Part shown: one piece after another, positions 1 through 64,000 of the stretch
Layout of the letters: every line of letters starts with the position of its first letter
Position numbering within the stretch: position 1 is the stretch's first letter
From: Cyclobacterium plantarum
GTDB lineage: Bacteria; Bacteroidota; Bacteroidia; Cytophagales; Cyclobacteriaceae
Direction of reading: 5' to 3'
Assembly (NCBI RefSeq): GCF_011290685.1
Contig: NZ_JAANYN010000003.1
Coordinates: forward strand, 231,341 to 295,340
DNA: 64,000 bases
Position numbers and translations under genes: made by a program
Notes under the pieces: model-generated
What the model was told of the DNA's origin: nothing
Database searches by the model: none
Seen by the model: only the letters and a program-made list of their open reading frames with translations

Positions 1-271
1 GAAAAACCATGCCTACCAAAACCATCCATCTATTTTTAAAAACTACTACTTTCTTCATTATAATCAAATTTTAATTGCTACTCCATCCGGTTAAAAAAAG
101 AAAGGATTAAAAACACTACTAAACATACAGGTTTTATTTTTAATTTCCTAATCCTTTTGTCTTTTCCTTTTAAGACGAAAAAAGACTGCAAAACGCTAAA
201 GGGATGAGATGGCATGGGACCAAAGCTGTTATTCATTTATGGCAATGGCGTGTTCAGTATGAAGATAAATA

Positions 272-371
272 AACCACATAGCCCACATAGGACACATAGT
301 TTATTGCGGCCAAAGCAGCATTTGCTAATTCTAAGGGAAGCCCTCTATGTGAACGATGCCACTATGTGGTT
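272..371. repeat. CACATAG-type inverted repeat
   Basis: Three CACATAG words in a row (272-299, roughly 9-base spacing) face two CTATGTG words (343-371) across about 43 bases. The outer arms pair as AACCACATAG with CTATGTGGTT. Arrays of this kind occur between genes in some Bacteroidota genomes. Function unknown; it could fold into a long hairpin if transcribed. Confidence 0.5.
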
Positions 372-714
372 AAATAAATACTGTAGATTCATCGAAGGGA
401 TGTCCATTATCTATAAATTTCCAGCACCCTCTCAGGGTGAGTTGGCAACTACATCCCAGGTGTCTGATTGGTTACGGAAATGATCCATTGGTAATGCCGG
501 AAACCAAAGACAAACCCTAAAAAGTCCGTTTCTTAAAATGCACCCGATTAGCCATTACAAATGGCTTGTTGGCGGGTATTTTCTGTTTATGATTCCGAAA
601 ATAGTTGAGTGATTAGCATACTTCACCCAGTACTGGCTATTTCCTATTGAAGATGTTTTAGTATTGATTTATTAGCTGACAGCCTGTTTCAATAAATTTA
701 AATGATCGGAAAAT

Positions 715-742
715 CCCCCTTTGTCCCCCTTTGGAAAGGGGG
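715..742. repeat. Short C-rich palindromic intergenic repeat
   Basis: CCCCCTTTG occurs twice in tandem (715-723 and 725-733). The second copy forms the perfect palindrome CCCCCTTTGGAAAGGGGG at 725-742. It lies about 105 bases upstream of the Uma2 gene start. It looks like a dispersed intergenic palindrome rather than a terminator, because no T-run follows. Confidence 0.45.
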
Positions 743-846
743 AATTGTGTACGTTCGAATAGGTGGTAATCAAGAGGTTGCAATTCTGGTGGATTTGCCC
801 AAATCTTGTTATCTTTACTACTCGTTTTCGATTCGCAACGCAGATT

Positions 847-1446
847 ATGGAAAAGCCAGAAGATAAAGTTAAAGAACCGTTTTCCGCCTATGGACGCTAT
901 TCCTATGCGGATTACCTTTCCTGGCAGCTGGATGAGATGGTGGAGCTGATCCGCGGAAAGGTATTCCGGCAGGCGGCTGCTCCTCGTAGAATCCATCAGG
1001 GGCTTACGGTAGCCTTGGTAACGAGAATTCACGGATTTTTAAAAGGAGGAAGCTGTAAGGTGTATACCGCCCCCTTTGATGTGCGCCTTCCGGTTTCTTC
1101 CAGAAAGCATACCGACATCGATACCGTGGTACAACCGGACCTCTGTGTGGTATGCGACCCGGAGAAGTTGGACGAGCTGGGCTGCGTAGGTGCTCCGGAC
1201 CTGATTGTTGAGATTCTCTCTCCGGGAAACAATAAGAAAGAGTTGCAATTGAAATATGAAGTGTACGAAGCCTCGGGTGTAAAGGAATATTGGGTCATTC
1301 ATCCCGACGAACGCACCTTGCTGATCTATACCCTGGAATCCGGAAAATACCGACCCTCCCGGTTATTTACCTTGGGAGACGAAGTGAAGTCTCAGGTTTT
1401 TTCGGGTTTTGTCCTGGATCTGGATGAAGTTTTTGGGGAGTTGTAG
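847..1446 (+). CDS. Uma2 family (DUF820) PD-(D/E)xK nuclease
   Basis: This 199-residue protein belongs to the Uma2/DUF820 family, predicted restriction-like endonucleases whose role is mostly uncharacterised. The core is visible as a PDL motif, then VEILSPGN, then a Lys-containing segment leading into YE..GV.EYWVI, which matches the PD...ExK layout. The open frame extends upstream to 763, but the ATG at 847 (MEKPEDK) fits family N-termini better. It stands alone, 28 bases before a decayed toxin fragment. Family identity is secure; the substrate is unknown. Confidence 0.85.
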   Translation: MEKPEDKVKEPFSAYGRYSYADYLSWQLDEMVELIRGKVFRQAAAPRRIHQGLTVALVTRIHGFLKGGSCKVYTAPFDVRLPVSSRKHTDIDTVVQPDLCVVCDPEKLDELGCVGAPDLIVEILSPGNNKKELQLKYEVYEASGVKEYWVIHPDERTLLIYTLESGKYRPSRLFTLGDEVKSQVFSGFVLDLDEVFGEL

Positions 1447-1474
1447 GCTTAGGCTTTCAGCGATGCGTCTTTGA

Positions 1475-1570
1475 ATATTGATTGGCGTAAATAAAAAGAA
1501 TTGTGTTATCATTACAGCCTATGAGCCTGATCCCAAATTGTGGGATGAAAATTTTAGAAAGAAAAACTAA
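1475..1570 (+). pseudogene. C-terminal remnant of a DUF4258 toxin
   Basis: Read in frame, these bases give about 31 residues containing GVNKKNCVIITAYEPD and LWDENFRKKN before TAA at 1568-1570. This is the typical C-terminal end of DUF4258 proteins, the RelE/MqsR-like partners of YgiT-type zinc-finger antitoxins. An in-frame TGA at 1472-1474 closes it upstream and no start codon is available, so roughly the first 50-60 residues of a normal toxin are missing. The intact zinc-finger gene begins 5 bases downstream, as in a normal toxin-antitoxin pair. Recognition rests on memory of the family C-terminus. Confidence 0.65.
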
Positions 1571-1575
1571 TAGCT

Positions 1576-1803
1576 ATGGAATGCTCATTATGTAAAAATG
1601 GCACCACCGAAAAGGGTTATGTAACAGTGACGCTGGAAAAAGGTGAAACCATCGTGTTGATTAAAAGCGTGCCTGCAGAAGTTTGCACCAATTGTGGGCA
1701 TTACTATCTTTCCGAGAAAACGACACAATTAGTTTTGGACAAAGGAAAGGAAGCTTACAGCAAAGGTACCGAACTGGAAGTAGTGAAACTTCAAGTGGCC
1801 TGA
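1576..1803 (+). CDS. YgiT-type zinc finger protein (orphan antitoxin)
   Basis: This 75-residue protein has two CxxC pairs (C3-x2-C6 and C37-x2-C40), the zinc-binding fold of the MqsA/YgiT antitoxin N-terminus. In family pairs it neutralises a DUF4258 or MqsR-like mRNA interferase. The toxin directly upstream survives only as a C-terminal fragment, so this gene is probably an orphan. It lacks the helix-turn-helix half of full MqsA, as is usual for the short YgiT-type partners. Confidence 0.8.
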   Translation: MECSLCKNGTTEKGYVTVTLEKGETIVLIKSVPAEVCTNCGHYYLSEKTTQLVLDKGKEAYSKGTELEVVKLQVA

Positions 1804-1902
1804 CTGGAAGTAGGTGAGTTGAAGCGATTATGAGGTTGAAACACAACAAATAGGATTAACCAATTACTTCAAATCACATTTCCGGTAAATCCTGCCCGAC
1901 CT

Positions 1903-3828
1903 TCAGTACTTGAACTTTTCCGAAACGGTCGTTCCGACCATTTCTTTTGCAGCGGCCACAATCCCATCCGGATCGAATCCACATTCCCGGTGCAATTCTA
2001 TCTGTTCGCCGTGTTCGATAACTTCATCCGGTATTCCCAGTCTTTTAACCCTGGATTGGTAATTGTGATCTACCATCCATTCCAGAATGGCACTGCCAAA
2101 TCCTCCCATCAGACAGCCATCCTCAATGGTAATGACCTTATCAAATTTATTAAAAATTTCATGAAGCATGGATTCGTCCAATGGCTTTACAAATCGCATG
2201 TCGTAATGGGCCAGATCGATGCCTTTATTTTGGAGTTTTTCTGCAGCTTCCACTGCATAATTCCCCACATGACCAATGCTTAAAATGGCCAGGTCCTTTC
2301 CTTCTCTGATAATACGTCCCTGCCCGGTAGGAATTTTTCTTAACGGTTTTCTCCAATCGGGCATTACGCCCTGTCCCCTGGGATAACGAAGGGCATAAGG
2401 TCCTGAATGTTCCGAAGCCGAAAACATCAGGTTCCGCAATTCTTCCTCATTCATGGGCGCACTTACTACCAGATTGGGAAGACAACGGAAAAAAGCCAGG
2501 TCATAGGCACCATGGTGAGTGGGACCATCCGCACCAGCAAATCCCGCTCTGTCCAGACAGAATACTACGGGTAAATCCTGCAGGCAAACATCATGGATCA
2601 CCTGATCGTAAGCCCGCTGCATAAAAGTACTGTAGATATTGCAAAAAGGCGTGAGACCCTGGGTGGCCAGACCGGCAGAAAAGGTCACGGCATGCTGTTC
2701 GGCGATACCGACATCAAAGGACCTATCCGGATACGCTTGCATCATCAGGTTCATGGATGAACCAGAAGGCATGGCCGGGGTAACACCAACTATTTTTTCA
2801 TTTTGTTCGGCCAGTTCCACCAGGGTATGGCCAAATACCTCCTGATATTTCGGGGCTTGGGGCCTGGTGGGGATTTTTTTGGAAATTTCCCCGGTGATTT
2901 TGTCAAATTTTCCGGGTGCATGCCACTTGGTCTGGTCTTTTTCAGCAGGAGCAAAACCCTTTCCTTTCACGGTAATGCAATGCAGAATTTTTGGCCCGGG
3001 AATGTCTTTCAGGTCGTTTAAAATTTCTACCAGGTGGTTGACATCGTGTCCATCTACCGGTCCGAAATACCTTAAATTCAGTGATTCAAAGAGATTGCTT
3101 TGTTTGAGCAAGGCGGACTTGATGGCCCCTTCTACCTTAGAAACCACATCCTGAGCACTAAAACCAAATTTACTGATTTTGCCCAACAGGCTCCACACCT
3201 CATCTTTTACTTTGTTGTAGGTATGGGATGTGGTAATATCGGTGAGATAATCCTTTAGAGCACCCACATTGGGGTCGATGGACATGCAGTTGTCATTGAG
3301 GATAATCAACAGATTGGTATCTGAAACCCCTGCATGGTTCATGGCTTCAAAAGCCATACCCCCGGTCATGGCTCCATCACCGATCACTGCCACATGCTGC
3401 CGGTGACTTTCGTCTTTGTATTTGGAAGCCATAGCCATGCCCAATGCAGCAGAAATAGAGGTACTTGAGTGACCTACTCCGAATGCATCATAAGGGCTTT
3501 CTTTTCTTTTGGGAAAACCCGACAAGCCTTTGTAAAGTCTATTGGTATAAAATTGCTCCCTGCGACCGGTAAGTATTTTATGTCCATAGGCCTGATGCCC
3601 TACATCCCACACCAGCTGGTCATCAGGGGTGTTGAGTACATAATGCAATGCAACCGTCAATTCCACCACTCCCAAACCAGCGCCGAAGTGTCCACCATAG
3701 ATGGACACATGGTCAATAATGAATTGCCTTAATTCATCACAGATTTGAACCAATTGGTCTTTATGGAAGTTTTTTAGGTCGTCCGGATATTGGATTTCCC
3801 TGAGTAATTTTCCAGGTTCTATTTGCAT
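1903..3828 (-). CDS. dxs: 1-deoxy-D-xylulose-5-phosphate synthase
   Basis: The enzyme condenses pyruvate and glyceraldehyde 3-phosphate, using thiamine diphosphate, in the first step of the MEP isoprenoid pathway. The 641 residues match the family length. Visible are H47 in the YGGHFG segment, GHQ at 78-80, the thiamine-binding GDG...N motif (150-180), and the second-domain DVGIAEQHAV segment. The ATG at 3828 (MQIEPGK) is chosen over an upstream in-frame extension to 3891 that does not resemble the family. ispF, a later enzyme of the same pathway, lies at 62834-63313 but is not linked to it. It is transcribed alone, divergently from scpA. Confidence 0.97.
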   Translation of the reverse strand: MQIEPGKLLREIQYPDDLKNFHKDQLVQICDELRQFIIDHVSIYGGHFGAGLGVVELTVALHYVLNTPDDQLVWDVGHQAYGHKILTGRREQFYTNRLYKGLSGFPKRKESPYDAFGVGHSSTSISAALGMAMASKYKDESHRQHVAVIGDGAMTGGMAFEAMNHAGVSDTNLLIILNDNCMSIDPNVGALKDYLTDITTSHTYNKVKDEVWSLLGKISKFGFSAQDVVSKVEGAIKSALLKQSNLFESLNLRYFGPVDGHDVNHLVEILNDLKDIPGPKILHCITVKGKGFAPAEKDQTKWHAPGKFDKITGEISKKIPTRPQAPKYQEVFGHTLVELAEQNEKIVGVTPAMPSGSSMNLMMQAYPDRSFDVGIAEQHAVTFSAGLATQGLTPFCNIYSTFMQRAYDQVIHDVCLQDLPVVFCLDRAGFAGADGPTHHGAYDLAFFRCLPNLVVSAPMNEEELRNLMFSASEHSGPYALRYPRGQGVMPDWRKPLRKIPTGQGRIIREGKDLAILSIGHVGNYAVEAAEKLQNKGIDLAHYDMRFVKPLDESMLHEIFNKFDKVITIEDGCLMGGFGSAILEWMVDHNYQSRVKRLGIPDEVIEHGEQIELHRECGFDPDGIVAAAKEMVGTTVSEKFKY

Positions 3829-3938
3829 ATGCAGCGTTTCTTTATAAAAATTAATAACCCCCCGTCTCTGTATAATGTTTAATAATACCAATAATTATTC
3901 AAGACCCCATGGTTTTAAGGAAATTATTCGGATGCCTA

Positions 3939-3967
3939 TTGATTTAAAAAGATAAGTAATATCTTTG
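3939..3967 (+). promoter_or_regulatory. Predicted promoter of scpA
   Basis: TATCTTTG at 3960-3967 is an exact match to the Bacteroidota -7 box (TAnnTTTG). A TTG lies 18 bases upstream (3939-3941) as a possible -33 element. Transcription would start about 40 bases before the GTG start codon at 4012. Confidence 0.45.
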
Positions 3968-4011
3968 ATCGCAACAGGAAATGCAAAAATAACAAAAAAT
4001 AATCGTATCCA

Positions 4012-4767
4012 GTGAGTTTTGAAATCAAATTACCCTTATTTGAAGGACCATTTGACCTGATGCTTTTCTTTATAGAAAGGGATGAGCTGGATATTTATGA
4101 TATTCCCATCTCCAAAATCACGAATGATTTTCTGGATTATATCCATAAGTTGGAGAAAATGGAGATTGAAATAGCCAGTGAGTTCATCCTTTTTGCGGCC
4201 ACTTTGATGAAAATCAAATCCAAAATGCTTTTGCCCAGACCAGAGTTAAATGAAGAGGGAGAAGAAATAGATCCACGTGAGGAACTGATCAGGCATTTAT
4301 TGGAATACAAAAAATATAAGTCTGTGATCGCCGAGCTCTCAGAAATGGAGAAAGACAGGATGGGTAAATTCGCCAGGGGAAATGTGATGGATGAGTTAAA
4401 GCAGGTATCAAAAGTCGATAATGTTGATGCCGAATTGCAGGACCTGGACCTGTACAGCCTCCTTAAAGTGTACCAAAAGGTCATGACCAAATTCGCTCAC
4501 AGAAGCGATGATACCAAACATACGGTCATTCAATATCCGTATACCATCGAACAACAAAAGTCCCTGATCCTTGACAGACTCAATGAAAAGCCGAGGATCC
4601 CTTTTTCGGATTTTATCGTTTATAATCCGGATAAGATTTTTGTCATTTATACTTTTTTAGCCATTTTAGAATTGCTTCAGCTTGCCCTTGTGACCATAAA
4701 GATAGGTGAAGGTTTCAATAATTTTTGGGTTGAAAAGCTTGCATCCATACCAGTAGAAAACACATGA
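4012..4767 (+). CDS. scpA: Segregation and condensation protein A
   Basis: ScpA is the kleisin subunit of the bacterial SMC condensin complex, bridging SMC heads together with ScpB. The 251-residue sequence has the family N-terminus (FEGPFDLMLFFIERDELDIYD), a central acidic stretch and the C-terminal winged-helix region. The start is GTG at 4012, giving MSFEIKLPLF. The stop overlaps the start of the next gene (ATGA at 4764-4767), so the two are translationally coupled. scpB is not nearby. Confidence 0.95.
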   Translation: MSFEIKLPLFEGPFDLMLFFIERDELDIYDIPISKITNDFLDYIHKLEKMEIEIASEFILFAATLMKIKSKMLLPRPELNEEGEEIDPREELIRHLLEYKKYKSVIAELSEMEKDRMGKFARGNVMDELKQVSKVDNVDAELQDLDLYSLLKVYQKVMTKFAHRSDDTKHTVIQYPYTIEQQKSLILDRLNEKPRIPFSDFIVYNPDKIFVIYTFLAILELLQLALVTIKIGEGFNNFWVEKLASIPVENT

Positions 4768-5840
4768 AAATAGACAATAGGGAAGTTTTTAAAACCTTAA
4801 ACCCCAATAAGGTTTGGGTTCCTGTATTGATCGGGATTGCGATTGTACTTGTAATGTTCTACATGGACCCAACTGTCAATGTGCAAACGCTCAGGGGGGT
4901 TTTTGATGCTTCGGCCTGGTCCCTGCTTTTGGCTGTGGTATTTATATTTCTGCGGGATGCAGGCTATGTTTTCAGGATCAGGGAAGTGACGGACAAGCAC
5001 CTTACCTGGAACAGGGCCATCTTTGTCATTGTCCTGTGGGAATTTGCCTCTGCAGTCACCCCCTCTATTGTAGGCGGTACAGCAGTGGCGGTATTTATTT
5101 TGAATAAAGAAGGGATACCTCTCGGAAAGGCTTTGGCCTTTACCATGTTAACAGCCATTTTGGACAACCTGTTTTTTGTGTTGGGAGCTCCAATTATTCT
5201 GTTTTTTGCCCAGGGCTATATTTTTCCAGATAGCAGGGTTTTGGAAATGCGCCTGGGAAACAGCCTTGAATACCTCTTTTGGGTGAGCTACTCCTTGTAC
5301 ACTTTGTATTCTTTGCTAATGGCACTGGCCTTGTTTTACCGGCCCAGGGTTTTCAAATGGCTGCTGTTAAAACTTTTTTCCATCAGGTGGCTTAAGAAAT
5401 GGAAATACCAGGCAAATATTTATGGGGATCAAATCATACAGGCAAGCAAGGAATTCAGGGGTAAAAACCTGAAATACTGGCTGGTAATTATTTTCACCAC
5501 CATTTTCATCTGGTCTGCCAGGTATTTTATGCTGAATGCCCTGATTTCGGCCTACTCCAGCATCAGTATTTTCGAACATGTAGTCATCTTTGCCCGTCAG
5601 ATCATCATGTGGATTGTAATGATGATCAGTCCTACGCCGGGAAGTAGCGGGACGGCAGAGTTTTTCTTCGCGCAGTTTTTTAATGAATTCCTCACGGGTT
5701 ATACCTTTGTTACCAGCATACTCTGGCGCATGTTCTCGTATTATCCTTACCTGCTTTTGGGAGCCATTTTTCTGCCGCGCTGGATCAGGCAGGTCTTTTT
5801 CAAGAAGAAAGATAAAACTGATAACAAGTCCGTTGATTAA
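4764..5840 (+). CDS. Flippase-like / LPG synthase TM-domain protein
   Basis: This 358-residue integral membrane protein has about seven to eight hydrophobic segments. It resembles the UPF0104 / lysylphosphatidylglycerol synthase transmembrane family. The segment SAVTPSIVGGTAVAVFIL and the later SPTPGSSGTAEFFFA are typical signatures. Members are multipass inner-membrane proteins, some with lipid flippase activity; the catalytic C-terminal domain of true LPG synthases is absent. It overlaps scpA by four bases. Substrate cannot be predicted. Confidence 0.85.
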   Translation: MKIDNREVFKTLNPNKVWVPVLIGIAIVLVMFYMDPTVNVQTLRGVFDASAWSLLLAVVFIFLRDAGYVFRIREVTDKHLTWNRAIFVIVLWEFASAVTPSIVGGTAVAVFILNKEGIPLGKALAFTMLTAILDNLFFVLGAPIILFFAQGYIFPDSRVLEMRLGNSLEYLFWVSYSLYTLYSLLMALALFYRPRVFKWLLLKLFSIRWLKKWKYQANIYGDQIIQASKEFRGKNLKYWLVIIFTTIFIWSARYFMLNALISAYSSISIFEHVVIFARQIIMWIVMMISPTPGSSGTAEFFFAQFFNEFLTGYTFVTSILWRMFSYYPYLLLGAIFLPRWIRQVFFKKKDKTDNKSVD

Positions 5841-5854
5841 TGAATGATCCGGTT

Positions 5855-7234
5855 TTATACAGCATCCAAAATCAAGACCCAGTCGTGACCTTTTCCTCCT
5901 GAACTGGGCGGTACAAAAGTATTACTGGGAGCCTTGCTAATAATTCCGGCATCTATCTGGTTTCCGGTCCTGGGATCGTACCAGGTGACCTTTAGTAGTC
6001 TGGAATTTAGTGGTTTGCAGTTCACTGCCTTGCTTTGACCGGTAGGGAAGTAAACCATGGCATAACTTCCTTCACTGTCTCTGGTTGCAATGACAAAATC
6101 TGTATTATCTTCCTGATTAGCGGGTATCATTTCCGGCGCCGGAATCCTTGTCAGAAATGGCCTGCTCAGCATAAGGTTTTTGAGATGTTTCATTTGATTG
6201 GCCATGGGTAAGTCCAGTGCCACTTTCCATGGCCTAAGGGGTCCATTGATCCCTTCCCTGTCTGTGGTGTACATTTGCCATACGTCATGGCATCCGTAGG
6301 TCTGTCCAAATGCACCTGCAAACACATTCCAATACATGATCCTTCGGATATCTTCCGGAAGGCTGTATCCCAGTTCTTTGGCATTGAAGCAATTGGGATG
6401 ATCTTCATACAATGGCTCACCATCCAGGGTAGGCTTGACAGGCTGTAAGTTGTAATCGTAGCTAATTTTTTGGTAAGTAGGTTGGTTGGCGCAGTGACCA
6501 GTCTGGTGCATGTTGAAATCCAGCCATTCGTCATTGTGAAACCAATTACTGGATCCACCGGGTCCAGCGGGTTGGGGGTGGAAAGTCATCAATGCTTTGT
6601 CCTGCCCCCCGGTTCCCTCGACAATACCCGCCGCCAGGGCTCTCCAAATGGCTACGTCCGAAGTTCCTTCCCTGGGGTTTCGGTCCCCACCAATGACCCA
6701 AATGATGTTGGACTGGTCTTTGTAGCGGTTGCCTATCCATTTGCCAAAAGATCTGGCATTTTCTTCCGTAAACACTTCCGGCCCCTTTCCCCAGGAATGG
6801 GTAAAAACCTTATCTCCCCAGGTTGGTAGCAGGGCAATGTAGATACCCTCGGCAGCTGCCATTTCTACCACCTTATCCACATGCGAAAAATAGGCCGGGT
6901 TGGGTTGCCTGGGATCCAGACCAATGAGGGGTGTTTCTCCGTATGGGTTAGGGCTTTGGAGACCATCAATCTCGGCGAGTGCCACTGCCTGTACCACATT
7001 AAAGCCTTGTTCGGCGCGTTTTTTAAGGTAGAAAGCGGCTTCCTCCCGGTCACAGCGGTGGAAAAGTTCCCAGGCGGTATCAGCCATCCAAAAAAATGGC
7101 TCACAATCTTCAGTAATCATAAATCTTTGATTTTCAGAAATCCTGAGTCGGGGAAGGCCTTCCTGACCGTAGGTGAAAGCAAGGGAGAAAAGGAACAAAA
7201 ACAGGAATAAAAAGGATTTTGGGCTCATGTTCAT
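5855..7234 (-). CDS. DUF4038 glycoside hydrolase (GH140-like)
   Basis: This is a secreted protein of about 460 residues with a hydrophobic signal peptide ending near TYGQ. The DUF4038 catalytic domain follows: the ADTAWELFHR motif, the EQGFNVVQAVAL strand and IIWVIGGDRNP. The C-terminal beta domain (collagen-binding-like, PF12904 type) contains KVTWYDPRTG. Characterised relatives include apiosidases of GH140, which cleave apiose from rhamnogalacturonan II; substrate here is inferred only by family. Start ATG 7234, with ATG 7228 equally possible. It is convergent with the flippase gene, with 14 bases between them. Confidence 0.85.
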   Translation of the reverse strand: MNMSPKSFLFLFLFLFSLAFTYGQEGLPRLRISENQRFMITEDCEPFFWMADTAWELFHRCDREEAAFYLKKRAEQGFNVVQAVALAEIDGLQSPNPYGETPLIGLDPRQPNPAYFSHVDKVVEMAAAEGIYIALLPTWGDKVFTHSWGKGPEVFTEENARSFGKWIGNRYKDQSNIIWVIGGDRNPREGTSDVAIWRALAAGIVEGTGGQDKALMTFHPQPAGPGGSSNWFHNDEWLDFNMHQTGHCANQPTYQKISYDYNLQPVKPTLDGEPLYEDHPNCFNAKELGYSLPEDIRRIMYWNVFAGAFGQTYGCHDVWQMYTTDREGINGPLRPWKVALDLPMANQMKHLKNLMLSRPFLTRIPAPEMIPANQEDNTDFVIATRDSEGSYAMVYFPTGQSKAVNCKPLNSRLLKVTWYDPRTGNQIDAGIISKAPSNTFVPPSSGGKGHDWVLILDAV

Positions 7235-7325
7235 GGGGAATGGCTGAACATGCAATATAGGAAAAATCAAAAAACAGCAGGAAAATCCGGCTGTGCTTTT
7301 GGAAAAATGTTAAAAGTTCATAAAA

Positions 7326-7363
7326 TTTCCCCCAACTCTTTTGTGCTTAAGGGCTGGGGGAAA
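7326..7363 (-). terminator. Probable terminator after ndk
   Basis: A nine-base stem (TTTCCCCCA at 7326-7334 with TGGGGGAAA at 7355-7363) lies just past the ndk stop codon. On the minus strand it is followed by ATTTTATG, a weak T-tract. The loop is 20 bases. Confidence 0.5.
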
Positions 7364-7369
7364 CTGGGA

Positions 7370-7792
7370 TCAGCTTACCTGCTCAAAGGCATTGAAAAAG
7401 AAACTGCCTTCTATGGATGCATTTTCATCTGAGTCTGAACCATGAACCGCATTGGCCTCAATGGATGTGGCATAAAGTTTTCGAATGGTACCTTCTGCTG
7501 CATTCTCCGGGTTGGTAGCACCGATCAACTCCCTGAAATCTGCCACTGCATTATCTTTTTCCAGGATGGCAGCAATGATAGGGCCTGAGGACATGTATTG
7601 GCATAAATCGGAATAAAATGGCCTTTCCTGGTGCACTTTGTAAAATTCTCCGGCAAGTTCTTTATTAAGCCTGGTTGCCTTAAGGGAAATAATTTTGAAA
7701 CCCGCCTCTTCAATCATTTTCAATATTGCGCCTGCGTTTCCTGCTCCGAAAGCATCAGGCTTGATCATGGTAAATGTTCTATTGGTAGCCAT
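7370..7792 (-). CDS. ndk: Nucleoside diphosphate kinase
   Basis: The enzyme transfers the gamma phosphate of ATP to nucleoside diphosphates through a phosphohistidine. The 140 residues match the bacterial family. K11 (MIKPDAF), the GTIRKLYA segment and the active-site histidine H117 in NAVHGSDS are all present. It is monocistronic between two terminator or promoter signals. Confidence 0.97.
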
Positions 7793-7820
7793 AAATTGTT
7801 TGTTTTGTTTGTTAAGGCCA

Positions 7821-7828
7821 CAAAATTA
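7821..7828 (-). promoter_or_regulatory. -7 box of ndk
   Basis: On the minus strand this reads TAATTTTG, an exact TAnnTTTG match, 28 bases upstream of the ndk ATG. No good -33 TTG is present at the expected distance. Confidence 0.4.
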
Positions 7829-7971
7829 ATCCTTTTCAATGAAAGACCGAAGGTAATGGGGCATTTCTGAAAAAACTGCACGCAGCTGGAAAAATTGCCA
7901 TTGGGAATTTCAGAAAATTATACAGAACTTTGTCGTCCGTGTTTTTAAAATACGGTATTCAAATAATACAC

Positions 7972-9021
7972 ATGCAGGAATTAGATCTATTTAAAGAACA
8001 GATTTCATCAGCTTCATCCAAAAAGATCATCATCACCACCCATCATAAACCTGACGCAGATGCCCTGGGGTCCTCATTGGCGCTGGCCGGCTATCTGAAA
8101 AAGAAAAACCATCAGGTAACCGTGGTGAGCCCATCCGACTATCCTTCGTTTTTACATTGGATGAAAGGGAATGATGAAGTAGTGAATTTTGAGGATCCTG
8201 AAAAGGAAAAGGAAGCCAGGAAATTGATCGCCGACGCGGAGATCATCTTTTGTCTGGATTTCTCCAACCTTGGAAGATTGCAGGGAATGGAACAGGCAGT
8301 AAGGGAGTCCAAAGCCTTTATGGTCAATATTGACCACCATCAGGATCCGGAGGAATTTGCAGATTTCAGCTTTTGCAGTTCCAAGGCAGCGGCCACCTGC
8401 GAGTTATTGTACGACTTGATTGTAAAAGTGGGAGATAGGGAATTGATCGATAAGGATATTGCAGAGTGCCTTTACTCCGGTATTATGACGGATACCGGAG
8501 GATTCAGACATCCCAATACCACCAAGAATGTACATTTGGTAACGGCAGAACTGATAGAACTGGGGGCGGACAATTCCAAAATTGCAAGGCTTATTTATGA
8601 TACCAATTCCGTCAATCGACTTAAGTTCTTAGGTTTTGCATTGACCAGAAGGTTAACCATATTGCCGGAATTAAGCACAGCCTATTTTGGAATAAGCAAA
8701 AAGGACCTTAGGAAATACCAATCTCAGACCGGCGATACAGAGGGGCTGGTTAATTATGCACTTTCCCTCGATGGAATAAAAATTGCTGCCCTGTTTACTG
8801 AAAGAAAAGACGGGGTGAAAATTTCATTTCGCTCTTCTGAAGAAGTAGCAGTCAATAAATTTGCGGCTTCCTTTTTTGAAGGGGGAGGTCATAAAAATGC
8901 CTCGGGTGGGATCTCTAAGCTTTCTTTGGAGGATACCATTCAGCGATTCGAAAAATTAGTAAAAGAAAACAAACATATCCTATTTAATCAATTAGCATTA
9001 GTCGATGAAAAAAATCAATAA
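7972..9021 (+). CDS. DHH/DHHA1 phosphoesterase (NrnA-like)
   Basis: This 349-residue protein resembles NrnA, a nanoRNase and 3'-phosphoadenosine 5'-phosphate phosphatase. The N-terminal DHH domain shows THHKPDADALGS (metal ligands near 24-30) and the defining DHH triad at 121-123 (NIDHHQDP). The C-terminal DHHA1 domain carries GGGHKNASGG. The ATG at 7972 (MQELDLF) is preferred to a TTG-initiated extension at 7930. It overlaps the next gene by 17 bases, so it heads an operon with three FKBP lipoproteins, an arrangement I recall as common in this group. Confidence 0.92.
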   Translation: MQELDLFKEQISSASSKKIIITTHHKPDADALGSSLALAGYLKKKNHQVTVVSPSDYPSFLHWMKGNDEVVNFEDPEKEKEARKLIADAEIIFCLDFSNLGRLQGMEQAVRESKAFMVNIDHHQDPEEFADFSFCSSKAAATCELLYDLIVKVGDRELIDKDIAECLYSGIMTDTGGFRHPNTTKNVHLVTAELIELGADNSKIARLIYDTNSVNRLKFLGFALTRRLTILPELSTAYFGISKKDLRKYQSQTGDTEGLVNYALSLDGIKIAALFTERKDGVKISFRSSEEVAVNKFAASFFEGGGHKNASGGISKLSLEDTIQRFEKLVKENKHILFNQLALVDEKNQ

Positions 9022-9928
9022 TTTAGTTTTAGGAGTTCTTCTGGTAAGCTCTGGTTTGCTTTTTTCCTGTGAAAAAACCCAGACAACATCCGATGGTATT
9101 GAATACAAATACATCAATCAGGGGGATCAGGAGACCAAGGACGGAGAATTCGTGGTCTATCACTTTACAGCCAAAACCGGCAGTGATTCCTTGTTTATTT
9201 CCAGCTATGATCAGCCGGTACCTCCTTATTTACAGCATTTGGATTCTGCGGAAGCAAAGACAGGTATAGATGAAATATTTCTAAACCTGAACAACGGAGA
9301 CAGCATTGTCATCACATCCACTGCAGAAAAAATATTTCTTGAAAATGTGCCCCCATTCCTGGAGAATGATGAGACCGTGACCATTAGTATTGGTGTGCTT
9401 AACGTGCTTGAAGAAGAGGTGTTTGAAGATTACTTCAATGACCTGGTGGCCGAACAGCAAAAAAAGCAATCCGAACAGGCTGGTGTTCAGTTGGATGAAG
9501 ATGTGCAGACCATAGAATCTTATATTCAGGAAAATAATTTGGATGCAAGCAAGACAGCATCGGGGCTTTATTACGTCATAGAAGAAGAAGGTTCAGGAGC
9601 TCAGGTAGAGCAGGGAGATAAAATCTCTGTGAACTACACGGGTTATGTGCTGGATGGTACCGTATTCGATACCAGCATAGAGAGCAAAGCCAAAGAGGCC
9701 AATACCTATGATGAAAACAGACCCTATGAGCCTTTCACCTTTGATGTAGGACAGGGAATGGTCATTCCGGGATGGGATGAAGGACTTCAATTGTTGAAAG
9801 AAGGAGCAAAAGCTAAGTTTTTGATCCCTTCACCTTTAGCCTATGGTCCCAGTCAGCGAGGTGCCGTTATAGTGCCTAATTCTATATTGATATTTGATGT
9901 AGAAGTAACTGATGTAGAAAAGCAATAG
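9005..9928 (+). CDS. FKBP-type peptidyl-prolyl isomerase lipoprotein, two-domain
   Basis: The 307-residue lipoprotein has lipobox LLFSC with Cys22. The C-terminal half (about 185-305) is a recognisable FKBP domain (NYTGYVLDGTVFD, VIPGWDEGLQLLKEGAKA, IPSPLAYG). The N-terminal half (about 30-140) follows the same strand order in degenerate form (VVYHFTAKTGSDSLFISS, FLNLNNGDSIVI), so it appears to be a decayed FKBP-like domain. It probably assists folding of exported proteins. First of three FKBP genes; related lipoproteins in flavobacteria (GldI) affect gliding, but no gliding genes are seen here. Confidence 0.9.
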   Translation: MKKINNLVLGVLLVSSGLLFSCEKTQTTSDGIEYKYINQGDQETKDGEFVVYHFTAKTGSDSLFISSYDQPVPPYLQHLDSAEAKTGIDEIFLNLNNGDSIVITSTAEKIFLENVPPFLENDETVTISIGVLNVLEEEVFEDYFNDLVAEQQKKQSEQAGVQLDEDVQTIESYIQENNLDASKTASGLYYVIEEEGSGAQVEQGDKISVNYTGYVLDGTVFDTSIESKAKEANTYDENRPYEPFTFDVGQGMVIPGWDEGLQLLKEGAKAKFLIPSPLAYGPSQRGAVIVPNSILIFDVEVTDVEKQ

Positions 9929-9970
9929 CCCGTTTTTGGGTTATTGAAGCGCATATAAATAGTAACTACC

Positions 9971-10516
9971 ATGAAAAAAAGTGCTTTAACCTGGGGCATG
10001 CTGCCTGCAGTTGTATTGATGGCTTCCTGTATTTCCGAGGAAGAAAATGTCGATGTGGTTTTCGAGCAGGATCTGCAGAAAATCGAGGAATATATCCAGA
10101 CTGTGGAGACGGAGTACATGCGGAGGGAAACGGTAGGTGATACAGGTATTGAGCTTTTATTCACTGAGGTAGTAGAGGAGGGGGAATTGCCTGATGGCAG
10201 GGATACCTTGTCGGTAGATTATACTGGTATGCTTCTGGATGGTACCGTATTCGATAGCTCCCTGGAGCAGGTGGCCCAGGACAATGATGTCTTCAATCCC
10301 GATAGAACTTACGAGCCGTATGAAATTATTTTGGGTGTTTCCAATGTAATCAATGGTTGGCACTGGTCTTTATCCCGTATGAAGGAGGGTGAAAAGGCCA
10401 TTGCCCTGATTCCTTCCGCTTATGCGTATGGCAGCCAGGCTAACGGACCTATTCCTGCCAATTCAGTACTGGTGTTTGAACTGGACCTGGTAGAGGTTAG
10501 ACCTTACCAACCTTAA
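9971..10516 (+). CDS. FKBP-type peptidyl-prolyl isomerase lipoprotein
   Basis: The protein has 181 residues, with lipobox VLMASC (Cys20). A single FKBP domain covers about 65-178 (VDYTGMLLDGTVFDSS, INGWHWSLSRMKEGEKA, IPSAYAYG). The usual PGW/PGF is replaced by NGW, so activity may be reduced. It lies 42 bases after the first FKBP gene. Confidence 0.88.
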   Translation: MKKSALTWGMLPAVVLMASCISEEENVDVVFEQDLQKIEEYIQTVETEYMRRETVGDTGIELLFTEVVEEGELPDGRDTLSVDYTGMLLDGTVFDSSLEQVAQDNDVFNPDRTYEPYEIILGVSNVINGWHWSLSRMKEGEKAIALIPSAYAYGSQANGPIPANSVLVFELDLVEVRPYQP

Positions 10517-10526
10517 ACCAACAGAG

Positions 10527-11087
10527 ATGAGATTTTACCGTAGCATTTACATTTTTTTAGTGGCTGCACTGGCCGTTTCCTGCGACAATCAGATGGGGGG
10601 CTTTGGAGGTCCAGTGTACGATAGGGAAGGTAACCTGGCCATAGACCGGGAAATCATTGCGGAATATTTGGAAACCGCTCCCTTTGACAGTCTTTACCGC
10701 ATTCACGACCCATCAGGTGTAGTCATCATTGTAGAAGAAGAGGGAGAGGGCTCCCGGCCAACTTCAGGCAATGTGGTCTATACCAACTACACCGGATACC
10801 TATTGGATGGGACGGTTTTTGATTCGAATCTGGAGGATGTTGCCCGGGAAAACAATATCTATGATGAAGATAGAAATTATGATATTTTTTCTTTCTTTAT
10901 TGATTTACCGGCTTCCCAGGGCGGAGCTATACAAGGATTCAGTATGGGATTTAAGCGCCTGAGAAGCGGTGCAAAGGCTACCATAATCATTCCCTCGCCT
11001 TATGGCTATCAGGACAATGAAAACGTCATCCGGGTACCTGCAAATTCCGTGTTGGTATTTGATGTGGAGTTTTTGGGACTGGATTAA
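10527..11087 (+). CDS. FKBP-like lipoprotein
   Basis: The protein has 186 residues, with lipobox LAVSC (Cys19). The FKBP-like domain shows TNYTGYLLDGTVFDSN, a later QGFSMGFKRLRSGAKA and IPSPYGYQ. Several ligand-pocket positions differ from canonical FKBP, including loss of the Trp in the PGW segment. It is the last of the three tandem FKBP genes, with a 10-base gap and a terminator after it. Confidence 0.82.
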   Translation: MRFYRSIYIFLVAALAVSCDNQMGGFGGPVYDREGNLAIDREIIAEYLETAPFDSLYRIHDPSGVVIIVEEEGEGSRPTSGNVVYTNYTGYLLDGTVFDSNLEDVARENNIYDEDRNYDIFSFFIDLPASQGGAIQGFSMGFKRLRSGAKATIIIPSPYGYQDNENVIRVPANSVLVFDVEFLGLD

Positions 11088-11103
11088 AAAAATAAGCAGA
11101 GAT

Positions 11104-11144
11104 AAAAAAACCTCCTGAATTCAATTCAGGAGGTTTTTTTTTTA
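11104..11144. terminator. Bidirectional terminator, FKBP operon / guaB
   Basis: The strong stem AACCTCCTGAATT / AATTCAGGAGGTT is flanked by an A-tract on the left and a run of T on the right. It can end both the FKBP operon and the convergent guaB gene. Confidence 0.9.
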
Positions 11145-11145
11145 T

Positions 11146-12624
11146 TTAATTTTTGACACTGTAATTTGGTGCCTCCCGGGTAATGCTGATGTCATGCGGG
11201 TGAGACTCCCTTACACCTGCAGCGGTTACTTTTACGAATTTTCCGTTTTCTTTGAGGTCCTCAATGGTAGCTGTACCGCAATAGCCCATACCGGCCTGAA
11301 GTCCTCCGATCAATTGGTACAATACTTCAGAAACCAGACCTTTGAATGCTACCCGGCCCACAATTCCTTCGGGCACAAGTTTTTTAATATTGTCCTCTGC
11401 ATCCTGAAAATAACGGTCTTTAGATCCGGATTCCATTGCTTCTATAGATCCCATTCCCCTGTAGGACTTGAATTTTCTACCTTCAAAAATGATGATTTCT
11501 CCGGGAGCTTCTTCAGTTCCCGCCAAAATAGACCCGATCATCACCGAACTGGCACCCGCCGCAAGGGCCTTGACGATATCACCTGAATAACGGATCCCTC
11601 CATCTGCGATCACAGGAACACCTCTGTCTTTCAAAACCCTGGCAGTTTCCATAACAGCAGACAATTGTGGCATACCCACTCCGGCAATCACTCGTGTGGT
11701 ACAAATGCTTCCTGGTCCTACACCCACTTTAACAGCATCAGCACCTGCATCAGCTAAGGCTGTCGCTGCCTCGGCAGTGGCAATATTCCCTACTATTACT
11801 TCCAGATCAGGGAAGTTGGCCTTGATTTTTTTACAAGTATCGATTACCCCTTTGGAGTGGCCATGAGCGGTATCAATGGAAACCACATCAACCCCAGCGA
11901 CTTTTAGGGCTTCCACTCTTTCTACAATATCCGAGGTAACACCTACTGCAGCACCTACCCTCAGCCTTCCAAACTCATCTTTGCAGGCATTGGGTTTGTC
12001 CTTCCTTTTCAGAATATCTTTATAAGTTATCAGGCCGGTTAATTTGTATTCTTCATCAACGATGGGTAATTTTTCTATTTTGTATTCCTGAAGGATCTCT
12101 TCTGCCTGCTCCAGGCTGATGCCTGCTTTGGCAGTAAAAAGGTTGTCCTTGGTCATGATTTCCCTTACCGGTCTTTCCATGTCCTTGATAAATCTTAAAT
12201 CCCTGTTGGTGATGATGCCTTTCAGGAAACGTGCTTCATCCACTACCGGAATACCGCCTATATTGAATTCCCTCATGATGGCCTCGGCATCTTTTACCTT
12301 GGCATTGATATCCAATGTGATCGGGTCCAAAATCATCCCGCTTTGGGATCTTTTTACCTTGCGGACCTGGGCGGCCTGCTTTTCTATGGACATGTTTTTG
12401 TGGATGAAACCCAATCCTCCCTCCAAGGCAATAGCAATAGCCAACTCGGCTTCTGTGACCGTATCCATAGCAGAAGAAACCAGGGGAATCTGCAGCCGGA
12501 TTTTGCGCGTAAGTTGAGTAGCAGTGCTTGTATTTCGGGGAAGTACCTCAGAATAACCGGGTACCAAAAGCACATCATCATAGGTGAGTGCTTCGAAGAG
12601 AAATTTATTTGTGTCTGGAATCAT
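11146..12624 (-). CDS. guaB: Inosine-5'-monophosphate dehydrogenase
   Basis: The enzyme oxidises IMP to XMP, the committed step of guanine nucleotide synthesis. The 492 residues include the N-terminal barrel segment, two CBS domains (about 97-205), the catalytic loop GSICTTR with C308, and the [10 protein letters not shown] flap. Family length and motifs are complete. Monocistronic, with a good promoter upstream. Confidence 0.97.
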
Positions 12625-12654
12625 GGCAAATGGTTAGTAACCCTATTTGCCCGT

Positions 12655-12686
12655 CAAAGGTACGATGTTTTTCACATGCAAATCAA
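12655..12686 (-). promoter_or_regulatory. Promoter of guaB
   Basis: On the minus strand, TACCTTTG (12655-12662) matches TAnnTTTG exactly. A TTG (12684-12686) lies exactly 21 bases upstream. The spacing equals that of the rpsP promoter in this window. The leader would be about 25 bases. Confidence 0.6.
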
Positions 12687-12766
12687 TGATTTAACGAAAA
12701 AAAATTACAGCCTACTTCCTGAATTCTTCTAATCAAAGGAATATTCTTTGGATGATAGGGGGAGCG

Positions 12767-13441
12767 TCATTTCTCAAAAATCTTTCTGGCGATCAGTCGC
12801 GAGATGGCCTGCATACCCTGGTTGTTCGGATGTCGGGATACACTCTCATTGGCGTATTCTCCCAATGCCATGTACTTTTGTTTCGTTCCCAGATGTGAAA
12901 TTTCCACGACCTGCCAATCCATTTGGGAAGCAGCATGATACAATTGCGCATTGACCGGGGGGTTAGGCCAAAAGGTGCTGGTCAAAATTACCCTGGTTTG
13001 GTCGGTGCAAAGGTACCCGGCAAAATCCCGCAAGCTTTGTGAGAAATTCCAACCTTCAACCTTTTCGAGAGGTACATTTTCTCCCAATCTGATTACCAAA
13101 AGATCAGCTTGAAAGGCTTGCAGTTGTTCGTATTGGGTGAAATCTATGGTGGAAAACTGCCTTTCAAAAGGAAAAACATTTTCCCGAATCATTTGCAAAC
13201 CAGGTAGGTGAAGTTGCAGGCTATCCTGAAGCAGGGAAAAGTAGTCTTTATCAGCAGCACTGGCAGCCATTCCCCAATCGGCATTCCAGCCAATACTTGC
13301 ATCCGGAGGATGATAGGTTATGCTGTTTCCTATGACGAGGATTTTTTGGATTTTTCGGGGTTGGTTTTCCCCCGGTTGACAGGAGAAAATAAGACCGATT
13401 AACCCAAGACATAAACTTAATTTCCTCACTCCTGATTTCAT
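12767..13441 (-). CDS. SGNH/GDSL-type esterase lipoprotein
   Basis: This 224-residue lipoprotein (lipobox IGLIFSC, Cys21) has the SGNH hydrolase block I (VIGNSITYH, nucleophile Ser) and a C-terminal HPNNQGM block. The usual Asp three residues before that His is not obvious, so the triad is incomplete as far as I can see. The ATG at 13441 sits in the end of a dispersed repeat (13439-13543), which therefore supplies the leader and start codon. Substrate unknown. Confidence 0.7.
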   Translation of the reverse strand: MKSGVRKLSLCLGLIGLIFSCQPGENQPRKIQKILVIGNSITYHPPDASIGWNADWGMAASAADKDYFSLLQDSLQLHLPGLQMIRENVFPFERQFSTIDFTQYEQLQAFQADLLVIRLGENVPLEKVEGWNFSQSLRDFAGYLCTDQTRVILTSTFWPNPPVNAQLYHAASQMDWQVVEISHLGTKQKYMALGEYANESVSRHPNNQGMQAISRLIARKIFEK

Positions 13442-13543
13442 GTGTCTATAATTGTCTTTAAGTGGCCATAACTTGCCCCGATAAATCGGGGTGGAATCTC
13501 GCATGGTTGATAATCATTCCTCCGTGTGCCGCTTGCGTCATGC
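13439..13543 (-). repeat. Dispersed 105-bp intergenic repeat, copy A
   Basis: Read on the minus strand, this shares with 15517-15629 the blocks CATGACG, CACAC, ATGATTAT, CATGC, AGATTCC and TTAAAGACAATTATA-ACA-ATGAAA in the same order. The centre differs: here a CCCCGATTTATCGGGG palindrome, there a different GC-rich core. The unit ends on the start codon of the lipoprotein gene. Confidence 0.75.
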
Positions 13544-13562
13544 CTGTCTGCCTCGGGCAGGC
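13542..13562. repeat. REP-like GC-rich palindrome
   Basis: GCCTGTCTGCC-TC-GGGCAGGC is an imperfect palindrome abutting the 105-bp repeat. It resembles the perfect 20-base palindrome found three times inside the tRNA-Arg array at 30-31 kb. Confidence 0.45.
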
Positions 13563-13568
13563 TCGATT

Positions 13569-14759
13569 TCATGCTTTTTTTATCATTTTGGCAATGTAAA
13601 ATCCATCAAAGCCACTTTCATGGGAAAGGACTTGAGTTTCCTCCAGGAGTTCAAAGGATTTACCTGCCGGACTGCTTAGAAATGCGGCTACTTGTAAATG
13701 GTTCTCAGAGGGTAAAATGCTGCAAGTGGCATAAACCAAAATACCTCCGGGCTTAAGCATGGAAGGATATTGAGCAAGGATATCCCGCTGTATACCCTGG
13801 ACTTTGGTGATGGATTCAGGACTTAGTTTCCATTTGGTATCCGGATTTCTTTTGAGCACCCCCAATCCGGAACAAGGGACATCCAGTAACAGGCGGTCAG
13901 CACTGGCATGCAATCTTTTGATGGTTTTACTGCTCTCTATGGGTTTGGTTTCAATAATGGAAATACCGGCTCTTCTAGCCCTTAATTTGGTGTTTTTCAG
14001 CTTCCATGCTTCCAGGTCCATAGAAAGGATTCTGCCTTTGTTTTCCATTAAAGCAGCCAAATGCAGGGATTTTCCCCCGGCACCTGCGCAGGCATCAATG
14101 ACCCGCATACCGGGTTGCACATCCAGGGCAGCAGCTACCATTTGCGAGGAGGCATCCTGTACCTCAAACAGGCCCTCTTTAAACAATGGGGTTCTAAATA
14201 CATTCTTCCTCCTTTGCAATACCAAGGCATCAGGATAGCCCTTGATAGCATGCGTGGAAATATCCAGTTCTTCCAGTTGTGCCTTGAGTTGTGACTTATT
14301 GGTTTTAATGGTATTAACCCGTAAAACTACTTCGGCTTCCTGGTTGAGGCTGGCCAGCTCCTCCTCCCATTTATCTGCCAATTGCTCCGTACCCAGCTGA
14401 TCCAGCCAATCGGGGATGGATTGCAATAGGGCCCTTTGGGTGATTTTTTCCTTTTTGCTATTGATTTTCTGCTTGTCAATTCCTTTGAATTCTTTCCAAT
14501 CAGGTAGTGTCCTCTCCTGTAGTGTCCAGAAGGTGCCAAACCACTTGTAATAATCGGCTCCCGGGCTCAGGTACTGAATGAGACGTTTCCAGCGAACGAT
14601 CTCATAAACACTCTCTGCAATGAAGGCCCTGTCTCTGGCTCCCCATTTCGGATTGGATTTCAGCACCCGCTCAATGACCTTATCAGCATATTGGTTCTTG
14701 TCAAAAATGTCCTCCAGGGCTTTGACTACCCCATTCACCGTGTTCGGGAAAAGCTTCAT
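13569..14759 (-). CDS. NOL1/NOP2/Sun-type rRNA m5C methyltransferase (RsmB-like)
   Basis: This 396-residue enzyme has an N-terminal NusB-like RNA-binding region and a SAM-dependent methyltransferase domain. Motif IV (DVPCSGLG) and motif VI (YATCSILPSE) carry the two cysteines used in cytosine-C5 methylation of rRNA. The SAM motif is DACAGAGGKS. The ATG at 14759 (MKLFPNT) is chosen over an extension to 14942 with no homology. The exact target base cannot be told from sequence. Confidence 0.92.
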   Translation of the reverse strand: MKLFPNTVNGVVKALEDIFDKNQYADKVIERVLKSNPKWGARDRAFIAESVYEIVRWKRLIQYLSPGADYYKWFGTFWTLQERTLPDWKEFKGIDKQKINSKKEKITQRALLQSIPDWLDQLGTEQLADKWEEELASLNQEAEVVLRVNTIKTNKSQLKAQLEELDISTHAIKGYPDALVLQRRKNVFRTPLFKEGLFEVQDASSQMVAAALDVQPGMRVIDACAGAGGKSLHLAALMENKGRILSMDLEAWKLKNTKLRARRAGISIIETKPIESSKTIKRLHASADRLLLDVPCSGLGVLKRNPDTKWKLSPESITKVQGIQRDILAQYPSMLKPGGILVYATCSILPSENHLQVAAFLSSPAGKSFELLEETQVLSHESGFDGFYIAKMIKKA

Positions 14760-14864
14760 AAATCTCTTTCTTTTAAAATGCAAATATAGGTAAATAAAAA
14801 TGCAGGAAAGGCGAAGCTGGTTTTTGCCTGGGAAGGAAAAGGCAGATATTTGGCAGGATTTTGG

Positions 14865-14872
14865 TACTTTTG
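14865..14872 (+). promoter_or_regulatory. -7 box directly before a start codon
   Basis: TACTTTTG matches TAnnTTTG exactly and ends only five bases before the ATG at 14878. Transcription from it would give an almost or fully leaderless mRNA. Confidence 0.4.
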
Positions 14873-14877
14873 CCATT

Positions 14878-15162
14878 ATGGGAGAAAAAAAATGCCCCCA
14901 TTGCGGGAAATGGTCCGATTGGAACCAAAATTTAACAGACACCTGCCAGCATTGCGGCCATACCCTTGGAGGGGCAGACTTGGAATTTCAGGAAAAAAGG
15001 GCAGCTCAGATAAAAGCGAATGAAGAACAGTGGATCTTTTACATCAGGGAAACCGACAGTGAATTTGTAAAAGGAGTGAAAAAGGCAGGTAATTTCTTTT
15101 ATACTATTTATATTTCCATTATTACTTTTATTGCCTGGCTGATTGCCGCTTTGCCCGGATAA
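14878..15162 (+). CDS. Zinc-ribbon membrane protein, unknown function
   Basis: This 94-residue protein begins with a zinc-ribbon (CPHCG near residue 6 and CQHCG near 24). A charged, probably helical stretch follows, then one C-terminal membrane segment (about 68-92). The layout suggests a tail-anchored protein with a cytoplasmic zinc finger. The ATG at 14878 is supported by the box just upstream. Its stop overlaps the start of the next gene by one base, so the two form an operon. I do not recognise a named family. Confidence 0.75.
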   Translation: MGEKKCPHCGKWSDWNQNLTDTCQHCGHTLGGADLEFQEKRAAQIKANEEQWIFYIRETDSEFVKGVKKAGNFFYTIYISIITFIAWLIAALPG

Positions 15163-15521
15163 TGTCCATCCTTAAAAACCCATACTTCCTATTACCGGCC
15201 TTGCTTTTCTGGGTAAATCAATACCTGGAGCGAATTCAGGCCATTTTCATTCCTTATCTATATAGTTATTTTGATGACCTAATGGCCATGCCGGTGGTCT
15301 TGGGGACGACACTTCAAATATACCGCTGGATCCACCCTTTAAAAAATGGCTTTGTTTTCACCCCTGTACAGGTAATGGTAGGCTTGGTTTACTTCAGCAT
15401 CTTGTTTGAAGGACTGCTGCCAATCTGGTCTTCCACCTATACCAGGGATTTTTGGGATGTGGGATGTTACCTTATAGGTACTGTTTATTTCTATTTTTTG
15501 ATCAACAGAAATCGAGCATGA
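15162..15521 (+). CDS. Small multipass membrane protein, unknown function
   Basis: This 119-residue protein has three to four hydrophobic segments (FLLPALLFWV, the VMVGLVYFSILFEGLLPIW region, YLIGTVYFYFLI). It starts on the last base of the preceding stop codon (TAATG). Its own TGA lies inside the left end of the 105-bp repeat copy B, so the repeat appears to have supplied the stop. I do not recognise a characterised family. Confidence 0.7.
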   Translation: MSILKNPYFLLPALLFWVNQYLERIQAIFIPYLYSYFDDLMAMPVVLGTTLQIYRWIHPLKNGFVFTPVQVMVGLVYFSILFEGLLPIWSSTYTRDFWDVGCYLIGTVYFYFLINRNRA

Positions 15522-15629
15522 CGAGAATCTCACACAGTGGGATGATTATTAATCATGCTAAGATTCCCCGTCCGACTGGCGTCAGCCGGGCGGGCATCTG
15601 ACCATTTAAAGACAATTATAAACATATGA
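15517..15629 (+). repeat. Dispersed 105-bp intergenic repeat, copy B
   Basis: This is the second copy of the repeat at 13439-13543, in the same order and similar length. The conserved flanks surround a different core (CCCGTCCGACTGGCGTCAGC followed by CGGGCGGG). It ends in ACATATGAAA at 15623-15632, mirroring copy A. That ATG (15626) opens a 15-codon frame that ends inside prmC. Confidence 0.75.
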
Positions 15630-15657
15630 AAAGTAAACTGATTAATTTTGCTGGCAC

Positions 15658-16527
15658 ATGGGCATACCACTGAGAGATGTTTACAAGCAGTACTGTACCG
15701 CACTAAGCGGCAGTTATCCGGTTGAAGAAGCAAGAAACCTGGTTTATTGGCTTTTTGAAGCTTTTCTGGAATGTGAAAGAAAGGACCTTTTACTGGATAG
15801 GGAATTGCCCTTTATTCCCCGGGAAATGGAAGCGGCACTGGATAAATTAAAAGCAGGCATGCCCATACAATATGTGCTTGGAAAAGCTCCTTTTTATGGA
15901 AGGACCTTTCTGATGAGCCCGGCTGTTTTGGTGCCCAGAAATGAAACGGAGGAACTGGTGCACCTTATTCTGGCCAACCATTCAGGAAAGCTAAAAGTGT
16001 TGGACTTGGGCACAGGTTCTGGTTGCATCGCCATTACCCTGGACCTGGAGTGGTCGGAATCGCAGGTGCAGGCTTTGGATATCAGCCCGGATGCCATCGA
16101 AATGGCCCGGCGTAATGCAGCAGCAATGGATGCTTCGGTCAGCTTTTTCCATGCGGATATGTTGGAGACCGAATTGCCCTTGGAAATGGTAGATATCATG
16201 GTAAGCAATCCACCCTATGTACTTGAGCTGGAAAAAGGGGGCATGCATCAGAATGTACTGGCTCATGAACCTCATTCGGCCCTTTTTGTGCCCGACCATG
16301 ACCCCCTGAAGTTTTACAGGGCCATTGTCCGGCATGCCCGCCAATACCTAAATCCCGGTGGATACCTGTATGTTGAAATCAATGAAGCTTACGGAAAGGA
16401 AGTGTCAGATTTGATGTCAGGGACTGGTATGGAAGAAGTCCGGGTTTATCAAGATTTGATGGGTAAGGACCGGGTAGTATGGGGAAGAAAACCGAGTTGC
16501 TTAAATGCTGGTTCCCATCCAAAATAA
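15658..16527 (+). CDS. prmC: Release factor glutamine methyltransferase
   Basis: PrmC (HemK) methylates the glutamine of the GGQ motif of peptide-chain release factors. The 289 residues contain the SAM-binding LDLGTGSG (115-122) and the catalytic NPPY (184-187), with the usual helical N-terminal domain. The ATG at 15658 lies within a 15-codon frame starting at 15626. The 3' end overlaps the convergent downstream gene by 27 bases, unusually long for two real genes. Confidence 0.94.
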   Translation: MGIPLRDVYKQYCTALSGSYPVEEARNLVYWLFEAFLECERKDLLLDRELPFIPREMEAALDKLKAGMPIQYVLGKAPFYGRTFLMSPAVLVPRNETEELVHLILANHSGKLKVLDLGTGSGCIAITLDLEWSESQVQALDISPDAIEMARRNAAAMDASVSFFHADMLETELPLEMVDIMVSNPPYVLELEKGGMHQNVLAHEPHSALFVPDHDPLKFYRAIVRHARQYLNPGGYLYVEINEAYGKEVSDLMSGTGMEEVRVYQDLMGKDRVVWGRKPSCLNAGSHPK

Positions 16528-17109
16528 TTGCTCACTTTTAAATCCATGCAAACCTTCTGCTACATGTAAATGGTCAACGGATTTCAGGAGTATCCAGGTG
16601 GTACAGTTCCGGGTTTCGTGCCTGATCTTCTGCCCCTCCTCACCAAGCAACTGAATTTTTGACCTGGGAAGCCATTTTTGGATCAATCCTTTATTTGCAG
16701 GGCTATACCTGAGCTCATTCTTGAAAAATACGATGTCCAGGAAAGGTAAAAAAGGGGTTAATTTATCTGCATCAAAAGGATCAAAAGCCAGGATATTGAC
16801 GGCATGATGACCGGATTGGACAAGGTATTCTAAACCAGCCTCCATATACCTGCTCTCGCCGGCGGTCACAAACTTCACTGGAAATTGTTCTTCCGAAAGC
16901 ACATCGTTTTCCTTTTGAAAATCTGTGTCCGCCAAAATAATATCCACTTTTATTCCCAGAGACAACATTTTGAACACCGTTTCCTGACTAACGATTATTG
17001 TGGGTACCCATTCCAACAGAGAATGAAGCGTAGCTAAATCCCATCCCTCCAGTGTCAGTATCAATAGAGCGGGTTCCTGTTGTTCTTTTACAAAATGATG
17101 AGAGGACAT
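16501..17109 (-). CDS. Thiamine pyrophosphokinase-like protein
   Basis: This 202-residue protein resembles the catalytic domain of thiamine pyrophosphokinase. A Rossmann-like strand precedes LGIKVDIILADTDF, which aligns with the GxxPDxxxGDxDS signature but has ADTDF in place of GDFDS. A later LEYLVQSGHHAVNILAF resembles the ALEYL..G...I.I.G segment. The C-terminal thiamine-binding beta domain looks shortened or diverged. It may be a divergent TPK or a family member with another substrate. Confidence 0.5.
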   Translation of the reverse strand: MSSHHFVKEQQEPALLILTLEGWDLATLHSLLEWVPTIIVSQETVFKMLSLGIKVDIILADTDFQKENDVLSEEQFPVKFVTAGESRYMEAGLEYLVQSGHHAVNILAFDPFDADKLTPFLPFLDIVFFKNELRYSPANKGLIQKWLPRSKIQLLGEEGQKIRHETRNCTTWILLKSVDHLHVAEGLHGFKSEQLFWMGTSI

Positions 17110-17244
17110 GTTTTTTTTATCAAATAAGAAATTTAAGGGAATATAAGCCGCAGATTTCTTTTTGCTGCTTTTTCGAGAACATTATTTATCCCATCAGATT
17201 TCAGGGAATTTATCAGCATGCTCAGGATAATAGGATATTTTTTA

Positions 17245-17252
17245 TAATTTTG
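17245..17252 (+). promoter_or_regulatory. -7 box of the kynurenine block
   Basis: TAATTTTG matches TAnnTTTG exactly and lies 74 bases before the dioxygenase ATG. No convincing -33 element is seen at 19-21 bases. Confidence 0.4.
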
Positions 17253-17326
17253 GTTGCATAAGTTTTGCAGGAAGCCCCAAAGGCAAGTATGCCGCATTCG
17301 TAAAATCCACCTAAAAGAAAACAGCT

Positions 17327-17839
17327 ATGCCGATTTCCCAACCGATTAATTTCACCAAATGGATTGAAGAAAACAGACATCTGTTAAAACCACCCGTTGG
17401 GAACCAGCAGATGTACCTGAAAAACGAAGACTTTATCGTCATGGTGGTTGGAGGTCCCAATGCCAGAAAAGATTACCATTATAACGAAGGGGAAGAATTT
17501 TTTTACCAGGTAGAAGGAGACATCACCCTGAAAGTGGTGGATGAAGGGCAAATGAAAGACATTACCATCAAAGAGGGGGATGTGTTTTTATTGCCGCCCA
17601 GAACCCCTCATAGTCCCAGAAGACCTGCCAACACGGTGGGTTTGGTCATTGAAAGATACCGAAAGCCCGGAGAAAAGGATGGTTTTTTGTGGTTTTGTGA
17701 AAACTGTGGACATAAATTGTATGAAGAATATCAGGCCATCACGGACATAGTCAATCAACTTCCCCCTATCATGGACCGGTTTTGGGCCAATCCTGAGCAT
17801 ACCACCTGTGAGCAATGTGGAACAGTAATGAGCAAATAA
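17327..17839 (+). CDS. nbaC: 3-hydroxyanthranilate 3,4-dioxygenase
   Basis: The enzyme opens the ring of 3-hydroxyanthranilate to 2-amino-3-carboxymuconate semialdehyde. The 170-residue cupin has the Fe ligands H51, E57 and H95, and the substrate-binding Arg region (RTPHSPRRP). The bacterial-type rubredoxin-like site is also there (C124/C127 and C161/C164). It is followed by kynureninase and kynurenine monooxygenase in reverse pathway order, so the three form one operon-like block. Confidence 0.95.
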   Translation: MPISQPINFTKWIEENRHLLKPPVGNQQMYLKNEDFIVMVVGGPNARKDYHYNEGEEFFYQVEGDITLKVVDEGQMKDITIKEGDVFLLPPRTPHSPRRPANTVGLVIERYRKPGEKDGFLWFCENCGHKLYEEYQAITDIVNQLPPIMDRFWANPEHTTCEQCGTVMSK

Positions 17840-17895
17840 CCCCTCCCTAAACACCCTGTTTTCTTCTTGAATAGCCATTTCTTGTCCTACCATTT

Positions 17896-19182
17896 ATGGA
17901 TGTTTCACCTTATGTTTTTAGTCTGGATTTTGCCAGGGAGATGGATGAAAAAGATCCACTAAGGCAATTTCGGGAAAAGTTTTATATCCCCGAGAAAAAT
18001 GCCAAGCCTGTTATTTACTTCTGTGGGAATTCCCTGGGACTGCAACCGAAAACAGTTGCGGCACATATCAATAAGGATTTAAAAAAATGGGCCGATAAGG
18101 GTGTGGATGGACATTTCGAGGGTACTGTACCCTGGGTGGATGCCCGCAAGCCTTCCAAGCCTATTCTGGCCAATTTATTGGGCGCACTTCCGGAGGAGGT
18201 TGTAGCCATGAATAGCCTGAGTGTCAACCTTCACCTCTTACTGGTTTCCTTTTACCGGCCTGAGGGGAAGCGATTTAAAATCCTTACAGAAGCCGGGGCC
18301 TTCCCTTCAGACCAATATATTTTGGCCTCACAGGTAGCCTACCATGGGTACCATCCGGATGAGGCCATCATAGAAATGAGCCCAAGACCGGGTGAGCATT
18401 TGCTCAGGACAAATGATATTCTTGAAAAAATCCGGGAACACCGGGATGAGCTTGCATTGGTGATGATGTCTGGAGTGCAATATTATACCGGCCAGTTTTT
18501 TGATATGGAAGCCATCGGCAAGGAAGCCTCCTCTCATGAAATTAAGGTGGGTTTTGATTTGGCCCATGCCATTGGTAATGTGCCGCTGGCCATGCATGAC
18601 TGGGGAGTGGATTTTGCCACCTGGTGCAGCTACAAGTACCTCAACTCCGGACCCGGCAATGTTTCGGGAATTTTTGTCCACCAAAAACATGGAAAGGACA
18701 AAAATATACCCCGTTTTGCAGGTTGGTGGGGACATGATGAGGGGAAACGCTTTTTGATGGAAAAAACCTTTGATCCCATGCCCGGGGCAGATGGCTGGTT
18801 GTTGAGCAATGACCCTGTTTTAGGCCTGGCAGCGCATCAGGCATCACTGGATATTTTTGCTGAAGCAGGCATGGAAAAAATACGCACCAAGTCTGAACTA
18901 TTGACCGGGTATTTGGAGTTTGTTATTCGTGAAACAATTGGTGGGCCAGAAGAGTTTCTATTGATAACTCCTTCAAAACCAAATGAAAGGGGCTGTCAGC
19001 TTTCTTTGTCTATTCATAAAGCGGGCAAAGAAATATTTGACTCCTGGACGGCAAAAGGGCTGGTAGCCGATTGGAGAAACCCCAATGTGATCAGACTCGC
19101 CCCCACACCTTTGTACAACAGTTTTCAGGATGTTTTTGCCTTCGGTAAAATGGTGCAATCATCCATGAAGGAGGGACAGTAG
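17896..19182 (+). CDS. kynU: Kynureninase
   Basis: This PLP enzyme cleaves 3-hydroxykynurenine (and kynurenine) to 3-hydroxyanthranilate (or anthranilate) and alanine. The 428 residues match the family. FCGNSLGLQPK near the N-terminus, GFDLAHAIGN (about 219-228) and the PLP lysine K247 in CSYKYLNSGPG are clear. It lies 56 bases after the dioxygenase gene and 30 before kmo. Confidence 0.96.
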   Translation: MDVSPYVFSLDFAREMDEKDPLRQFREKFYIPEKNAKPVIYFCGNSLGLQPKTVAAHINKDLKKWADKGVDGHFEGTVPWVDARKPSKPILANLLGALPEEVVAMNSLSVNLHLLLVSFYRPEGKRFKILTEAGAFPSDQYILASQVAYHGYHPDEAIIEMSPRPGEHLLRTNDILEKIREHRDELALVMMSGVQYYTGQFFDMEAIGKEASSHEIKVGFDLAHAIGNVPLAMHDWGVDFATWCSYKYLNSGPGNVSGIFVHQKHGKDKNIPRFAGWWGHDEGKRFLMEKTFDPMPGADGWLLSNDPVLGLAAHQASLDIFAEAGMEKIRTKSELLTGYLEFVIRETIGGPEEFLLITPSKPNERGCQLSLSIHKAGKEIFDSWTAKGLVADWRNPNVIRLAPTPLYNSFQDVFAFGKMVQSSMKEGQ

Positions 19183-19212
19183 AATCAGAGACCCCCAAAA
19201 CCTATTGAATCA

Positions 19213-20568
19213 ATGAAGAAAGAAAAAATAAACTTACTGGGAGCAGGATTGATCGGTTCCCTTTTGGCCATTTACCTTAGAAAAAGAGGGTTGGATGTAG
19301 CCATTTATGAAAAAAGACAAGATTGGCGACAGGTAGATACCTCAGGAGAAGGCCGTTCCATCAACATGGCTTTAAGTTATCGTGGTTGGAAAGCACTAGA
19401 AAGAGCCGGTATTAAGGACAAGGTCATACCTTATACGCAACCCATGTATGGCAGGAGGATTCATGATGAGCATGGCGACACCTTTTTCCAGCCCTATGGA
19501 AAGGAAAATCAGGCCATTTACTCCATAAGCAGGAATGCTTTCAATAAAATACTCCTGGATGAAGCAGAGGAGCAGGGTGCATCCATTTATTTTCAACATA
19601 AGGTAGAGCATGTCAATGTGGCCAAAAGGGAAGTTACCTTTAGCCTGGCTGATGGTTCTTCCAAAAATATAGCCGCAGAGGTGTTGATCGGATCTGATGG
19701 TGCTTATTCAGCCCTTAGAAATGCCTTTCAAAGCCAGCTGCGTTTTAATTTTAACCAACAATATGTATCACATGGCTACAAGGAACTGAGCATTCCCACT
19801 ACTCCGGAGGGTGATTTTGCGATGGATCCGAATGCCTTACATATATGGCCAAGGGGAAAATTCATGCTGATAGCACTTCCCAACCTGGATAAGTCCTTTA
19901 CCTGTACGCTTTTTTTACCCTTTGAAGGGTATAAGGTCAGTTTTGAAAACATCCATGATGAGCAGGATGTAGAGCAGGTTTTCAAAACGCATTTCAATGA
20001 TGCATATAATTTGATGCCTACTTTGCTGCAGGACTTCAAGCGGAATCCCACAGCAGCCTTGATCAATACGGAATGTTATCCGTGGACAGATAACAATACC
20101 TTGCTGATAGGAGACGCAGCACATGCCATGGTGCCATTTTACGGGCAGGGCATGAACTGTGGTTTTGAAGATTGCTCCATTTTAGATGGATTGGTGGGCA
20201 AATATGGCACCTCTTCCTGGGACTTGGTTTTCGGAAAATTCCAAAAGGGCCGGAAACCGGATACCGATGCCATCTGTCAGTTGGCCATGGATAATTTTGT
20301 GGAGATGAGCGATAATGTAGCCGATCCCAAATTTCTGATCAGGAAGAAAATTGAAGCCAGGTTACATGAACTTTTCCCTGAGGAATGGGTGCCGCTGTAC
20401 AGCATGGTGACATTCTCAGAAATGAAATATTCCGAAGCTTATGCCATTGGAAAGCTTCAGGAGAAAGTAATGGACCGGGTGATGAGTGATCCGCTGATTA
20501 CCCAAAATTGGGATAGTTTGGATTATGAAGAAATCCTGCATCAGGTAGTCGTAGCTGGAGCGGTTTAA
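19213..20568 (+). CDS. kmo: Kynurenine 3-monooxygenase
   Basis: This FAD- and NADPH-dependent enzyme hydroxylates kynurenine to 3-hydroxykynurenine. The 451 residues contain the FAD fingerprint LLGAGLIGS (8-16), GEGRSINMALS, and the second FAD motif IGDAAHAMVPFYGQGMN. Together with the two genes upstream it converts kynurenine to aminocarboxymuconate semialdehyde. Tryptophan dioxygenase and kynurenine formamidase are not in the window. It is convergent with the next gene, with one base between them. Confidence 0.96.
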   Translation: MKKEKINLLGAGLIGSLLAIYLRKRGLDVAIYEKRQDWRQVDTSGEGRSINMALSYRGWKALERAGIKDKVIPYTQPMYGRRIHDEHGDTFFQPYGKENQAIYSISRNAFNKILLDEAEEQGASIYFQHKVEHVNVAKREVTFSLADGSSKNIAAEVLIGSDGAYSALRNAFQSQLRFNFNQQYVSHGYKELSIPTTPEGDFAMDPNALHIWPRGKFMLIALPNLDKSFTCTLFLPFEGYKVSFENIHDEQDVEQVFKTHFNDAYNLMPTLLQDFKRNPTAALINTECYPWTDNNTLLIGDAAHAMVPFYGQGMNCGFEDCSILDGLVGKYGTSSWDLVFGKFQKGRKPDTDAICQLAMDNFVEMSDNVADPKFLIRKKIEARLHELFPEEWVPLYSMVTFSEMKYSEAYAIGKLQEKVMDRVMSDPLITQNWDSLDYEEILHQVVVAGAV

Positions 20569-20569
20569 A

Positions 20570-21478
20570 TCACAGATCGGTTTTGAAGCGCTGGTTAAAT
20601 CCTCTGATGCCCTGAAGACCTCCTGTGTGAATGAGTAGAATCCGGGTGCCTTTGTGAAAAGCATCATTCCTTATCAGATCCATTAGACCGTATAGCATTT
20701 TACCTGTATATAATGGTTCGAGTGGAAGCCCGCAAGTCTCTTTAATTTCTTTTATGAACGCGATCAGTTCAGGTTTGAATTTGCCATACCCGCCAAAATG
20801 GTAAGTGGTATGGATGTCCCAGGAACAAGAAGGGTTGATCTGCTGATCCTCCAAAAGCTTGCTGATTTCCTGATGGATAAATGCTCCCTTTAAAGCCGAA
20901 AAGCCCAACACCTGCTGGTTTGTGGAGGCACTTGCCAGCAAACCGGCAAAAGTTCCCCCGGTTCCTATTGGAACAGCCACTACGTCCATTAACTTATCTT
21001 CTGGATCCAGTATTTCCCGGCTGCCTTTGATGGCGAGGGCATTGGTGCCTCCTTCCGGAATAATATAAACCTCGCCGAATTTTAACCTGAGCTGTTCCAA
21101 TACTAATGGAGATTGTTTCCCCCGATAGTCTGTCCGGGGCATGGGATACAGTTGCATGCCTTGATTTTCGGCGTCAGACAGAGTGGGATTGAGAGGTCTT
21201 GGGATTTCGCCCCTGATCAGACCGATGGATTGCAGGCCATTTTGTGCAGCTGAAATAGCGGTTGCATGGATATGGTTTGAAAAAGCACCACCAAAAGTCA
21301 GGATTTTGGCATATCCTCTTTCCTTCGCTGCCCGAATGTTGTGCAGCAACTTGTAATGTTTGTTTCCCTGTATCAGCGGATGCAAAAGGTCCAGCCTTTT
21401 AACGACAACCTGTATTTGTTTTTCCCCGAGCAGAGGCAGTTGAAGGGTTTGGTAAAAGGGCAATAAATGCTTTTTCAA
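20570..21478 (-). CDS. PLP-dependent ACC deaminase / D-cysteine desulfhydrase family
   Basis: This 302-residue fold-type II PLP enzyme has the lysine motif GNKHYKLLHN (K43 likely binds PLP), TFGGAFSNH, and the phosphate loop AVPIGTGGTFAGL. Members act on 1-aminocyclopropane-1-carboxylate or D-cysteine. Sequence alone does not separate the two, and in non-plant-associated bacteria D-cysteine desulfhydrase is the commoner role. Confidence 0.88.
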   Translation of the reverse strand: MKKHLLPFYQTLQLPLLGEKQIQVVVKRLDLLHPLIQGNKHYKLLHNIRAAKERGYAKILTFGGAFSNHIHATAISAAQNGLQSIGLIRGEIPRPLNPTLSDAENQGMQLYPMPRTDYRGKQSPLVLEQLRLKFGEVYIIPEGGTNALAIKGSREILDPEDKLMDVVAVPIGTGGTFAGLLASASTNQQVLGFSALKGAFIHQEISKLLEDQQINPSCSWDIHTTYHFGGYGKFKPELIAFIKEIKETCGLPLEPLYTGKMLYGLMDLIRNDAFHKGTRILLIHTGGLQGIRGFNQRFKTDL

Positions 21479-21730
21479 AGTAAATTATCCAATTATTTGA
21501 TAACAACATAAATCCGCAGTACCTGCTGCCCAGGTGCTGAAGCTTTTAGAGAAAAAACCTTCAGGTTTTACTCATTTGACTTAAACCCGGTCTATATTAC
21601 AGGGCTTGGGATCAGACTGCAATGGAATTTCTCTTGCATATTTCGGGTGTAACCAGCAGCTGATGATTATCAGCAACTGAAAGGTTTGTGGATTTTAATG
21701 ATAAAATACCGATTGTTTTTGATCAAATCC

Positions 21731-21738
21731 TAATTTTG
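21731..21738 (+). promoter_or_regulatory. -7 box directly before the pseudouridine synthase
   Basis: TAATTTTG matches TAnnTTTG exactly and ends four bases before the ATG at 21743, implying a leaderless or nearly leaderless mRNA. Confidence 0.4.
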
Positions 21739-21742
21739 TACC

Positions 21743-22777
21743 ATGACTAAATCCATAGACGAGGAATTACCGGAAGAGGAATCCTATTTTGAACGCATCG
21801 AATTGTTTGTTGATCCGGGGCAGCGTCCCTTGCGCATAGACAAGTTCATTACCGATAAAGTAGCCAATGCTTCCCGAAACAAAGTGCAACAACGCATCAC
21901 AGATGGGGAGGTGAAAGTAAATGGCCTTTCTGTAAAATCCAATTACAAGACCAAGGCAGGGGATCTGATCAGTTTTGTCATGGAAAGGAGCAGAAAGGAT
22001 CCGGATGTGATTCCCGAGCCCATTCCTTTGGATATCCGGTATGAAGATGAGCACCTGTTGGTGGTATGTAAACCCGCAGGAATGGTAGTGCACCCCGCTC
22101 ATGGAAACTGGACCGGAACCCTGGTAAATGGATTGGCTTATTATTTCAAAAGTCTGCCTGAATTGCCCGGAAATTCAGGTCGCCCCGGGCTGGTACACCG
22201 CATAGATAAAGATACTTCCGGGCTTTTGGTGGTGGCCAAATCCGAAAAGGCAATGACTCATCTTGCCAAGCAGTTTTTTGACCACAGCATACAGCGCAGT
22301 TATCTGGCCCTGGTATGGGGAGAGATGAAAGAAGAAGAGGGAACCATTGATGTGCCCATTGGTAGGGGACTAAAGGACAGAAAGGTAATGCAGGTATATC
22401 CCGATGGGGAGACAGGTAAATCAGCCGTCACCCATTGGAAATTGATACAAAGGCTGAGGTACGTCAGTTTGATTGAATGCACATTGGAAACCGGAAGAAC
22501 ACATCAAATCAGGGTTCATATGAAATACCTGGGACATCCATTGTTTAATGATCCGGTGTATGGAGGGGACAAAATCAGAAAGGGAACGCAGTTTTCCAAG
22601 TATAAAACCTTTGTACAAAATTGTTTTGAACTTTTGCCGAGGCAGGCCTTGCATGCCAAATCCCTGGGATTTATCCATCCTGTTTCCGGAAAAGAGATGT
22701 TTTTTGACAGTGAAATCCCTGCAGATATGGAATCTGTTATTCAGAAATGGAAAAACTATGTTCAATATCAAAAATAA
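21743..22777 (+). CDS. RluD-type 23S rRNA pseudouridine synthase
   Basis: The 344-residue enzyme has an N-terminal S4 RNA-binding domain (about 28-85) and the RluA-family catalytic domain. The signature HRIDKDTSGLLVVAK contains catalytic D155. The closing RTHQIRVHMKYLGHPLFND segment is typical. RluD modifies helix 69 of 23S rRNA; RluC/RluD specificity cannot be settled here, but length and the S4 domain favour RluD. Confidence 0.93.
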   Translation: MTKSIDEELPEEESYFERIELFVDPGQRPLRIDKFITDKVANASRNKVQQRITDGEVKVNGLSVKSNYKTKAGDLISFVMERSRKDPDVIPEPIPLDIRYEDEHLLVVCKPAGMVVHPAHGNWTGTLVNGLAYYFKSLPELPGNSGRPGLVHRIDKDTSGLLVVAKSEKAMTHLAKQFFDHSIQRSYLALVWGEMKEEEGTIDVPIGRGLKDRKVMQVYPDGETGKSAVTHWKLIQRLRYVSLIECTLETGRTHQIRVHMKYLGHPLFNDPVYGGDKIRKGTQFSKYKTFVQNCFELLPRQALHAKSLGFIHPVSGKEMFFDSEIPADMESVIQKWKNYVQYQK

Positions 22778-22984
22778 GAGATTATTAAATTGTTAATTAA
22801 AATAATAAAAACAAGTTGCTTTTTGCCAAAAATGAATTAAATACCTTAATTAATTTTTAAATTTATAAAAAAACACATTTTTATATAAAAAAATTTCTTC
22901 AAATGGAGGAATTCATTACATTTGAAGCATCAATATAATATTTGGTTTCTGTTTTAAACCAACCATTATTTTATTGGTACTAAT
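22778..22984. other. AT-rich leader before the tRNA-like gene
   Basis: This stretch is very AT-rich and has no gene. It contains an exact -7 box (22917-22924), an eight-base inverted repeat around it (CTTCAAAT 22897-22904, ATTTGAAG 22920-22927), and a small hairpin TTGGTTT-CTGTTTT-AAACCAA at 22942-22962. Confidence 0.5.
22917..22924 (+). promoter_or_regulatory. -7 box for the tRNA-like RNA
   Basis: TACATTTG matches TAnnTTTG exactly, about 60 bases before the mature 5' end of the tRNA-like structure. It lies in the right arm region of an inverted repeat, so binding of a regulator is possible. No TTG is found at -33. Confidence 0.35.
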
Positions 22985-23126
22985 TGTAGGATGTTGAAAT
23001 TGGCAGACAAGCCCTCCTGTCTCGGGGGTGGAGGATCCAGATTTATCTGGTGTACTGGATAAAGCACACATCGAGCTCAATGTGTTGCCTAACGGCTCCG
23101 TGGAGGTTCGAATCCTTCTCCTACAG
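22985..23126 (+). ncRNA. tRNA-like RNA, leucine-type body with GUC anticodon
   Basis: A full cloverleaf can be drawn. The acceptor stem is TGTAGGA/TCCTACA (seven perfect pairs). T8 is followed by a three-pair D stem TTG/CAA with loop AAATTGGCAGA (A14, G18G19). The anticodon stem is CCCTC/GGGGG with loop CTGTCTC. The T arm is GGAGG-TTCGAAT-CCTTC. The discriminator would be G and CCA is not encoded, as also for the tRNA-Arg here. The body resembles tRNA-Leu, but the anticodon is GUC and position 37 is U, where purines are normal. The variable arm opens with GGAG/CTCC and carries about 60 extra nt that fold into two hairpins (CCAGA..TCTGG and ACACAT..ATGTGT). It could be a decayed tRNA, but all tertiary positions are intact. 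Confidence 0.6.
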
Positions 23127-23139
23127 CAAAAGTTTTCCA

Positions 23140-23176
23140 CCGGAAATTATTTTACCGAATAATTTCCGGTTTTTTT
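23140..23176 (+). terminator. Terminator of the tRNA-like gene
   Basis: A perfect 12-pair stem CCGGAAATTATT / AATAATTTCCGG with a six-base loop is followed by seven Ts. It starts 13 bases after the tRNA-like 3' end, marking that RNA as an independent transcription unit. Confidence 0.9.
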
Positions 23177-23258
23177 ATGCCCAAATCCTGATGCAACTTT
23201 TCTTTTGTTGGTCATTATTGAATAATATCCACTTTATTTTGTATTCTTGAACTGGCAA

Positions 23259-26200
23259 ATGGGTGAAGATAATTTAAATACAAGACAGCAAAGTAACAGG
23301 CGAAAGCGATGGCTGAAGGTATTTGGGATCATTGTTTTCTTGTTGTTGGCCCTGCAGGCGGGACTCTATTTTGGGAGCGACTGGCTTTTCAGGGAATACA
23401 TCAAACAGCAGGTAGAAAAAGCCTCAGCTGGGAAATACGGAGTAGACTTTGACAAGGTATATGTATCTCTCTTTCAGGTAGGTGTTTTCGTTGAGGGATT
23501 TACCCTTTATCCTATCGATCCGGAGGTTTTTGACCGGGAAAGGATACCTTATTACCAAATATCACTTGAAAACCTGGATATATTGGGTGTGGGCTATTCC
23601 CGGAATAGCGGCAGTTTAAGCATAGGTGTGCTTCGCCTGAGCTCACCTGTGGTACAAGCCCGACAACAGGCTGAACTACCGGAAAATGAGGATGAAAGTC
23701 CGCTTCAGCTATTGGAAGCTGAAATTCAAAAATCTTTGGGCACCAAGATTCAGGAAATTTTTATACGTGATTTTTATGTGGACCAGGCCAATTTATTGAT
23801 AGAAAATTTTATCAGCCAAAAATCCATATCAGCCTCCAATACCAATTTGTATGTAAAAAACATCCACCTAAGTAAGGAAAAAAGCGAATTGACTCCATTC
23901 GGAATTGAAGGTTTTGAATTGGATTTTGACAACTTTGATATTGTTTTGGCAGATAGCATCCATAGGGTAGCAGCCCAAAAAGTGTCCATCTCTTCATTGG
24001 AAAAACGAATCGAGGCCGAAATGCTTCAGGTGGTGCCGGATCTGGAGAAACCGGCTGATGTATATTACGAAATTTCATTGGACCATTTAGAGCTGGCCGA
24101 TGCAGACATCATGGAGATGTTTCAGACGGCGGAAGTAAATGTGGGGGACCTGAATCTTGATGCGCCTGACTTTGTGCTTTACACCGACAGGTCCACCCTG
24201 GAAAGTGAAAGAAGGACCACTGATCTATATGAACTTATCCGGGAGGTATTGACATCCATTTCGATCCAGCACCTTACCATCAATCATGGACAATTTCTTC
24301 AGAGAGGGGTTGCTTCCCCCAATAAGAACCGAATAGAAGCCGAAGACATTCGGTTTTCAATGGAGGATGTTTATATAGGACAGGATGAAGCATTGCGCGA
24401 AAACAGTTTTTTTTACGCTGAGGATGCCAGCCTGGAAATCAAAAAAGCAAGGATAGCCCTGGCAGACGAAATTCATTGGGTATCGGGCCAGGATATCTAT
24501 CTTTCCTCATTTGAAGACCGGGTGACCATCAATAACGTGGAATTAATGCCCATTGTTGATGAGGACAGCCTTTCAGATATTTCCCTGTTTGAAATCAAAG
24601 TACCCCAATTGGCTTTTGCCAATGCCAATCTCAGGAAAATTTATAATGAAAAGATCATTGATATTGGGGAGTTGATGATCAGGGCGCCCGACGTGGTCAT
24701 AAAAGATATTTTGGGCAATGCTTCACGGGATAAAGCCCCTGTATCTATGACAGCCCTCTCACAGCTTACCCGGGGTTTTTTGAAAGCCATATACATCCAA
24801 AAACTGGAAATGGAAGAAGGCAGTCTGGTCCTGGACAATCACCTCAGGGTGCGGCAGGACAGCCTTTCCTTCGGCAGGATAGACTTTGTCCTTGAAAATT
24901 TCCAATTGGATGAGCAACAGCAAACAGATTCTTCCTCCAGAATTTTCCTCGCAGACAACCTTCGTTTGGAGATCAGTGATTATGCCTTGAAATTATCAGA
25001 TAACCTGCACCTGTTTGCCGCAGACAAGATACTGATAGATACCAATGATGAGTTACTTTTGATCAATGGCTTCCGGCTCAAGCCTCATTCGCCGGAGGAC
25101 ATAATGCCTGTTTTGGAAAGGTATGACAAGACCACTGTCCTGGACATTGAGATACCGGAGTTTTTGGCCACGGGAGTGGATATCAATCAGGCTTATTTTG
25201 ATGAACGTTTGTTTATCAACCATATCGATATCCCAAGCCCAATCATACGCTGGTCCAAATATATTCCCAGTGATGAAGCCCAACAGGCCCAGCTGGAGCG
25301 GGGAGATATTTTAAATCTTATTTCAAACTATTTCAGGGAGGTGGGCATTGATTCGTTGAGCATAGCCGAGGGGACTTTTGTTTACGAAAATTTTGCCAAT
25401 GAAACGTTCAGGACCTTTGCAGAGAATGATATAGCGGTAAAAATCAGGAATTTTTACCTGGATGAAAACATAGATCCAACTGAAAACCGCACCCTATTCG
25501 CAGAGGAGGTAGATGTTAATTTGAACAATTATTTGTTTAATATAGCCAACGGGAAATACAACATAGTGGCGGAGCGAATAGCCTTTAATTCGGCCAGAGA
25601 AGAGATCAATACCTTCAATGTCCGCTTAATGCCAAACAGCTATTTGGATTCAAAAGTGAGTATTGAGGCTGTTATTCCCGAGCTCAGTTTTAGCGGTGTG
25701 GATCTGGAAGCCTTTCTTTTTGACAATACCCTTTCCTTATCCCAACTCCGGCTTTCAGATGCCGCAGTGAAGCTCTCCATTAACCGGGAGTTTGGGGATG
25801 AAGCGGAAGAAGAAAATTCCAGAAGCCGTAATTTGCCCAATACAATTGAGGTGATCAGGATAGATTCCATACTTACCTCAAATGCCTCTTTTAATGTAGC
25901 CTATTATCAGGAGGGGAAAGATTTGGATTTGATCAAAACAGGCATAAACATTGCCATCGCTGATTTTCTTCTTGATTCTGCCAGACTTGCAGAAGGGGAC
26001 ATTGCCAGTTTCTTTTCCAATATGAGCCTGGGGGTCGACGATTTTTCCCTGGCTTTAAAGGACAGTATACATTCCATTAATTTCTCCAATATAGAACTTG
26101 ATTCCAGGGATGAAGAAATCATTCTGGAGAACCTTAGTGTGGTTCCCCGAAATTTTACTGGTATCAAAGGCATTCCAATCCTGAAAGCCAGGGTGCCCAA

Positions 26201-27599
26201 AGTTTCAATAAGCACCCGGTCACTGAAAAGCTTTCAAAAAACCGGCGAGTTGGATGTTTCTTTAATGGAGCTGACCGATCCGGAAGTCAGTCTCTACCTG
26301 GATGGTAAGGAAAATATGACCCGGCTCAAGCCTGGTGAGAAAAAAGATGAAACTGGACAAAATGTGCTGGAAAACCTGTTGGTGAGAAATTTTAAACTCA
26401 CCGGAGGCAAACTTTCCTGGATGAATAAAGCCGATACCACCAAGCTCACAGCATTGAATAACCTGAGTTTGATCCTCAGCGACCTTAATTTTGACTTTAC
26501 TCAAAATCAAACCATTAACACAGCATTTTTTTTCAACAAGGATTTCCAGTTGGAATTAAAAGACTACAGCCTGGAATTACCGGATAGCCTCAACCAACTG
26601 GATATTGGTCAGGTGTTGATTTCAGAAAATAAGCTCGTGTTGAATGATGTACGCTTTTTTCCGAAAGTAGGCCGCTACGCCTATGCCAGAAAGGTGGGCG
26701 AGCAGACAGATGTGGCAGAAGTTTATGTTCCCAGGCTGGTTATCGATGGTTTGGAAGCTGGGAAATTTATCGCCGAAGAAAAGTTGGTAGCCCGGTCCAT
26801 GACACTTTTTGCTCCCTATGCAGAGGTTTTTAGGGACAAAAGGGTAACAGAGGATACCACGGTGGTAAAACCCATGCCTCAGCAATTGATGGAAGCAGCA
26901 GGAATGGTACTGGACCTGGATACCCTTATCGTCAAAGATGGCCGCCTCAGGTACAGGGAGTTTCCCGAGAAGGGTATGGTGCCAGGAGAAATAAGCTTTA
27001 CAAAGATGAATGCCCAAATGTATCCCTTCAGGCTGGGAGCATTTGGGGAAGAAAGAGACAAGGCTTTTATCAATGCATCATTTGAGATCAACCAGGCGGC
27101 CCAACTGGCAGTTGATGTTTCCATGACTTTTAAGGAACCTTATCCCCTTCAAGTCAAGGCCAGCGTAAATTCCTTTGAGCTTCCGGTGATCAATTCCATC
27201 TTAGAATCCAACGCTTTTGTTACCGTTGAGAGAGGAGTCATCAAAGGTGGAGATTGGCATTTTATTGCGGATCAGAACAAGGCCATAGGTGAAATGACAT
27301 TGAAATACAACGATTTGAAAGTACGGCTTCTTGAAGAGCGCACCCTCAGGGAAGCGGGGGGGCGAAAAGGCATACTTACTTTCGTTATCAATGCCCTGGC
27401 CATGCGAAAAAATAATCCACGTCCCATTTTTAACCGGTTGGTGTCCTCGCCTATCTATATGGAGCGCATGACTCACAAATTCATTTTTAATTACATGTGG
27501 AAGGCTACCTTTTCAGGTTTGATGGGAAGTTCGGGCTTGATGCAACCCAAAATTCCCAGAAAAGAAGAGGAGGAAGCTCAAATCCAGGGGCAAGAATAA
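23259..27599 (+). CDS. Giant AsmA-like protein with seven ~175-residue repeats
   Basis: This 1446-residue protein has one N-terminal membrane anchor (about 24-42) and then an all-beta periplasmic body. Near the start it resembles AsmA/DUF748-like proteins (YIKQQVEKASAGKYGVDFDKVYVSL). A recurring unit (two strands ending in a Gly such as IQHLTINHGQF, then a conserved later strand such as INGFRLKP or FNVRLMPN) begins near residues 165, 333, 509, 694, 865, 1040 and 1217. The closing segment (NPRPIFNRLVSSPIYMERMTHKF) differs. Repeating beta-groove bridge proteins of the AsmA/TamB clan carry lipids between membranes; that role is inferred. The ATG at 23259 is preferred to TTG 23247. Confidence 0.75.
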   Translation: MGEDNLNTRQQSNRRKRWLKVFGIIVFLLLALQAGLYFGSDWLFREYIKQQVEKASAGKYGVDFDKVYVSLFQVGVFVEGFTLYPIDPEVFDRERIPYYQISLENLDILGVGYSRNSGSLSIGVLRLSSPVVQARQQAELPENEDESPLQLLEAEIQKSLGTKIQEIFIRDFYVDQANLLIENFISQKSISASNTNLYVKNIHLSKEKSELTPFGIEGFELDFDNFDIVLADSIHRVAAQKVSISSLEKRIEAEMLQVVPDLEKPADVYYEISLDHLELADADIMEMFQTAEVNVGDLNLDAPDFVLYTDRSTLESERRTTDLYELIREVLTSISIQHLTINHGQFLQRGVASPNKNRIEAEDIRFSMEDVYIGQDEALRENSFFYAEDASLEIKKARIALADEIHWVSGQDIYLSSFEDRVTINNVELMPIVDEDSLSDISLFEIKVPQLAFANANLRKIYNEKIIDIGELMIRAPDVVIKDILGNASRDKAPVSMTALSQLTRGFLKAIYIQKLEMEEGSLVLDNHLRVRQDSLSFGRIDFVLENFQLDEQQQTDSSSRIFLADNLRLEISDYALKLSDNLHLFAADKILIDTNDELLLINGFRLKPHSPEDIMPVLERYDKTTVLDIEIPEFLATGVDINQAYFDERLFINHIDIPSPIIRWSKYIPSDEAQQAQLERGDILNLISNYFREVGIDSLSIAEGTFVYENFANETFRTFAENDIAVKIRNFYLDENIDPTENRTLFAEEVDVNLNNYLFNIANGKYNIVAERIAFNSAREEINTFNVRLMPNSYLDSKVSIEAVIPELSFSGVDLEAFLFDNTLSLSQLRLSDAAVKLSINREFGDEAEEENSRSRNLPNTIEVIRIDSILTSNASFNVAYYQEGKDLDLIKTGINIAIADFLLDSARLAEGDIASFFSNMSLGVDDFSLALKDSIHSINFSNIELDSRDEEIILENLSVVPRNFTGIKGIPILKARVPKVSISTRSLKSFQKTGELDVSLMELTDPEVSLYLDGKENMTRLKPGEKKDETGQNVLENLLVRNFKLTGGKLSWMNKADTTKLTALNNLSLILSDLNFDFTQNQTINTAFFFNKDFQLELKDYSLELPDSLNQLDIGQVLISENKLVLNDVRFFPKVGRYAYARKVGEQTDVAEVYVPRLVIDGLEAGKFIAEEKLVARSMTLFAPYAEVFRDKRVTEDTTVVKPMPQQLMEAAGMVLDLDTLIVKDGRLRYREFPEKGMVPGEISFTKMNAQMYPFRLGAFGEERDKAFINASFEINQAAQLAVDVSMTFKEPYPLQVKASVNSFELPVINSILESNAFVTVERGVIKGGDWHFIADQNKAIGEMTLKYNDLKVRLLEERTLREAGGRKGILTFVINALAMRKNNPRPIFNRLVSSPIYMERMTHKFIFNYMWKATFSGLMGSSGLMQPKIPRKEEEEAQIQGQE

Positions 27600-27642
27600 T
27601 TTTTACCTGATTTAAAAGGTAGGTCACCTCAATATTTTATTT

Positions 27643-27650
27643 TAGATTTG
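27643..27650 (+). promoter_or_regulatory. -7 box of pheS
   Basis: TAGATTTG matches TAnnTTTG exactly, 25 bases before the pheS ATG. No -33 TTG at the expected spacing. Confidence 0.4.
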
Positions 27651-27675
27651 TGGTCTTAAAAAGACCAAATTGCGC

Positions 27676-28704
27676 ATGCAAAGCGAAAAAATAGATCAGA
27701 TCAAAGCGGAAATTGCAGCAGCCAATGCAGAAAATCGGGAAGAGCTGGAAGCATACCGGATGCGCTTTATCAGTAAAAAAAGTGTGGTGGGTGCTCTTTT
27801 TGCTGAAATGAGGCATATTCCCAACGAAGATAAGAAAGCCTACGGACAGCAGGTCAATGAAGTCAAACAACTGGCAGAAGAAAAATTTCAGGCCCTGATC
27901 CAACAAATCGACAATGGGGGACAAAAAAAGGCCAACCAGGGCATTGACCTGACCCTCCCCCCCACTTCCTGGCCTGTTGGGGGTATTCATCCCCTTACTG
28001 CCACCCGGCAGCGGATTGTTGAAATATTTGAAAGAATTGGTTTCAATCTTTCGGAGGGACCGGAAATCGAAGATGACTGGCATAATTTTACTGCCCTGAA
28101 TTTTCCTGAAAATCACCCCGCACGGGAAATGCAGGATACCTTCTTTATTGAGAAAAATCCTGATATTGCCCTGAGGACGCACACTTCCTCGGTGCAAGTA
28201 AGGGTCATGGAAAATGAAAAGCCCCCCATACGGACCCTTTCTCCGGGACGGGTCTTCAGGAATGAGGCCATTTCTGCCAGGGCGCATTGTATCTTTCACC
28301 AGGTGGAAGGCCTTTATGTGGATGAGAATGTCAGTTTTGCCAATCTGAAGCAAACCCTGTATCACTTTGCCAAAGAAATGTTTGGTAAGCATACCCAGGT
28401 CAGGTTCAGGCCCTCCTTTTTTCCATTTACGGAGCCCAGTGCGGAAATTGACATTTCCTGTCAGCTTTGTGGAGGCAAAGGATGCAATATCTGTAAAGGT
28501 ACCGGCTGGGTGGAAATCGGCGGATCTGGTATGGTAGACCCCAATGTGCTGGAAAATTGCGGCATAGATTCGGAAAAATATACCGGTTTTGCCTTTGGAA
28601 TGGGTATAGAGCGCATTGCCATGCTCAAATACCAGATCAATGACCTCAGGTTGTTTACAGAAAACGATATCCGCTTCCTTCAGCAGTTTAGGGGCTTTCT
28701 CTAA
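27676..28704 (+). CDS. pheS: Phenylalanine-tRNA ligase alpha subunit
   Basis: PheS is the catalytic subunit of the alpha2-beta2 phenylalanyl-tRNA synthetase. The 342 residues have the N-terminal coiled coil (about 1-80), class II motif 2 (RVFRNEAISARAHCIFHQVEG), a cysteine-rich insertion (CQLCGGKGCNICKGTG) and motif 3 (GFAFGMGIERIAML). The ATG at 27676 is chosen over TTG 27670. pheT is not adjacent, so the subunits are encoded apart. Confidence 0.97.
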   Translation: MQSEKIDQIKAEIAAANAENREELEAYRMRFISKKSVVGALFAEMRHIPNEDKKAYGQQVNEVKQLAEEKFQALIQQIDNGGQKKANQGIDLTLPPTSWPVGGIHPLTATRQRIVEIFERIGFNLSEGPEIEDDWHNFTALNFPENHPAREMQDTFFIEKNPDIALRTHTSSVQVRVMENEKPPIRTLSPGRVFRNEAISARAHCIFHQVEGLYVDENVSFANLKQTLYHFAKEMFGKHTQVRFRPSFFPFTEPSAEIDISCQLCGGKGCNICKGTGWVEIGGSGMVDPNVLENCGIDSEKYTGFAFGMGIERIAMLKYQINDLRLFTENDIRFLQQFRGFL

Positions 28705-28790
28705 GCTAAAAACAAGGTTTCAATGGATCAAGGCAGGCTTATCTGGTAAAGGGGCAGCCATATTTAACAGAAGGTTTGGACATAAGGATT

Positions 28791-29624
28791 ATGAAATCAT
28801 TATTTTTGCCGCTCAAGAGAAAATTACAAAGCCAATGGAAGGCCCTGCGTTTCCAGCTAAGTGCGTCCAATAACCCGGCTTTTGTGGGTTTCTACAAGTA
28901 TTTTTACAATCCTGGCAAAGGTAGCCTGAGTGAATTTCTCAGCAGCTATTCCTTGTCCAAAAGATCTGGTTTTACGGTTATACAGATAGGGGCCAACGAT
29001 GGCATCACACATGATCCCATTCATAAATTTATCAAAAGGGACCGATGGAAAGGCGTTTTGCTGGAGCCCCAGCCAGACGTGTACCACCAATTCCTGAAAA
29101 AGATCTATGCTAAAAATGAAGGCATAAAAACGGTTTGTGCCGCCATAGGTGAGAAAGATGGCACCCAACCTATTTTTAAAATCGGATTTTCCAATATGCG
29201 CTGGGCGACCGGACTGACTTCCTTTTCCAGGGAAAAAATTGAACAGGCCTTTGAGGAGGGTATTGTCGCTACCAATTGCGAAAAATTCGGCATTGAGATC
29301 CCGGAAGATAAAAACAAATGGATCAGTCAGGAAGAGGTGGAGGTAATTGCTCCGGATACCCTGATACAGCGTTATGGGCTTGATCACATAGACCTGCTGC
29401 AAATCGATGCTGAGGGCTATGACCTGGAGGTGATCCGCATATTTGATATACCCAAAAGCCAGCCGGAGGCAGTGGTATTTGAAAACGTGGGTTTAAAAGA
29501 GGCGGATTATGCTGCCTGCCTTTCCCTTTTGCAGGATAATGGCTACGGCACCCGGAAATTCGGCCCGAATACGCTGGCATTGAAACGATCCAATCCGCTA
29601 TTTTCCCAATTTTTTGAGCGATGA
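28791..29624 (+). CDS. FkbM family methyltransferase
   Basis: This 277-residue SAM-dependent methyltransferase is of the FkbM type (VIQIGANDGITHDPIHKFI, LLEPQP, LLQIDAEGYDLEVI). Such enzymes O-methylate sugars or natural products, often within surface-glycan loci. The ATG at 28791 (MKSLFLPLK) is used; TTG 28776 is in frame. It overlaps the glycosyltransferase gene by four bases (ATGA), so the two act together. Confidence 0.88.
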   Translation: MKSLFLPLKRKLQSQWKALRFQLSASNNPAFVGFYKYFYNPGKGSLSEFLSSYSLSKRSGFTVIQIGANDGITHDPIHKFIKRDRWKGVLLEPQPDVYHQFLKKIYAKNEGIKTVCAAIGEKDGTQPIFKIGFSNMRWATGLTSFSREKIEQAFEEGIVATNCEKFGIEIPEDKNKWISQEEVEVIAPDTLIQRYGLDHIDLLQIDAEGYDLEVIRIFDIPKSQPEAVVFENVGLKEADYAACLSLLQDNGYGTRKFGPNTLALKRSNPLFSQFFER

Positions 29625-30400
29625 AAAATCCATTGGTTTCTGTAGTCATCCCCTGCTACAACCAGGGGAAATACCTAACGGAAACCGTGCAATCGGTATT
29701 GGCCTCCAGGTATCGCCCCCTTGAAGTGCTGATCGTCAATGATGGTTCTACGGATGATTCCCTGGAAATTGCCCTGCACCTGAAGGAAAAGCATGAAGAA
29801 CTTACTGTCATTGAGCAGGTCAACGGTGGAGTGGCCAAAGCCAGAAATACGGGTATTAAGGCAGCCAAAGGAGAAATCATCCTGCCTTTGGATGGCGATG
29901 ATAAGATTTCTGCGGACTACATTGGGGCCGCAGTGGGGCTGCTAGGGGATCGGCCAGAGGTGAAAGTCGTCTATTGCAAGGCGGTAAAATTTTCCGAAGC
30001 AGGGCAAAAACCCTGGAAATTAAAACCCTTCAGCCTTCGGGCCCTGGCCAGGGACAACATGATTTTTGTGGCAGCCCTGTTCCGGAAAGCAGATGCAATA
30101 GCGGTAGGAGGCTTTTCTGAAGACATGCACATGGGCCGGGAGGATTGGGAATTTTGGATCAAAATGCTCAAAAATGGAGGGGAGGTAGTTCAGCTTCCTT
30201 TTGTTGGATTTTATTACCGGATGACGCCGGATAGCAAGCGGAAAAAGACGGGAACCGGCCGAAAAAAGCGGGAGCGGATTGATTATTTGAATAGAAAGCA
30301 CGCCGATTTTTTTCAGCAGCAGCTGAACGGCCCCCTGCGGTTTCAGCGCAGCTGGTCCAGGGTTTACAATACTTTGTTGGGGTGGATGGGGAAAATTTGA
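29621..30400 (+). CDS. Glycosyltransferase family 2
   Basis: The 259-residue GT-A enzyme shows the family 2 N-terminus (VVIPCYNQGKYLTETVQSVL, IVNDGSTDDS), the DxD-type LDGDDKI and GREDWEFWIKML. It probably adds one sugar to a cell-surface glycan. The four-base overlap with the FkbM methyltransferase upstream suggests they modify the same glycan. No other glycan genes adjoin it. Confidence 0.9.
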   Translation: MKNPLVSVVIPCYNQGKYLTETVQSVLASRYRPLEVLIVNDGSTDDSLEIALHLKEKHEELTVIEQVNGGVAKARNTGIKAAKGEIILPLDGDDKISADYIGAAVGLLGDRPEVKVVYCKAVKFSEAGQKPWKLKPFSLRALARDNMIFVAALFRKADAIAVGGFSEDMHMGREDWEFWIKMLKNGGEVVQLPFVGFYYRMTPDSKRKKTGTGRKKRERIDYLNRKHADFFQQQLNGPLRFQRSWSRVYNTLLGWMGKI

Positions 30401-30424
30401 AACCCAAACTGTCCCCCAAAACAC

Positions 30425-30460
30425 AAAAACCCCGAATACAGCTTGTATAAGGGGTTTTTT
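30425..30460. terminator. Bidirectional terminator, glycosyltransferase / tRNA-Arg
   Basis: AAACCCC and GGGGTTT arms enclose an inner stem ATACA-GCT-TGTAT, with A-tract left and T-tract right. It serves the glycosyltransferase on the plus strand and the tRNA-Arg on the minus strand. Confidence 0.8.
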
Positions 30461-30461
30461 G

Positions 30462-30533
30462 TAGCCTCGACAGGAATCGAACCTGTATCTAAAGTTTAGG
30501 AAACTTCTATTCTATCCGTTGAACTACGAGGCC
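30462..30533 (-). tRNA. tRNA-Arg (anticodon CCU)
   Basis: This is a complete cloverleaf of 72 nt including the discriminator. The acceptor is GGCCTCG/CGAGGCT, the D stem GTTC/GAAT, the anticodon stem GAAGT/ACTTT with loop TTCCTAA (CCU), and the T arm ACAGG-TTCGATT-CCTGT. Discriminator A; CCA is not encoded. It decodes AGG. Upstream lie three truncated copies of its first 36 nucleotides, each linked to a GIY-YIG gene, so its original promoter is separated from it by about 950 bases. Confidence 0.95.
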
Positions 30534-30542
30534 AAATTACTA

Positions 30543-30788
30543 TTACTCCAAAGATTTCAAAAATTCTTTACCAATGCCAGATTTTAAGTATTTTTCTTTT
30601 TCTCGGGCTTTCTGCCTAGTTTCTGCTATCTCAGTATAAATTAAAATCCAAGGTCTAAAGCCTTTTGTGGATTTTGTTTTTCCTGCATTATGTTCCTTAA
30701 GCCTTTTTTCCATGTCACTCGTGAAACCCACATAGATACGTCCATCAAAAAGGCTTTTCAGCGCATAAACTGTGTAGGATTCTGTCAT
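30543..30788 (-). CDS. GIY-YIG endonuclease, copy next to the intact tRNA
   Basis: This 81-residue single-domain GIY-YIG nuclease resembles the small UPF0213-type proteins. The paired tyrosines are in YTVY (5-8) and RIYVG (17-21), the active-site Arg is R29 and the metal-binding Glu is probably E65 (EKEKYLKSG). The ATG at 30788 is six bases after the tRNA half ends. It ends SLE rather than SLEL, because the stop is TAA instead of the TTA-TAG of the other copies. No DNA-binding domain is attached, so target choice would rest on the domain itself. Confidence 0.85.
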   Translation of the reverse strand: MTESYTVYALKSLFDGRIYVGFTSDMEKRLKEHNAGKTKSTKGFRPWILIYTEIAETRQKAREKEKYLKSGIGKEFLKSLE

Positions 30789-30794
30789 AATTTC

Positions 30795-30850
30795 AGGAAA
30801 CTTCCCTGCCTGCCGGCAGGCAGGTATTCTATCCGTTGAACTACGAGGCC
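30795..30850 (-). pseudogene. tRNA-Arg 5' half (nt 1-36), copy 1
   Basis: Nucleotides 1-26 (30850-30825) and 27-36 (30804-30795) are identical to tRNA-Arg(CCU). They are split by the palindrome CCTGCCTGCCGGCAGGCAGG (30805-30824). Homology stops after the last anticodon base. Confidence 0.9.
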
Positions 30851-30856
30851 AAATTA

Positions 30857-31105
30857 CTATAACTCCAAAGATTTCAAAAATTCTTTACCAATGCCAGATT
30901 TTAAGTATTTTTCTTTTTCTCGGGCTTTCTGCCTAGTTTCTGCTATCTCAGTATAAATTAAAATCCAAGGTCTAAAGCCTTTTGTGGATTTTGTTTTTCC
31001 TGCATTATGTTCCTTAAGCCTTTTTTCCATGTCACTCGTGAAACCCACATAGATGCGTCCATCAAAAAGGCTTTTCAGCGCATAAACTGTGTAGGATTCT
31101 GTCAT
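30857..31105 (-). CDS. GIY-YIG endonuclease, middle copy
   Basis: The protein has 82 residues, identical to the copy at 30543-30788 apart from one added C-terminal Leu. At DNA level it differs by a few silent or terminal changes. All GIY-YIG motif residues (G21, R29, E65) are kept, so it should be functional. Confidence 0.85.
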   Translation of the reverse strand: MTESYTVYALKSLFDGRIYVGFTSDMEKRLKEHNAGKTKSTKGFRPWILIYTEIAETRQKAREKEKYLKSGIGKEFLKSLEL

Positions 31106-31111
31106 AATTTC

Positions 31112-31167
31112 AGGAAACTTCCCTGCCTGCCGGCAGGCAGGTATTCTATCCGTTGAACTACGAGGCC
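31112..31167 (-). pseudogene. tRNA-Arg 5' half (nt 1-36), copy 2
   Basis: It is organised identically to copy 1: tRNA 1-26, the 20-base palindrome (31122-31141), tRNA 27-36, then six bases to the GIY-YIG start. Confidence 0.9.
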
Positions 31168-31173
31168 AAATTA

Positions 31174-31422
31174 CTATAACTCCAAAGATTTCAAAAATTC
31201 TTTACCAATGCCAGATTTTAAGTATTTTTCTTTTTCTCGGGCTTTCTGCCTAGTTTCTGCTATCTCAGTATAAATTAAAATCCAAGGTCTAAAGCCTTTT
31301 GCGGATTTTGTTTTTCCTGCATTATGTTCCTTAAGCCTTTTTTCCATGTCACTCGTGAAATCCACATAGATACGTCCATCAAAAAGGCTTTTCAGCGCAT
31401 AAACTGTGTAGGATTCTGTCAT
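31174..31422 (-). CDS. GIY-YIG endonuclease, distal copy with G21D
   Basis: The protein has 82 residues. It carries two substitutions relative to the other copies: G21D in the YVGFT segment of the nuclease motif and T41A. The glycine follows the second tyrosine of the motif, so G21D may impair activity. It is the copy nearest the ancestral 5' end of the tRNA. Confidence 0.8.
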   Translation of the reverse strand: MTESYTVYALKSLFDGRIYVDFTSDMEKRLKEHNAGKTKSAKGFRPWILIYTEIAETRQKAREKEKYLKSGIGKEFLKSLEL

Positions 31423-31428
31423 AATTTC

Positions 31429-31484
31429 AGGAAACTTCCCTGCCTGCCGGCAGGCAGGTATTCTATCCGTTGAACTACGAGGCC
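31429..31484 (-). pseudogene. tRNA-Arg 5' half (nt 1-36), copy 3 (ancestral 5' end)
   Basis: It has the same layout as the other halves. Upstream of nucleotide 1 the sequence (AAAAAAGCAT) differs from the inter-unit spacer, so this is probably where the original tRNA gene began and where its promoter lies. Confidence 0.85.
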
Positions 31485-31620
31485 ATGCTTTTTTGAAAGG
31501 CTAATTTATTGAAAAACAGCCCTTAAGGTTTTATTTAAGCCAAAATCAGGGGCTTATCCCCCGAAAAACACCGCAATTTAAACCATTATTTTACTATTTC
31601 ACAAATAAAAGATGGGCTTA

Positions 31621-31652
31621 TTGTTCTTTTTGATTTTAATGCCTTATCTTTG
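31621..31652 (+). promoter_or_regulatory. Promoter of the rpsP operon
   Basis: TATCTTTG (31645-31652) is an exact TAnnTTTG match with TTG (31621-31623) 21 bases upstream, the same spacing as the guaB promoter. The leader would be about 50 bases. Confidence 0.6.
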
Positions 31653-31708
31653 CAGTCCAAAAATTAAGGATGGACGGGTTCCATCAATTCACTAAAAGTC
31701 AATATAAT

Positions 31709-32431
31709 ATGGCAGTAAAAATCAGATTAGCACGTAGGGGCCGGAAAAAAATGGCCATCTATGATGTAGTAGTAGCTGATGCAAGGGCTCCACGAGATGG
31801 ACGCTTTATTGAAAAGATCGGGTCTTATAACCCCAATACTGACCCCGCATCCATTAACATCAACAATGACCGTGCGTTAAAATGGTTGATGAATGGAGCA
31901 CAACCCACAGATACGGTGAAAGCCATGCTTTCCTACCGTGGTGTGATGTTGAAAAAACACCTGCAAATCGGTGTGGTTAAGGGTGCGATCACCCAGGAAC
32001 AGGCGGATGAAAAATTCCAGGCCTGGTTAGAAAACAAGGAGAAGACTATCGCCAGCAAAGTGGATAAAATCCAATCTGCAAAAGACAGTGTCAAAAAGGC
32101 TGCATTGGAAGCGGAAGCTGCCAAGAACCAGGCCAGACTTGATGCCATCAAGAAACGAGAGGACGATGCTGCCGCCGCGGTTGCCGCTGCTGAAGCGGAA
32201 GCCAAGGCTGCTGAAGCACCTAAGGAAGAAGCAAAACCTGCCGAGGCTGCTGAGGAAGAGGCTCCAAAGGAAGAAGCTCCTGAAGCAGAAGCAAAACCTG
32301 CTGAAGCAGCTACAGAAGAAGCTCCTAAAAAGGAAGAAGCCGCTAAAAGCGAAGCTAAAGCTGCTGATACCCCTAAGGAAGAAACTCCCGCAGCTGATAA
32401 GTCTGCTGATTCAGAAGACAAAAAAGATTAA
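31709..32431 (+). CDS. rpsP: 30S ribosomal protein S16 with long Ala/Glu/Lys tail
   Basis: The first ~80 residues are a normal S16 ([31 protein letters not shown]). A helical linker follows to about residue 160, then about 80 residues made almost only of Ala, Glu, Lys and Pro in loose [12 protein letters not shown]-like repeats. Total 240 residues against about 80-90 in E. coli; Bacteroidota S16 proteins are often extended, but this tail is long. ATG 31709 fits the S16 N-terminus. It heads rpsP-rimM-trmD-rplS. Confidence 0.95.
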
Positions 32432-32445
32432 ATTTACCTTCAGCC

Positions 32446-32976
32446 ATGAACAAAGACAATTGTTTTCAATTGGGCCATATCGCCAAGGTTCATGGTTTGC
32501 ACGGGGAGTTGTTGCTGGTGTTGGATGTGGATTTTCCGGAAGACTATGAGGATTTAAATCATGTTTTCGTCGAAAAGTCCAACCGTTTGGTACCTTTCAT
32601 TCTGGAACACATGGTACCCCAGCCCAATAACAAGTTCCTGGCAAAATTTGAAGAGTTTGACCATGTAGATCAGGTCAAGCCCATGGTGGGAGCGGCACTT
32701 TTCCTTCCCCTTTCGGCTCTACCGGAACTCAAGGAAGACCAATATTATTTTCATGAACTGGTAGGCTTTACCGTAATAGATGAAAATATGGGCGAATTGG
32801 GAGAGGTAAAGGTCATTTATGACCTGGATACCCAGGATCTGATAGGAATGGAATACAAGGAAAAAGAAGTGCTTATCCCCATTCAGGAAGGTATTTTGCA
32901 AAAAGTAGATAAGGCAGAGAAAAAAGTTTTCTGCCGTTTGCCGGAAGGCTTGCTTGACATTTACCTGGAAGATTGA
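32446..32976 (+). CDS. rimM: Ribosome maturation factor RimM
   Basis: RimM assists maturation of the 30S head domain and binds S19. The 176 residues have the N-terminal beta-barrel ([15 protein letters not shown]) and the PRC-barrel C-terminus ([23 protein letters not shown]). It lies 14 bases after rpsP and one base before trmD. Confidence 0.95.
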
Positions 32977-32977
32977 T

Positions 32978-33703
32978 ATGCGTATTGATATCATTACCGT
33001 ATTGCCCGGACTTCTGGAAGGTCCCTTCTCCCACTCTATTTTGAAAAGAGCGGAGGATAAGGGCCTGGCTGAAGTGAGGCTTCATGACTTGCGAAAGTAT
33101 GGTATCGGTAAGCAGAGAAACGTAGACGATTATGCTTTTGGCGGTGGAGCAGGAATGGTGATGATGATCGAACCCATTATCAATTGCATGACCGACTTGA
33201 AAAGCCAACGGCAATACGATGAGGTCATTTACATGACACCGGACGGAGACTCTTTCAACCAGTCCATGGCCAATAAACTGTCTCTGAAAAAAAACCTGAT
33301 CATCCTTTGTGGTCACTATAAAGGAGTAGATGAGCGGGTAAGAGAGCATTTGATCACCAGAGAAATCAGTATTGGTGACTTTGTGCTTTCCGGAGGAGAG
33401 TTGGCTGCAGCGGTGGTGACAGACGCCATCATCCGTTTGCTTCCGGGCGTGTTGAACGATGAAACTTCTGCACTGACAGATTCCTTTCAGGATGGGCTCC
33501 TGGCTCCTCCTGTTTACACCAGACCGGCCGATTTTGATGGCTGGAAGGTACCTGAGGTTTTGCTGTCAGGGCATGCGGCAAATATTGAATCATGGAGATT
33601 TGAACAATCGGTTCGCCGGACCAGAGAAAGAAGGCCAGATTTAATTGCTGGAGGTATTTCGGCTGAAAAAGGCGATAATATAGAAGAACGAAACGATAAT
33701 TAA
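32978..33703 (+). CDS. trmD: tRNA (guanine-N1-)-methyltransferase
   Basis: TrmD methylates G37 of tRNAs with G at position 36, preventing frameshifting. The 241-residue SPOUT enzyme shows [11 protein letters not shown] and the trefoil-knot segment [11 protein letters not shown] followed by [13 protein letters not shown]. The ATG at 32978 (MRIDIIT) begins one base after the rimM stop. Confidence 0.97.
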
Positions 33704-33760
33704 GACAATCAAGGATATCCCCCGGGTATCCATATCAGCGAGAAGCAAAATAGTAAAGCA

Positions 33761-34126
33761 ATGAGCGAACTACTTAAATTCGTAGAACAGGATTACAAAG
33801 ACGCAAGATCGAAATTCCCTGCTTTCAAAGCCGGCGATACCGTCAATGTTCACGTGAAAATTACTGAGGGTGCCAAAGAGCGTATTCAGCAGTTTCAGGG
33901 AACCGTAATCCAAAGGAAAAATGTCAATACCAATGGGGAGACATTTACGGTAAGAAAAATATCCAACGGGATTGGTGTGGAAAGAATAATTCCCATCATT
34001 TCTCCCAGTCTGGAGAAGATCGAAGTGCTCCGTGAGGGCAAGGTGAGGAGAGCAAGACTTTTCTACCTGAGAGGAAGACAAGGCAAATCTGCCAAGATCA
34101 AAGAAAAAATCAGGGTGAAGAAATAA
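33761..34126 (+). CDS. rplS: 50S ribosomal protein L19
   Basis: L19 sits at the 30S-50S interface. The 121 residues match the family ([53 protein letters not shown]). Last gene of the rpsP operon. Confidence 0.97.
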
Positions 34127-34152
34127 GCTTCAACTCACATTTACATTACATA

Positions 34153-34177
34153 AAAAAGGGCCACATGGCCCTTTTTT
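34153..34177 (+). terminator. Terminator of the rpsP operon
   Basis: AAAAAAGGGCCA / TGGCCCTTTTTT with a two-base centre forms a near-perfect stem ending in a T-run, 27 bases after rplS. Confidence 0.9.
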
Positions 34178-34318
34178 GTTTCCACCAATTTATTTCTTCA
34201 CGCCGAACGGAGAGCGTCTTCTTTGGTTTATAAGTTTCACTTTTAATTCTTTATTTTTTAAAAATCGACATTATTTACTTTTCATTTAGTTTTATACCAT
34301 TATATTATTTTATTTAAA

Positions 34319-34337
34319 CAGGATAGTGCAGGATAGT
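34319..34337 (+). repeat. Direct repeat upstream of the first susC-like gene
   Basis: CAGGATAGT occurs twice with a 10-base period (34319-34327, 34329-34337), one helical turn, 62 bases before the start codon. It could be a regulator site. The rest of the 273-base gap is AT-rich and I see no gene in it. Confidence 0.3.
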
Positions 34338-34399
34338 ATTTCAGGAGAATTTGGGTTTATTTAGAATCACGATTCAATTTTAACTAAACTCAAAAAACA

Positions 34400-37300
34400 A
34401 TGAAAAAATGTTACTATTCTGCCCTCAGGGGGTCTGGAATTGCAGTAATGGCTTTTCTGATGTTGATGACCTTTCAAGGCTATGCCCAACAGGCTGGGCA
34501 GATTACAGGAAAGGTCGTAGCAGCAGAAGATGCTGAGCCGCTGCCGGGGGTTTCCATCCTTGTAAAAGGGACTACCCGCGGTACGGTTACCAATATGGAT
34601 GGGGATTTTGCCATACAGGCATCCTCAGGGGAAACACTCACCATAAGTTTTATCGGCTTTGAAACCAAAGAAGTAGCTGTTACCGGTGGCCAAACCAACT
34701 ATGAAATCAGCATGGAAGCCGCTATAGGTGACCTGGGAGAGGTCGTGGTCGTAGGCTATGGCTCTCAAAGAAAAGCAGACATTACTTCTGCAGTTTCGGT
34801 AATCAATATGGAGAACATTGGGGATGTGCCCACTACCAATGTTTCTCGTTTGCTTCAAGGACAGGCCGCAGGTGTGCAGGTCAGACAACCAACCGGCAGA
34901 CCGGGTCAGGAAATGGAAGTTACCATCCGGGGTATAGGTTCCCTGGGCGCCGGTAGCCAGCCGCTTTATGTAGTGGATGGGTTTCCGATAGGAACTTCCC
35001 TGGGACAGAACCTGAATCCTGCCGACATCGAAAGTATGACCGTTCTGAAAGATGCAGCCTCTACAGCAATTTACGGAGCCAGGGGCTCCAACGGCGTAAT
35101 CCTGATCACCACCAAATCCGCTAAAGAAGGAACCGTTAACCTGGATTTTGTGGTCAACCACGGTATTCAGAATGTGCCGGACGGCAGAAGAACACGCATG
35201 ATGAACGGGCCAGAGTTTGCGCAGTTCAAGCACGATAGTTTTGTGGACAGAATTCGTTATTTCGAACAGCGGGAGCCCGCATTGGAAGAAATTCCTTTGG
35301 AATTCAGGTTTCCGGAGCAAACCACCATATCTACTGACTGGTTTGAGGAGATCATGAATCAAAACGCCCGCTTTCAAAATTACAATGCCACCTTATCTGC
35401 TGGTAAGGGAGATATCCGCTCCCTGGTTTCCGTAGGCTATATCAATCAGGAGGGTGCCGTAATTGAGACCGGCTTTGAGAGATTTAACGTCAGGGCAAAT
35501 ATCGATGGAAAGATCAATGACTTTATCAGCATGGGTTGGAACATTGCCGCCTCCCATTCCAGGGAGGATTATGCTTCCACTGAAGGAAGAGATGCCCTGA
35601 TAGGAAGGGCATTGTGGGCAGATCCCAGGAACCCCGTTTACAATGAGGACGGAAGTTTCAATGATTTTATCGGCGGTACGCATGGAGTATTCGGTACAGC
35701 CAATGTGGTACAGGAACTGCATGAAATGGAAAGGACCCTGAATGAAAACAACCTTTTGACCAATGGCTACCTGGAATTTTCGTTTCTTAAAGATTTCAAA
35801 TTCAGGACATCGGTCAATGCCATTCTTGAAAATACGGATCAGAAGGAATTCAGGCCATCGACCTTGGCCGGAACCGGTTTTAACCAGGCACCTCCCAGAG
35901 AGGCCACTTTGTACCAGAGAAGAAATGAAGTGCTGAATATCTCCGCAGACCAATTGCTTTCCTACAGTAAAATCTTGGGCAGCCATAGGGTGGACGGTTT
36001 GCTGGGATTTTCAGCTCAGGAAGAAACCTACAAATTCCTTCAGGGGAATGGAAACGAGTTTGCCAACGACCAGGTGCGGTACCTGAGTGCAGCTATCCGG
36101 CAGGTATCCAGTTCAGGTGAGGCAGATTGGAGCCTACTGGCTTATTTTGCCAGGGTGAATTATTCCTTTAATGACAAGTACCTCCTATCCGCATCTTACA
36201 GGAGAGAGGGCAGTTCCAGGTTTGGTGCCAATAACAAATGGGGGGACTTTCCCGCTTTTTCTGCAGGATGGAGAATTTCCGAAGAATCCTTTATGCCTCA
36301 GACCAACTGGATTACCGATCTGAAATTAAGGGCCAGTTTTGGGATAACAGGTAACAATGCCATTGGAAATTATTCCAGTTTATCCAATATGAGGCTTTCC
36401 AATTACGTTCTGGGCGGTACCATTGCCAATGGACAGGTGCTGTCCAATTTTGCCAATGCCAACCTGGGATGGGAACAATCCCAGCAAACGGATATAGGTC
36501 TGGATCTGGCCATGTTTGACAACCGCTTGATTTTTACCGCTGAGTATTACAACCGCTTGACAGACAACATGCTGTTATCGGTAGAAATGCCGGTGATCTC
36601 CGGCTTCACCCAGTCGCTGGATAATGTGGGTCAGGTGCAAAACAGGGGGTTGGAATTGGCCCTGGATTACAGGACCCGAATCAGCCAGCTAAACCTGCGG
36701 AGCAATCTGAACCTGACCATTAACAGGAATAAAGTCCTTGAAATCAGGGGCGAAAATGACGAGATCTGGTCTGGTGGTTTTTATAGTACTTACAATGTTT
36801 CCAAAGTGGGTCGTCCCCTGGCCATGCTGCATGGATTCCGCATGGAGGGTATTTTTAATACGGAGGATGAAATCGAAGCCTGGCCCACTCAGGATGGTGC
36901 CATCCCGGGAACCTACAAATATTTTGATGCCAATGGAGATGGAGAGATATCATATGACCAACAGGACATGATAGAGATCGGCAACCCACACCCTGCCTAC
37001 ATTCTGGGCTTTACCCTTGGCGGAGATTATAAGAGCTTTGACTTTAACTTCATGTTTACAGGTGCCTTCGACTATGATGTATTCCGTAACATTGAGGCTA
37101 CTACCATGAACATGGACGGGGTGTTTAACATCCTGCAGTCTGGAGTAAACCGCTGGAGATCAGCGGAAAATCCGGGAGATGGACGTGGTGCCACCACCAA
37201 TACCTGGAAATGGCAGCGTGAATCCAATTCCCGCTATGTTTATGATGCGACGCATGTGTGGCTGAGAAACATTACCCTGGGCTACACCGTCCCTAAAAAT

Positions 37301-37474
37301 CCGGTGATTCCCAATGCCAGGGTGTTTTTCAGTGCGGAAAACCCCTTCCTTTTCACCGATTTTCCAGGAACAAACCCGGAAATCAATCGTAGAGGGGGAA
37401 TCAATATAGGGGTAGATGATGAAGCCTATCCAATGCCCAGAACCTTTACCTTGGGTGCGACCATCAGATTCTAA
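34400..37474 (+). CDS. SusC/RagA family TonB-linked outer membrane protein (1)
   Basis: This 1024-residue TonB-dependent transporter has a signal peptide ending near YAQQ. A carboxypeptidase-regulatory-like beta domain follows (about 35-115, GKVVAAEDAEPLPGVSI, KGTTRGTVTNMDGDF), then the EVVVVGYGSQ TonB box region, the plug (LLQGQAAGVQV, YVVDGFPIG, SIYGARGSNGVILITTK-like) and the beta barrel. No STN domain, so no direct sigma/anti-sigma signalling. It imports an oligomer across the outer membrane with the SusD partner 19 bases downstream. Confidence 0.95.
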   Translation: MKKCYYSALRGSGIAVMAFLMLMTFQGYAQQAGQITGKVVAAEDAEPLPGVSILVKGTTRGTVTNMDGDFAIQASSGETLTISFIGFETKEVAVTGGQTNYEISMEAAIGDLGEVVVVGYGSQRKADITSAVSVINMENIGDVPTTNVSRLLQGQAAGVQVRQPTGRPGQEMEVTIRGIGSLGAGSQPLYVVDGFPIGTSLGQNLNPADIESMTVLKDAASTAIYGARGSNGVILITTKSAKEGTVNLDFVVNHGIQNVPDGRRTRMMNGPEFAQFKHDSFVDRIRYFEQREPALEEIPLEFRFPEQTTISTDWFEEIMNQNARFQNYNATLSAGKGDIRSLVSVGYINQEGAVIETGFERFNVRANIDGKINDFISMGWNIAASHSREDYASTEGRDALIGRALWADPRNPVYNEDGSFNDFIGGTHGVFGTANVVQELHEMERTLNENNLLTNGYLEFSFLKDFKFRTSVNAILENTDQKEFRPSTLAGTGFNQAPPREATLYQRRNEVLNISADQLLSYSKILGSHRVDGLLGFSAQEETYKFLQGNGNEFANDQVRYLSAAIRQVSSSGEADWSLLAYFARVNYSFNDKYLLSASYRREGSSRFGANNKWGDFPAFSAGWRISEESFMPQTNWITDLKLRASFGITGNNAIGNYSSLSNMRLSNYVLGGTIANGQVLSNFANANLGWEQSQQTDIGLDLAMFDNRLIFTAEYYNRLTDNMLLSVEMPVISGFTQSLDNVGQVQNRGLELALDYRTRISQLNLRSNLNLTINRNKVLEIRGENDEIWSGGFYSTYNVSKVGRPLAMLHGFRMEGIFNTEDEIEAWPTQDGAIPGTYKYFDANGDGEISYDQQDMIEIGNPHPAYILGFTLGGDYKSFDFNFMFTGAFDYDVFRNIEATTMNMDGVFNILQSGVNRWRSAENPGDGRGATTNTWKWQRESNSRYVYDATHVWLRNITLGYTVPKNPVIPNARVFFSAENPFLFTDFPGTNPEINRRGGINIGVDDEAYPMPRTFTLGATIRF

Positions 37475-37493
37475 ACATTAAACTACCGAAGAG

Positions 37494-38999
37494 ATGAAAA
37501 TAAACACGCAAATAAAATTGTTTTGTCTGGGATCATTGCTTGCATTTTCAGCATGCGATGAAGAGTTTCTGAACAAAACTGACCCCACCGTTTTGGTAGC
37601 TGATAATTTCTATCAAACCGAGACGCAGGTTATTCAGGCAGTCAATGGAGTATATGGACAATTGCGTCCGCTCCATTTAAACCAATGGCAATACACGGAA
37701 TTTATTTCCGACAATACTACCTTGCATTTTAACCCTGGAAACAGGGGACAGGGACCTGCCCTGGAAGCATTGGAGTTTTGGCAATACAATCCGGCCACTC
37801 CCAATATTACCAACCTGTACAACAGTACCTATGGGGTGATGGTAAATGTGAATACAGCTTTGCAGAAACTTCCCGAATCCAATGCCAGCGAGGCCATCAA
37901 GACCCGTTCGGAAGGAGAATTGAAATTTATCCGGGCCTATCTGTATTTCCACCTGGTACAGCACTTTGGAGATGTGATTGTCATCACCGAACCTGTGAGT
38001 TCACCTGCAGAAGCATTTGAATATGAAAGGCAACCCGTAGAGACCGTTTACCAGCAGATTCTTTCGGATTTGAATGATGCCGTCAATGCCTTGCCTGAAA
38101 GCTATGAGGATGAAGTGGGTCGGGTGACCAAAGGGGCGGCTTTGAGCCTTTTGGGAAAAGTACATTTGACCCGCAAAGAGTATGGTCCTGCTATACAGGC
38201 ACTGAATCAGGTTACCTCGCTGGGATATGATTTGTTGACGGATTATGCAGCTGTATTCGACCCGCAAAACAAAAATCACCAGGAATCCATTTGGGATATT
38301 CAATACCAGGGAGAAAATCAGTTTGGAGTTAATAGTAATTTTATTTATACATTCGCTCCAAGGGAGTCTTTTGGAGCAGTGATTGATTTTCCGGGTCAGG
38401 AAGGCGGAGGCTGGAATACCCCAAGCAATGACATCATTGCAGCTTATGAAGAAGGAGACTTGCGGAAAGAAGTATCCCTGAAAGAAGGATATACCAATCT
38501 GGATGGAGATTATGTTGGGGTTCCTTTTATCAATAAGTTTAACCATCCCCATTCTATCAGAGGGGTGACCAATGACAACTGGCCGGTTATCCGGTATGCA
38601 GATGTTTTGTTAATGCTGGCAGAAGCTATCAATGAGACGGATGGTCCCACAGGAACAGCCTTCGGTTACCTGAATGATGTCCGGGAAAGGGCAGGTCTGG
38701 ATCCATTGAGTGGATTGGGACAGGATGCCTTCCGCCAGGCTGTAATGCAGGAGAGAAGAATCGAACTGGCCTTTGAAAACCACCGTTGGTTTGATCTGAA
38801 AAGGACCATGGATACACAACAACTGGTAAGTTTTCTGAATGATTATGGATTAAGGGAACGTGCCGACCCCACTACTTCAAGAGAGGGTATTCCATTTTCC
38901 AATGGGGATTTTATCTTTGAGGCCCATGAAATTTTGTTTCCTATCCCTCAGGACCAAATAAGGATCAATTCGGATTTGGTGCAAAATCCGGGATATTAA
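37494..38999 (+). CDS. SusD/RagB family lipoprotein (1)
   Basis: This 501-residue surface lipoprotein (lipobox AFSAC, then DEEFLNK) is the substrate-capturing lid of the SusC channel. The N-terminal LNKTDPTVL segment, the TPR-like helices (GELKFIRAYLYFHLVQHFGDV) and the C-terminal RYADVLLMLAEAINE and QERRIELAFENHRWFDLKR segments are classic. It is co-transcribed with the SusC gene upstream. Confidence 0.95.
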   Translation: MKINTQIKLFCLGSLLAFSACDEEFLNKTDPTVLVADNFYQTETQVIQAVNGVYGQLRPLHLNQWQYTEFISDNTTLHFNPGNRGQGPALEALEFWQYNPATPNITNLYNSTYGVMVNVNTALQKLPESNASEAIKTRSEGELKFIRAYLYFHLVQHFGDVIVITEPVSSPAEAFEYERQPVETVYQQILSDLNDAVNALPESYEDEVGRVTKGAALSLLGKVHLTRKEYGPAIQALNQVTSLGYDLLTDYAAVFDPQNKNHQESIWDIQYQGENQFGVNSNFIYTFAPRESFGAVIDFPGQEGGGWNTPSNDIIAAYEEGDLRKEVSLKEGYTNLDGDYVGVPFINKFNHPHSIRGVTNDNWPVIRYADVLLMLAEAINETDGPTGTAFGYLNDVRERAGLDPLSGLGQDAFRQAVMQERRIELAFENHRWFDLKRTMDTQQLVSFLNDYGLRERADPTTSREGIPFSNGDFIFEAHEILFPIPQDQIRINSDLVQNPGY

Positions 39000-39017
39000 A
39001 AATAATAATATGATTAT

Positions 39018-39070
39018 TATCACCGGAAAGCAGGGTATATAGTCTTGTTTTCCGGTGATATTACTTTTTT
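39018..39070 (+). terminator. Terminator after the first SusCD pair
   Basis: TATCACCGGAAA (39018-39029) pairs with TTTCCGGTGATA (39049-39060), followed by TTACTTTTTT. It separates the two SusCD pairs into different transcription units. Confidence 0.8.
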
Positions 39071-39353
39071 CTTTTTTCAATTTTCAGTATTATATTTTAG
39101 AATGGGGAGCAATCGAACAGAAAGTTCTTTTGATTGGTGCAAAGACCATTTCTGTCAGAATTAAATTTCATTTTTTATTAAATCTTGTGCTAATAATACC
39201 AGTTTGATCATTTTTCCAAAATGACAATTGGCTTTTTCTATTCAGCACAGTACAGGATGGCTGTTATTAAAATATATGATTAATTTAGGGATATTTTCAC
39301 AGGTAAAGCTGTGAAGGTGGTTAAATAAATCCATGTAAATTAACCTAAATATT
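39071..39353. other. AT-rich leader of the second SusCD pair
   Basis: I see no gene or RNA here. It should hold the promoter of the second susC-like gene, but no exact TAnnTTTG box is found. A small hairpin, TTCACAG-GTAAAG-CTGTGAA, lies at 39296-39314. Confidence 0.4.
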
Positions 39354-42300
39354 ATGAAAAAAGATTGTTACCCAATTTTGGATAGCAGGCGCCTGATTGC
39401 ATTCATGGCGGCCATGCTATTGACTTTTGCTTCCTATGCGCAGAGCACCGTATCCGGTGTGGTGCGCTCTGAGGGAGACAATGAAACATTGCCGGGAGTT
39501 TCTGTACTGGTTAAAGGTACTACCCGGGGGACGGTTACAGACCTGGATGGAAGGTTTCAGGTAGAGGCATCATCCGGAGAAGTTCTTTCTGTGAGCTACA
39601 TTGGTTACACCACGCAAGAAGTACCGGTACAAGGTGGACAGACCGAGTATGAGATTGTGCTGGCTTCTTCCATGAGTGACTTGACGGAAGTAGTGGTTGT
39701 GGGTTATGGTAGCCAGTTAAAAAAGGAAATCACGGGATCGGTACAAACCATCCAGGGAGATGACCTGATGGACATACCAGCTACGCAAATGGCGCAGAAG
39801 CTGCAGGGACAGCTTGCCGGAGTGCAGATTAACCAGACCACGGGTAAGCCCGGTCAGGGCATGAACGTCCGGATCAGGGGTCAGTTATCTGTTTCTGCAG
39901 GAAGTGACCCACTATACGTAGTAGATGGATTTCCTATTACGGGAGATATTGCTACCCTGAATCCCGATGAAATTCAGGACATTACCATTTTGAAAGATGC
40001 GGCGTCTACCTCCTTGTATGGATCACGTGCAGCAAACGGTGTGGTTTTGATTACTACCAAAAGAGGAAAAGCGGGCCAATCTTCGGTATCCTTAAACGTA
40101 TACACCGGATTACAAAATGTCCCCCATTATAACCGGCTGGAAATGATGGATGCAGTGGAATTCGCCCAATTCAAGAAGGAGTATTTTGAAGATGCAGGTC
40201 GTCCGGTACCGGAAATGTTCCAGAATCCTTCCCAGTATGAAGGACAAACGCAGGATTGGTATGATGCATTATTGGAAACAGCGCCAATAACAAACTACAA
40301 CCTGACGATCAATTCCAATACCGATAAAATGCGAACTTCAGTGGTGGCAGGCTATTTTGATCAGGAAGGCGTGGTATTGAATACCGATTACGAGCGATTT
40401 TCATTGCGATTAAACACTGATTACACGGCATCAGATAAGCTGACCATGGGTTTTAACCTGGCTCCGACATATGTGCGAGACAACACACCCAGAACAGATG
40501 GATCCAGAGGTACCGGTATTTTGTTCAATGCACTTCATACCTGGCCTAATATGCCCATCTACGACGATGAGGGAGAATTGACTTATTTTAACCGTTTTCC
40601 AAGCGAGACGGGAAATATATTTGCTTATCCCAATTATGTAAGGTCAGCTCTGGAAATTACAAATGAGACCAAACAAACCAATTTGCTGTCCAATGCCTAT
40701 GTGTCATACCAGCCAATAGAAGGTCTCGAAATCAAATCCACCATTAACGCGGAAATCAGAAACAGCAAGTATTTGTATTTCAATCCCTCTACTGCTACTC
40801 CAGGTATGAATGTCGCCATCCCTACGGTGGCTTCCTCCGTTCGTGATAACCGGGAAATATTCAGTTGGTTGAATGAAAATACGGTAACGTATACCAAATC
40901 TATCAACGATCACAATTTCCAGTTGCTGGGAGGTTTTACCAATCAGAAATTCCGATTGGACCGTACACAGGTGGCTGCCAATACCTATGCGGATGACCGC
41001 CTGCCTACTGTACAGGGTGCGATCAATATCAATAGAGGAAGCACCATATCGGATGTGCAGGAATGGGCTTTGACTTCCTTTCTTAGCCGGTTGACCTACA
41101 ACTATCAGGGTAAATACCTGCTGACAGCAGCCATCAGGGCGGATGGTTCTTCCCGATTTGGATCTGAAAACCGTTGGGGTGTATTCCCTTCTGTTTCTGC
41201 CGGTTGGGTCATGTCAGATGAAGGTTTTTTGAATACCAGTGATAAGGTTTCCTTTGCCAAAATCAGGGGTAGTTTCGGGGTCACCGGAAACAACAACATC
41301 GGTAACTATACCCAATATGCTTTGGTTAACAACACCGTAAACCATGTTTTCAACAATTCGGTAGTACCCGGGGCTGCGGTCACTTCCCTGCAAAACCCCT
41401 TCCTGGGATGGGAAACCACCCAGCAGTTTGACATAGGGTTGGACTTGGGTCTGTTTGAAGATCGTATCCAGTTTGTTTACGATTTCTATACCAAAAATAC
41501 CACCAACCTGTTGTACAATGTGCAGATTCCACAGGAAGCCGGATTTGGTAGTTTCACAGATAATATAGGCGAGATTAAATTCTGGGGCCATGAATTTGCC
41601 ATTACTTCGCGAAATACCCAGGGAAAACTGGTTTGGACCACGAATGCCAATATCTCCTTTAACCGAAATCAGGTAATGGATCTTGCTGAAGGCATTGACC
41701 GGGTTTACGGTACCTTCCACATTACGCAGGTAGGACAGCCATTCGGTCAATTCTATGGATTGCGGAAACTAGGCAATTACATGAATGAGGAAGATTTGAA
41801 CAGTTCTCCTCAGGTACCTGGCCGGTCTACCGTTGGTTCTATTAAATTGGAAGACATCAACGGTGATGGTATCATTACCATAGGTGGCGATAACGATGAC
41901 CGAACCATTATTGGGAATCCTTTTCCTGATTTCACCTACGGCATCACCAATAATTTCCGATATGGAAAATGGGACCTGAACATCATCGGTTCGGGGTCAC
42001 ATGGTCATCAATTGTACATGAGGCATCTCTATAGTACAGCCAACCTGGACGGGGTTTTCAATATGGTACAAAAAGCAACCGAACGTTTCCGTTCACCAGA
42101 AGATCCGGGTGAGGGAATATTCGGAACCACCGTGGGTGGTGGAAATGTGACTGGTATCGAAAGAGACTGGGCCAACAGCAACTTTGTATGGGATGCTTCT
42201 TTCTTCACCATTAAGAACATTACACTAGGGTACAATATTGGAGCAATTTCGAACGTGGTTAAGTCTGCCAGACTCTATGCCTCGGTTCAGAACGTGTATA

Positions 42301-42449
42301 TTTTTACTCCTTATTGGGGAGGACCAAACCCTGAAGTTAGCCAGCAAGATAATGGAAATGGCGATGGAGGAAACCTGAGTCCTGGCATTGACCTAACTGG
42401 TTATCCTGTACCAAGGACCTTTACGGTAGGCGCTAACATAACCTTCTAA
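39354..42449 (+). CDS. SusC/RagA family TonB-linked outer membrane protein (2)
   Basis: This 1031-residue transporter has the same layout as the first: signal peptide ending near SYAQS, regulatory-like beta domain (LPGVSVLVKGTTRGTVTDLDG), EVVVVGYGSQ, plug (AQKLQGQLAGVQI, YVVDGFPI, LYGSRAANGVVLITTK) and barrel with a C-terminal VGANITF. It is clearly paralogous to the first pair but diverged along the barrel, so a different ligand or chain length is likely. The SusD partner lies 30 bases downstream. Confidence 0.95.
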   Translation: MKKDCYPILDSRRLIAFMAAMLLTFASYAQSTVSGVVRSEGDNETLPGVSVLVKGTTRGTVTDLDGRFQVEASSGEVLSVSYIGYTTQEVPVQGGQTEYEIVLASSMSDLTEVVVVGYGSQLKKEITGSVQTIQGDDLMDIPATQMAQKLQGQLAGVQINQTTGKPGQGMNVRIRGQLSVSAGSDPLYVVDGFPITGDIATLNPDEIQDITILKDAASTSLYGSRAANGVVLITTKRGKAGQSSVSLNVYTGLQNVPHYNRLEMMDAVEFAQFKKEYFEDAGRPVPEMFQNPSQYEGQTQDWYDALLETAPITNYNLTINSNTDKMRTSVVAGYFDQEGVVLNTDYERFSLRLNTDYTASDKLTMGFNLAPTYVRDNTPRTDGSRGTGILFNALHTWPNMPIYDDEGELTYFNRFPSETGNIFAYPNYVRSALEITNETKQTNLLSNAYVSYQPIEGLEIKSTINAEIRNSKYLYFNPSTATPGMNVAIPTVASSVRDNREIFSWLNENTVTYTKSINDHNFQLLGGFTNQKFRLDRTQVAANTYADDRLPTVQGAININRGSTISDVQEWALTSFLSRLTYNYQGKYLLTAAIRADGSSRFGSENRWGVFPSVSAGWVMSDEGFLNTSDKVSFAKIRGSFGVTGNNNIGNYTQYALVNNTVNHVFNNSVVPGAAVTSLQNPFLGWETTQQFDIGLDLGLFEDRIQFVYDFYTKNTTNLLYNVQIPQEAGFGSFTDNIGEIKFWGHEFAITSRNTQGKLVWTTNANISFNRNQVMDLAEGIDRVYGTFHITQVGQPFGQFYGLRKLGNYMNEEDLNSSPQVPGRSTVGSIKLEDINGDGIITIGGDNDDRTIIGNPFPDFTYGITNNFRYGKWDLNIIGSGSHGHQLYMRHLYSTANLDGVFNMVQKATERFRSPEDPGEGIFGTTVGGGNVTGIERDWANSNFVWDASFFTIKNITLGYNIGAISNVVKSARLYASVQNVYIFTPYWGGPNPEVSQQDNGNGDGGNLSPGIDLTGYPVPRTFTVGANITF

Positions 42450-42479
42450 AGAAGCTTCTCATCTAAAATTGATCAAAAA

Positions 42480-43985
42480 ATGAAAAAAATACATATCATA
42501 TTAGCGTTTTTGGGGATCATGCTGTCAAGTTGCGAGGAGTTCCTGACCATAGCACCCGAAACTGCGCTGAGTTCGGCTACCTTCTACAGGACGGAGTCCG
42601 ACTTTGAACAAGCGGTAAATGCAGCTTATGCGCCAATGAGAACCATTGCCAACGACCGTTCCTGGTTATTGTGCGAAATGCGTTCGGACAATACTATTTA
42701 TGCACGTAACATTAACTTTGGTGCTACCGAGCAGCAGGAAGACCTGTCAGATCATGCCTTGCCTGAAGCGCAGGGAATCACTTCCAATACGCATGTATTG
42801 AACCAATACAGGCAAGATTACCTGATCATTGCCAGAACCAATCAGATATTGTCTCAAATCGACGATGTAGAGTTTGACCAGACGGCAAAGGATAACCTGA
42901 AAGGTCAGACACTTTTCCTGCGGGGCTATGCCTATTACGAATTGGCCCGGTATTTCGGAAGCGTGCCTTTGCACCTGACTCCGGTGACCAGCCGGGAGGA
43001 AGCTGCCTTGCCCTTGACTCCCGAAGCCGAGATTTACACGCATTTGATAGGTGACATTCAGTCCGCTATCAATTTGTTGCCGGTACGATCTCAGCAGGGT
43101 GTAGGCAGGGCCTCCAAAGGAGCTGCCCAGATGTTACTCGCAGATGTGTTTATCACCCAGAAGCGTTGGGCTGAAGCAGAAACATTGCTGAAGGCGATTG
43201 TCAGCAGCGGAGAGTATGAATTGATAGAAAATTACGAAGACGTATTTTCTGAAAGTGTCGGCAATAAAAACAACGCAGAATCGCTATTTGAAGTGCAGTT
43301 TCTGGAAGGACCTGAAGGTTTGAACAGCAGCTTTCTGTATAGCTTTATGCCCCGGCCCATTTCTCCTCAGGAGTTGACGCCCATCACTGGGACTTCCAAT
43401 GCACAACCCCTTGATGGTGAAGGAAATAACATTCCTACTCCGGATATTATCGCTGCCTACGAAGAAGGGGATTTGAGAGAGGATGCTTCTATAGCTTACG
43501 TAGAAATTGCAGGTAGTGACCGTGCGGACAAGGTATATCCCTATATTAAGAAGTATGCCAAGCACCATGACTTGCATGGCAATCACGGCATGAACTGGCC
43601 GATTTACCGCTACGCAGAGACATTGCTTTTTCTGGCAGAAGCACTGAACGAGCAGGGCAAGACTGAGGAGGCTGCAGGTTACCTGAATCAGGTAAGAGAC
43701 CGTGCAGGATTGGAGGATACCGATGCCTCTGGGCAAGCCGACATGAGAGAAGCCATCTTTAAGGAAAGAAGGGTGGAACTGGCCTTTGAAAACAAAAGGT
43801 GGTTTGACATCACCCGTGCAGACAGGGTGCAGGAAATCATTGGAGATTTCGGACAAAGGGCTTTGGCCAATCCACAGGACTATTATTATCCTGCAGGAGC
43901 CACTTTCCGTTCCAATGCCTTTACCAATATCACCAAATATTATGCCTTGCCGGCTGCAGAAGCGGAGATCACTCCTCATTTCTGA
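42480..43985 (+). CDS. SusD/RagB family lipoprotein (2)
   Basis: This 501-residue lipoprotein (lipobox IMLSSC, then EEFLTIAPE) has the standard SusD segments (QTLFLRGYAYYELARYFGSV, RYAETLLFLAEALNEQG, KERRVELAFENKRWFDITR). It binds the ligand for the preceding SusC. Identical length to the first SusD, but low similarity outside the family motifs. Confidence 0.95.
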   Translation: MKKIHIILAFLGIMLSSCEEFLTIAPETALSSATFYRTESDFEQAVNAAYAPMRTIANDRSWLLCEMRSDNTIYARNINFGATEQQEDLSDHALPEAQGITSNTHVLNQYRQDYLIIARTNQILSQIDDVEFDQTAKDNLKGQTLFLRGYAYYELARYFGSVPLHLTPVTSREEAALPLTPEAEIYTHLIGDIQSAINLLPVRSQQGVGRASKGAAQMLLADVFITQKRWAEAETLLKAIVSSGEYELIENYEDVFSESVGNKNNAESLFEVQFLEGPEGLNSSFLYSFMPRPISPQELTPITGTSNAQPLDGEGNNIPTPDIIAAYEEGDLREDASIAYVEIAGSDRADKVYPYIKKYAKHHDLHGNHGMNWPIYRYAETLLFLAEALNEQGKTEEAAGYLNQVRDRAGLEDTDASGQADMREAIFKERRVELAFENKRWFDITRADRVQEIIGDFGQRALANPQDYYYPAGATFRSNAFTNITKYYALPAAEAEITPHF

Positions 43986-44031
43986 TCCAACAGGTAGCAT
44001 GAAAATAACGGTATAACCCAGCCTTTAACCT

Positions 44032-44069
44032 ACAGCGGAGAGCATACAGGCTTTCCGCTGTTTTTGGTT
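44032..44069 (+). terminator. Terminator after the second SusCD pair
   Basis: CAGCGGAGAGC / GCTTTCCGCTG with a six-base loop and a TTTTT tail. It closes the second SusCD unit; the catabolic genes downstream are therefore probably a separate transcript. Confidence 0.8.
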
Positions 44070-44207
44070 AATTGTGATCAAAGGTGTAATTTTCCTATTA
44101 CTGGCTTTAATTAACGAGGTAATTGGGTTAATTTTAAGCAGGTTTCTTTACATTTAATAAATAAAGAATCGCCAATTAATGACAAACATATGTATTATAA
44201 AAATTCA

Positions 44208-46850
44208 ATGAAAAACTGGCTGATGGCTGCCTTTCTCCTGGTAATCGCAGGGGCATGTGGTGAAGGCGGCAGTGGAGAACAGAAAGATGTGGATCCCAAA
44301 GTAGCCAAGTTAAAGTTACCTTCTGGTTTTGAGGCAGAACACCTTTACAGCCCGGGAGAACATGAACAAGGTTCCTGGGTGGGCATGACCTTCGATGATA
44401 AGGACAGGCTGTTGACTGTAGACCAATATGGCGCCATCTACCGGCTCGAGGTACCTGCAATCGGTTCAGATTCGCTGACTCCGAAGGTGGAAAAACTCAT
44501 AATCGGAGAGAATGGTGATGGCAAAATTGGAATGGGCTACGCTCAAGGTTTACTTTATGCCTTTAATAGCCTATATGTGATGGTAAATAACCGGGCAAAT
44601 GAAGAATTTGACAAAGAAACCGGTCTTTACCGCTTGCAGGATACCAATGGAGACGATCAATTTGATAAAATCACCACCATTAAGGAATTTACAGGCAGTC
44701 CGGGAGAACATGGGCCCCATAGTATGGTGGTCTCCCCCGATGGTCAATCAATTTATATCGTTGTAGGAAATCACATTGATGTACCTGAAATGGATCATTA
44801 CCGGATTCCAAGGGTTTGGGCAGATGACAACCTGATCCCTGAAATCAAAGACCCCCGTGGCCATGCCAATAACAGAGGCGCACCGGGAGGCTGGGTAGCC
44901 AAAATTGACCCCGAAGGAAAAGAATGGGAATTGATCAGTGTAGGCTATAGAAATCCATTTGATATTGCTTTCAATGAAATAGGAGATCTTTTCACCTACG
45001 ATTCGGACATGGAATGGGATTTTGGAATGCCCTGGTACCGTCCTACCCGGATCAATCATGTAACAAGCGGAAGTGAATATGGATGGAGAACCGGTAACAA
45101 AAAGTGGTCCCCGGACTACACCGATAACCTTCCTGCTATTCTGAATATTGGTCAGGGCTCACCTACCAATGTGTTTTACGGTACCAATGCAAAATTTCCG
45201 GCAGACTATAGAAATGCATTGTATGCATTTGACTGGAGTTTTGGCATCATGTACAAAATTAATTTGGAGCCTGATGGTGGATCCTATAAAGCTACCGGTG
45301 AAGAGTTCATTTCCGGATCCCCGCTTCCATTAACTGATGGAGTCATTGGTCCCGATGGGGCATTGTATTTCATGACAGGGGGAAGAAGATTGGAATCGGA
45401 TCTGTACCGTGTGCATTATACCGGAGATTTAAGTGCTGATGGTAACGGTGGATTAAGTGAAGCTGATTTGCCGGAAGAACATCAAATCCGAAGAAGTCTG
45501 GAAGCGTATCATGTTGGTCCCAATCCTGAGGCCATCGATTTTGCCTGGCCTTATTTAAAGCATGAAGACAGATTTGTTCAGTATGCTGCCAGAATTGCCG
45601 TAGAACACCAGCCCCTTTCTGAATGGCAAAACAAAGCATTGAGTGAAAGCGACCCAAGGACCCTGACCCAAGCCATGATTGCCATGGCCAGGCATGGAAG
45701 TGCCTCTCAAAGAAATGCCATGCTGCAAGCTTTGATGGGAATTGATTATGGTTCTCTGAATGAGGAAGATCAAATGAACTTATCCAGAGCGATAGAAGTA
45801 GTGATAGACCGTCACGGTAACCCCACAGGTGCAGTAAGAGATCAGTTGATCGGCTACCTGGATGAACATTTCCCAGCCCAGAGCAATCGCCTGAACAGGG
45901 TACTTGGAAAAGTATTGGTGGCATTGGAGGCTCCGTCGGCTGTGCCGCAGTTACTAAGCCTGCTTGAAAGTGCAGAGGACGATCCGAATTTCCAGAAAAC
46001 ATTAACGGCTTCTTCCGATTTGATCATGAGAAACCCTCAGTATGGATTGGATATTGCCAACATGTTGGCCAACGTGCCTCCTGCACAGCAAACCTATTAC
46101 GCTACCGTATTGGGAGGAGCAAAAGCCGGCTGGGATGAGGCATCTTACGAGAAATATTTCAACTGGACACACAATGCCTTCCAATATAAGGGAGGAAGAA
46201 GTTACGTGGGCTTCATTGACCGGGCAAGAAAAATGGCACTGAACACCGTTCCTCAAAGTGAATTTGACCGTTACGATGAGCTTTCCGGTGGCAAACTGCT
46301 CACCGGTTCTGGTAACGATATTGCCGCTTCGGAAGTACAGCCGGAAGGCCCCGGAAGGAGATGGACTGTTGAGGAAGCGGCACCAATGGTAGCCGACCTG
46401 GGCAACCGTGACCTGGAAAAGGGCAAGGCCATGTATGGAGCAGCGCTTTGCAGTTCTTGTCATGCCATTGGAGGTGAAGGTGGAGCCGTAGGCCCCGACC
46501 TGACCCAGTTGGGTAACCGTTTTACTCCTAAGGACATTTTGGAAGCCACGCTTGATCCAAGTGCTGTCATTTCGGATCAATACGCAGCCATGGTTTTTGT
46601 TATGGGTGACAAATCCTCTGTAGTGGGCAGGCTGATCCGTGAAGATGACGATACCTATTATGTTTCTCAAAATCCTTTTGCTCCTGAAGTGATCAAAGAA
46701 GTTCCTAAAGATCAGGTGACCAGTATCAAGGAGTCCGAAGTGTCTGTAATGATGCCAGGTTTGGTAAATCGGTTAAACGAAGAAGAATTGAAAGATTTGA
46801 TGGCATATTTGGTGTCGGGAGGAGATCCCAACCATGAAGTGTACCAATAA
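44208..46850 (+). CDS. Beta-propeller / HEAT-like / cytochrome c lipoprotein
   Basis: This 880-residue lipoprotein (lipobox LVIAGAC) begins with a six-bladed beta-propeller resembling soluble PQQ-sugar dehydrogenases and planctomycete-type heme-binding proteins (KLKLPSGFEAEHLY, HGPHSMVVSPDGQSIYIVVG, GYRNPFDIAFN). A helical HEAT-like middle follows (about 430-640), then a C-terminal c-type cytochrome domain with CSSCH (C748, C751, H752). It is probably a periplasmic dehydrogenase or electron carrier for a sugar. ATG 44190 is an alternative start. First gene of the catabolic run. Confidence 0.85.
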   Translation: MKNWLMAAFLLVIAGACGEGGSGEQKDVDPKVAKLKLPSGFEAEHLYSPGEHEQGSWVGMTFDDKDRLLTVDQYGAIYRLEVPAIGSDSLTPKVEKLIIGENGDGKIGMGYAQGLLYAFNSLYVMVNNRANEEFDKETGLYRLQDTNGDDQFDKITTIKEFTGSPGEHGPHSMVVSPDGQSIYIVVGNHIDVPEMDHYRIPRVWADDNLIPEIKDPRGHANNRGAPGGWVAKIDPEGKEWELISVGYRNPFDIAFNEIGDLFTYDSDMEWDFGMPWYRPTRINHVTSGSEYGWRTGNKKWSPDYTDNLPAILNIGQGSPTNVFYGTNAKFPADYRNALYAFDWSFGIMYKINLEPDGGSYKATGEEFISGSPLPLTDGVIGPDGALYFMTGGRRLESDLYRVHYTGDLSADGNGGLSEADLPEEHQIRRSLEAYHVGPNPEAIDFAWPYLKHEDRFVQYAARIAVEHQPLSEWQNKALSESDPRTLTQAMIAMARHGSASQRNAMLQALMGIDYGSLNEEDQMNLSRAIEVVIDRHGNPTGAVRDQLIGYLDEHFPAQSNRLNRVLGKVLVALEAPSAVPQLLSLLESAEDDPNFQKTLTASSDLIMRNPQYGLDIANMLANVPPAQQTYYATVLGGAKAGWDEASYEKYFNWTHNAFQYKGGRSYVGFIDRARKMALNTVPQSEFDRYDELSGGKLLTGSGNDIAASEVQPEGPGRRWTVEEAAPMVADLGNRDLEKGKAMYGAALCSSCHAIGGEGGAVGPDLTQLGNRFTPKDILEATLDPSAVISDQYAAMVFVMGDKSSVVGRLIREDDDTYYVSQNPFAPEVIKEVPKDQVTSIKESEVSVMMPGLVNRLNEEELKDLMAYLVSGGDPNHEVYQ

Positions 46851-46871
46851 AGTTTTCACAATAACTTAGTA

Positions 46872-46904
46872 TTTCAGGCCAGACAGTATATGTTTGGCCT
46901 GAAA
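46872..46904 (+). promoter_or_regulatory. Intercistronic hairpin
   Basis: TTTCAGGCCAGACA pairs with TGTTTGGCCTGAAA (14 pairs, one G-U) around a five-base loop. No T-run follows, so it is not a standard terminator. It sits between the cytochrome gene and the DUF1080 gene and could protect or process the mRNA. Confidence 0.5.
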
Positions 46905-46928
46905 AATTTAAACCAAACCAGTACTAAA

Positions 46929-47726
46929 ATGAAGCAATTTTCTCAAATAACCTTTATGGCTGTTATCTCCACACTGGTCTTTGCCTGTGGATCTGGCCAA
47001 CAAAACGATTCTGAAACTGATAGCGTGGCAGAAGCCGTGCAGGCTCAGGATGACAATGACGGATTTGTACAGATTTTTGACGGAAGTACCTTGAACGGTT
47101 GGGATGGAGATCCTACCTATTGGCGGGTAGAAGATGGCGCACTGATAGGTGAGATTACCGAAGAGACGACTCTGGAAAGGAATCACTTCATCATCTGGCA
47201 GGGGGGGCAACCGGCTGATTTTGAGTTCAAGGCCGAATTTAAAATAACAGAAGCCGGCAACTCAGGTGTGAATTACCGCAGCGATCTGGTGGAGGGCCTT
47301 GATCATGCCTTGAAAGGATATCAGGCAGATATTGATGGCAAGAACAATTATACCGGTCAGAATTATGAAGAAAGGAAAAGGACTACCTTGGCCTATATCG
47401 GACAAAAAACGAAAATCAATCCACAGGAAAAAGAAGGTGACCTGAGAGCCAATGTGGAGAGAAATGCCTGGCTGGGTTTGGAGGTAACAGAAGAACTGGG
47501 TGATCGTGAAGAGATGAGAAAGGTGGTCAAGTCCAATGACTGGAATGAAATCCACATTATCGCTAAGGGGAACAGGTTGCAGCATTACATCAATGGCACC
47601 CTTATGAGTGATGTGACGGATGAAGATCCTGCCAACCGGACCATGAAGGGATACCTGGGCATGCAGGTCCATGTAGGACCACCCATGCAGGTTGAATACC
47701 GGAATATCTTCCTTAAGGAGCTTTGA
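46929..47726 (+). CDS. DUF1080 lipoprotein (3-keto-disaccharide hydrolase family)
   Basis: This 265-residue lipoprotein (lipobox TLVFAC, Cys20) has one jelly-roll DUF1080 domain (IFDGSTLNGWDGDPTYWRVEDGALIG-like opening; NSGVNYRSDL; NDWNEIHIIAKGNRLQHYING). Characterised members hydrolyse 3-keto-glycosides. Its neighbours (oxidoreductase, TIM-barrel isomerase, cytochrome protein) fit that role. ATG 46929 is chosen over 46890, which lies inside the intercistronic hairpin. Confidence 0.85.
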   Translation: MKQFSQITFMAVISTLVFACGSGQQNDSETDSVAEAVQAQDDNDGFVQIFDGSTLNGWDGDPTYWRVEDGALIGEITEETTLERNHFIIWQGGQPADFEFKAEFKITEAGNSGVNYRSDLVEGLDHALKGYQADIDGKNNYTGQNYEERKRTTLAYIGQKTKINPQEKEGDLRANVERNAWLGLEVTEELGDREEMRKVVKSNDWNEIHIIAKGNRLQHYINGTLMSDVTDEDPANRTMKGYLGMQVHVGPPMQVEYRNIFLKEL

Positions 47727-47794
47727 AGACAGGCGGTTGCAATGCTGTACATTTTTTCGGGAGCAAACCCGAAAGAACAGGATAGTTGGCAGCG

Positions 47795-48895
47795 TTGGAA
47801 TTGTTAAATTGTATCGATAAAAAACATTTTATGCGTACAGGTAACCAACCATGGGAAGGAAAAGTAGGCAATGTCCAGCAAATCGGGGGAATTGAAACGG
47901 CTGTTTTGGATAACGGATCGGGCAAAGGTGTTCGCATAGCCTGGATCGATACCGGAGCCGGCCTTCGTTACAAACTTGTGCTAGACCGGGCCATGGATAT
48001 TTCCGCTGCCTCATTTGGGCCACATGGCTTGTCCTGGATCAGCCAGGTGGGTATTACTCCTCCTTCACCCTTCACTGCTGAGGGACTGGATTGGTTAAGT
48101 ACCTTTGGAGGTGGTCTACTCACTACTTGTGGACTGAGTCACGTAGGTGGTCCTGAAGCCGATGAAACGGGTAAAAGGGGCCTTCACGGTAAGGTTTCCA
48201 ATCAAGCGGCTGAAATTGTAAGCATCAGGCAACCAGATTTGTGGACGGGTGATTTGGACATGCACATATCCGGGATCATACGGGAAAGCAGCGTTTTTGG
48301 GCCGCATTTGGTTTTGAAAAGAACCATCTCAGGAACCCTGGGCAAACCCTTTTTGAAAATTACAGATGAGGTCACCAATACCTCTAATGTTGCATCCCCA
48401 CACATGCTGCTATATCATGTCAATTTTGGATGGCCACTGGTCGATGAAGGGAGTCGTATTGTTTGGAAAGGCAAATGGACGTCCAGAGATAGGGACCCCA
48501 AAAACAGGATATTTTATCCGGAAAATGATTTTAAGGACTGTCCTGCCCCCTTAAAAGAACATGCAGGGTTTGGGGAGGATGTGGCCTTTATTGAGCCTGA
48601 AGCTGAAGTGGATGGGCTATGCAGGGCTGGCATCTATAATCCGGCATTGGGTTTTGCCATGCGCATGGGTTTCGATAAAAAACAACTGCCCTGGTTGATC
48701 AATTGGCAGCACTGGGGGGAAAACGAGTACGTGACTGCCCTGGAACCTGGAACCAACCCGCCCATTGGTCAGGCAAAAGCAAGGGAAGAGGGCACATTGA
48801 TCATGCTCAAACCCGGAGAAAGTCGGCAATATGAGTTGATTTTTGATATTTTAACCGAGCAGGAAGAAATTGCATCATTTGTAAAAAATAATTAA
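47795..48895 (+). CDS. DUF4432 family protein (aldose-epimerase-like)
   Basis: This protein of about 366 residues is of the DUF4432 family, related in fold to aldose 1-epimerases. Visible are GVRIAWIDTGAGLRYKLVLDRAMDIS, LTTCGLSHVGGP, the HGKVSN loop and PHMLLYHVNFGWPLVDEG. The start is uncertain: TTG 47795 (reading LELLNCID) keeps the LLN..K...RTGN opening I associate with the family; TTG 47786 and ATG 47831 are alternatives. It probably handles the anomeric form of the sugar released by the DUF1080 protein. Confidence 0.8.
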   Translation: MELLNCIDKKHFMRTGNQPWEGKVGNVQQIGGIETAVLDNGSGKGVRIAWIDTGAGLRYKLVLDRAMDISAASFGPHGLSWISQVGITPPSPFTAEGLDWLSTFGGGLLTTCGLSHVGGPEADETGKRGLHGKVSNQAAEIVSIRQPDLWTGDLDMHISGIIRESSVFGPHLVLKRTISGTLGKPFLKITDEVTNTSNVASPHMLLYHVNFGWPLVDEGSRIVWKGKWTSRDRDPKNRIFYPENDFKDCPAPLKEHAGFGEDVAFIEPEAEVDGLCRAGIYNPALGFAMRMGFDKKQLPWLINWQHWGENEYVTALEPGTNPPIGQAKAREEGTLIMLKPGESRQYELIFDILTEQEEIASFVKNN

Positions 48896-48929
48896 TTAGC
48901 ATCAGTAACCATAAATCAAATTAGAACCT

Positions 48930-50135
48930 ATGAGTTTGGCAAAAAAAGCATTAGAAGAGGGAGAAGGCATATTGCGTTTGGCTCCTACCTGGGTGCCCCG
49001 GTCTTTTTGTGTTCCCGGAAGAAGGATAAAATTACACCCGGATGATTATTATGTATTGGGAGGAGAAAGGGGAGGTATTGATGAACGTTGGTTTTCTTCC
49101 ACCACTCCTGCTGAAAACGGCCCGCTTACCGGAAAGCATGAGGGCTTGAGTAAAGTGGTAGTCGGGGCTGCAGGAAAGGAAGAGCAACTCCTTTTGAAAG
49201 ATGTCATTGATGAATTGAAAGCGGAAATAATAGGAGACCGGCTTTGGAACGAATATAAAAGCTGGCCCATGTATTCCAAATTTTTTGACAATATGGGGCC
49301 TTTACCCCACCACATCCATCACAATGATGAACATGCTGCCAAGATAGGGATGAAAGGAAAACCGGAGGCCTATTATTTTCCTCCTCAGTTGAATAACCAT
49401 GGAGGTGATTTCCCTTATACCTTTTTCGGTATTGCCCCGGGTACCACCAAAGAGCAAATCAAGGAATGTCTGATGAATTTCACTAAAGGGGATAATAAAA
49501 TAACCAGTTTTTCTCAGGCATTTAAGCTGGATCCGGGCACTGGTTGGGATGTACCTCCAGGGATGTTACATGCTCCAGGCAGCATGTGTACCTATGAGCC
49601 ACAAAAGGCTTCTGATGTCTTTGCCATGTACCAATCTTTGGTAAATGAGGCCATTATTCCGGAAGAGTTGTTGTGGAAAGGGACTCCGAAAGATAGAATT
49701 GGCGATTATGACCAGCTGATGGAAGTTATTGACTGGGACCTCAATGTAGACCCAAACATCCTGGAGACCCGGTTCATGGCCCCTGTTCCCGTAAAAGAGA
49801 CTTCTGCCATGGAGGCAGAAGGTTTTGTAGAGAATTGGATTTGCTACCGTTCAGATGCTTTTAGTGCCAAAGAGCTGACTGTGATGCCGGGGCAGACTGT
49901 GACAATAAAAGACAATGCAGCCTATGGCATGATCATGATGCAGGGCCATGGCACCATGGGCGTCTGGGATGTAGAGACCCCAGCCCTGATCCGCTATGGT
50001 CAATTGACCCATGACGAGTATTTTGTAACCGAAAAGGCAGCCAGGGAAGGAGTGAAAATCAGCAACCATTCCAAAACTGACCCGATCGTGATGCTCAAGC
50101 ATTTTGGGCCGGGTAATCCTGATCTTAAACTATAA
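48930..50135 (+). CDS. Cupin, phosphomannose-isomerase-like
   Basis: This 401-residue protein has two cupin-like halves. A metal site is suggested by PHHIHHNDEH (residues about 126-135), reminiscent of HxH...E in type I phosphomannose isomerases, with WDVPPGMLHAPG later supplying another His. It may isomerise a keto or phospho sugar in the same pathway; I cannot name the substrate. It follows the DUF4432 gene by 34 bases. Confidence 0.65.
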   Translation: MSLAKKALEEGEGILRLAPTWVPRSFCVPGRRIKLHPDDYYVLGGERGGIDERWFSSTTPAENGPLTGKHEGLSKVVVGAAGKEEQLLLKDVIDELKAEIIGDRLWNEYKSWPMYSKFFDNMGPLPHHIHHNDEHAAKIGMKGKPEAYYFPPQLNNHGGDFPYTFFGIAPGTTKEQIKECLMNFTKGDNKITSFSQAFKLDPGTGWDVPPGMLHAPGSMCTYEPQKASDVFAMYQSLVNEAIIPEELLWKGTPKDRIGDYDQLMEVIDWDLNVDPNILETRFMAPVPVKETSAMEAEGFVENWICYRSDAFSAKELTVMPGQTVTIKDNAAYGMIMMQGHGTMGVWDVETPALIRYGQLTHDEYFVTEKAAREGVKISNHSKTDPIVMLKHFGPGNPDLKL

Positions 50136-50157
50136 GTTTATCCTTAACAATAGGGTC

Positions 50158-50185
50158 AGAATCCTGTATTATACTGGGATTCTTT
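50158..50185 (+). terminator. Weak terminator-like hairpin
   Basis: AGAATCC / GGATTCT with a 12-base loop and only a short TTT tail, 23 bases after the cupin gene. It may only partly stop transcription into the isomerase gene. Confidence 0.35.
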
Positions 50186-50308
50186 CAGTTATTTATTAAA
50201 TTGAAAAGGATTTTTGGAGGAAGGCCTTCTGTTTTAGCTGGGCATTTTCTCTTTTTCAAAACTTAATTTTAATTTTAATTAATTATTCATAGTAAAAAAA
50301 ATAATATT

Positions 50309-51340
50309 ATGTCCCAAAATAATTTTCCAAAGTTACATAATGCCACCTGGCCTGGAATTGTAGGAAAAGGGCCCGATTCCGAACCCATCATTTCTTTTGA
50401 TGAGATGCTGGAAAATACTGCAAAAGCAGAAGTAGACGGCGTGAAGTTTGACGGGGTGGACATAGGTCTTTTTGACCCTCACATCGATCTGGAAATGGAC
50501 GATGACGGCGTGAAAAAGCTTGTGGAGAAGGTGTCTTCCTATAACCTTGAAATAGGCTCAGTGGTGGCACCGATTTGGGGAGGCCCTATTCTGGGTTCCA
50601 AAGAAGACCGTGCCACCTATCTGGATTTACTCGAAAAATCCTGCAAGTTGGCTTCCAAGCTGAGGGAGGCAGGTATCAGACCCAACGGTATAGTCAGGGT
50701 GGATACTGCAAGTAGTCCTGAGCAATGGGCCAAAGATCCCAAAGGCAGTCAGAAAATCATCGTGGAGACTTTTAAAGAGGCCTGCAAGATTGCCGAGAAT
50801 TACGGAGAAAAATTGGCAGCAGAAGGGGAAATTTGCTGGGGAGGCATGCACAGCTGGAAAACCATGCTGGAAACCCTGGAATCTGTAGATAGCCCTTATC
50901 TGGGTTTTCAGGCCGATATGGCCCATACCTTGTTGTATACACTGGGCTATAATTACCCTGAACACAGAATTCTTCCTGAGGGATATGATTGGAAAGATAA
51001 ATCTGTTTGGAAAGCAGCCTTGAAAGAGATGACCGACGCCTTGCGTCCCTGGACCATTGATTTTCACGTGGCTCAAAATGATGCGACCGTATTTGGTTCC
51101 GGTTCGCACGATAAAACAGGCAGGCATTGCCTGGCCAATGACCCTAATGGGAAATTGGATATTGCTGAGGATGCGGGATATTGGCTGCGTGATGAGAAAG
51201 GTAATCTTACCAAGGCCTTCAATCACATCTGCTGGGATGGTTGTATGTTTCCAAATGCCGTGATGAGTAAGCAGGATACCTGGAATAATATTCTGGCTGC
51301 CCTGATTCAGGTTCGTGAAGCACATGGCTGGAAAGCCTAA
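50309..51340 (+). CDS. Sugar phosphate isomerase/epimerase family TIM barrel
   Basis: This 343-residue protein has the xylose-isomerase-like AP endonuclease 2 fold. Metal-ligand type residues occur in the AAEGEICWGG, FQADMAHTLL and DFHVAQND segments. Such proteins act as 3-keto-sugar epimerases/isomerases in glycoside and inositol pathways. It is followed 49 bases later by an oxidoreductase, a common pairing. Confidence 0.85.
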   Translation: MSQNNFPKLHNATWPGIVGKGPDSEPIISFDEMLENTAKAEVDGVKFDGVDIGLFDPHIDLEMDDDGVKKLVEKVSSYNLEIGSVVAPIWGGPILGSKEDRATYLDLLEKSCKLASKLREAGIRPNGIVRVDTASSPEQWAKDPKGSQKIIVETFKEACKIAENYGEKLAAEGEICWGGMHSWKTMLETLESVDSPYLGFQADMAHTLLYTLGYNYPEHRILPEGYDWKDKSVWKAALKEMTDALRPWTIDFHVAQNDATVFGSGSHDKTGRHCLANDPNGKLDIAEDAGYWLRDEKGNLTKAFNHICWDGCMFPNAVMSKQDTWNNILAALIQVREAHGWKA

Positions 51341-51389
51341 GTCCTTTATTTCGGAATGAATCTTTATTTTCCAACAAAAAAACTCAAAC

Positions 51390-52544
51390 ATGTCAGAAAA
51401 GAAGAAAATTAGAATAGGAATGATAGGTACGGGTCTGATGGGAAGGATCCACACCAACGGATACAAGCGATTGGGGGATTTTTTCCCTGAGTACGAATAT
51501 CGACCTGTTTTGCAGGTTGCCTGCTCCAGAAGAGAGGATAAGATCAAAGCATTTGCCGAACAGTGGGGATATGCTTCCTATGAGACGGATTGGAAAAAGG
51601 TAATTGAGCGGGACGATGTGGATGCAGTGGATATCTGTACACCCAATGACACCCATGCTGAAATTGCCATTGCGGCTGCAAAAGCCGGTAAAATGATATT
51701 GTGTGAAAAGCCTTTGGCAAGGACACTGGACGAAGCCAAGGCCATGGTGGAGGCCATAGAAAAAGCTGGCGTAAGAAATACTGTATGGTACAATTACCGC
51801 AGGGTGCCTGCGGTTACTTTGGCCAAGCAGGTGATTGACTCAGGAAAGCTGGGAAAAATATTTCATTACAGGGCCAATTTCCTTCAGGATTGGACCATAA
51901 GTCCGGATTTGCCACAAGGCGGCGATGCCCTGTGGAGGCTGGATGCAGATGCGGCAGGCTCCGGTGTAACAGGAGATTTGCTGGCCCACTGTATCGATAC
52001 TGCCATGTGGCTTAATGGGGGGATCAAAGATGTGTCTGGAATGACTGAAACCTTCATCAAGGAAAGGGTTCATCAGGGAAGCGGTGAAAAGAAAAAGGTA
52101 AGCATCGATGACGCCTGCTCTTTTCATTGTCATTTTGATAATGGCTCCTTGGGCTTGTTTGAGGCAACCCGCTATGCAAGAGGCCATAAAGCACTGTATA
52201 CTTTTGAGATCAATGGAGAGCATGCTTCAATCAGATGGGACCTGCATGATCTGAACCGATTGGAATATTTTGATCACGGGGATGAGTCTGTGGTCCGGGG
52301 CTGGCGTTCCATCCATGTGACAGACCATGACCAACCTTACATGGGCAGGTGGTGGATTCCGGGGACTTGTATTGGCTATGAGCATTCCTTCATCCATCAA
52401 GTGTCTGATTTCTTTAAAAGCCTGGAAAGCAATGATCCTTGCCCACCCACTTTTAAGGATGCCTATGAAACCCAGAAAGTCTGCCAGGCTGTTTTGGATT
52501 CTGCAGCTTCCAGAAGCTGGAAGGATACCGGTGTGGATTGGTAA
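51390..52544 (+). CDS. Gfo/Idh/MocA family oxidoreductase
   Basis: This 384-residue NAD(P)-dependent oxidoreductase has a Rossmann fingerprint ([16 protein letters not shown]), the CTPNDTH segment and the conserved [12 protein letters not shown] motif, with a C-terminal alpha/beta substrate domain. Relatives oxidise or reduce sugars at C3 or inositol. Together with the TIM barrel and DUF1080 it suggests 3-keto-sugar chemistry. Last gene of the catabolic run, before a strong terminator. Confidence 0.92.
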
Positions 52545-52574
52545 CACCCGGGAACATGCAATTGACGTAAATTT

Positions 52575-52604
52575 AATCCGGGTCATAAATGGCCCGGATT
52601 TTTT
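52575..52604 (+). terminator. Terminator of the catabolic operon
   Basis: AATCCGGG / CCCGGATT with a 10-base loop, followed by TTTT, 30 bases after the oxidoreductase stop. Confidence 0.85.
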
Positions 52605-52844
52605 GCCTTTTGCCCCTTGACTTTCTCCCGGTGTCAAAACAATGTTGGAAAGAAGAAATTTGGGTTTTGAGAAGGATTGGGAGACAGTAGTGTTAGGCTA
52701 AGATACCCCGAAAGAAAGATCAGATTGCCTGTAAGTTCAGGCTTGGCTTAACACTGGAATCTATTGAAAATATGATTATTCTCATGATCAACTGAAGGAA
52801 ATATAATAAGTGTTATATTTACAGAGAATTAAAATGAACGGTTT
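52605..52844. other. Leader region of the ebo operon
   Basis: No gene is seen. Near the right end, ATATAATAAGTGTTATAT (52801-52818) is a short palindrome that overlaps TATATTTA (52814-52821), one mismatch from a TAnnTTTG box. This could be the ebo promoter with an operator; no -33 TTG is at the expected place. Confidence 0.35.
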
Positions 52845-53732
52845 ATGATGCTGCTCGCTACCATCAGACAATTTTTAATTAAAGTGCTATCTCAGTCTGC
52901 TCCCAGAGAGTCAATGAACTGGTTGGATGAGCAGGTAGTTAAGGTCACAGGTGCCAAAGGGAACATGAAGTTATTTCTGGCATTCAGTCAGGCGTCCAGG
53001 TATTTCTCCAAAGAAACTTTAGCGCTGGATGAGTCAGATCAAGCTACTGCCAGGGAAATCAGATCCGGGTTTCAGCCATCTTTCTGGACTACATTGCAAA
53101 CGGCCAGAACCATTCTGGTACTGGAGGCAGTATCAGAAAAAAATGATGATTGGATACCGACTTTGGACAAATTGTTTGAATCGGCAGATATGCACGAATT
53201 GGAAGCGCTTTACGCAGCCCTGCCCTTATATCCATTTCCGGAAAAACTTAAAAAGAGGGCTTCGGAGGGTCTCAGGACAAATATCACTTCTGTATTTGAT
53301 GCCATTGCCCTTAACAATCCTTATCCTGCAGAATTTTTGGACGAGCCTGCGTGGAATCAATTGGTACTGAAAGCCATTTTCATGCAACGCCCCCTGTATA
53401 GAATAACGGGGGCAGATGCGAGAGCCAATGTCAACCTGGCAAAGACTTTGGTGGATTATGTGCACGAACGCTGGTCAGCCGGGAGGAATGTAATGCCTGA
53501 ATTGTGGCGTTTTCTTTCCCCCTTTGCAGACATGGAAATATTGGGGATGTTTGAAAAAGTACTAAAGGAAGGAAGTAAACTGGAAAAGGAAGCGGTAACT
53601 TTGGCCTGTTTTCATTCAGAGCATGCCGGATGCAAAGAACTATTGGACCGGTACCCCGATTATTTGGCCGCCATCAGGGAAGGTAGCCTGTACTGGGCAG
53701 CAGTAGGTGAATCCTACGATTTGGAAAGGTGA
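52845..53732 (+). CDS. eboA: EboA-domain protein
   Basis: This 295-residue, mostly helical protein matches EboA in size and position, first in a six-gene ebo operon. No catalytic motif is evident. In cyanobacteria the ebo genes are needed to move a scytonemin precursor monomer to the periplasm; EboA's own role is unknown. Identification relies mainly on the five recognisable neighbours in canonical order. Confidence 0.8.
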   Translation: MMLLATIRQFLIKVLSQSAPRESMNWLDEQVVKVTGAKGNMKLFLAFSQASRYFSKETLALDESDQATAREIRSGFQPSFWTTLQTARTILVLEAVSEKNDDWIPTLDKLFESADMHELEALYAALPLYPFPEKLKKRASEGLRTNITSVFDAIALNNPYPAEFLDEPAWNQLVLKAIFMQRPLYRITGADARANVNLAKTLVDYVHERWSAGRNVMPELWRFLSPFADMEILGMFEKVLKEGSKLEKEAVTLACFHSEHAGCKELLDRYPDYLAAIREGSLYWAAVGESYDLER

Positions 53733-53837
53733 TATTCATCTGGATATTACCGTTTCCCATAAAATTGTTCCGTTCATTTGTTATTGTTATGAATTGCATA
53801 TAAAAAAGTTTAGGTTAGCAGGTAAAATTGAATCATT

Positions 53838-54749
53838 ATGATGTATATCGATCCACACATACATGTAACCTCCAGGACAACTGATGACTATGAAGCCATG
53901 CAGAAAGCAGGCATAGTAGCTGTGATAGAACCGGCTTTCTGGCTGGGTCAGCCGAGGACGAAAGTGGGTAGTTTTCAGGATTATTTCAGCAGTCTGGTAG
54001 GTTGGGAAAGATTCAGGGCCAAGCAGTTCGGTATTGTACACTACTGTACCATTGGCTTGAATTCAAAAGAAGCGAACAATGAGGCTCTTGCGGAAGAAGT
54101 TATGGAACTCCTGCCCTTATATGTGGGAAAAGAAGGCGTGGTGGCCATCGGTGAGATCGGATATGATGATCAGACGGCCGCAGAAGACAGGTTTTACCGG
54201 TTACAGTTGGAGTTGGCCAAGGATGTGGACTTGCCGGTAATGATCCATACGCCCCACAGGGACAAGAAGAAAGGAACTGTCCGCAGTATGGATGTAAGTG
54301 AAGAGCATGGATTGGATCCAAAAATGGTCATCGTTGACCACAATAATGAAGAAACCGTCAGGGAAGTGCTGGACAGGGGATACTGGGCGGCATTTACTAT
54401 TTACCCGCATACCAAAATGGGAAGCGAACGAATGGTAGACATTGTAAAGCAGTACGGACCGGAAAGAATTATTGTAGACAGTGCCGCTGATTGGGGCATA
54501 AGTGACCCATTGGCAGTGCCCAAAACGGCCGCATTAATGAAAGAAAGAGGCATTCCTGAAGAGCACATACAGCTGACCTGTTACGGAAATGCCTTGAAGG
54601 CTTATGGTCAAAGCGGGCAAATGGAGGAAAAAGACTGGTTGGAAAAGGAACCCATTGACCAAACTAAAAAACATGGCGGGAATACCGTTTTACGGGGAGG
54701 GCAAAAGCCAAGAGTGGATAATGATTCCTCTAACATTATAGAGAATTAG
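53838..54749 (+). CDS. eboB: EboB, TatD-family metal-dependent hydrolase
   Basis: This 303-residue TIM-barrel amidohydrolase is of the TatD type: metal-binding DPHIHVTSR at the N-terminus, GEIGYDD, MIHTPHR, VIVDHNNEETV and the final IVDSAADWG. It is second in the ebo order. Substrate unknown. Confidence 0.88.
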   Translation: MMYIDPHIHVTSRTTDDYEAMQKAGIVAVIEPAFWLGQPRTKVGSFQDYFSSLVGWERFRAKQFGIVHYCTIGLNSKEANNEALAEEVMELLPLYVGKEGVVAIGEIGYDDQTAAEDRFYRLQLELAKDVDLPVMIHTPHRDKKKGTVRSMDVSEEHGLDPKMVIVDHNNEETVREVLDRGYWAAFTIYPHTKMGSERMVDIVKQYGPERIIVDSAADWGISDPLAVPKTAALMKERGIPEEHIQLTCYGNALKAYGQSGQMEEKDWLEKEPIDQTKKHGGNTVLRGGQKPRVDNDSSNIIEN

Positions 54750-54756
54750 CCAGTTG

Positions 54757-55647
54757 ATGTCCAATATCATTGCCCACATCAGGCTCACCAGGCCTGCCAA
54801 TATTATAACGGCCATTGCCGATATTTTAGCTGGAGCCGCTATTTCGGGTGGATTGATTTTTTATAGTAATGCTGTAGACTGGGGCAGCATTGGCTGGCTG
54901 GTGCTGTCTACCATCGGTCTTTACGGAGGGGGAGTGGCTTTCAATGATGTATTTGATGCGGAACTGGACAAGGTGGAGCGTCCCGAGCGTCCCATTCCCA
55001 GTGGGAAAGCCAGTGTCAAAAGTGCAGCAGCAATGGCCTTTTTGCTGCTTCTAATTGGCGTTTGGGCGGCTTGGCAGGTCAGCCTGCATGCTGCTTTTCT
55101 GGCCTTTTCGGTAGCTGTTTTGGCAGTAGTTTACGATGCCTGGGGCAAACATCAATCTTTTCTGGGGCCCATTAACATGGGACTTTGCAGGGCCGGAAAC
55201 CTGCTATTGGGCATGAGTTTGGTTCAGGGCGCCTGGAAAGAATTTTGGTTTATTGCTTTAATCCCCTTACTGTATGTTGCCGCCATTACTATGGTGAGCC
55301 GCGGAGAGGTTCACGGAAAAAACACCAGCGCCCTGAAAGGAGGAGCATTCATATACGGAAGTATCATTTTGTTTATTTTTGTTGTGGCTTATTTGTACAA
55401 CGATCATTGGTGGGAAAGTTTGCCGTTTTTGGTCTTATTGGCTGCTTTTATTTTTCCTCCATTGCTTAAAGCATTACAACATCAGGAGCCGGCCTTGATT
55501 GGGAAATCCGTAAAAGCTGCTGTTTTGTCGCTAATTATTGTCAACGCCACTTTGGCCGCTGCCTTTGCAGGATGGTTGGTGGCATTAGTCATCCTGTTAT
55601 TGTTGCCCATTTCCCTTCTGATGGCAAAGGCATTTGCGGTCACTTAA
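54757..55647 (+). CDS. eboC: EboC, UbiA-like prenyltransferase
   Basis: This 296-residue integral membrane protein is of the UbiA superfamily. The first Asp-rich motif is NDVFDAELDKVERPERPIP and the second region is YDAWGKH, with about eight to nine membrane segments. It presumably attaches a prenyl group to the ebo product. ATG 54757 is used rather than TTG 54754; it begins 7 bases after eboB. Confidence 0.9.
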   Translation: MSNIIAHIRLTRPANIITAIADILAGAAISGGLIFYSNAVDWGSIGWLVLSTIGLYGGGVAFNDVFDAELDKVERPERPIPSGKASVKSAAAMAFLLLLIGVWAAWQVSLHAAFLAFSVAVLAVVYDAWGKHQSFLGPINMGLCRAGNLLLGMSLVQGAWKEFWFIALIPLLYVAAITMVSRGEVHGKNTSALKGGAFIYGSIILFIFVVAYLYNDHWWESLPFLVLLAAFIFPPLLKALQHQEPALIGKSVKAAVLSLIIVNATLAAAFAGWLVALVILLLLPISLLMAKAFAVT

Positions 55648-55717
55648 TGAACCAAAACAGGGTTTTATTACTTATCTATAATGAAATGTAAAGTTCTCTT
55701 GAACTGTCAAAATAAAA

Positions 55718-56878
55718 ATGAAAAAATTGGCAAATAAAACAATTGAGCAGGCTTTTAACGTTCCTTTCCAGTATCAGGTATTTTTTACTAAAGGTTTGTT
55801 TTCAAAGGGAAATCAGCTTTTTGCAGAGCTGGTAAAAGGAGATAAGGTCCCCAAAGTCTTCTTCGTTTTGGATGAAGGTATGGCCCGGCATCACCCCAAC
55901 CTGATAACAGCGATTGAGGAATATGCTCAGGCGAATAACGATGCCTTTACATTAAGCGCCGCACCCTTAGTGGTACCCGGAGGAGAGCAGGTAAAAAATG
56001 AGCAGCAATATTTTCAGGAAGTATTAAAGGCAACCCATACCTATGGCATCGACAGGCATTCCTATGTAGTCGGAATAGGAGGTGGAGCTTTGTTGGACAT
56101 GGTGGGATTTGCTGCAGCCATAGCCCACAGAGGGATCAGGCATATCCGCATTCCTACCACGGTATTGTCTCAGAACGACTCGGGCGTGGGTGTGAAAAAT
56201 GGCATCAATGCCTATGGAAAGAAAAACTACCTGGGTACATTTGCCCCTCCTTTTGCTGTGATCAATGACGCAGACTTCTTGCAGACTTTAGAGGAAAGAG
56301 ATTGGCGCTCCGGGATTTCAGAAGCCCTGAAGGTTGCCTTGATCAAGGATGCATCCTTTTTTGTTTGGATAGAACAGCAGGCTGTGGACTTGATGGATAA
56401 AAGCCATTCCTCCATGGCAGAACTGATCTATCGCTGTGCGCAAATGCACCTGGATCATATTGCTTCCGGAGATCCTTTTGAAACAGGCTCATCCAGGCCT
56501 TTGGATTTCGGGCACTGGGCAGCACATAAATTAGAACACCTGACAGACTATAAAATCCGGCATGGAGAGGCAGTGGCTGTAGGTATCGCCCTGGACACTA
56601 CCTATTCTTTCCTTGCCGGGATGCTTTCTGAAAATGAGCTGAACAGGGTATTGGACCTCATCATCAAGTTGGGATTTGATTTGTATGTACCTGAATTGTC
56701 AGGAGAGGCCCTTTTAAAAGGGTTGAATGAGTTTCGTGAGCACCTGGGAGGGGAGTTGACCATCATGCTGCTGGATAAAATTGGAAGTGGCGTGGAGGTA
56801 CATCAGATGGACCCGGCATTAATTTTCAAGGCAGTGGAAAAACTAAATCAATTACAAATGGACTATCAAAAAGCCTGA
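55718..56878 (+). CDS. eboD: EboD, 3-dehydroquinate synthase-like sugar-phosphate cyclase
   Basis: This 386-residue protein is of the dehydroquinate synthase family: GIGGGALLDMVGFAAA, RIPTTVLSQNDSGVGVKNGIN, the metal and substrate region SGISEALKVALIKD, and HGEAVAVGI. Within the ebo context it is the cyclase EboD, thought to make a cyclitol-like unit rather than serve the shikimate pathway. Position four in the operon. Confidence 0.9.
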   Translation: MKKLANKTIEQAFNVPFQYQVFFTKGLFSKGNQLFAELVKGDKVPKVFFVLDEGMARHHPNLITAIEEYAQANNDAFTLSAAPLVVPGGEQVKNEQQYFQEVLKATHTYGIDRHSYVVGIGGGALLDMVGFAAAIAHRGIRHIRIPTTVLSQNDSGVGVKNGINAYGKKNYLGTFAPPFAVINDADFLQTLEERDWRSGISEALKVALIKDASFFVWIEQQAVDLMDKSHSSMAELIYRCAQMHLDHIASGDPFETGSSRPLDFGHWAAHKLEHLTDYKIRHGEAVAVGIALDTTYSFLAGMLSENELNRVLDLIIKLGFDLYVPELSGEALLKGLNEFREHLGGELTIMLLDKIGSGVEVHQMDPALIFKAVEKLNQLQMDYQKA

Positions 56879-56914
56879 TTGGTTTTTTAATTTTAATCAA
56901 GGAAATACCTGACC

Positions 56915-58123
56915 ATGCAAATTTCAGATTACCACCTTACTTATTGCACCAATATTCATCCTGGAGAAAGCTGGGAAGCTACCTTCGAAAATTTAAAGTC
57001 TTATGTGCCCAAAATCAAAGATGGGCTTTCTATAGAAAAGCGCTTTGCCATAGGCTTGAGGTTATCAGATGAAGCCAGCAGGGAACTGCTGGAAAACAAT
57101 GAATTACAGGCGTTCAAGTCCTGGTTAAAGGCAAACAATTGTTATGTGTTTACCTTAAATGGTTTTCCCTATGGTGGTTTTCACAGGCAGGTGGTCAAAG
57201 ATGAAGTGCATCAACCGGACTGGACCACCCAGGCACGAAAAGAGTATACCCTCCGACTTTTCGATATTCTTTCCGTATTAATGCCAGGGGATATGGATGC
57301 CGGAATTTCCACTTCACCATTGAGCTACAAACACTGGCACAGTACTGAAACTGCCAGGAATGAAATCATAGGCAAATCCTGCACCCAAATCCTGGAGGTG
57401 GTGGATTACCTCTACAGCATCAAATTGAGTAGAAAGCAAATCCTTCATCTGGACATAGAACCAGAGCCGGATGGGATGATTGAAAATGCTTCCGGGGTCC
57501 ATGAGTTTTTTGAAAAATGGCTGATTCCACAAGGCATACCTATGCTGACAGCCAAATATGGTGTTTCCCCAAAGGAGGCCATGGACATCATTAAAGACCA
57601 TGTCAGGGTTTGTTATGATGTGTGCCATTTTGCTGTGGCCTATGAGGACCATCGTACAGTATTGGAAAATTTTAAAAAGGAAGGGATCAAAATAGGCAAA
57701 TTCCAACTTAGTGCTGCGCTGAAAATGGACATACCAGAGAAAATCAGTCAAAGAAGGCTGGTTGAAAAGGCATTATTGCCTTTTGTTGAATCCACTTACC
57801 TGCATCAGGTAATCGGTAGATCAGAAGGAGATGGGCTAAAGGCCTATCCCGACCTTCCAGATGCCTTATTGGCTTTGGCCGAGACACATGACCGGGAGTG
57901 GCGCATCCATTTCCATGTACCCGTATTTTTGGCCAGTTATGGCACCTTGCAATCTACCCAGGAGGATATTTTATCAGTCCTGGATTTGAACAGCCAAAAT
58001 CATTATTCAAGCCAATTGGAGGTGGAGACCTATACCTGGGAAGTACTGCCCGAGGACATCCATTTATCCCTGGACCAGTCTATTGTCAGAGAGCTGGATT
58101 GGGCGAAAATTCACATCAAATGA
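56915..58123 (+). CDS. eboE: EboE, xylose-isomerase-like TIM barrel
   Basis: This 402-residue protein starts DYHLTYCTNIHPGESW, a family hallmark, and has TIM-barrel metal-ligand type segments (LHLDIEPEPDG, VCYDVCHFAVAYED). It is annotated in other genomes as metabolite traffic protein EboE. Its stop overlaps the eboF start by four bases (ATGA). Confidence 0.9.
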   Translation: MQISDYHLTYCTNIHPGESWEATFENLKSYVPKIKDGLSIEKRFAIGLRLSDEASRELLENNELQAFKSWLKANNCYVFTLNGFPYGGFHRQVVKDEVHQPDWTTQARKEYTLRLFDILSVLMPGDMDAGISTSPLSYKHWHSTETARNEIIGKSCTQILEVVDYLYSIKLSRKQILHLDIEPEPDGMIENASGVHEFFEKWLIPQGIPMLTAKYGVSPKEAMDIIKDHVRVCYDVCHFAVAYEDHRTVLENFKKEGIKIGKFQLSAALKMDIPEKISQRRLVEKALLPFVESTYLHQVIGRSEGDGLKAYPDLPDALLALAETHDREWRIHFHVPVFLASYGTLQSTQEDILSVLDLNSQNHYSSQLEVETYTWEVLPEDIHLSLDQSIVRELDWAKIHIK

Positions 58124-59496
58124 AAAAAACAGTTGTACTTAATATCGTCGCTCTTTCAGCCAGAGTTCTTGGGGAACACACTCCCTTCTTGAACGAATGG
58201 ATAGGAAAGCGGAAGCAATCTGCCATCAAACCGGTTCTGCCTGCTGTCACTTGTTCCTCTCAGTCCGTTTATTTGACGGGTAGATGGCCTGAGGAGAACG
58301 GGATCGTGGGGAATGGTTGGTATTTTAAGGATGAATGTGAAATTAAGTTCTGGAGGCAATCCAATCATTTGGTGCAAGCGCCGAAGATATGGGACGCTTT
58401 AAAAACAGCCGATCCCAACTTCACCTGTGCAAATATGTTCTGGTGGTACAACATGTATTCTTCGGTGGATTATGCCGTTACCCCAAGGCCTTTGTATCCT
58501 TCAGATGGGAGAAAGCTACCCGATATACACAGTCAGCCTATGGATTTGAGGGACAGGTTACAAAATGAACTGGGCCAATTTCCTCTTTTTTCCTTTTGGG
58601 GACCTAATGCCAATATTGCCTCCTCCAAATGGATAGCTGAGGCCTCCATGAAAGTGGATGAATGGCATGACCCTACCCTAACCTTTATTTACCTGCCTCA
58701 CCTGGATTATGGCTTGCAGAAATTTGGGATAGACTTTGACCATATTGGCAAGGAATTGGAAGAAATTGATGCTTTGTGCCAGCGGCTGATCAATTATTAT
58801 GAAGACCAGGGAGCCGAGATCATTTTGCTTTCCGAATATGCCATTACCTCAGTAAACCAACCCGTTCATATCAACAGGGCCTTGAGAAAGGCCGGTTATA
58901 TACAAGTGAAAAATGAACTGGGACTGGAAACCCTTGATGCCGGTACCAGCAAAGCATTTGCCGTGTCAGATCACCAGATAGCACATGTTTACCTCAATGA
59001 CCCGGCAGAAAAGGAAGCAGTAAAGAAATTGGTGGAAGGGCTTCCGGGAGTAGAAAAGGTCCTGGATAATGAAGGTAAGCAGGCCTATCATTTGAACCAT
59101 GACAGGGCCGGGGATTTGGTGGCTGTTGCAGATAAGGATTCCTGGTTTACTTATTATTATTGGTTGGACGACCAAAAGGCACCCGACTACGCCCGTACAG
59201 TGGATATCCACAGAAAGCCGGGATATGATCCGGTTGAAATGTTTGCCAATCCTGAGATCAGGTTTTTAAAGGCCAAATTGGGATGGACCCTGTTGAAGAA
59301 AAAACTGGGATTCAGGTATTTGATGGATGTGATTCCCCTGGATGCATCCTTGGTAAAAGGTTCCCATGGCAGGATCAGCGAAAGTGAGCTGGACTGGCCC
59401 GTATTGGTTACTTCCGGTAAGTCAGGGGAGCGTTTGGAAGAGGTTGACCCAACAGCTGTTTTCTCGATGATTTATGATCAGGTAATGGAAAAATGA
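58120..59496 (+). CDS. eboF: EboF, alkaline phosphatase/nucleotide pyrophosphatase family
   Basis: This 459-residue type I phosphodiesterase/NPP-like protein has the nucleophile region PAVTCSSQSVYLTG (Thr after the Val), the metal segments YLPHLDYGLQKFG and LLSEYAIT, and SDHQIAHVYLN. It is the last ebo gene. A long upstream extension of the frame to 57898 is rejected because it lies inside eboE; ATG 58120 (MKKTVVLN) is the family start. Confidence 0.9.
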   Translation: MKKTVVLNIVALSARVLGEHTPFLNEWIGKRKQSAIKPVLPAVTCSSQSVYLTGRWPEENGIVGNGWYFKDECEIKFWRQSNHLVQAPKIWDALKTADPNFTCANMFWWYNMYSSVDYAVTPRPLYPSDGRKLPDIHSQPMDLRDRLQNELGQFPLFSFWGPNANIASSKWIAEASMKVDEWHDPTLTFIYLPHLDYGLQKFGIDFDHIGKELEEIDALCQRLINYYEDQGAEIILLSEYAITSVNQPVHINRALRKAGYIQVKNELGLETLDAGTSKAFAVSDHQIAHVYLNDPAEKEAVKKLVEGLPGVEKVLDNEGKQAYHLNHDRAGDLVAVADKDSWFTYYYWLDDQKAPDYARTVDIHRKPGYDPVEMFANPEIRFLKAKLGWTLLKKKLGFRYLMDVIPLDASLVKGSHGRISESELDWPVLVTSGKSGERLEEVDPTAVFSMIYDQVMEK

Positions 59497-59540
59497 GTTT
59501 TCACAACTGTTTTTATGCTTAAAATTCTTAACTTAATAAA

Positions 59541-59957
59541 ATGATGAGCAAAGCTTGGAAAAGGTTTTTCGGTATCTGTTCGGTGCTTTTTTTGTTGTTT
59601 GCCTATTGGCAGATAAACGATCCTGATCCGGAATGCTGGGTTCCGGTTTATTTGATTGCGTCTATTACAGCCGGTTTTGCTTTTTTTGGTAAATTCAATG
59701 TAAATATTTCGGTAATTTTCACCTTTGCCTACCTCATCGCTGCAGTTTTCTTTTGGCCGGAAAACATCTTTTCCTGGATAGGTCAGGAATGGGAACAAAA
59801 AGACCTTTCCATGAAAACCCAGGGCATGGAAATCAACAGGGAATTTTTTGGGCTTGTAGTGGCGGCAGTGGTATTTGCTTTAGTGGCCATTGTTGGCAGA
59901 AATAAGCGCATAGTAGAAAGTCAGAATAAACCTAACGGTAACTCAACCATTGAATAA
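59541..59957 (+). CDS. Transmembrane protein 220 family (TMEM220)
   Basis: This 138-residue membrane protein has four hydrophobic segments. It contains the family signature FAYWQINDPDPECWVPVYL near the first segment and NREFFGLVVAA before the last. Function unknown in any organism as far as I know. It follows the ebo operon by 44 bases, but nothing links it functionally. Confidence 0.85.
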   Translation: MMSKAWKRFFGICSVLFLLFAYWQINDPDPECWVPVYLIASITAGFAFFGKFNVNISVIFTFAYLIAAVFFWPENIFSWIGQEWEQKDLSMKTQGMEINREFFGLVVAAVVFALVAIVGRNKRIVESQNKPNGNSTIE

Positions 59958-60006
59958 TTTTAAAGGTTTTAACCAAAACCTTGTACACCTGTCAACTTAA
60001 TTTAGG

Positions 60007-61011
60007 ATGAAAAAATATGATGTAACAGGCATAGGAAATGCGCTTGTAGATATTGAATTTGAAGTGAGTGATACTTTTTTAGAACAAAACGGCATTGAAA
60101 AGGGAGTGATGACGCTTGTAGATGAGGAGCGGCAAAGTGCCCTGATGGCCACGATCAACACCAGGACCTCAAAACTACAATGTGGTGGATCAGCTGCCAA
60201 CACCATCATTGCACTGAGCCAATTTGGAGGCAGGGCTTACTACTGCTGCAAGGTAGCCCAGGATGAACTGGGCAGGTTTTTTATGGACGATCTACGTGAG
60301 TCGGGTGTCAGTCATAACCTGGACCCCTTTGAGCTCGAAAAGGGAATTACGGGAAAGTGTTTGGTGATGGTAACTGCGGATGCAGAACGGACCATGAACA
60401 CTTTTTTAGGGATCACCCAAACTTTTTCCAATGCTCAATTGAATCTGGAAGCCATTAAAGATTCCAAATACCTGTATATCGAGGGATATTTGATTACCTC
60501 TCCCGATGCCAGGGCTGCCATGATGCAAGCCAAAAAAACAGCGCAGGAAAATGGAGTCAAAGTGGCCCTTACCTTTTCAGACCCTGCTATGGTAAAATAT
60601 TTTGGAGAAGGTTTCAAGGAAGTGATTGGCAAAGGAGTTGATTTGCTTTTTGCCAATGAAGAAGAGGCCATGATCTATACAGGCAAGGATAACTTGTCCG
60701 AAGCAAGGGAGGCCATGAAAAAGCTGGCAAAACATTTTGTCATCACACAGGGAAAAAACGGTGCCATGATTTATGACGGAGATACCTTTATAGACATCGA
60801 ACCTTATCCCACTGTAGCAGTGGACAGCAATGGTGCAGGAGACATGTTTGCAGGAGCCTTTCTTTACGGTATCACCAATGGCCACTCCTATGCTTCCAGC
60901 GGTAAATTGGCCAGCATGGCTTCCTCCAAAATTGTCAGCCAATTCGGTCCCCGCCTTGCCTGGGACGAGGCCGGCGAAATTCTGGATCGGCTAAGTCCGA
61001 ATCAGACATAG
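60007..61011 (+). CDS. PfkB family kinase, adenosine kinase-like
   Basis: This 334-residue ribokinase-fold enzyme has GIGNALVDIEFEV at the N-terminus, CGGSAANTIIALSQFGG (substrate and lid) and the catalytic DSNGAGDMFAGAFLYG. Proteins of this subtype are usually annotated as adenosine kinase; other sugar or nucleoside substrates cannot be excluded. It appears monocistronic. Confidence 0.88.
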   Translation: MKKYDVTGIGNALVDIEFEVSDTFLEQNGIEKGVMTLVDEERQSALMATINTRTSKLQCGGSAANTIIALSQFGGRAYYCCKVAQDELGRFFMDDLRESGVSHNLDPFELEKGITGKCLVMVTADAERTMNTFLGITQTFSNAQLNLEAIKDSKYLYIEGYLITSPDARAAMMQAKKTAQENGVKVALTFSDPAMVKYFGEGFKEVIGKGVDLLFANEEEAMIYTGKDNLSEAREAMKKLAKHFVITQGKNGAMIYDGDTFIDIEPYPTVAVDSNGAGDMFAGAFLYGITNGHSYASSGKLASMASSKIVSQFGPRLAWDEAGEILDRLSPNQT

Positions 61012-61143
61012 GAATTAGTAAGATGTATGAGCCAACAGGTATTTACTGGTAGTCTTGTTTCTGTTATGTTCTCAAAAAAGTTGTTATTGTAGTCATTAAT
61101 AGATAAATTGATTGGCATATTCGTAAACCCAAACCATTTTATC

Positions 61144-61545
61144 ATGACAAATCAAGTAAATTCAAAAAGTTCATTTAGATATGGCCTGCTATTGCTGGCC
61201 ATAGGCTGTTTCGTTTTCTTTCAGGTCGATGCTTTTGAAAAAGAAGGGGATGGAGAAGAAATAAGTGTTAGCGGAGAGGTTTTGGATCTTTCCTGCTTTA
61301 TGGCAAGTGGTGCCAAAGGTGAAGGACATAAAGGCTGCGCAGAAAAATGCATGGCCAATGGCATGCCTATAGGTTTGCTTGGGTCCGATGGCAAAGTCTA
61401 CCTCCTGGTAGAAGACCACAAGAATGCCAACCCGTATCAATCATTAAAGGAACTCGCTGCTGCAAATGTGGAAGTAACAGGTAATTATTTTGTCAGAAAC
61501 GGCATGCCTGGTATCGTGATTAAGAAGGTATCTGAAAAGAGCTGA
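61144..61545 (+). CDS. Small exported Cys-rich protein, unknown function
   Basis: This 133-residue protein has a signal peptide ending near FQVDAFE. The mature part contains VLDLSCFMASGAKGEGHKGC followed by AEKCMANGMPIGLL, giving Cys and His residues that could bind a metal or heme. An OB-like beta stretch (ELAAANVEVTGNYFVRNGMPGIVI) follows. ATG 61144 is chosen for the signal peptide. I do not recognise a named family; a role in copper or other metal handling is only a guess. Confidence 0.7.
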   Translation: MTNQVNSKSSFRYGLLLLAIGCFVFFQVDAFEKEGDGEEISVSGEVLDLSCFMASGAKGEGHKGCAEKCMANGMPIGLLGSDGKVYLLVEDHKNANPYQSLKELAAANVEVTGNYFVRNGMPGIVIKKVSEKS

Positions 61546-61573
61546 TTTGGCAAAAACAATTGTATGAGAGTTC

Positions 61574-61602
61574 AGGGGCGGGAATATTTCCGCCCCTCTT
61601 TT
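61574..61602. terminator. Bidirectional terminator at 61.6 kb
   Basis: AGGGGCGGGAAT / ATTTCCGCCCCT is a near-perfect palindrome followed by TCTTTT. It separates the Cys-rich protein gene from the convergent lipoprotein gene. Confidence 0.85.
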
Positions 61603-62137
61603 ATTCCCCGTACACCACATGTGTAAAGGTATAATCGGTGCGTACCAGACTGTCCTTTTTCGACGGTAGGTATTGTAAATGAAAGACCACGCGGTTTAGG
61701 TCCAACGCATCATTGATAACTACCTGATAGGCTTGTTCACCGATTTTGGTGAGGACAAAATCAGGGTATTCGGGAAAAGCAAATTCGATTTTTCCACTAT
61801 AGTCCAATGGAAACAGGGCTTTTAAGTAGAATTTGTCCTCAAAAAGGAATGCATCCTGTATCTGTGGATAAAATTTATTGTAAATCCTTTTCCTGTTAAC
61901 CAATAGGCCTTCAAATAAGGTTATTTTGTCTTTTAGGTGTTTTTGTCTGGTACTGTCCCCACTGTTGGTTTCCTGCCAGCCATCTTCAATTGTTGGGACG
62001 TTTTTTGTAGAACTTACATCGGTTTTTTCAGACCCGGTTGATACCTTCTCCTCCTTTTCATTTTTATGGCCTGTGGAGCAGGCAATAAAAGCAGGCAATA
62101 AAAAAATAGATGCTATTTTAATAAGAAAACTAATCAT
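61601..62137 (-). CDS. Lipoprotein, unknown function
   Basis: The protein has 178 residues, with signal peptide and lipobox FIAC. A Lys/Glu/Ser-rich low-complexity linker follows, then a C-terminal beta-rich domain (KFYLKALFPLDYSGKIEFAFPEYPDF). The ATG at 62137 overlaps the mnmD stop (ATGA), so it is translationally coupled to mnmD; an upstream ATG at 62149 is possible. I do not recognise the domain. Confidence 0.75.
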   Translation of the reverse strand: MISFLIKIASIFLLPAFIACSTGHKNEKEEKVSTGSEKTDVSSTKNVPTIEDGWQETNSGDSTRQKHLKDKITLFEGLLVNRKRIYNKFYPQIQDAFLFEDKFYLKALFPLDYSGKIEFAFPEYPDFVLTKIGEQAYQVVINDALDLNRVVFHLQYLPSKKDSLVRTDYTFTHVVYGE

Positions 62138-62823
62138 TCTTTTTTCCATGCCCGGGTCATTTCTTTTTTTCCGGGAGGGCCGGGAACCTCATCCAGCTCC
62201 ATTTCCATTTTTAACAGATTTTTTTTGAGATGTCCTGCGGCACAGTAAGTGACAAATACGCCTTTTGGATTCATGCTTTCATGTATTTTTTTCAGCTGGA
62301 TATCCTCCCACAATTCAGGTTGTTTTCTGGGAGAAAAAGCATCAAAATAGACGATATCGGAGGGATACAGCTTTACATCCTGTAAGCTGACTTTTTCTTT
62401 CTTGATATTGAAATAATCGGATATCGGCTTGCCGGAATCCCATTCCATTTGATGTAACCGCTTAAAATATCCATTGTAATGCGTCAGGGTTTCATCCATC
62501 CGGGTAAAATTGAGTGCATTGTAAATCTCAGCTGGTAGGGGAAAAGGCTCTATGGTATGGTAGAGAACGGGTACCTGATTTTGTTCTGCCCAAATAAGGG
62601 TCAGCCAGGCGTTTAGTCCTGTCCCAAAGCCTACTTCAAAAATACGGATGGGAAATTTTCCGCGGTTTCTTGCATACCATGCTTCCAGCCCGTAAAGTAG
62701 GAACACATGGATGGACTCCCTGTAGGCTCCATGAGAGGAGTGGTAGCTTTCATTAATTTCGGGTAGATATACAGAATGCGAGCCGTCTTCTGTGGTAATG
62801 ATTTTGGGTGCTTTGTCAGTCAT
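62134..62823 (-). CDS. mnmD: tRNA 5-methylaminomethyl-2-thiouridine methyltransferase
   Basis: This 229-residue stand-alone MnmD (DUF752) domain makes mnm5s2U34 from nm5s2U34 in tRNA anticodons. Visible are FEVGFGTGLNAWLTL (SAM site), YFDAFSPRKQPELW and VTYCAAGHLKKNL. The MnmC oxidase domain of E. coli MnmC is absent, as is usual in Bacteroidota. It lies between ispF and the lipoprotein gene on the minus strand. Confidence 0.93.
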   Translation of the reverse strand: MTDKAPKIITTEDGSHSVYLPEINESYHSSHGAYRESIHVFLLYGLEAWYARNRGKFPIRIFEVGFGTGLNAWLTLIWAEQNQVPVLYHTIEPFPLPAEIYNALNFTRMDETLTHYNGYFKRLHQMEWDSGKPISDYFNIKKEKVSLQDVKLYPSDIVYFDAFSPRKQPELWEDIQLKKIHESMNPKGVFVTYCAAGHLKKNLLKMEMELDEVPGPPGKKEMTRAWKKE

Positions 62824-62833
62824 TGTTCTTTAA

Positions 62834-63313
62834 TTAAGGATGGATCAATGCCACACAATAGGCGGAGACCCCTTCTTCCCTGCCTACAAACCCAAGCCTT
62901 TCAGTCGTGGTGGCTTTGATGGATATCTGGCTTTCTGAAACATTCATGACTTCGGCCAAACAGGCTTTCATTTCCGGGATATAAGGATTGATTTTGGGTA
63001 ATTGGAGACAAAGTGTAACATCCAGGTTTCCCAGTTGATACCCGTTTTTTTTCAGCAAGTCCATGACCTGTTTCAATAACAATTTGCTGTCTATACCCTT
63101 GTATTGGGGGTCCTGGTCAGAAAAGTGATATCCAATATCTCTTAGATTGGCGGCACCAAGGAGGGCATCACATATCACATGAATCACCACATCAGCATCA
63201 GAATGCCCTGTAGCCCCTTTTTCATGCGATACTTGTATACCCCCCAACCAAAAAGCAGCTCCATCTTTTAGCTGATGGACATCATATCCGAATCCTACAC
63301 GGAAAGCACTCAT
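62834..63313 (-). CDS. ispF: 2-C-methyl-D-erythritol 2,4-cyclodiphosphate synthase
   Basis: IspF forms the cyclic diphosphate in the MEP isoprenoid pathway. The 159 residues are the usual length, with zinc ligands in GYDVHQL (D10, H12), the GHSDADVVIHVICDALLGA segment and the C-terminal KATTTERLGFVGREEG. It works downstream of dxs, which is 59 kb away in this window. Confidence 0.97.
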   Translation of the reverse strand: MSAFRVGFGYDVHQLKDGAAFWLGGIQVSHEKGATGHSDADVVIHVICDALLGAANLRDIGYHFSDQDPQYKGIDSKLLLKQVMDLLKKNGYQLGNLDVTLCLQLPKINPYIPEMKACLAEVMNVSESQISIKATTTERLGFVGREEGVSAYCVALIHP

Positions 63314-63361
63314 AGCTCAAGTTATTATAATTTCACATTTATTCATAGTGTCAGGTCAAAG

Positions 63362-64000
63362 CTACTCCTGGCATTTGTAATAAACCACAGCGGCGGAATT
63401 ATCATTGAGGTAGGTCTTGGCGGCCTCTTGAATTTTTTCTCCTGAAATCCCCATTTTTTTGTCATACTCCTCATTGATCAGGAAAGGATTTCCCAAATAG
63501 GCATAATACGCCAGCCGCATAGCCCTTCCCAATAAAGATACAGATTCATAGGTTTTCATGGCCTCAGTCTGGTTTTTGATTTTTTGCAATACCTGATCCG
63601 GGATGCCTTTACGTTTGAAATCATCCAAAACTTTTTCCAGCGCCATTTCACCCTGCTCCGCCGATACCCCATTTTCCAGTTTTCCGGTAACAACCAACAA
63701 TCCCGGATCAATGTTTCCCAGGACATAGGCCTGACAACTGGCAAAAACAGAACCACCCTTTACCAGTTTTTGCTCCAGTACTGCTGACCTGCCGAAACTC
63801 AAAGCATCTGTTATGAGGTCGCATGACAAGTAGCCATCCTGTAACCTTCCCGGAATGCGGTACACTTTATACAAGGCCTCAGTGGGTACCTTTCCAAAGA
63901 CTTCCTTGCTCTTTTTTCTCTGCTGCAGGGGCTCTGAGATCGGGGCAACCACAGACTGTTTTCCTGTGGGGATCTCCCCAAACCAATGTTCCACCCGCTC
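63362..64000 (-). CDS. M16 family metallopeptidase, C-terminal part
   Basis: The last 213 residues of a zinc-peptidase of the insulinase/pitrilysin (M16) family, running off the right edge of the window. The visible part matches the inactive C-terminal M16C domain (DALSFGRSAVLEQKLVKGG, KRKGIPDQVLQKIKNQTEA). The HxxEH site would lie in the missing N-terminal part. Partial at its 5' end. Confidence 0.85.
   Translation of the reverse strand, partial: ERVEHWFGEIPTGKQSVVAPISEPLQQRKKSKEVFGKVPTEALYKVYRIPGRLQDGYLSCDLITDALSFGRSAVLEQKLVKGGSVFASCQAYVLGNIDPGLLVVTGKLENGVSAEQGEMALEKVLDDFKRKGIPDQVLQKIKNQTEAMKTYESVSLLGRAMRLAYYAYLGNPFLINEEYDKKMGISGEKIQEAAKTYLNDNSAAVVYYKCQE

Follow-up and report, generated by a model that had tools for sequence, protein, structure and literature searches.

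The tRNA-Arg(CCU) gene in a 64,000-nucleotide stretch of the Cyclobacterium plantarum genome (the window) is preceded by three tandem 317-bp units, each of which combines a displaced 5' part of that tRNA gene with the gene for a minimal GIY-YIG protein. These units are probably intronless homing elements that carry a putative nuclease together with a spare piece of their target gene. The same arrangement at many tRNA genes of Bacteroidota and some other bacteria suggests mobile elements able to enter an essential gene and leave it functional.

The array lies on the minus strand. Read from 31484 to 30461, it consists of three units followed by one complete tRNA-Arg(CCU) and a terminator-like hairpin. 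The intact tRNA (30461..30533) was called by ARAGORN, scored 66.5 bits against the Rfam tRNA model, and was the sole full match in the window genome, G000, where a search with tRNA-Arg(CCU) gave one full and three partial matches. The hairpin (30425..30459, minus strand) is an inverted repeat, and a similar flank follows the tRNA in relatives with an empty site. Unit 1 (30534..30850) adjoins the intact tRNA and is followed by unit 2 (30851..31167) and the outermost unit 3 (31168..31484), which abuts the native upstream flank of the tRNA gene (31485..31669, minus strand, extending up to the rpsP reading frame), as seen by comparison with the empty allele of a relative, G003. Within each unit, in minus-strand order, are nucleotides 1–26 of tRNA-Arg (30825..30850, 31142..31167 and 31459..31484 in units 1, 2 and 3, respectively), the perfect 20-nt palindrome CCTGCCTGCCGGCAGGCAGG (30805..30824, 31122..31141 and 31439..31458; a feature without strand), nucleotides 27–36 of the tRNA (30795..30804, 31112..31121 and 31429..31438) with a blurred continuation, the GIY-YIG gene (30543..30788, encoding 81 aa, and 30857..31105 and 31174..31422, encoding 82 aa each), and a few bases. 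The displaced nucleotides 1–26 and the intact tRNA are 100% identical in the window, so that a foreign origin of the restored part would be invisible there. The RNA fold of the pseudo-tRNA was unremarkable in stability (z-score −1.06).

The earlier note had described three exact 317-bp units, each with a copy of tRNA nucleotides 1–36 that ended exactly at the last anticodon base, followed by one intact tRNA-Arg. The three units and the intact tRNA are as described; the exactness is not, since the units differ pairwise at 2–3 of 317 positions. The copy is split in every unit by the palindrome between nucleotides 26 and 27, and the homology does not stop at nucleotide 36: the next six bases still match the tRNA at 4/6 positions (14/16 from nucleotide 27 on). 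The same single-base differences, proper to each unit, make it hardly credible that the array is an assembly artefact. The window genome is a draft of 37 contigs, and several arrays elsewhere lie at contig ends in draft genomes, but others are found inside contigs of 4.8 and 6.2 Mb (G106 and G004).

The absence of an intron core, also noted earlier, was confirmed: no Rfam intron family matched the window array at E values up to 5, and tRNA alone reached the gathering score. The intact tRNA is contiguous, whereas a group I intron would have a catalytic core around the GIY-YIG gene and interrupt a tRNA that is then spliced. GIY-YIG was the sole protein family found by Pfam in the 317-bp unit, with no integrase and no HUH tyrosine transposase.

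A match to rpsP adjoins tRNA-Arg(CCU) in all 12 genomes of the genus, window genome included, and alleles with and without units, a comparison suggested at the outset, could thus be set side by side. Seven of the 11 other genomes have no unit in the ≈330 nt upstream of tRNA-Arg(CCU). In G003, one of these, the interval between the tRNA and the start of rpsP is 951 bp (3 × 317) shorter than in the window genome, and the empty allele is identical to window positions 31485–31700 at 200 of 216 positions, without gaps. The empty sites thus show that the units have been added to a tRNA gene that is normal in all other respects. Three genomes (G006, G009 and G011) have a pseudo-tRNA 5' copy with inserted palindromes at this locus and no nuclease gene, and in G008 the pseudo-tRNA 5' copy is followed by the last part of a GIY-YIG gene, which is a relic of a window-type unit.

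A second locus, tRNA-Met, also has occupied and empty alleles at one site, the pattern known from homing endonucleases. In six empty alleles the tRNA is immediately followed by a terminator of one common type. In five occupied alleles a different terminator comes next, and after it the gene (truncated in G011); a third terminator type is present in G008. We read this as an insert that would bring its own tRNA part and terminator in a 3'-restoring form (described below). In the window genome, part of a terminator of the native type is preserved past the last remnant. None was found in the other four of the five occupied tRNA-Met loci (one of them with 414 bp only); this count of one in five weighs against homing. 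At tRNA-Asn in G004, one terminator type follows both the intact tRNA and four remnants, and the outermost remnant is followed by a different one, whose beginning resembles that of the G011 terminator. This case is only suggestive, because the terminators of tRNA-Asn differ widely among relatives. Ectopic transposition was considered for the G008 tRNA-Met element and for a tRNA-Asp element (L007), and both were tentatively reread as displacement by larger islands at those tRNA genes, as judged by eye from the flanks.

These loci also bear on a different reading, in which the GIY-YIG protein is an RNase that cuts the cognate tRNA and the pseudo-tRNAs are RNA decoys, forming an addiction pair as in type III toxin-antitoxin arrays. 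Such a pair would fit the observations that protein clades follow the tRNA isotype, that in pseudo-tRNAs of the 3' form an altered hairpin is still framed by parts of the D arm and T arm, and that repeats precede the gene in some arrays. We nevertheless consider it quite improbable: at tRNA-Arg, the pseudo-tRNA stands without a nuclease gene in three genomes of the genus and with a nuclease relic in a fourth, the truncation points of the units vary, and relatives occur at a protein gene or within integrase-like reading frames. Furthermore, insertion accounts for the change of terminator behind an occupied tRNA, which decoys would not.

The arrangement is widespread. Profile matches were found in 12/12 genomes of the genus (E 0.001), 81/98 of the family (1e-10), 190/295 of the class and 187/296 of the phylum (both 1e-12; these two samples overlap). 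The loci examined were taken from the top of a ranked list of matches and are not a random sample; the same loci also served to build both the profile and the tRNA library. Counting one gene per locus, with repeated contexts dropped and three loci lacking a full gene in the stretch examined, there were 267 distinct small GIY-YIG genes. An intact tRNA is located no more than 400 bp away from 194 of them; 39 adjoin nothing but tRNA fragments, and 34 have neither. The corresponding numbers were 82/22/15 of 119 genes for genus and family, 29/8/8 of 45 for the class, 68/7/3 of 78 for named records and 15/2/8 of 25 for the phylum. All 194 tRNA-linked genes are on the same strand as the tRNA and none on the opposite one. 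The phenomenon thus extends well beyond the one array described in the earlier note.

At the closer distance of 60 bp, an intact tRNA was found for 157 of the 267 genes (63 + 22 + 59 + 13). The control was 16 of 1955 reading frames of 60–250 codons in 20 stretches, a number that counts nested starts and is if anything too high, because GIY-YIG genes had guided the choice of about half of these stretches. ARAGORN accepts some palindrome-bearing pseudo-tRNAs as tRNAs (e.g., L120 and L135), and a few of the U/D labels and intact calls are therefore wrong. That 34 of 267 genes are at no tRNA by the criteria used speaks against homing; the figure is conservative because it includes two arrays with the tRNA more than 400 bp away (L031 and L161) and three loci with tRNA-like pieces recognized by eye (L187, L189 and L096).

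Among the named loci found with the window protein, 69 of 80 have a tRNA within 400 bp, on the same strand in 69/69. By the records' own labels they include Bacteroidota, Ignavibacteriota, and metagenome-assembled genomes (MAGs) labelled Patescibacteria, Omnitrophota and Elusimicrobiota. The 12 best named relatives of the window protein (68–75% identity), which include Pedobacter, Niabella, Ferruginibacter, Litoribacter and Saprospiraceae, are located at tRNA-Arg(CCU) in 11 cases and at tRNA-Arg(UCG) in one. Searches for phage or plasmid carriers gave only distant matches, in 14 phage and three plasmid records, all below 60% identity, and the defence-system and phage libraries gave weak matches to homing endonuclease families.

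The elements occur in two mirror forms. In the 5'-restoring form, to which the window belongs, a tRNA 5' fragment is followed by the gene and then by a complete tRNA that starts near the stop codon of the gene. In the 3'-restoring form, a complete tRNA and a terminator precede the gene, which is followed by a remnant: a palindrome where the anticodon arm would be, then the 3' part of the tRNA and a terminator. The earlier note had considered restoration of the 5' part unusual. In the family and genus sample it is the rarer form, with 15 5'-restoring and 59 3'-restoring cases within 60 bp; among the named relatives of the window protein it is the commoner one, with 50 and 18 cases, respectively. 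Upstream of several tRNA genes there are also tandem units of ≈85–104 bp, in which the 5' part of a tRNA is joined to a palindrome and, in many cases, to a piece of the T arm; they look like gene-less derivatives of the 5' form.

The boundaries of the fragments do not follow a fixed rule. In 45 clean 5'-form cases (leaving out seven with another called tRNA within 120 bp upstream), the fragment starts at nucleotide 1–4, and its last matching nucleotide ranges from 16 to 55. Position 36 was found only once, in the window itself. A constant 36/37 boundary, on which the earlier note had based its proposal and whose inconsistency among relatives it had named as grounds for giving it up, must therefore be abandoned. 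The exact match is first broken at or before nucleotide 26, in or beside the D arm, in 43 of the 45 units, and the relatives at tRNA-Leu and tRNA-Arg genes occupy several anticodons each. Targeting of the anticodon, as had been proposed, is thus not supported, nor is the anticodon as the mark of specificity.

Specificity appears to lie at the level of the tRNA isotype. In a protein tree of 107 one-per-locus rows and 13 isotypes, the isotype changes 22 times, compared to 74.4 on average, and never fewer than 67, in 200 shuffles, and the form (5' or 3') changes nine times, compared to 18.7 with a minimum of 15. The tree was calculated by FastTree from 83 columns, with 60/131 inner branches open, and odd isotype calls (“SeC”, “???”) were relabelled or dropped. 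The isotype clades could also reflect long residence at a locus rather than specificity, a point against homing.

Two of the window genes were tested against Pfam and matched PF01541 with E values of 1.4e-16 and 1.5e-13. Residues Y8, Y19, G21, R29, H33 and E65, at the Y, YxG, R, H and E positions, are invariant in 11 sequences, and we take them to be equivalent to the active site of I-TevI. The protein thus has an endonuclease domain with conserved active-site residues, as homing endonucleases do. The nearest solved relatives by sequence are UPF0213, followed by SLX1 (PDB 1zg2, E 2e-20; 1ywl; 7cq2, E 1e-7); the I-TevI structure 1mk0 matched the window protein only at E 0.024. Since SLX1 is structure-specific, this nearness leaves room for hairpin recognition by the enzyme. 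For a site-specific homing enzyme, 82 aa with no additional DNA-binding part is a small size, which again counts against homing. The GIY-YIG proteins compared are under purifying selection, with a dN/dS ratio of 0.03–0.29 in 13 of 15 pairs (the other two were saturated).

Arrays like that of the window are found at several tRNA genes. One has 14 units spaced at 345–346 bp, at a tRNA-Asp within a 4.8-Mb contig; others have ten units at 457 bp (tRNA-Met), and five at 391–392 bp and four at 379 bp (both tRNA-Asn). An array of eight units at 359–368 bp had no tRNA called in the stretch examined. Even spacing fits unequal recombination as well as repeated insertion. The earlier suggestion that units can stack was right in essence, but the stacking itself may be due to unequal recombination, and the data fit either route. 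Array growth of this kind is also what would be expected if a gene had come to lie beside a tRNA by chance and had then been duplicated in tandem, without any mobility: the arrays are evenly spaced, and their proteins are 83–100% identical to the first copy where aligned, as unequal recombination predicts. As a full account, however, chance and duplication are very improbable and are contradicted by the same kind of gene and anatomy at 13 tRNA isotypes, by the precise empty site and the different terminators, and by the closest named relatives, which are mostly in other families (records very near the window genome were possibly left out). Duplication may still explain the growth of the arrays.

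The palindromes call for separate consideration. A strong perfect hairpin is present in the fragment of 32 of the 45 clean 5'-restoring units, and 15 of these have the 20-mer of the window. Units with the identical 20-mer come from Bacteroidota and from MAGs labelled Roizmanbacteria, Paceibacterota, Nomurabacteria and Omnitrophota. An enrichment of hairpins next to the gene is seen in both forms. In the 3' form they follow the gene in 59% of 74, compared to 6–9% of 68 at distant windows; in the 5' form they precede it in 47% of 17, compared to 0–7% of 15. The 20-mer was found in 10/60 genomes of the family and in 33/295 of the class; in the class sample there were up to 43 copies per genome, and the reversed pattern gave 0. 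The palindrome is therefore an independent repeat, which the Arg and Leu units frequently contain as well. Plain homing does not account for the palindromes.

An alternative would be that the GIY-YIG protein recognizes the palindrome as a hairpin or cruciform and mobilizes it, as RAYT transposases may do with REP sequences, with the hairpin-rich tRNA genes serving as hot spots and as homes of the source gene. The frequency of hairpins in the units, their enrichment beside the gene, the abundance of the 20-mer in the class and the relationship to UPF0213 and SLX1 all agree with such a mechanism. Several observations do not. In the window genome, the 20-mer occurs at only three places, all inside the array; 13 of the 45 units have no strong perfect hairpin by the measure used; and only 12 of 40 distinct 20-mer places are tRNA-like (3 of 98 random places in the same loci are). 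A GIY-YIG match is present in 27 of the 33 class genomes with the 20-mer and in 163 of the 262 without it, so that six of the 33 fall outside the 190 genomes with a match (compared by eye). On balance, we think this alternative unlikely. The nuclease may, in addition to homing, mobilize palindromes scattered elsewhere in some genomes. Going further, one GIY-YIG family in Bacteroidota and Patescibacteria might both home into tRNA genes and mobilize short dispersed palindromes, as a non-HUH counterpart of REP/RAYT that inserts hairpins into tRNA arms and whose nuclease gene survives by rebuilding the essential gene it cuts. We offer this dual role as a tentative and rather unlikely idea, brought up because the enzyme is nearest to UPF0213 and SLX1, with the scope for hairpin recognition that this implies.

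Relatives away from tRNA genes have features of their own. Ten of 31 tRNA-free loci have an exact inverted repeat of 11–17 nt across the gene, mostly of a kind like CCCCGTTAGAAAT and in some cases overlapping the end of the gene; an inverted repeat reached 11 nt in 2% of 150 control windows and in 12% of 227 tRNA-linked loci. Three genes (L345, L359 and L363) lie within integrase-like reading frames, as judged by eye from the translations. In L347 and L348, the first ≈12–14 codons of a dTDP-glucose dehydratase-like gene are followed by the GIY-YIG gene and then by the dehydratase-like gene from its start, which is the same restoring anatomy on a protein gene. Other RNA genes were also considered as hosts of the tRNA-free genes, and Rfam searches of 20 loci yielded one DUF805 RNA and no tRNA or rRNA.

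Returning to homing elements with a spare gene piece, the following sequence of events would account for the anatomy described above. A stand-alone GIY-YIG nuclease of ≈82 aa would cut tRNA genes of a single isotype where these are uninterrupted, within or close to the D arm in the window form and in the anticodon arm in the mirror form, and the element would be copied in by repair of the cut. The insert would comprise the nuclease gene and a replacement for the severed part of the tRNA, which is the 5' part here; in the mirror form it is the 3' part, accompanied by a terminator of its own. This would rebuild the tRNA gene, and the displaced native part would stay outside as a remnant, usually marked by a palindrome. 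The anatomy, the alleles with and without units, the distinct terminator of occupied tRNA-Met genes, the clades specific to an isotype, the purifying selection and the patchy occurrence are observed; that the tRNA gene is cleaved, where it is cut, that repair follows the homing route and what part the palindrome plays are our inferences. The core of the earlier proposal, a minimal element that enters the tRNA gene, supplies a fresh 5' part and leaves a working tRNA downstream, was right in essence. Because the rebuilt gene would still offer the target, units could accumulate, whether by renewed insertion or by unequal recombination. For the same reason, homing does not explain how an occupied allele would be immune, as homing alleles usually are through the interruption of their site: the displaced copy is usually interrupted by a palindrome, yet an intact tRNA remains beside it.

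If this reading is correct, a large share of Bacteroidota genomes would carry relatives of a minimal mobile nuclease that attacks and repairs tRNA genes (187/296 phylum genomes match the profile; of that sample, 25 loci were checked, 15 of them at an intact tRNA). It could explain many annotated GIY-YIG nuclease genes and many tRNA pseudogenes, and would provide a small isotype-specific nuclease family whose choice of target is directly testable.

Several known systems share parts of this anatomy. Group I introns occur in the anticodon loops of tRNA-Arg(CCU) genes; the host gene is the same, but here there is no intron core, and the intact, contiguous tRNA needs no splicing. Integrase-borne elements insert in a tRNA gene and restore it, as the elements described here appear to do, but the 317-bp unit is without an integrase. 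The Seg proteins of phage T4 are stand-alone, intronless GIY-YIG homing endonucleases encoded near their target, and are longer, with DNA-binding parts. The window genes resemble them in being intronless and near the presumed target, but encode a minimal enzyme, and we know of no Seg-type phage endonuclease that restores part of a tRNA. The UPF0213 and SLX1 proteins share the minimal GIY-YIG domain with the window enzyme and, to our knowledge, are not known as tRNA-linked arrays. The short palindromes beside a nuclease gene, dispersed in some genomes, recall REP/RAYT systems; the RAYTs, however, are HUH tyrosine transposases, whereas the enzyme here is GIY-YIG, a term absent from the main text of the paper describing them (PMC3733652).

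Among the open papers listed by our literature searches, as judged from titles and abstract openings, none dealt with tRNA-linked GIY-YIG genes in bacteria. By analogy, the closest described case that we have seen is that of the mORFs of fungal mitochondria. According to the sections of PMC3630166 available to us, a mORF is an endonuclease ORF in an essential gene that brings a foreign carboxy-terminal part and leaves the native part beyond it. Examples are found in atp6 of Allomyces macrogynus and in atp6, atp9, cox2 and nad3 of Glomus, and the mORF in atp9 is a GIY-YIG protein (PMC3630166). As to the import of a part from another lineage, the terminators differ between empty and occupied alleles at tRNA-Met, and in the window the tRNA parts are identical. 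As far as that source describes them, mORFs are found in mitochondrial protein genes and supply carboxy-terminal parts only, whereas the elements described here are found in bacterial tRNA genes, in 5' and 3' forms, with a minimal 82-aa enzyme, palindromes and tandem arrays. The likeness to the mORFs of that account is that a window-type element, including the case at a protein gene, would bring a working part of the target gene, while the displaced native part remains. If so, a strategy described in fungal mitochondria would extend to the tRNA genes of bacteria.

The restoring anatomy, in which a fragment of the target gene is followed by a GIY-YIG gene and then by the complete target gene, also occurs on a protein gene: at L347 and L348, two of the loci examined, a 5' fragment of a gene resembling dTDP-glucose dehydratase precedes a GIY-YIG gene, after which the dehydratase-like gene follows once more from its start. 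In G008, one of the 12 genus genomes, approximately 46 kb appears to separate tRNA-Met from its GIY-YIG array (contig C22, positions 140810 and 187152; L228 and L236), and this split probably reflects a larger island integrated into the tRNA gene.

The 20-nt palindrome that lies between tRNA-Arg nucleotides 26 and 27 in each window unit was also present in pseudo-tRNA copies of the 5' part matching tRNA Val (L215), tRNA Gln (L216 and L217) and tRNA Leu (L219). Dispersed compound palindromes were found at L041, L044, L046 and L049, around positions 1501–1518 of each locus, with TCCCGAC-N4-GTCGGGA near stems that are CCGCCGCGGCGG-like or similar, bounded by AAATCCC- and GGGATTT-like ends.

At L037, the GIY-YIG domain (1495–1743) is contained within a reading frame that exceeds 1000 codons and, on visual inspection, resembles a helicase. 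At L009, where no tRNA was called, the GIY-YIG gene (1453–1701, minus strand) lies between repeats of the kind TTCGACTCCGCTCAG. At L345, L359 and L363, relatives of the GIY-YIG gene sit near the middle of each locus with inverted repeats on either side and are enclosed by integrase-like reading frames; together, these genes and inverted repeats resemble very small insertion elements.
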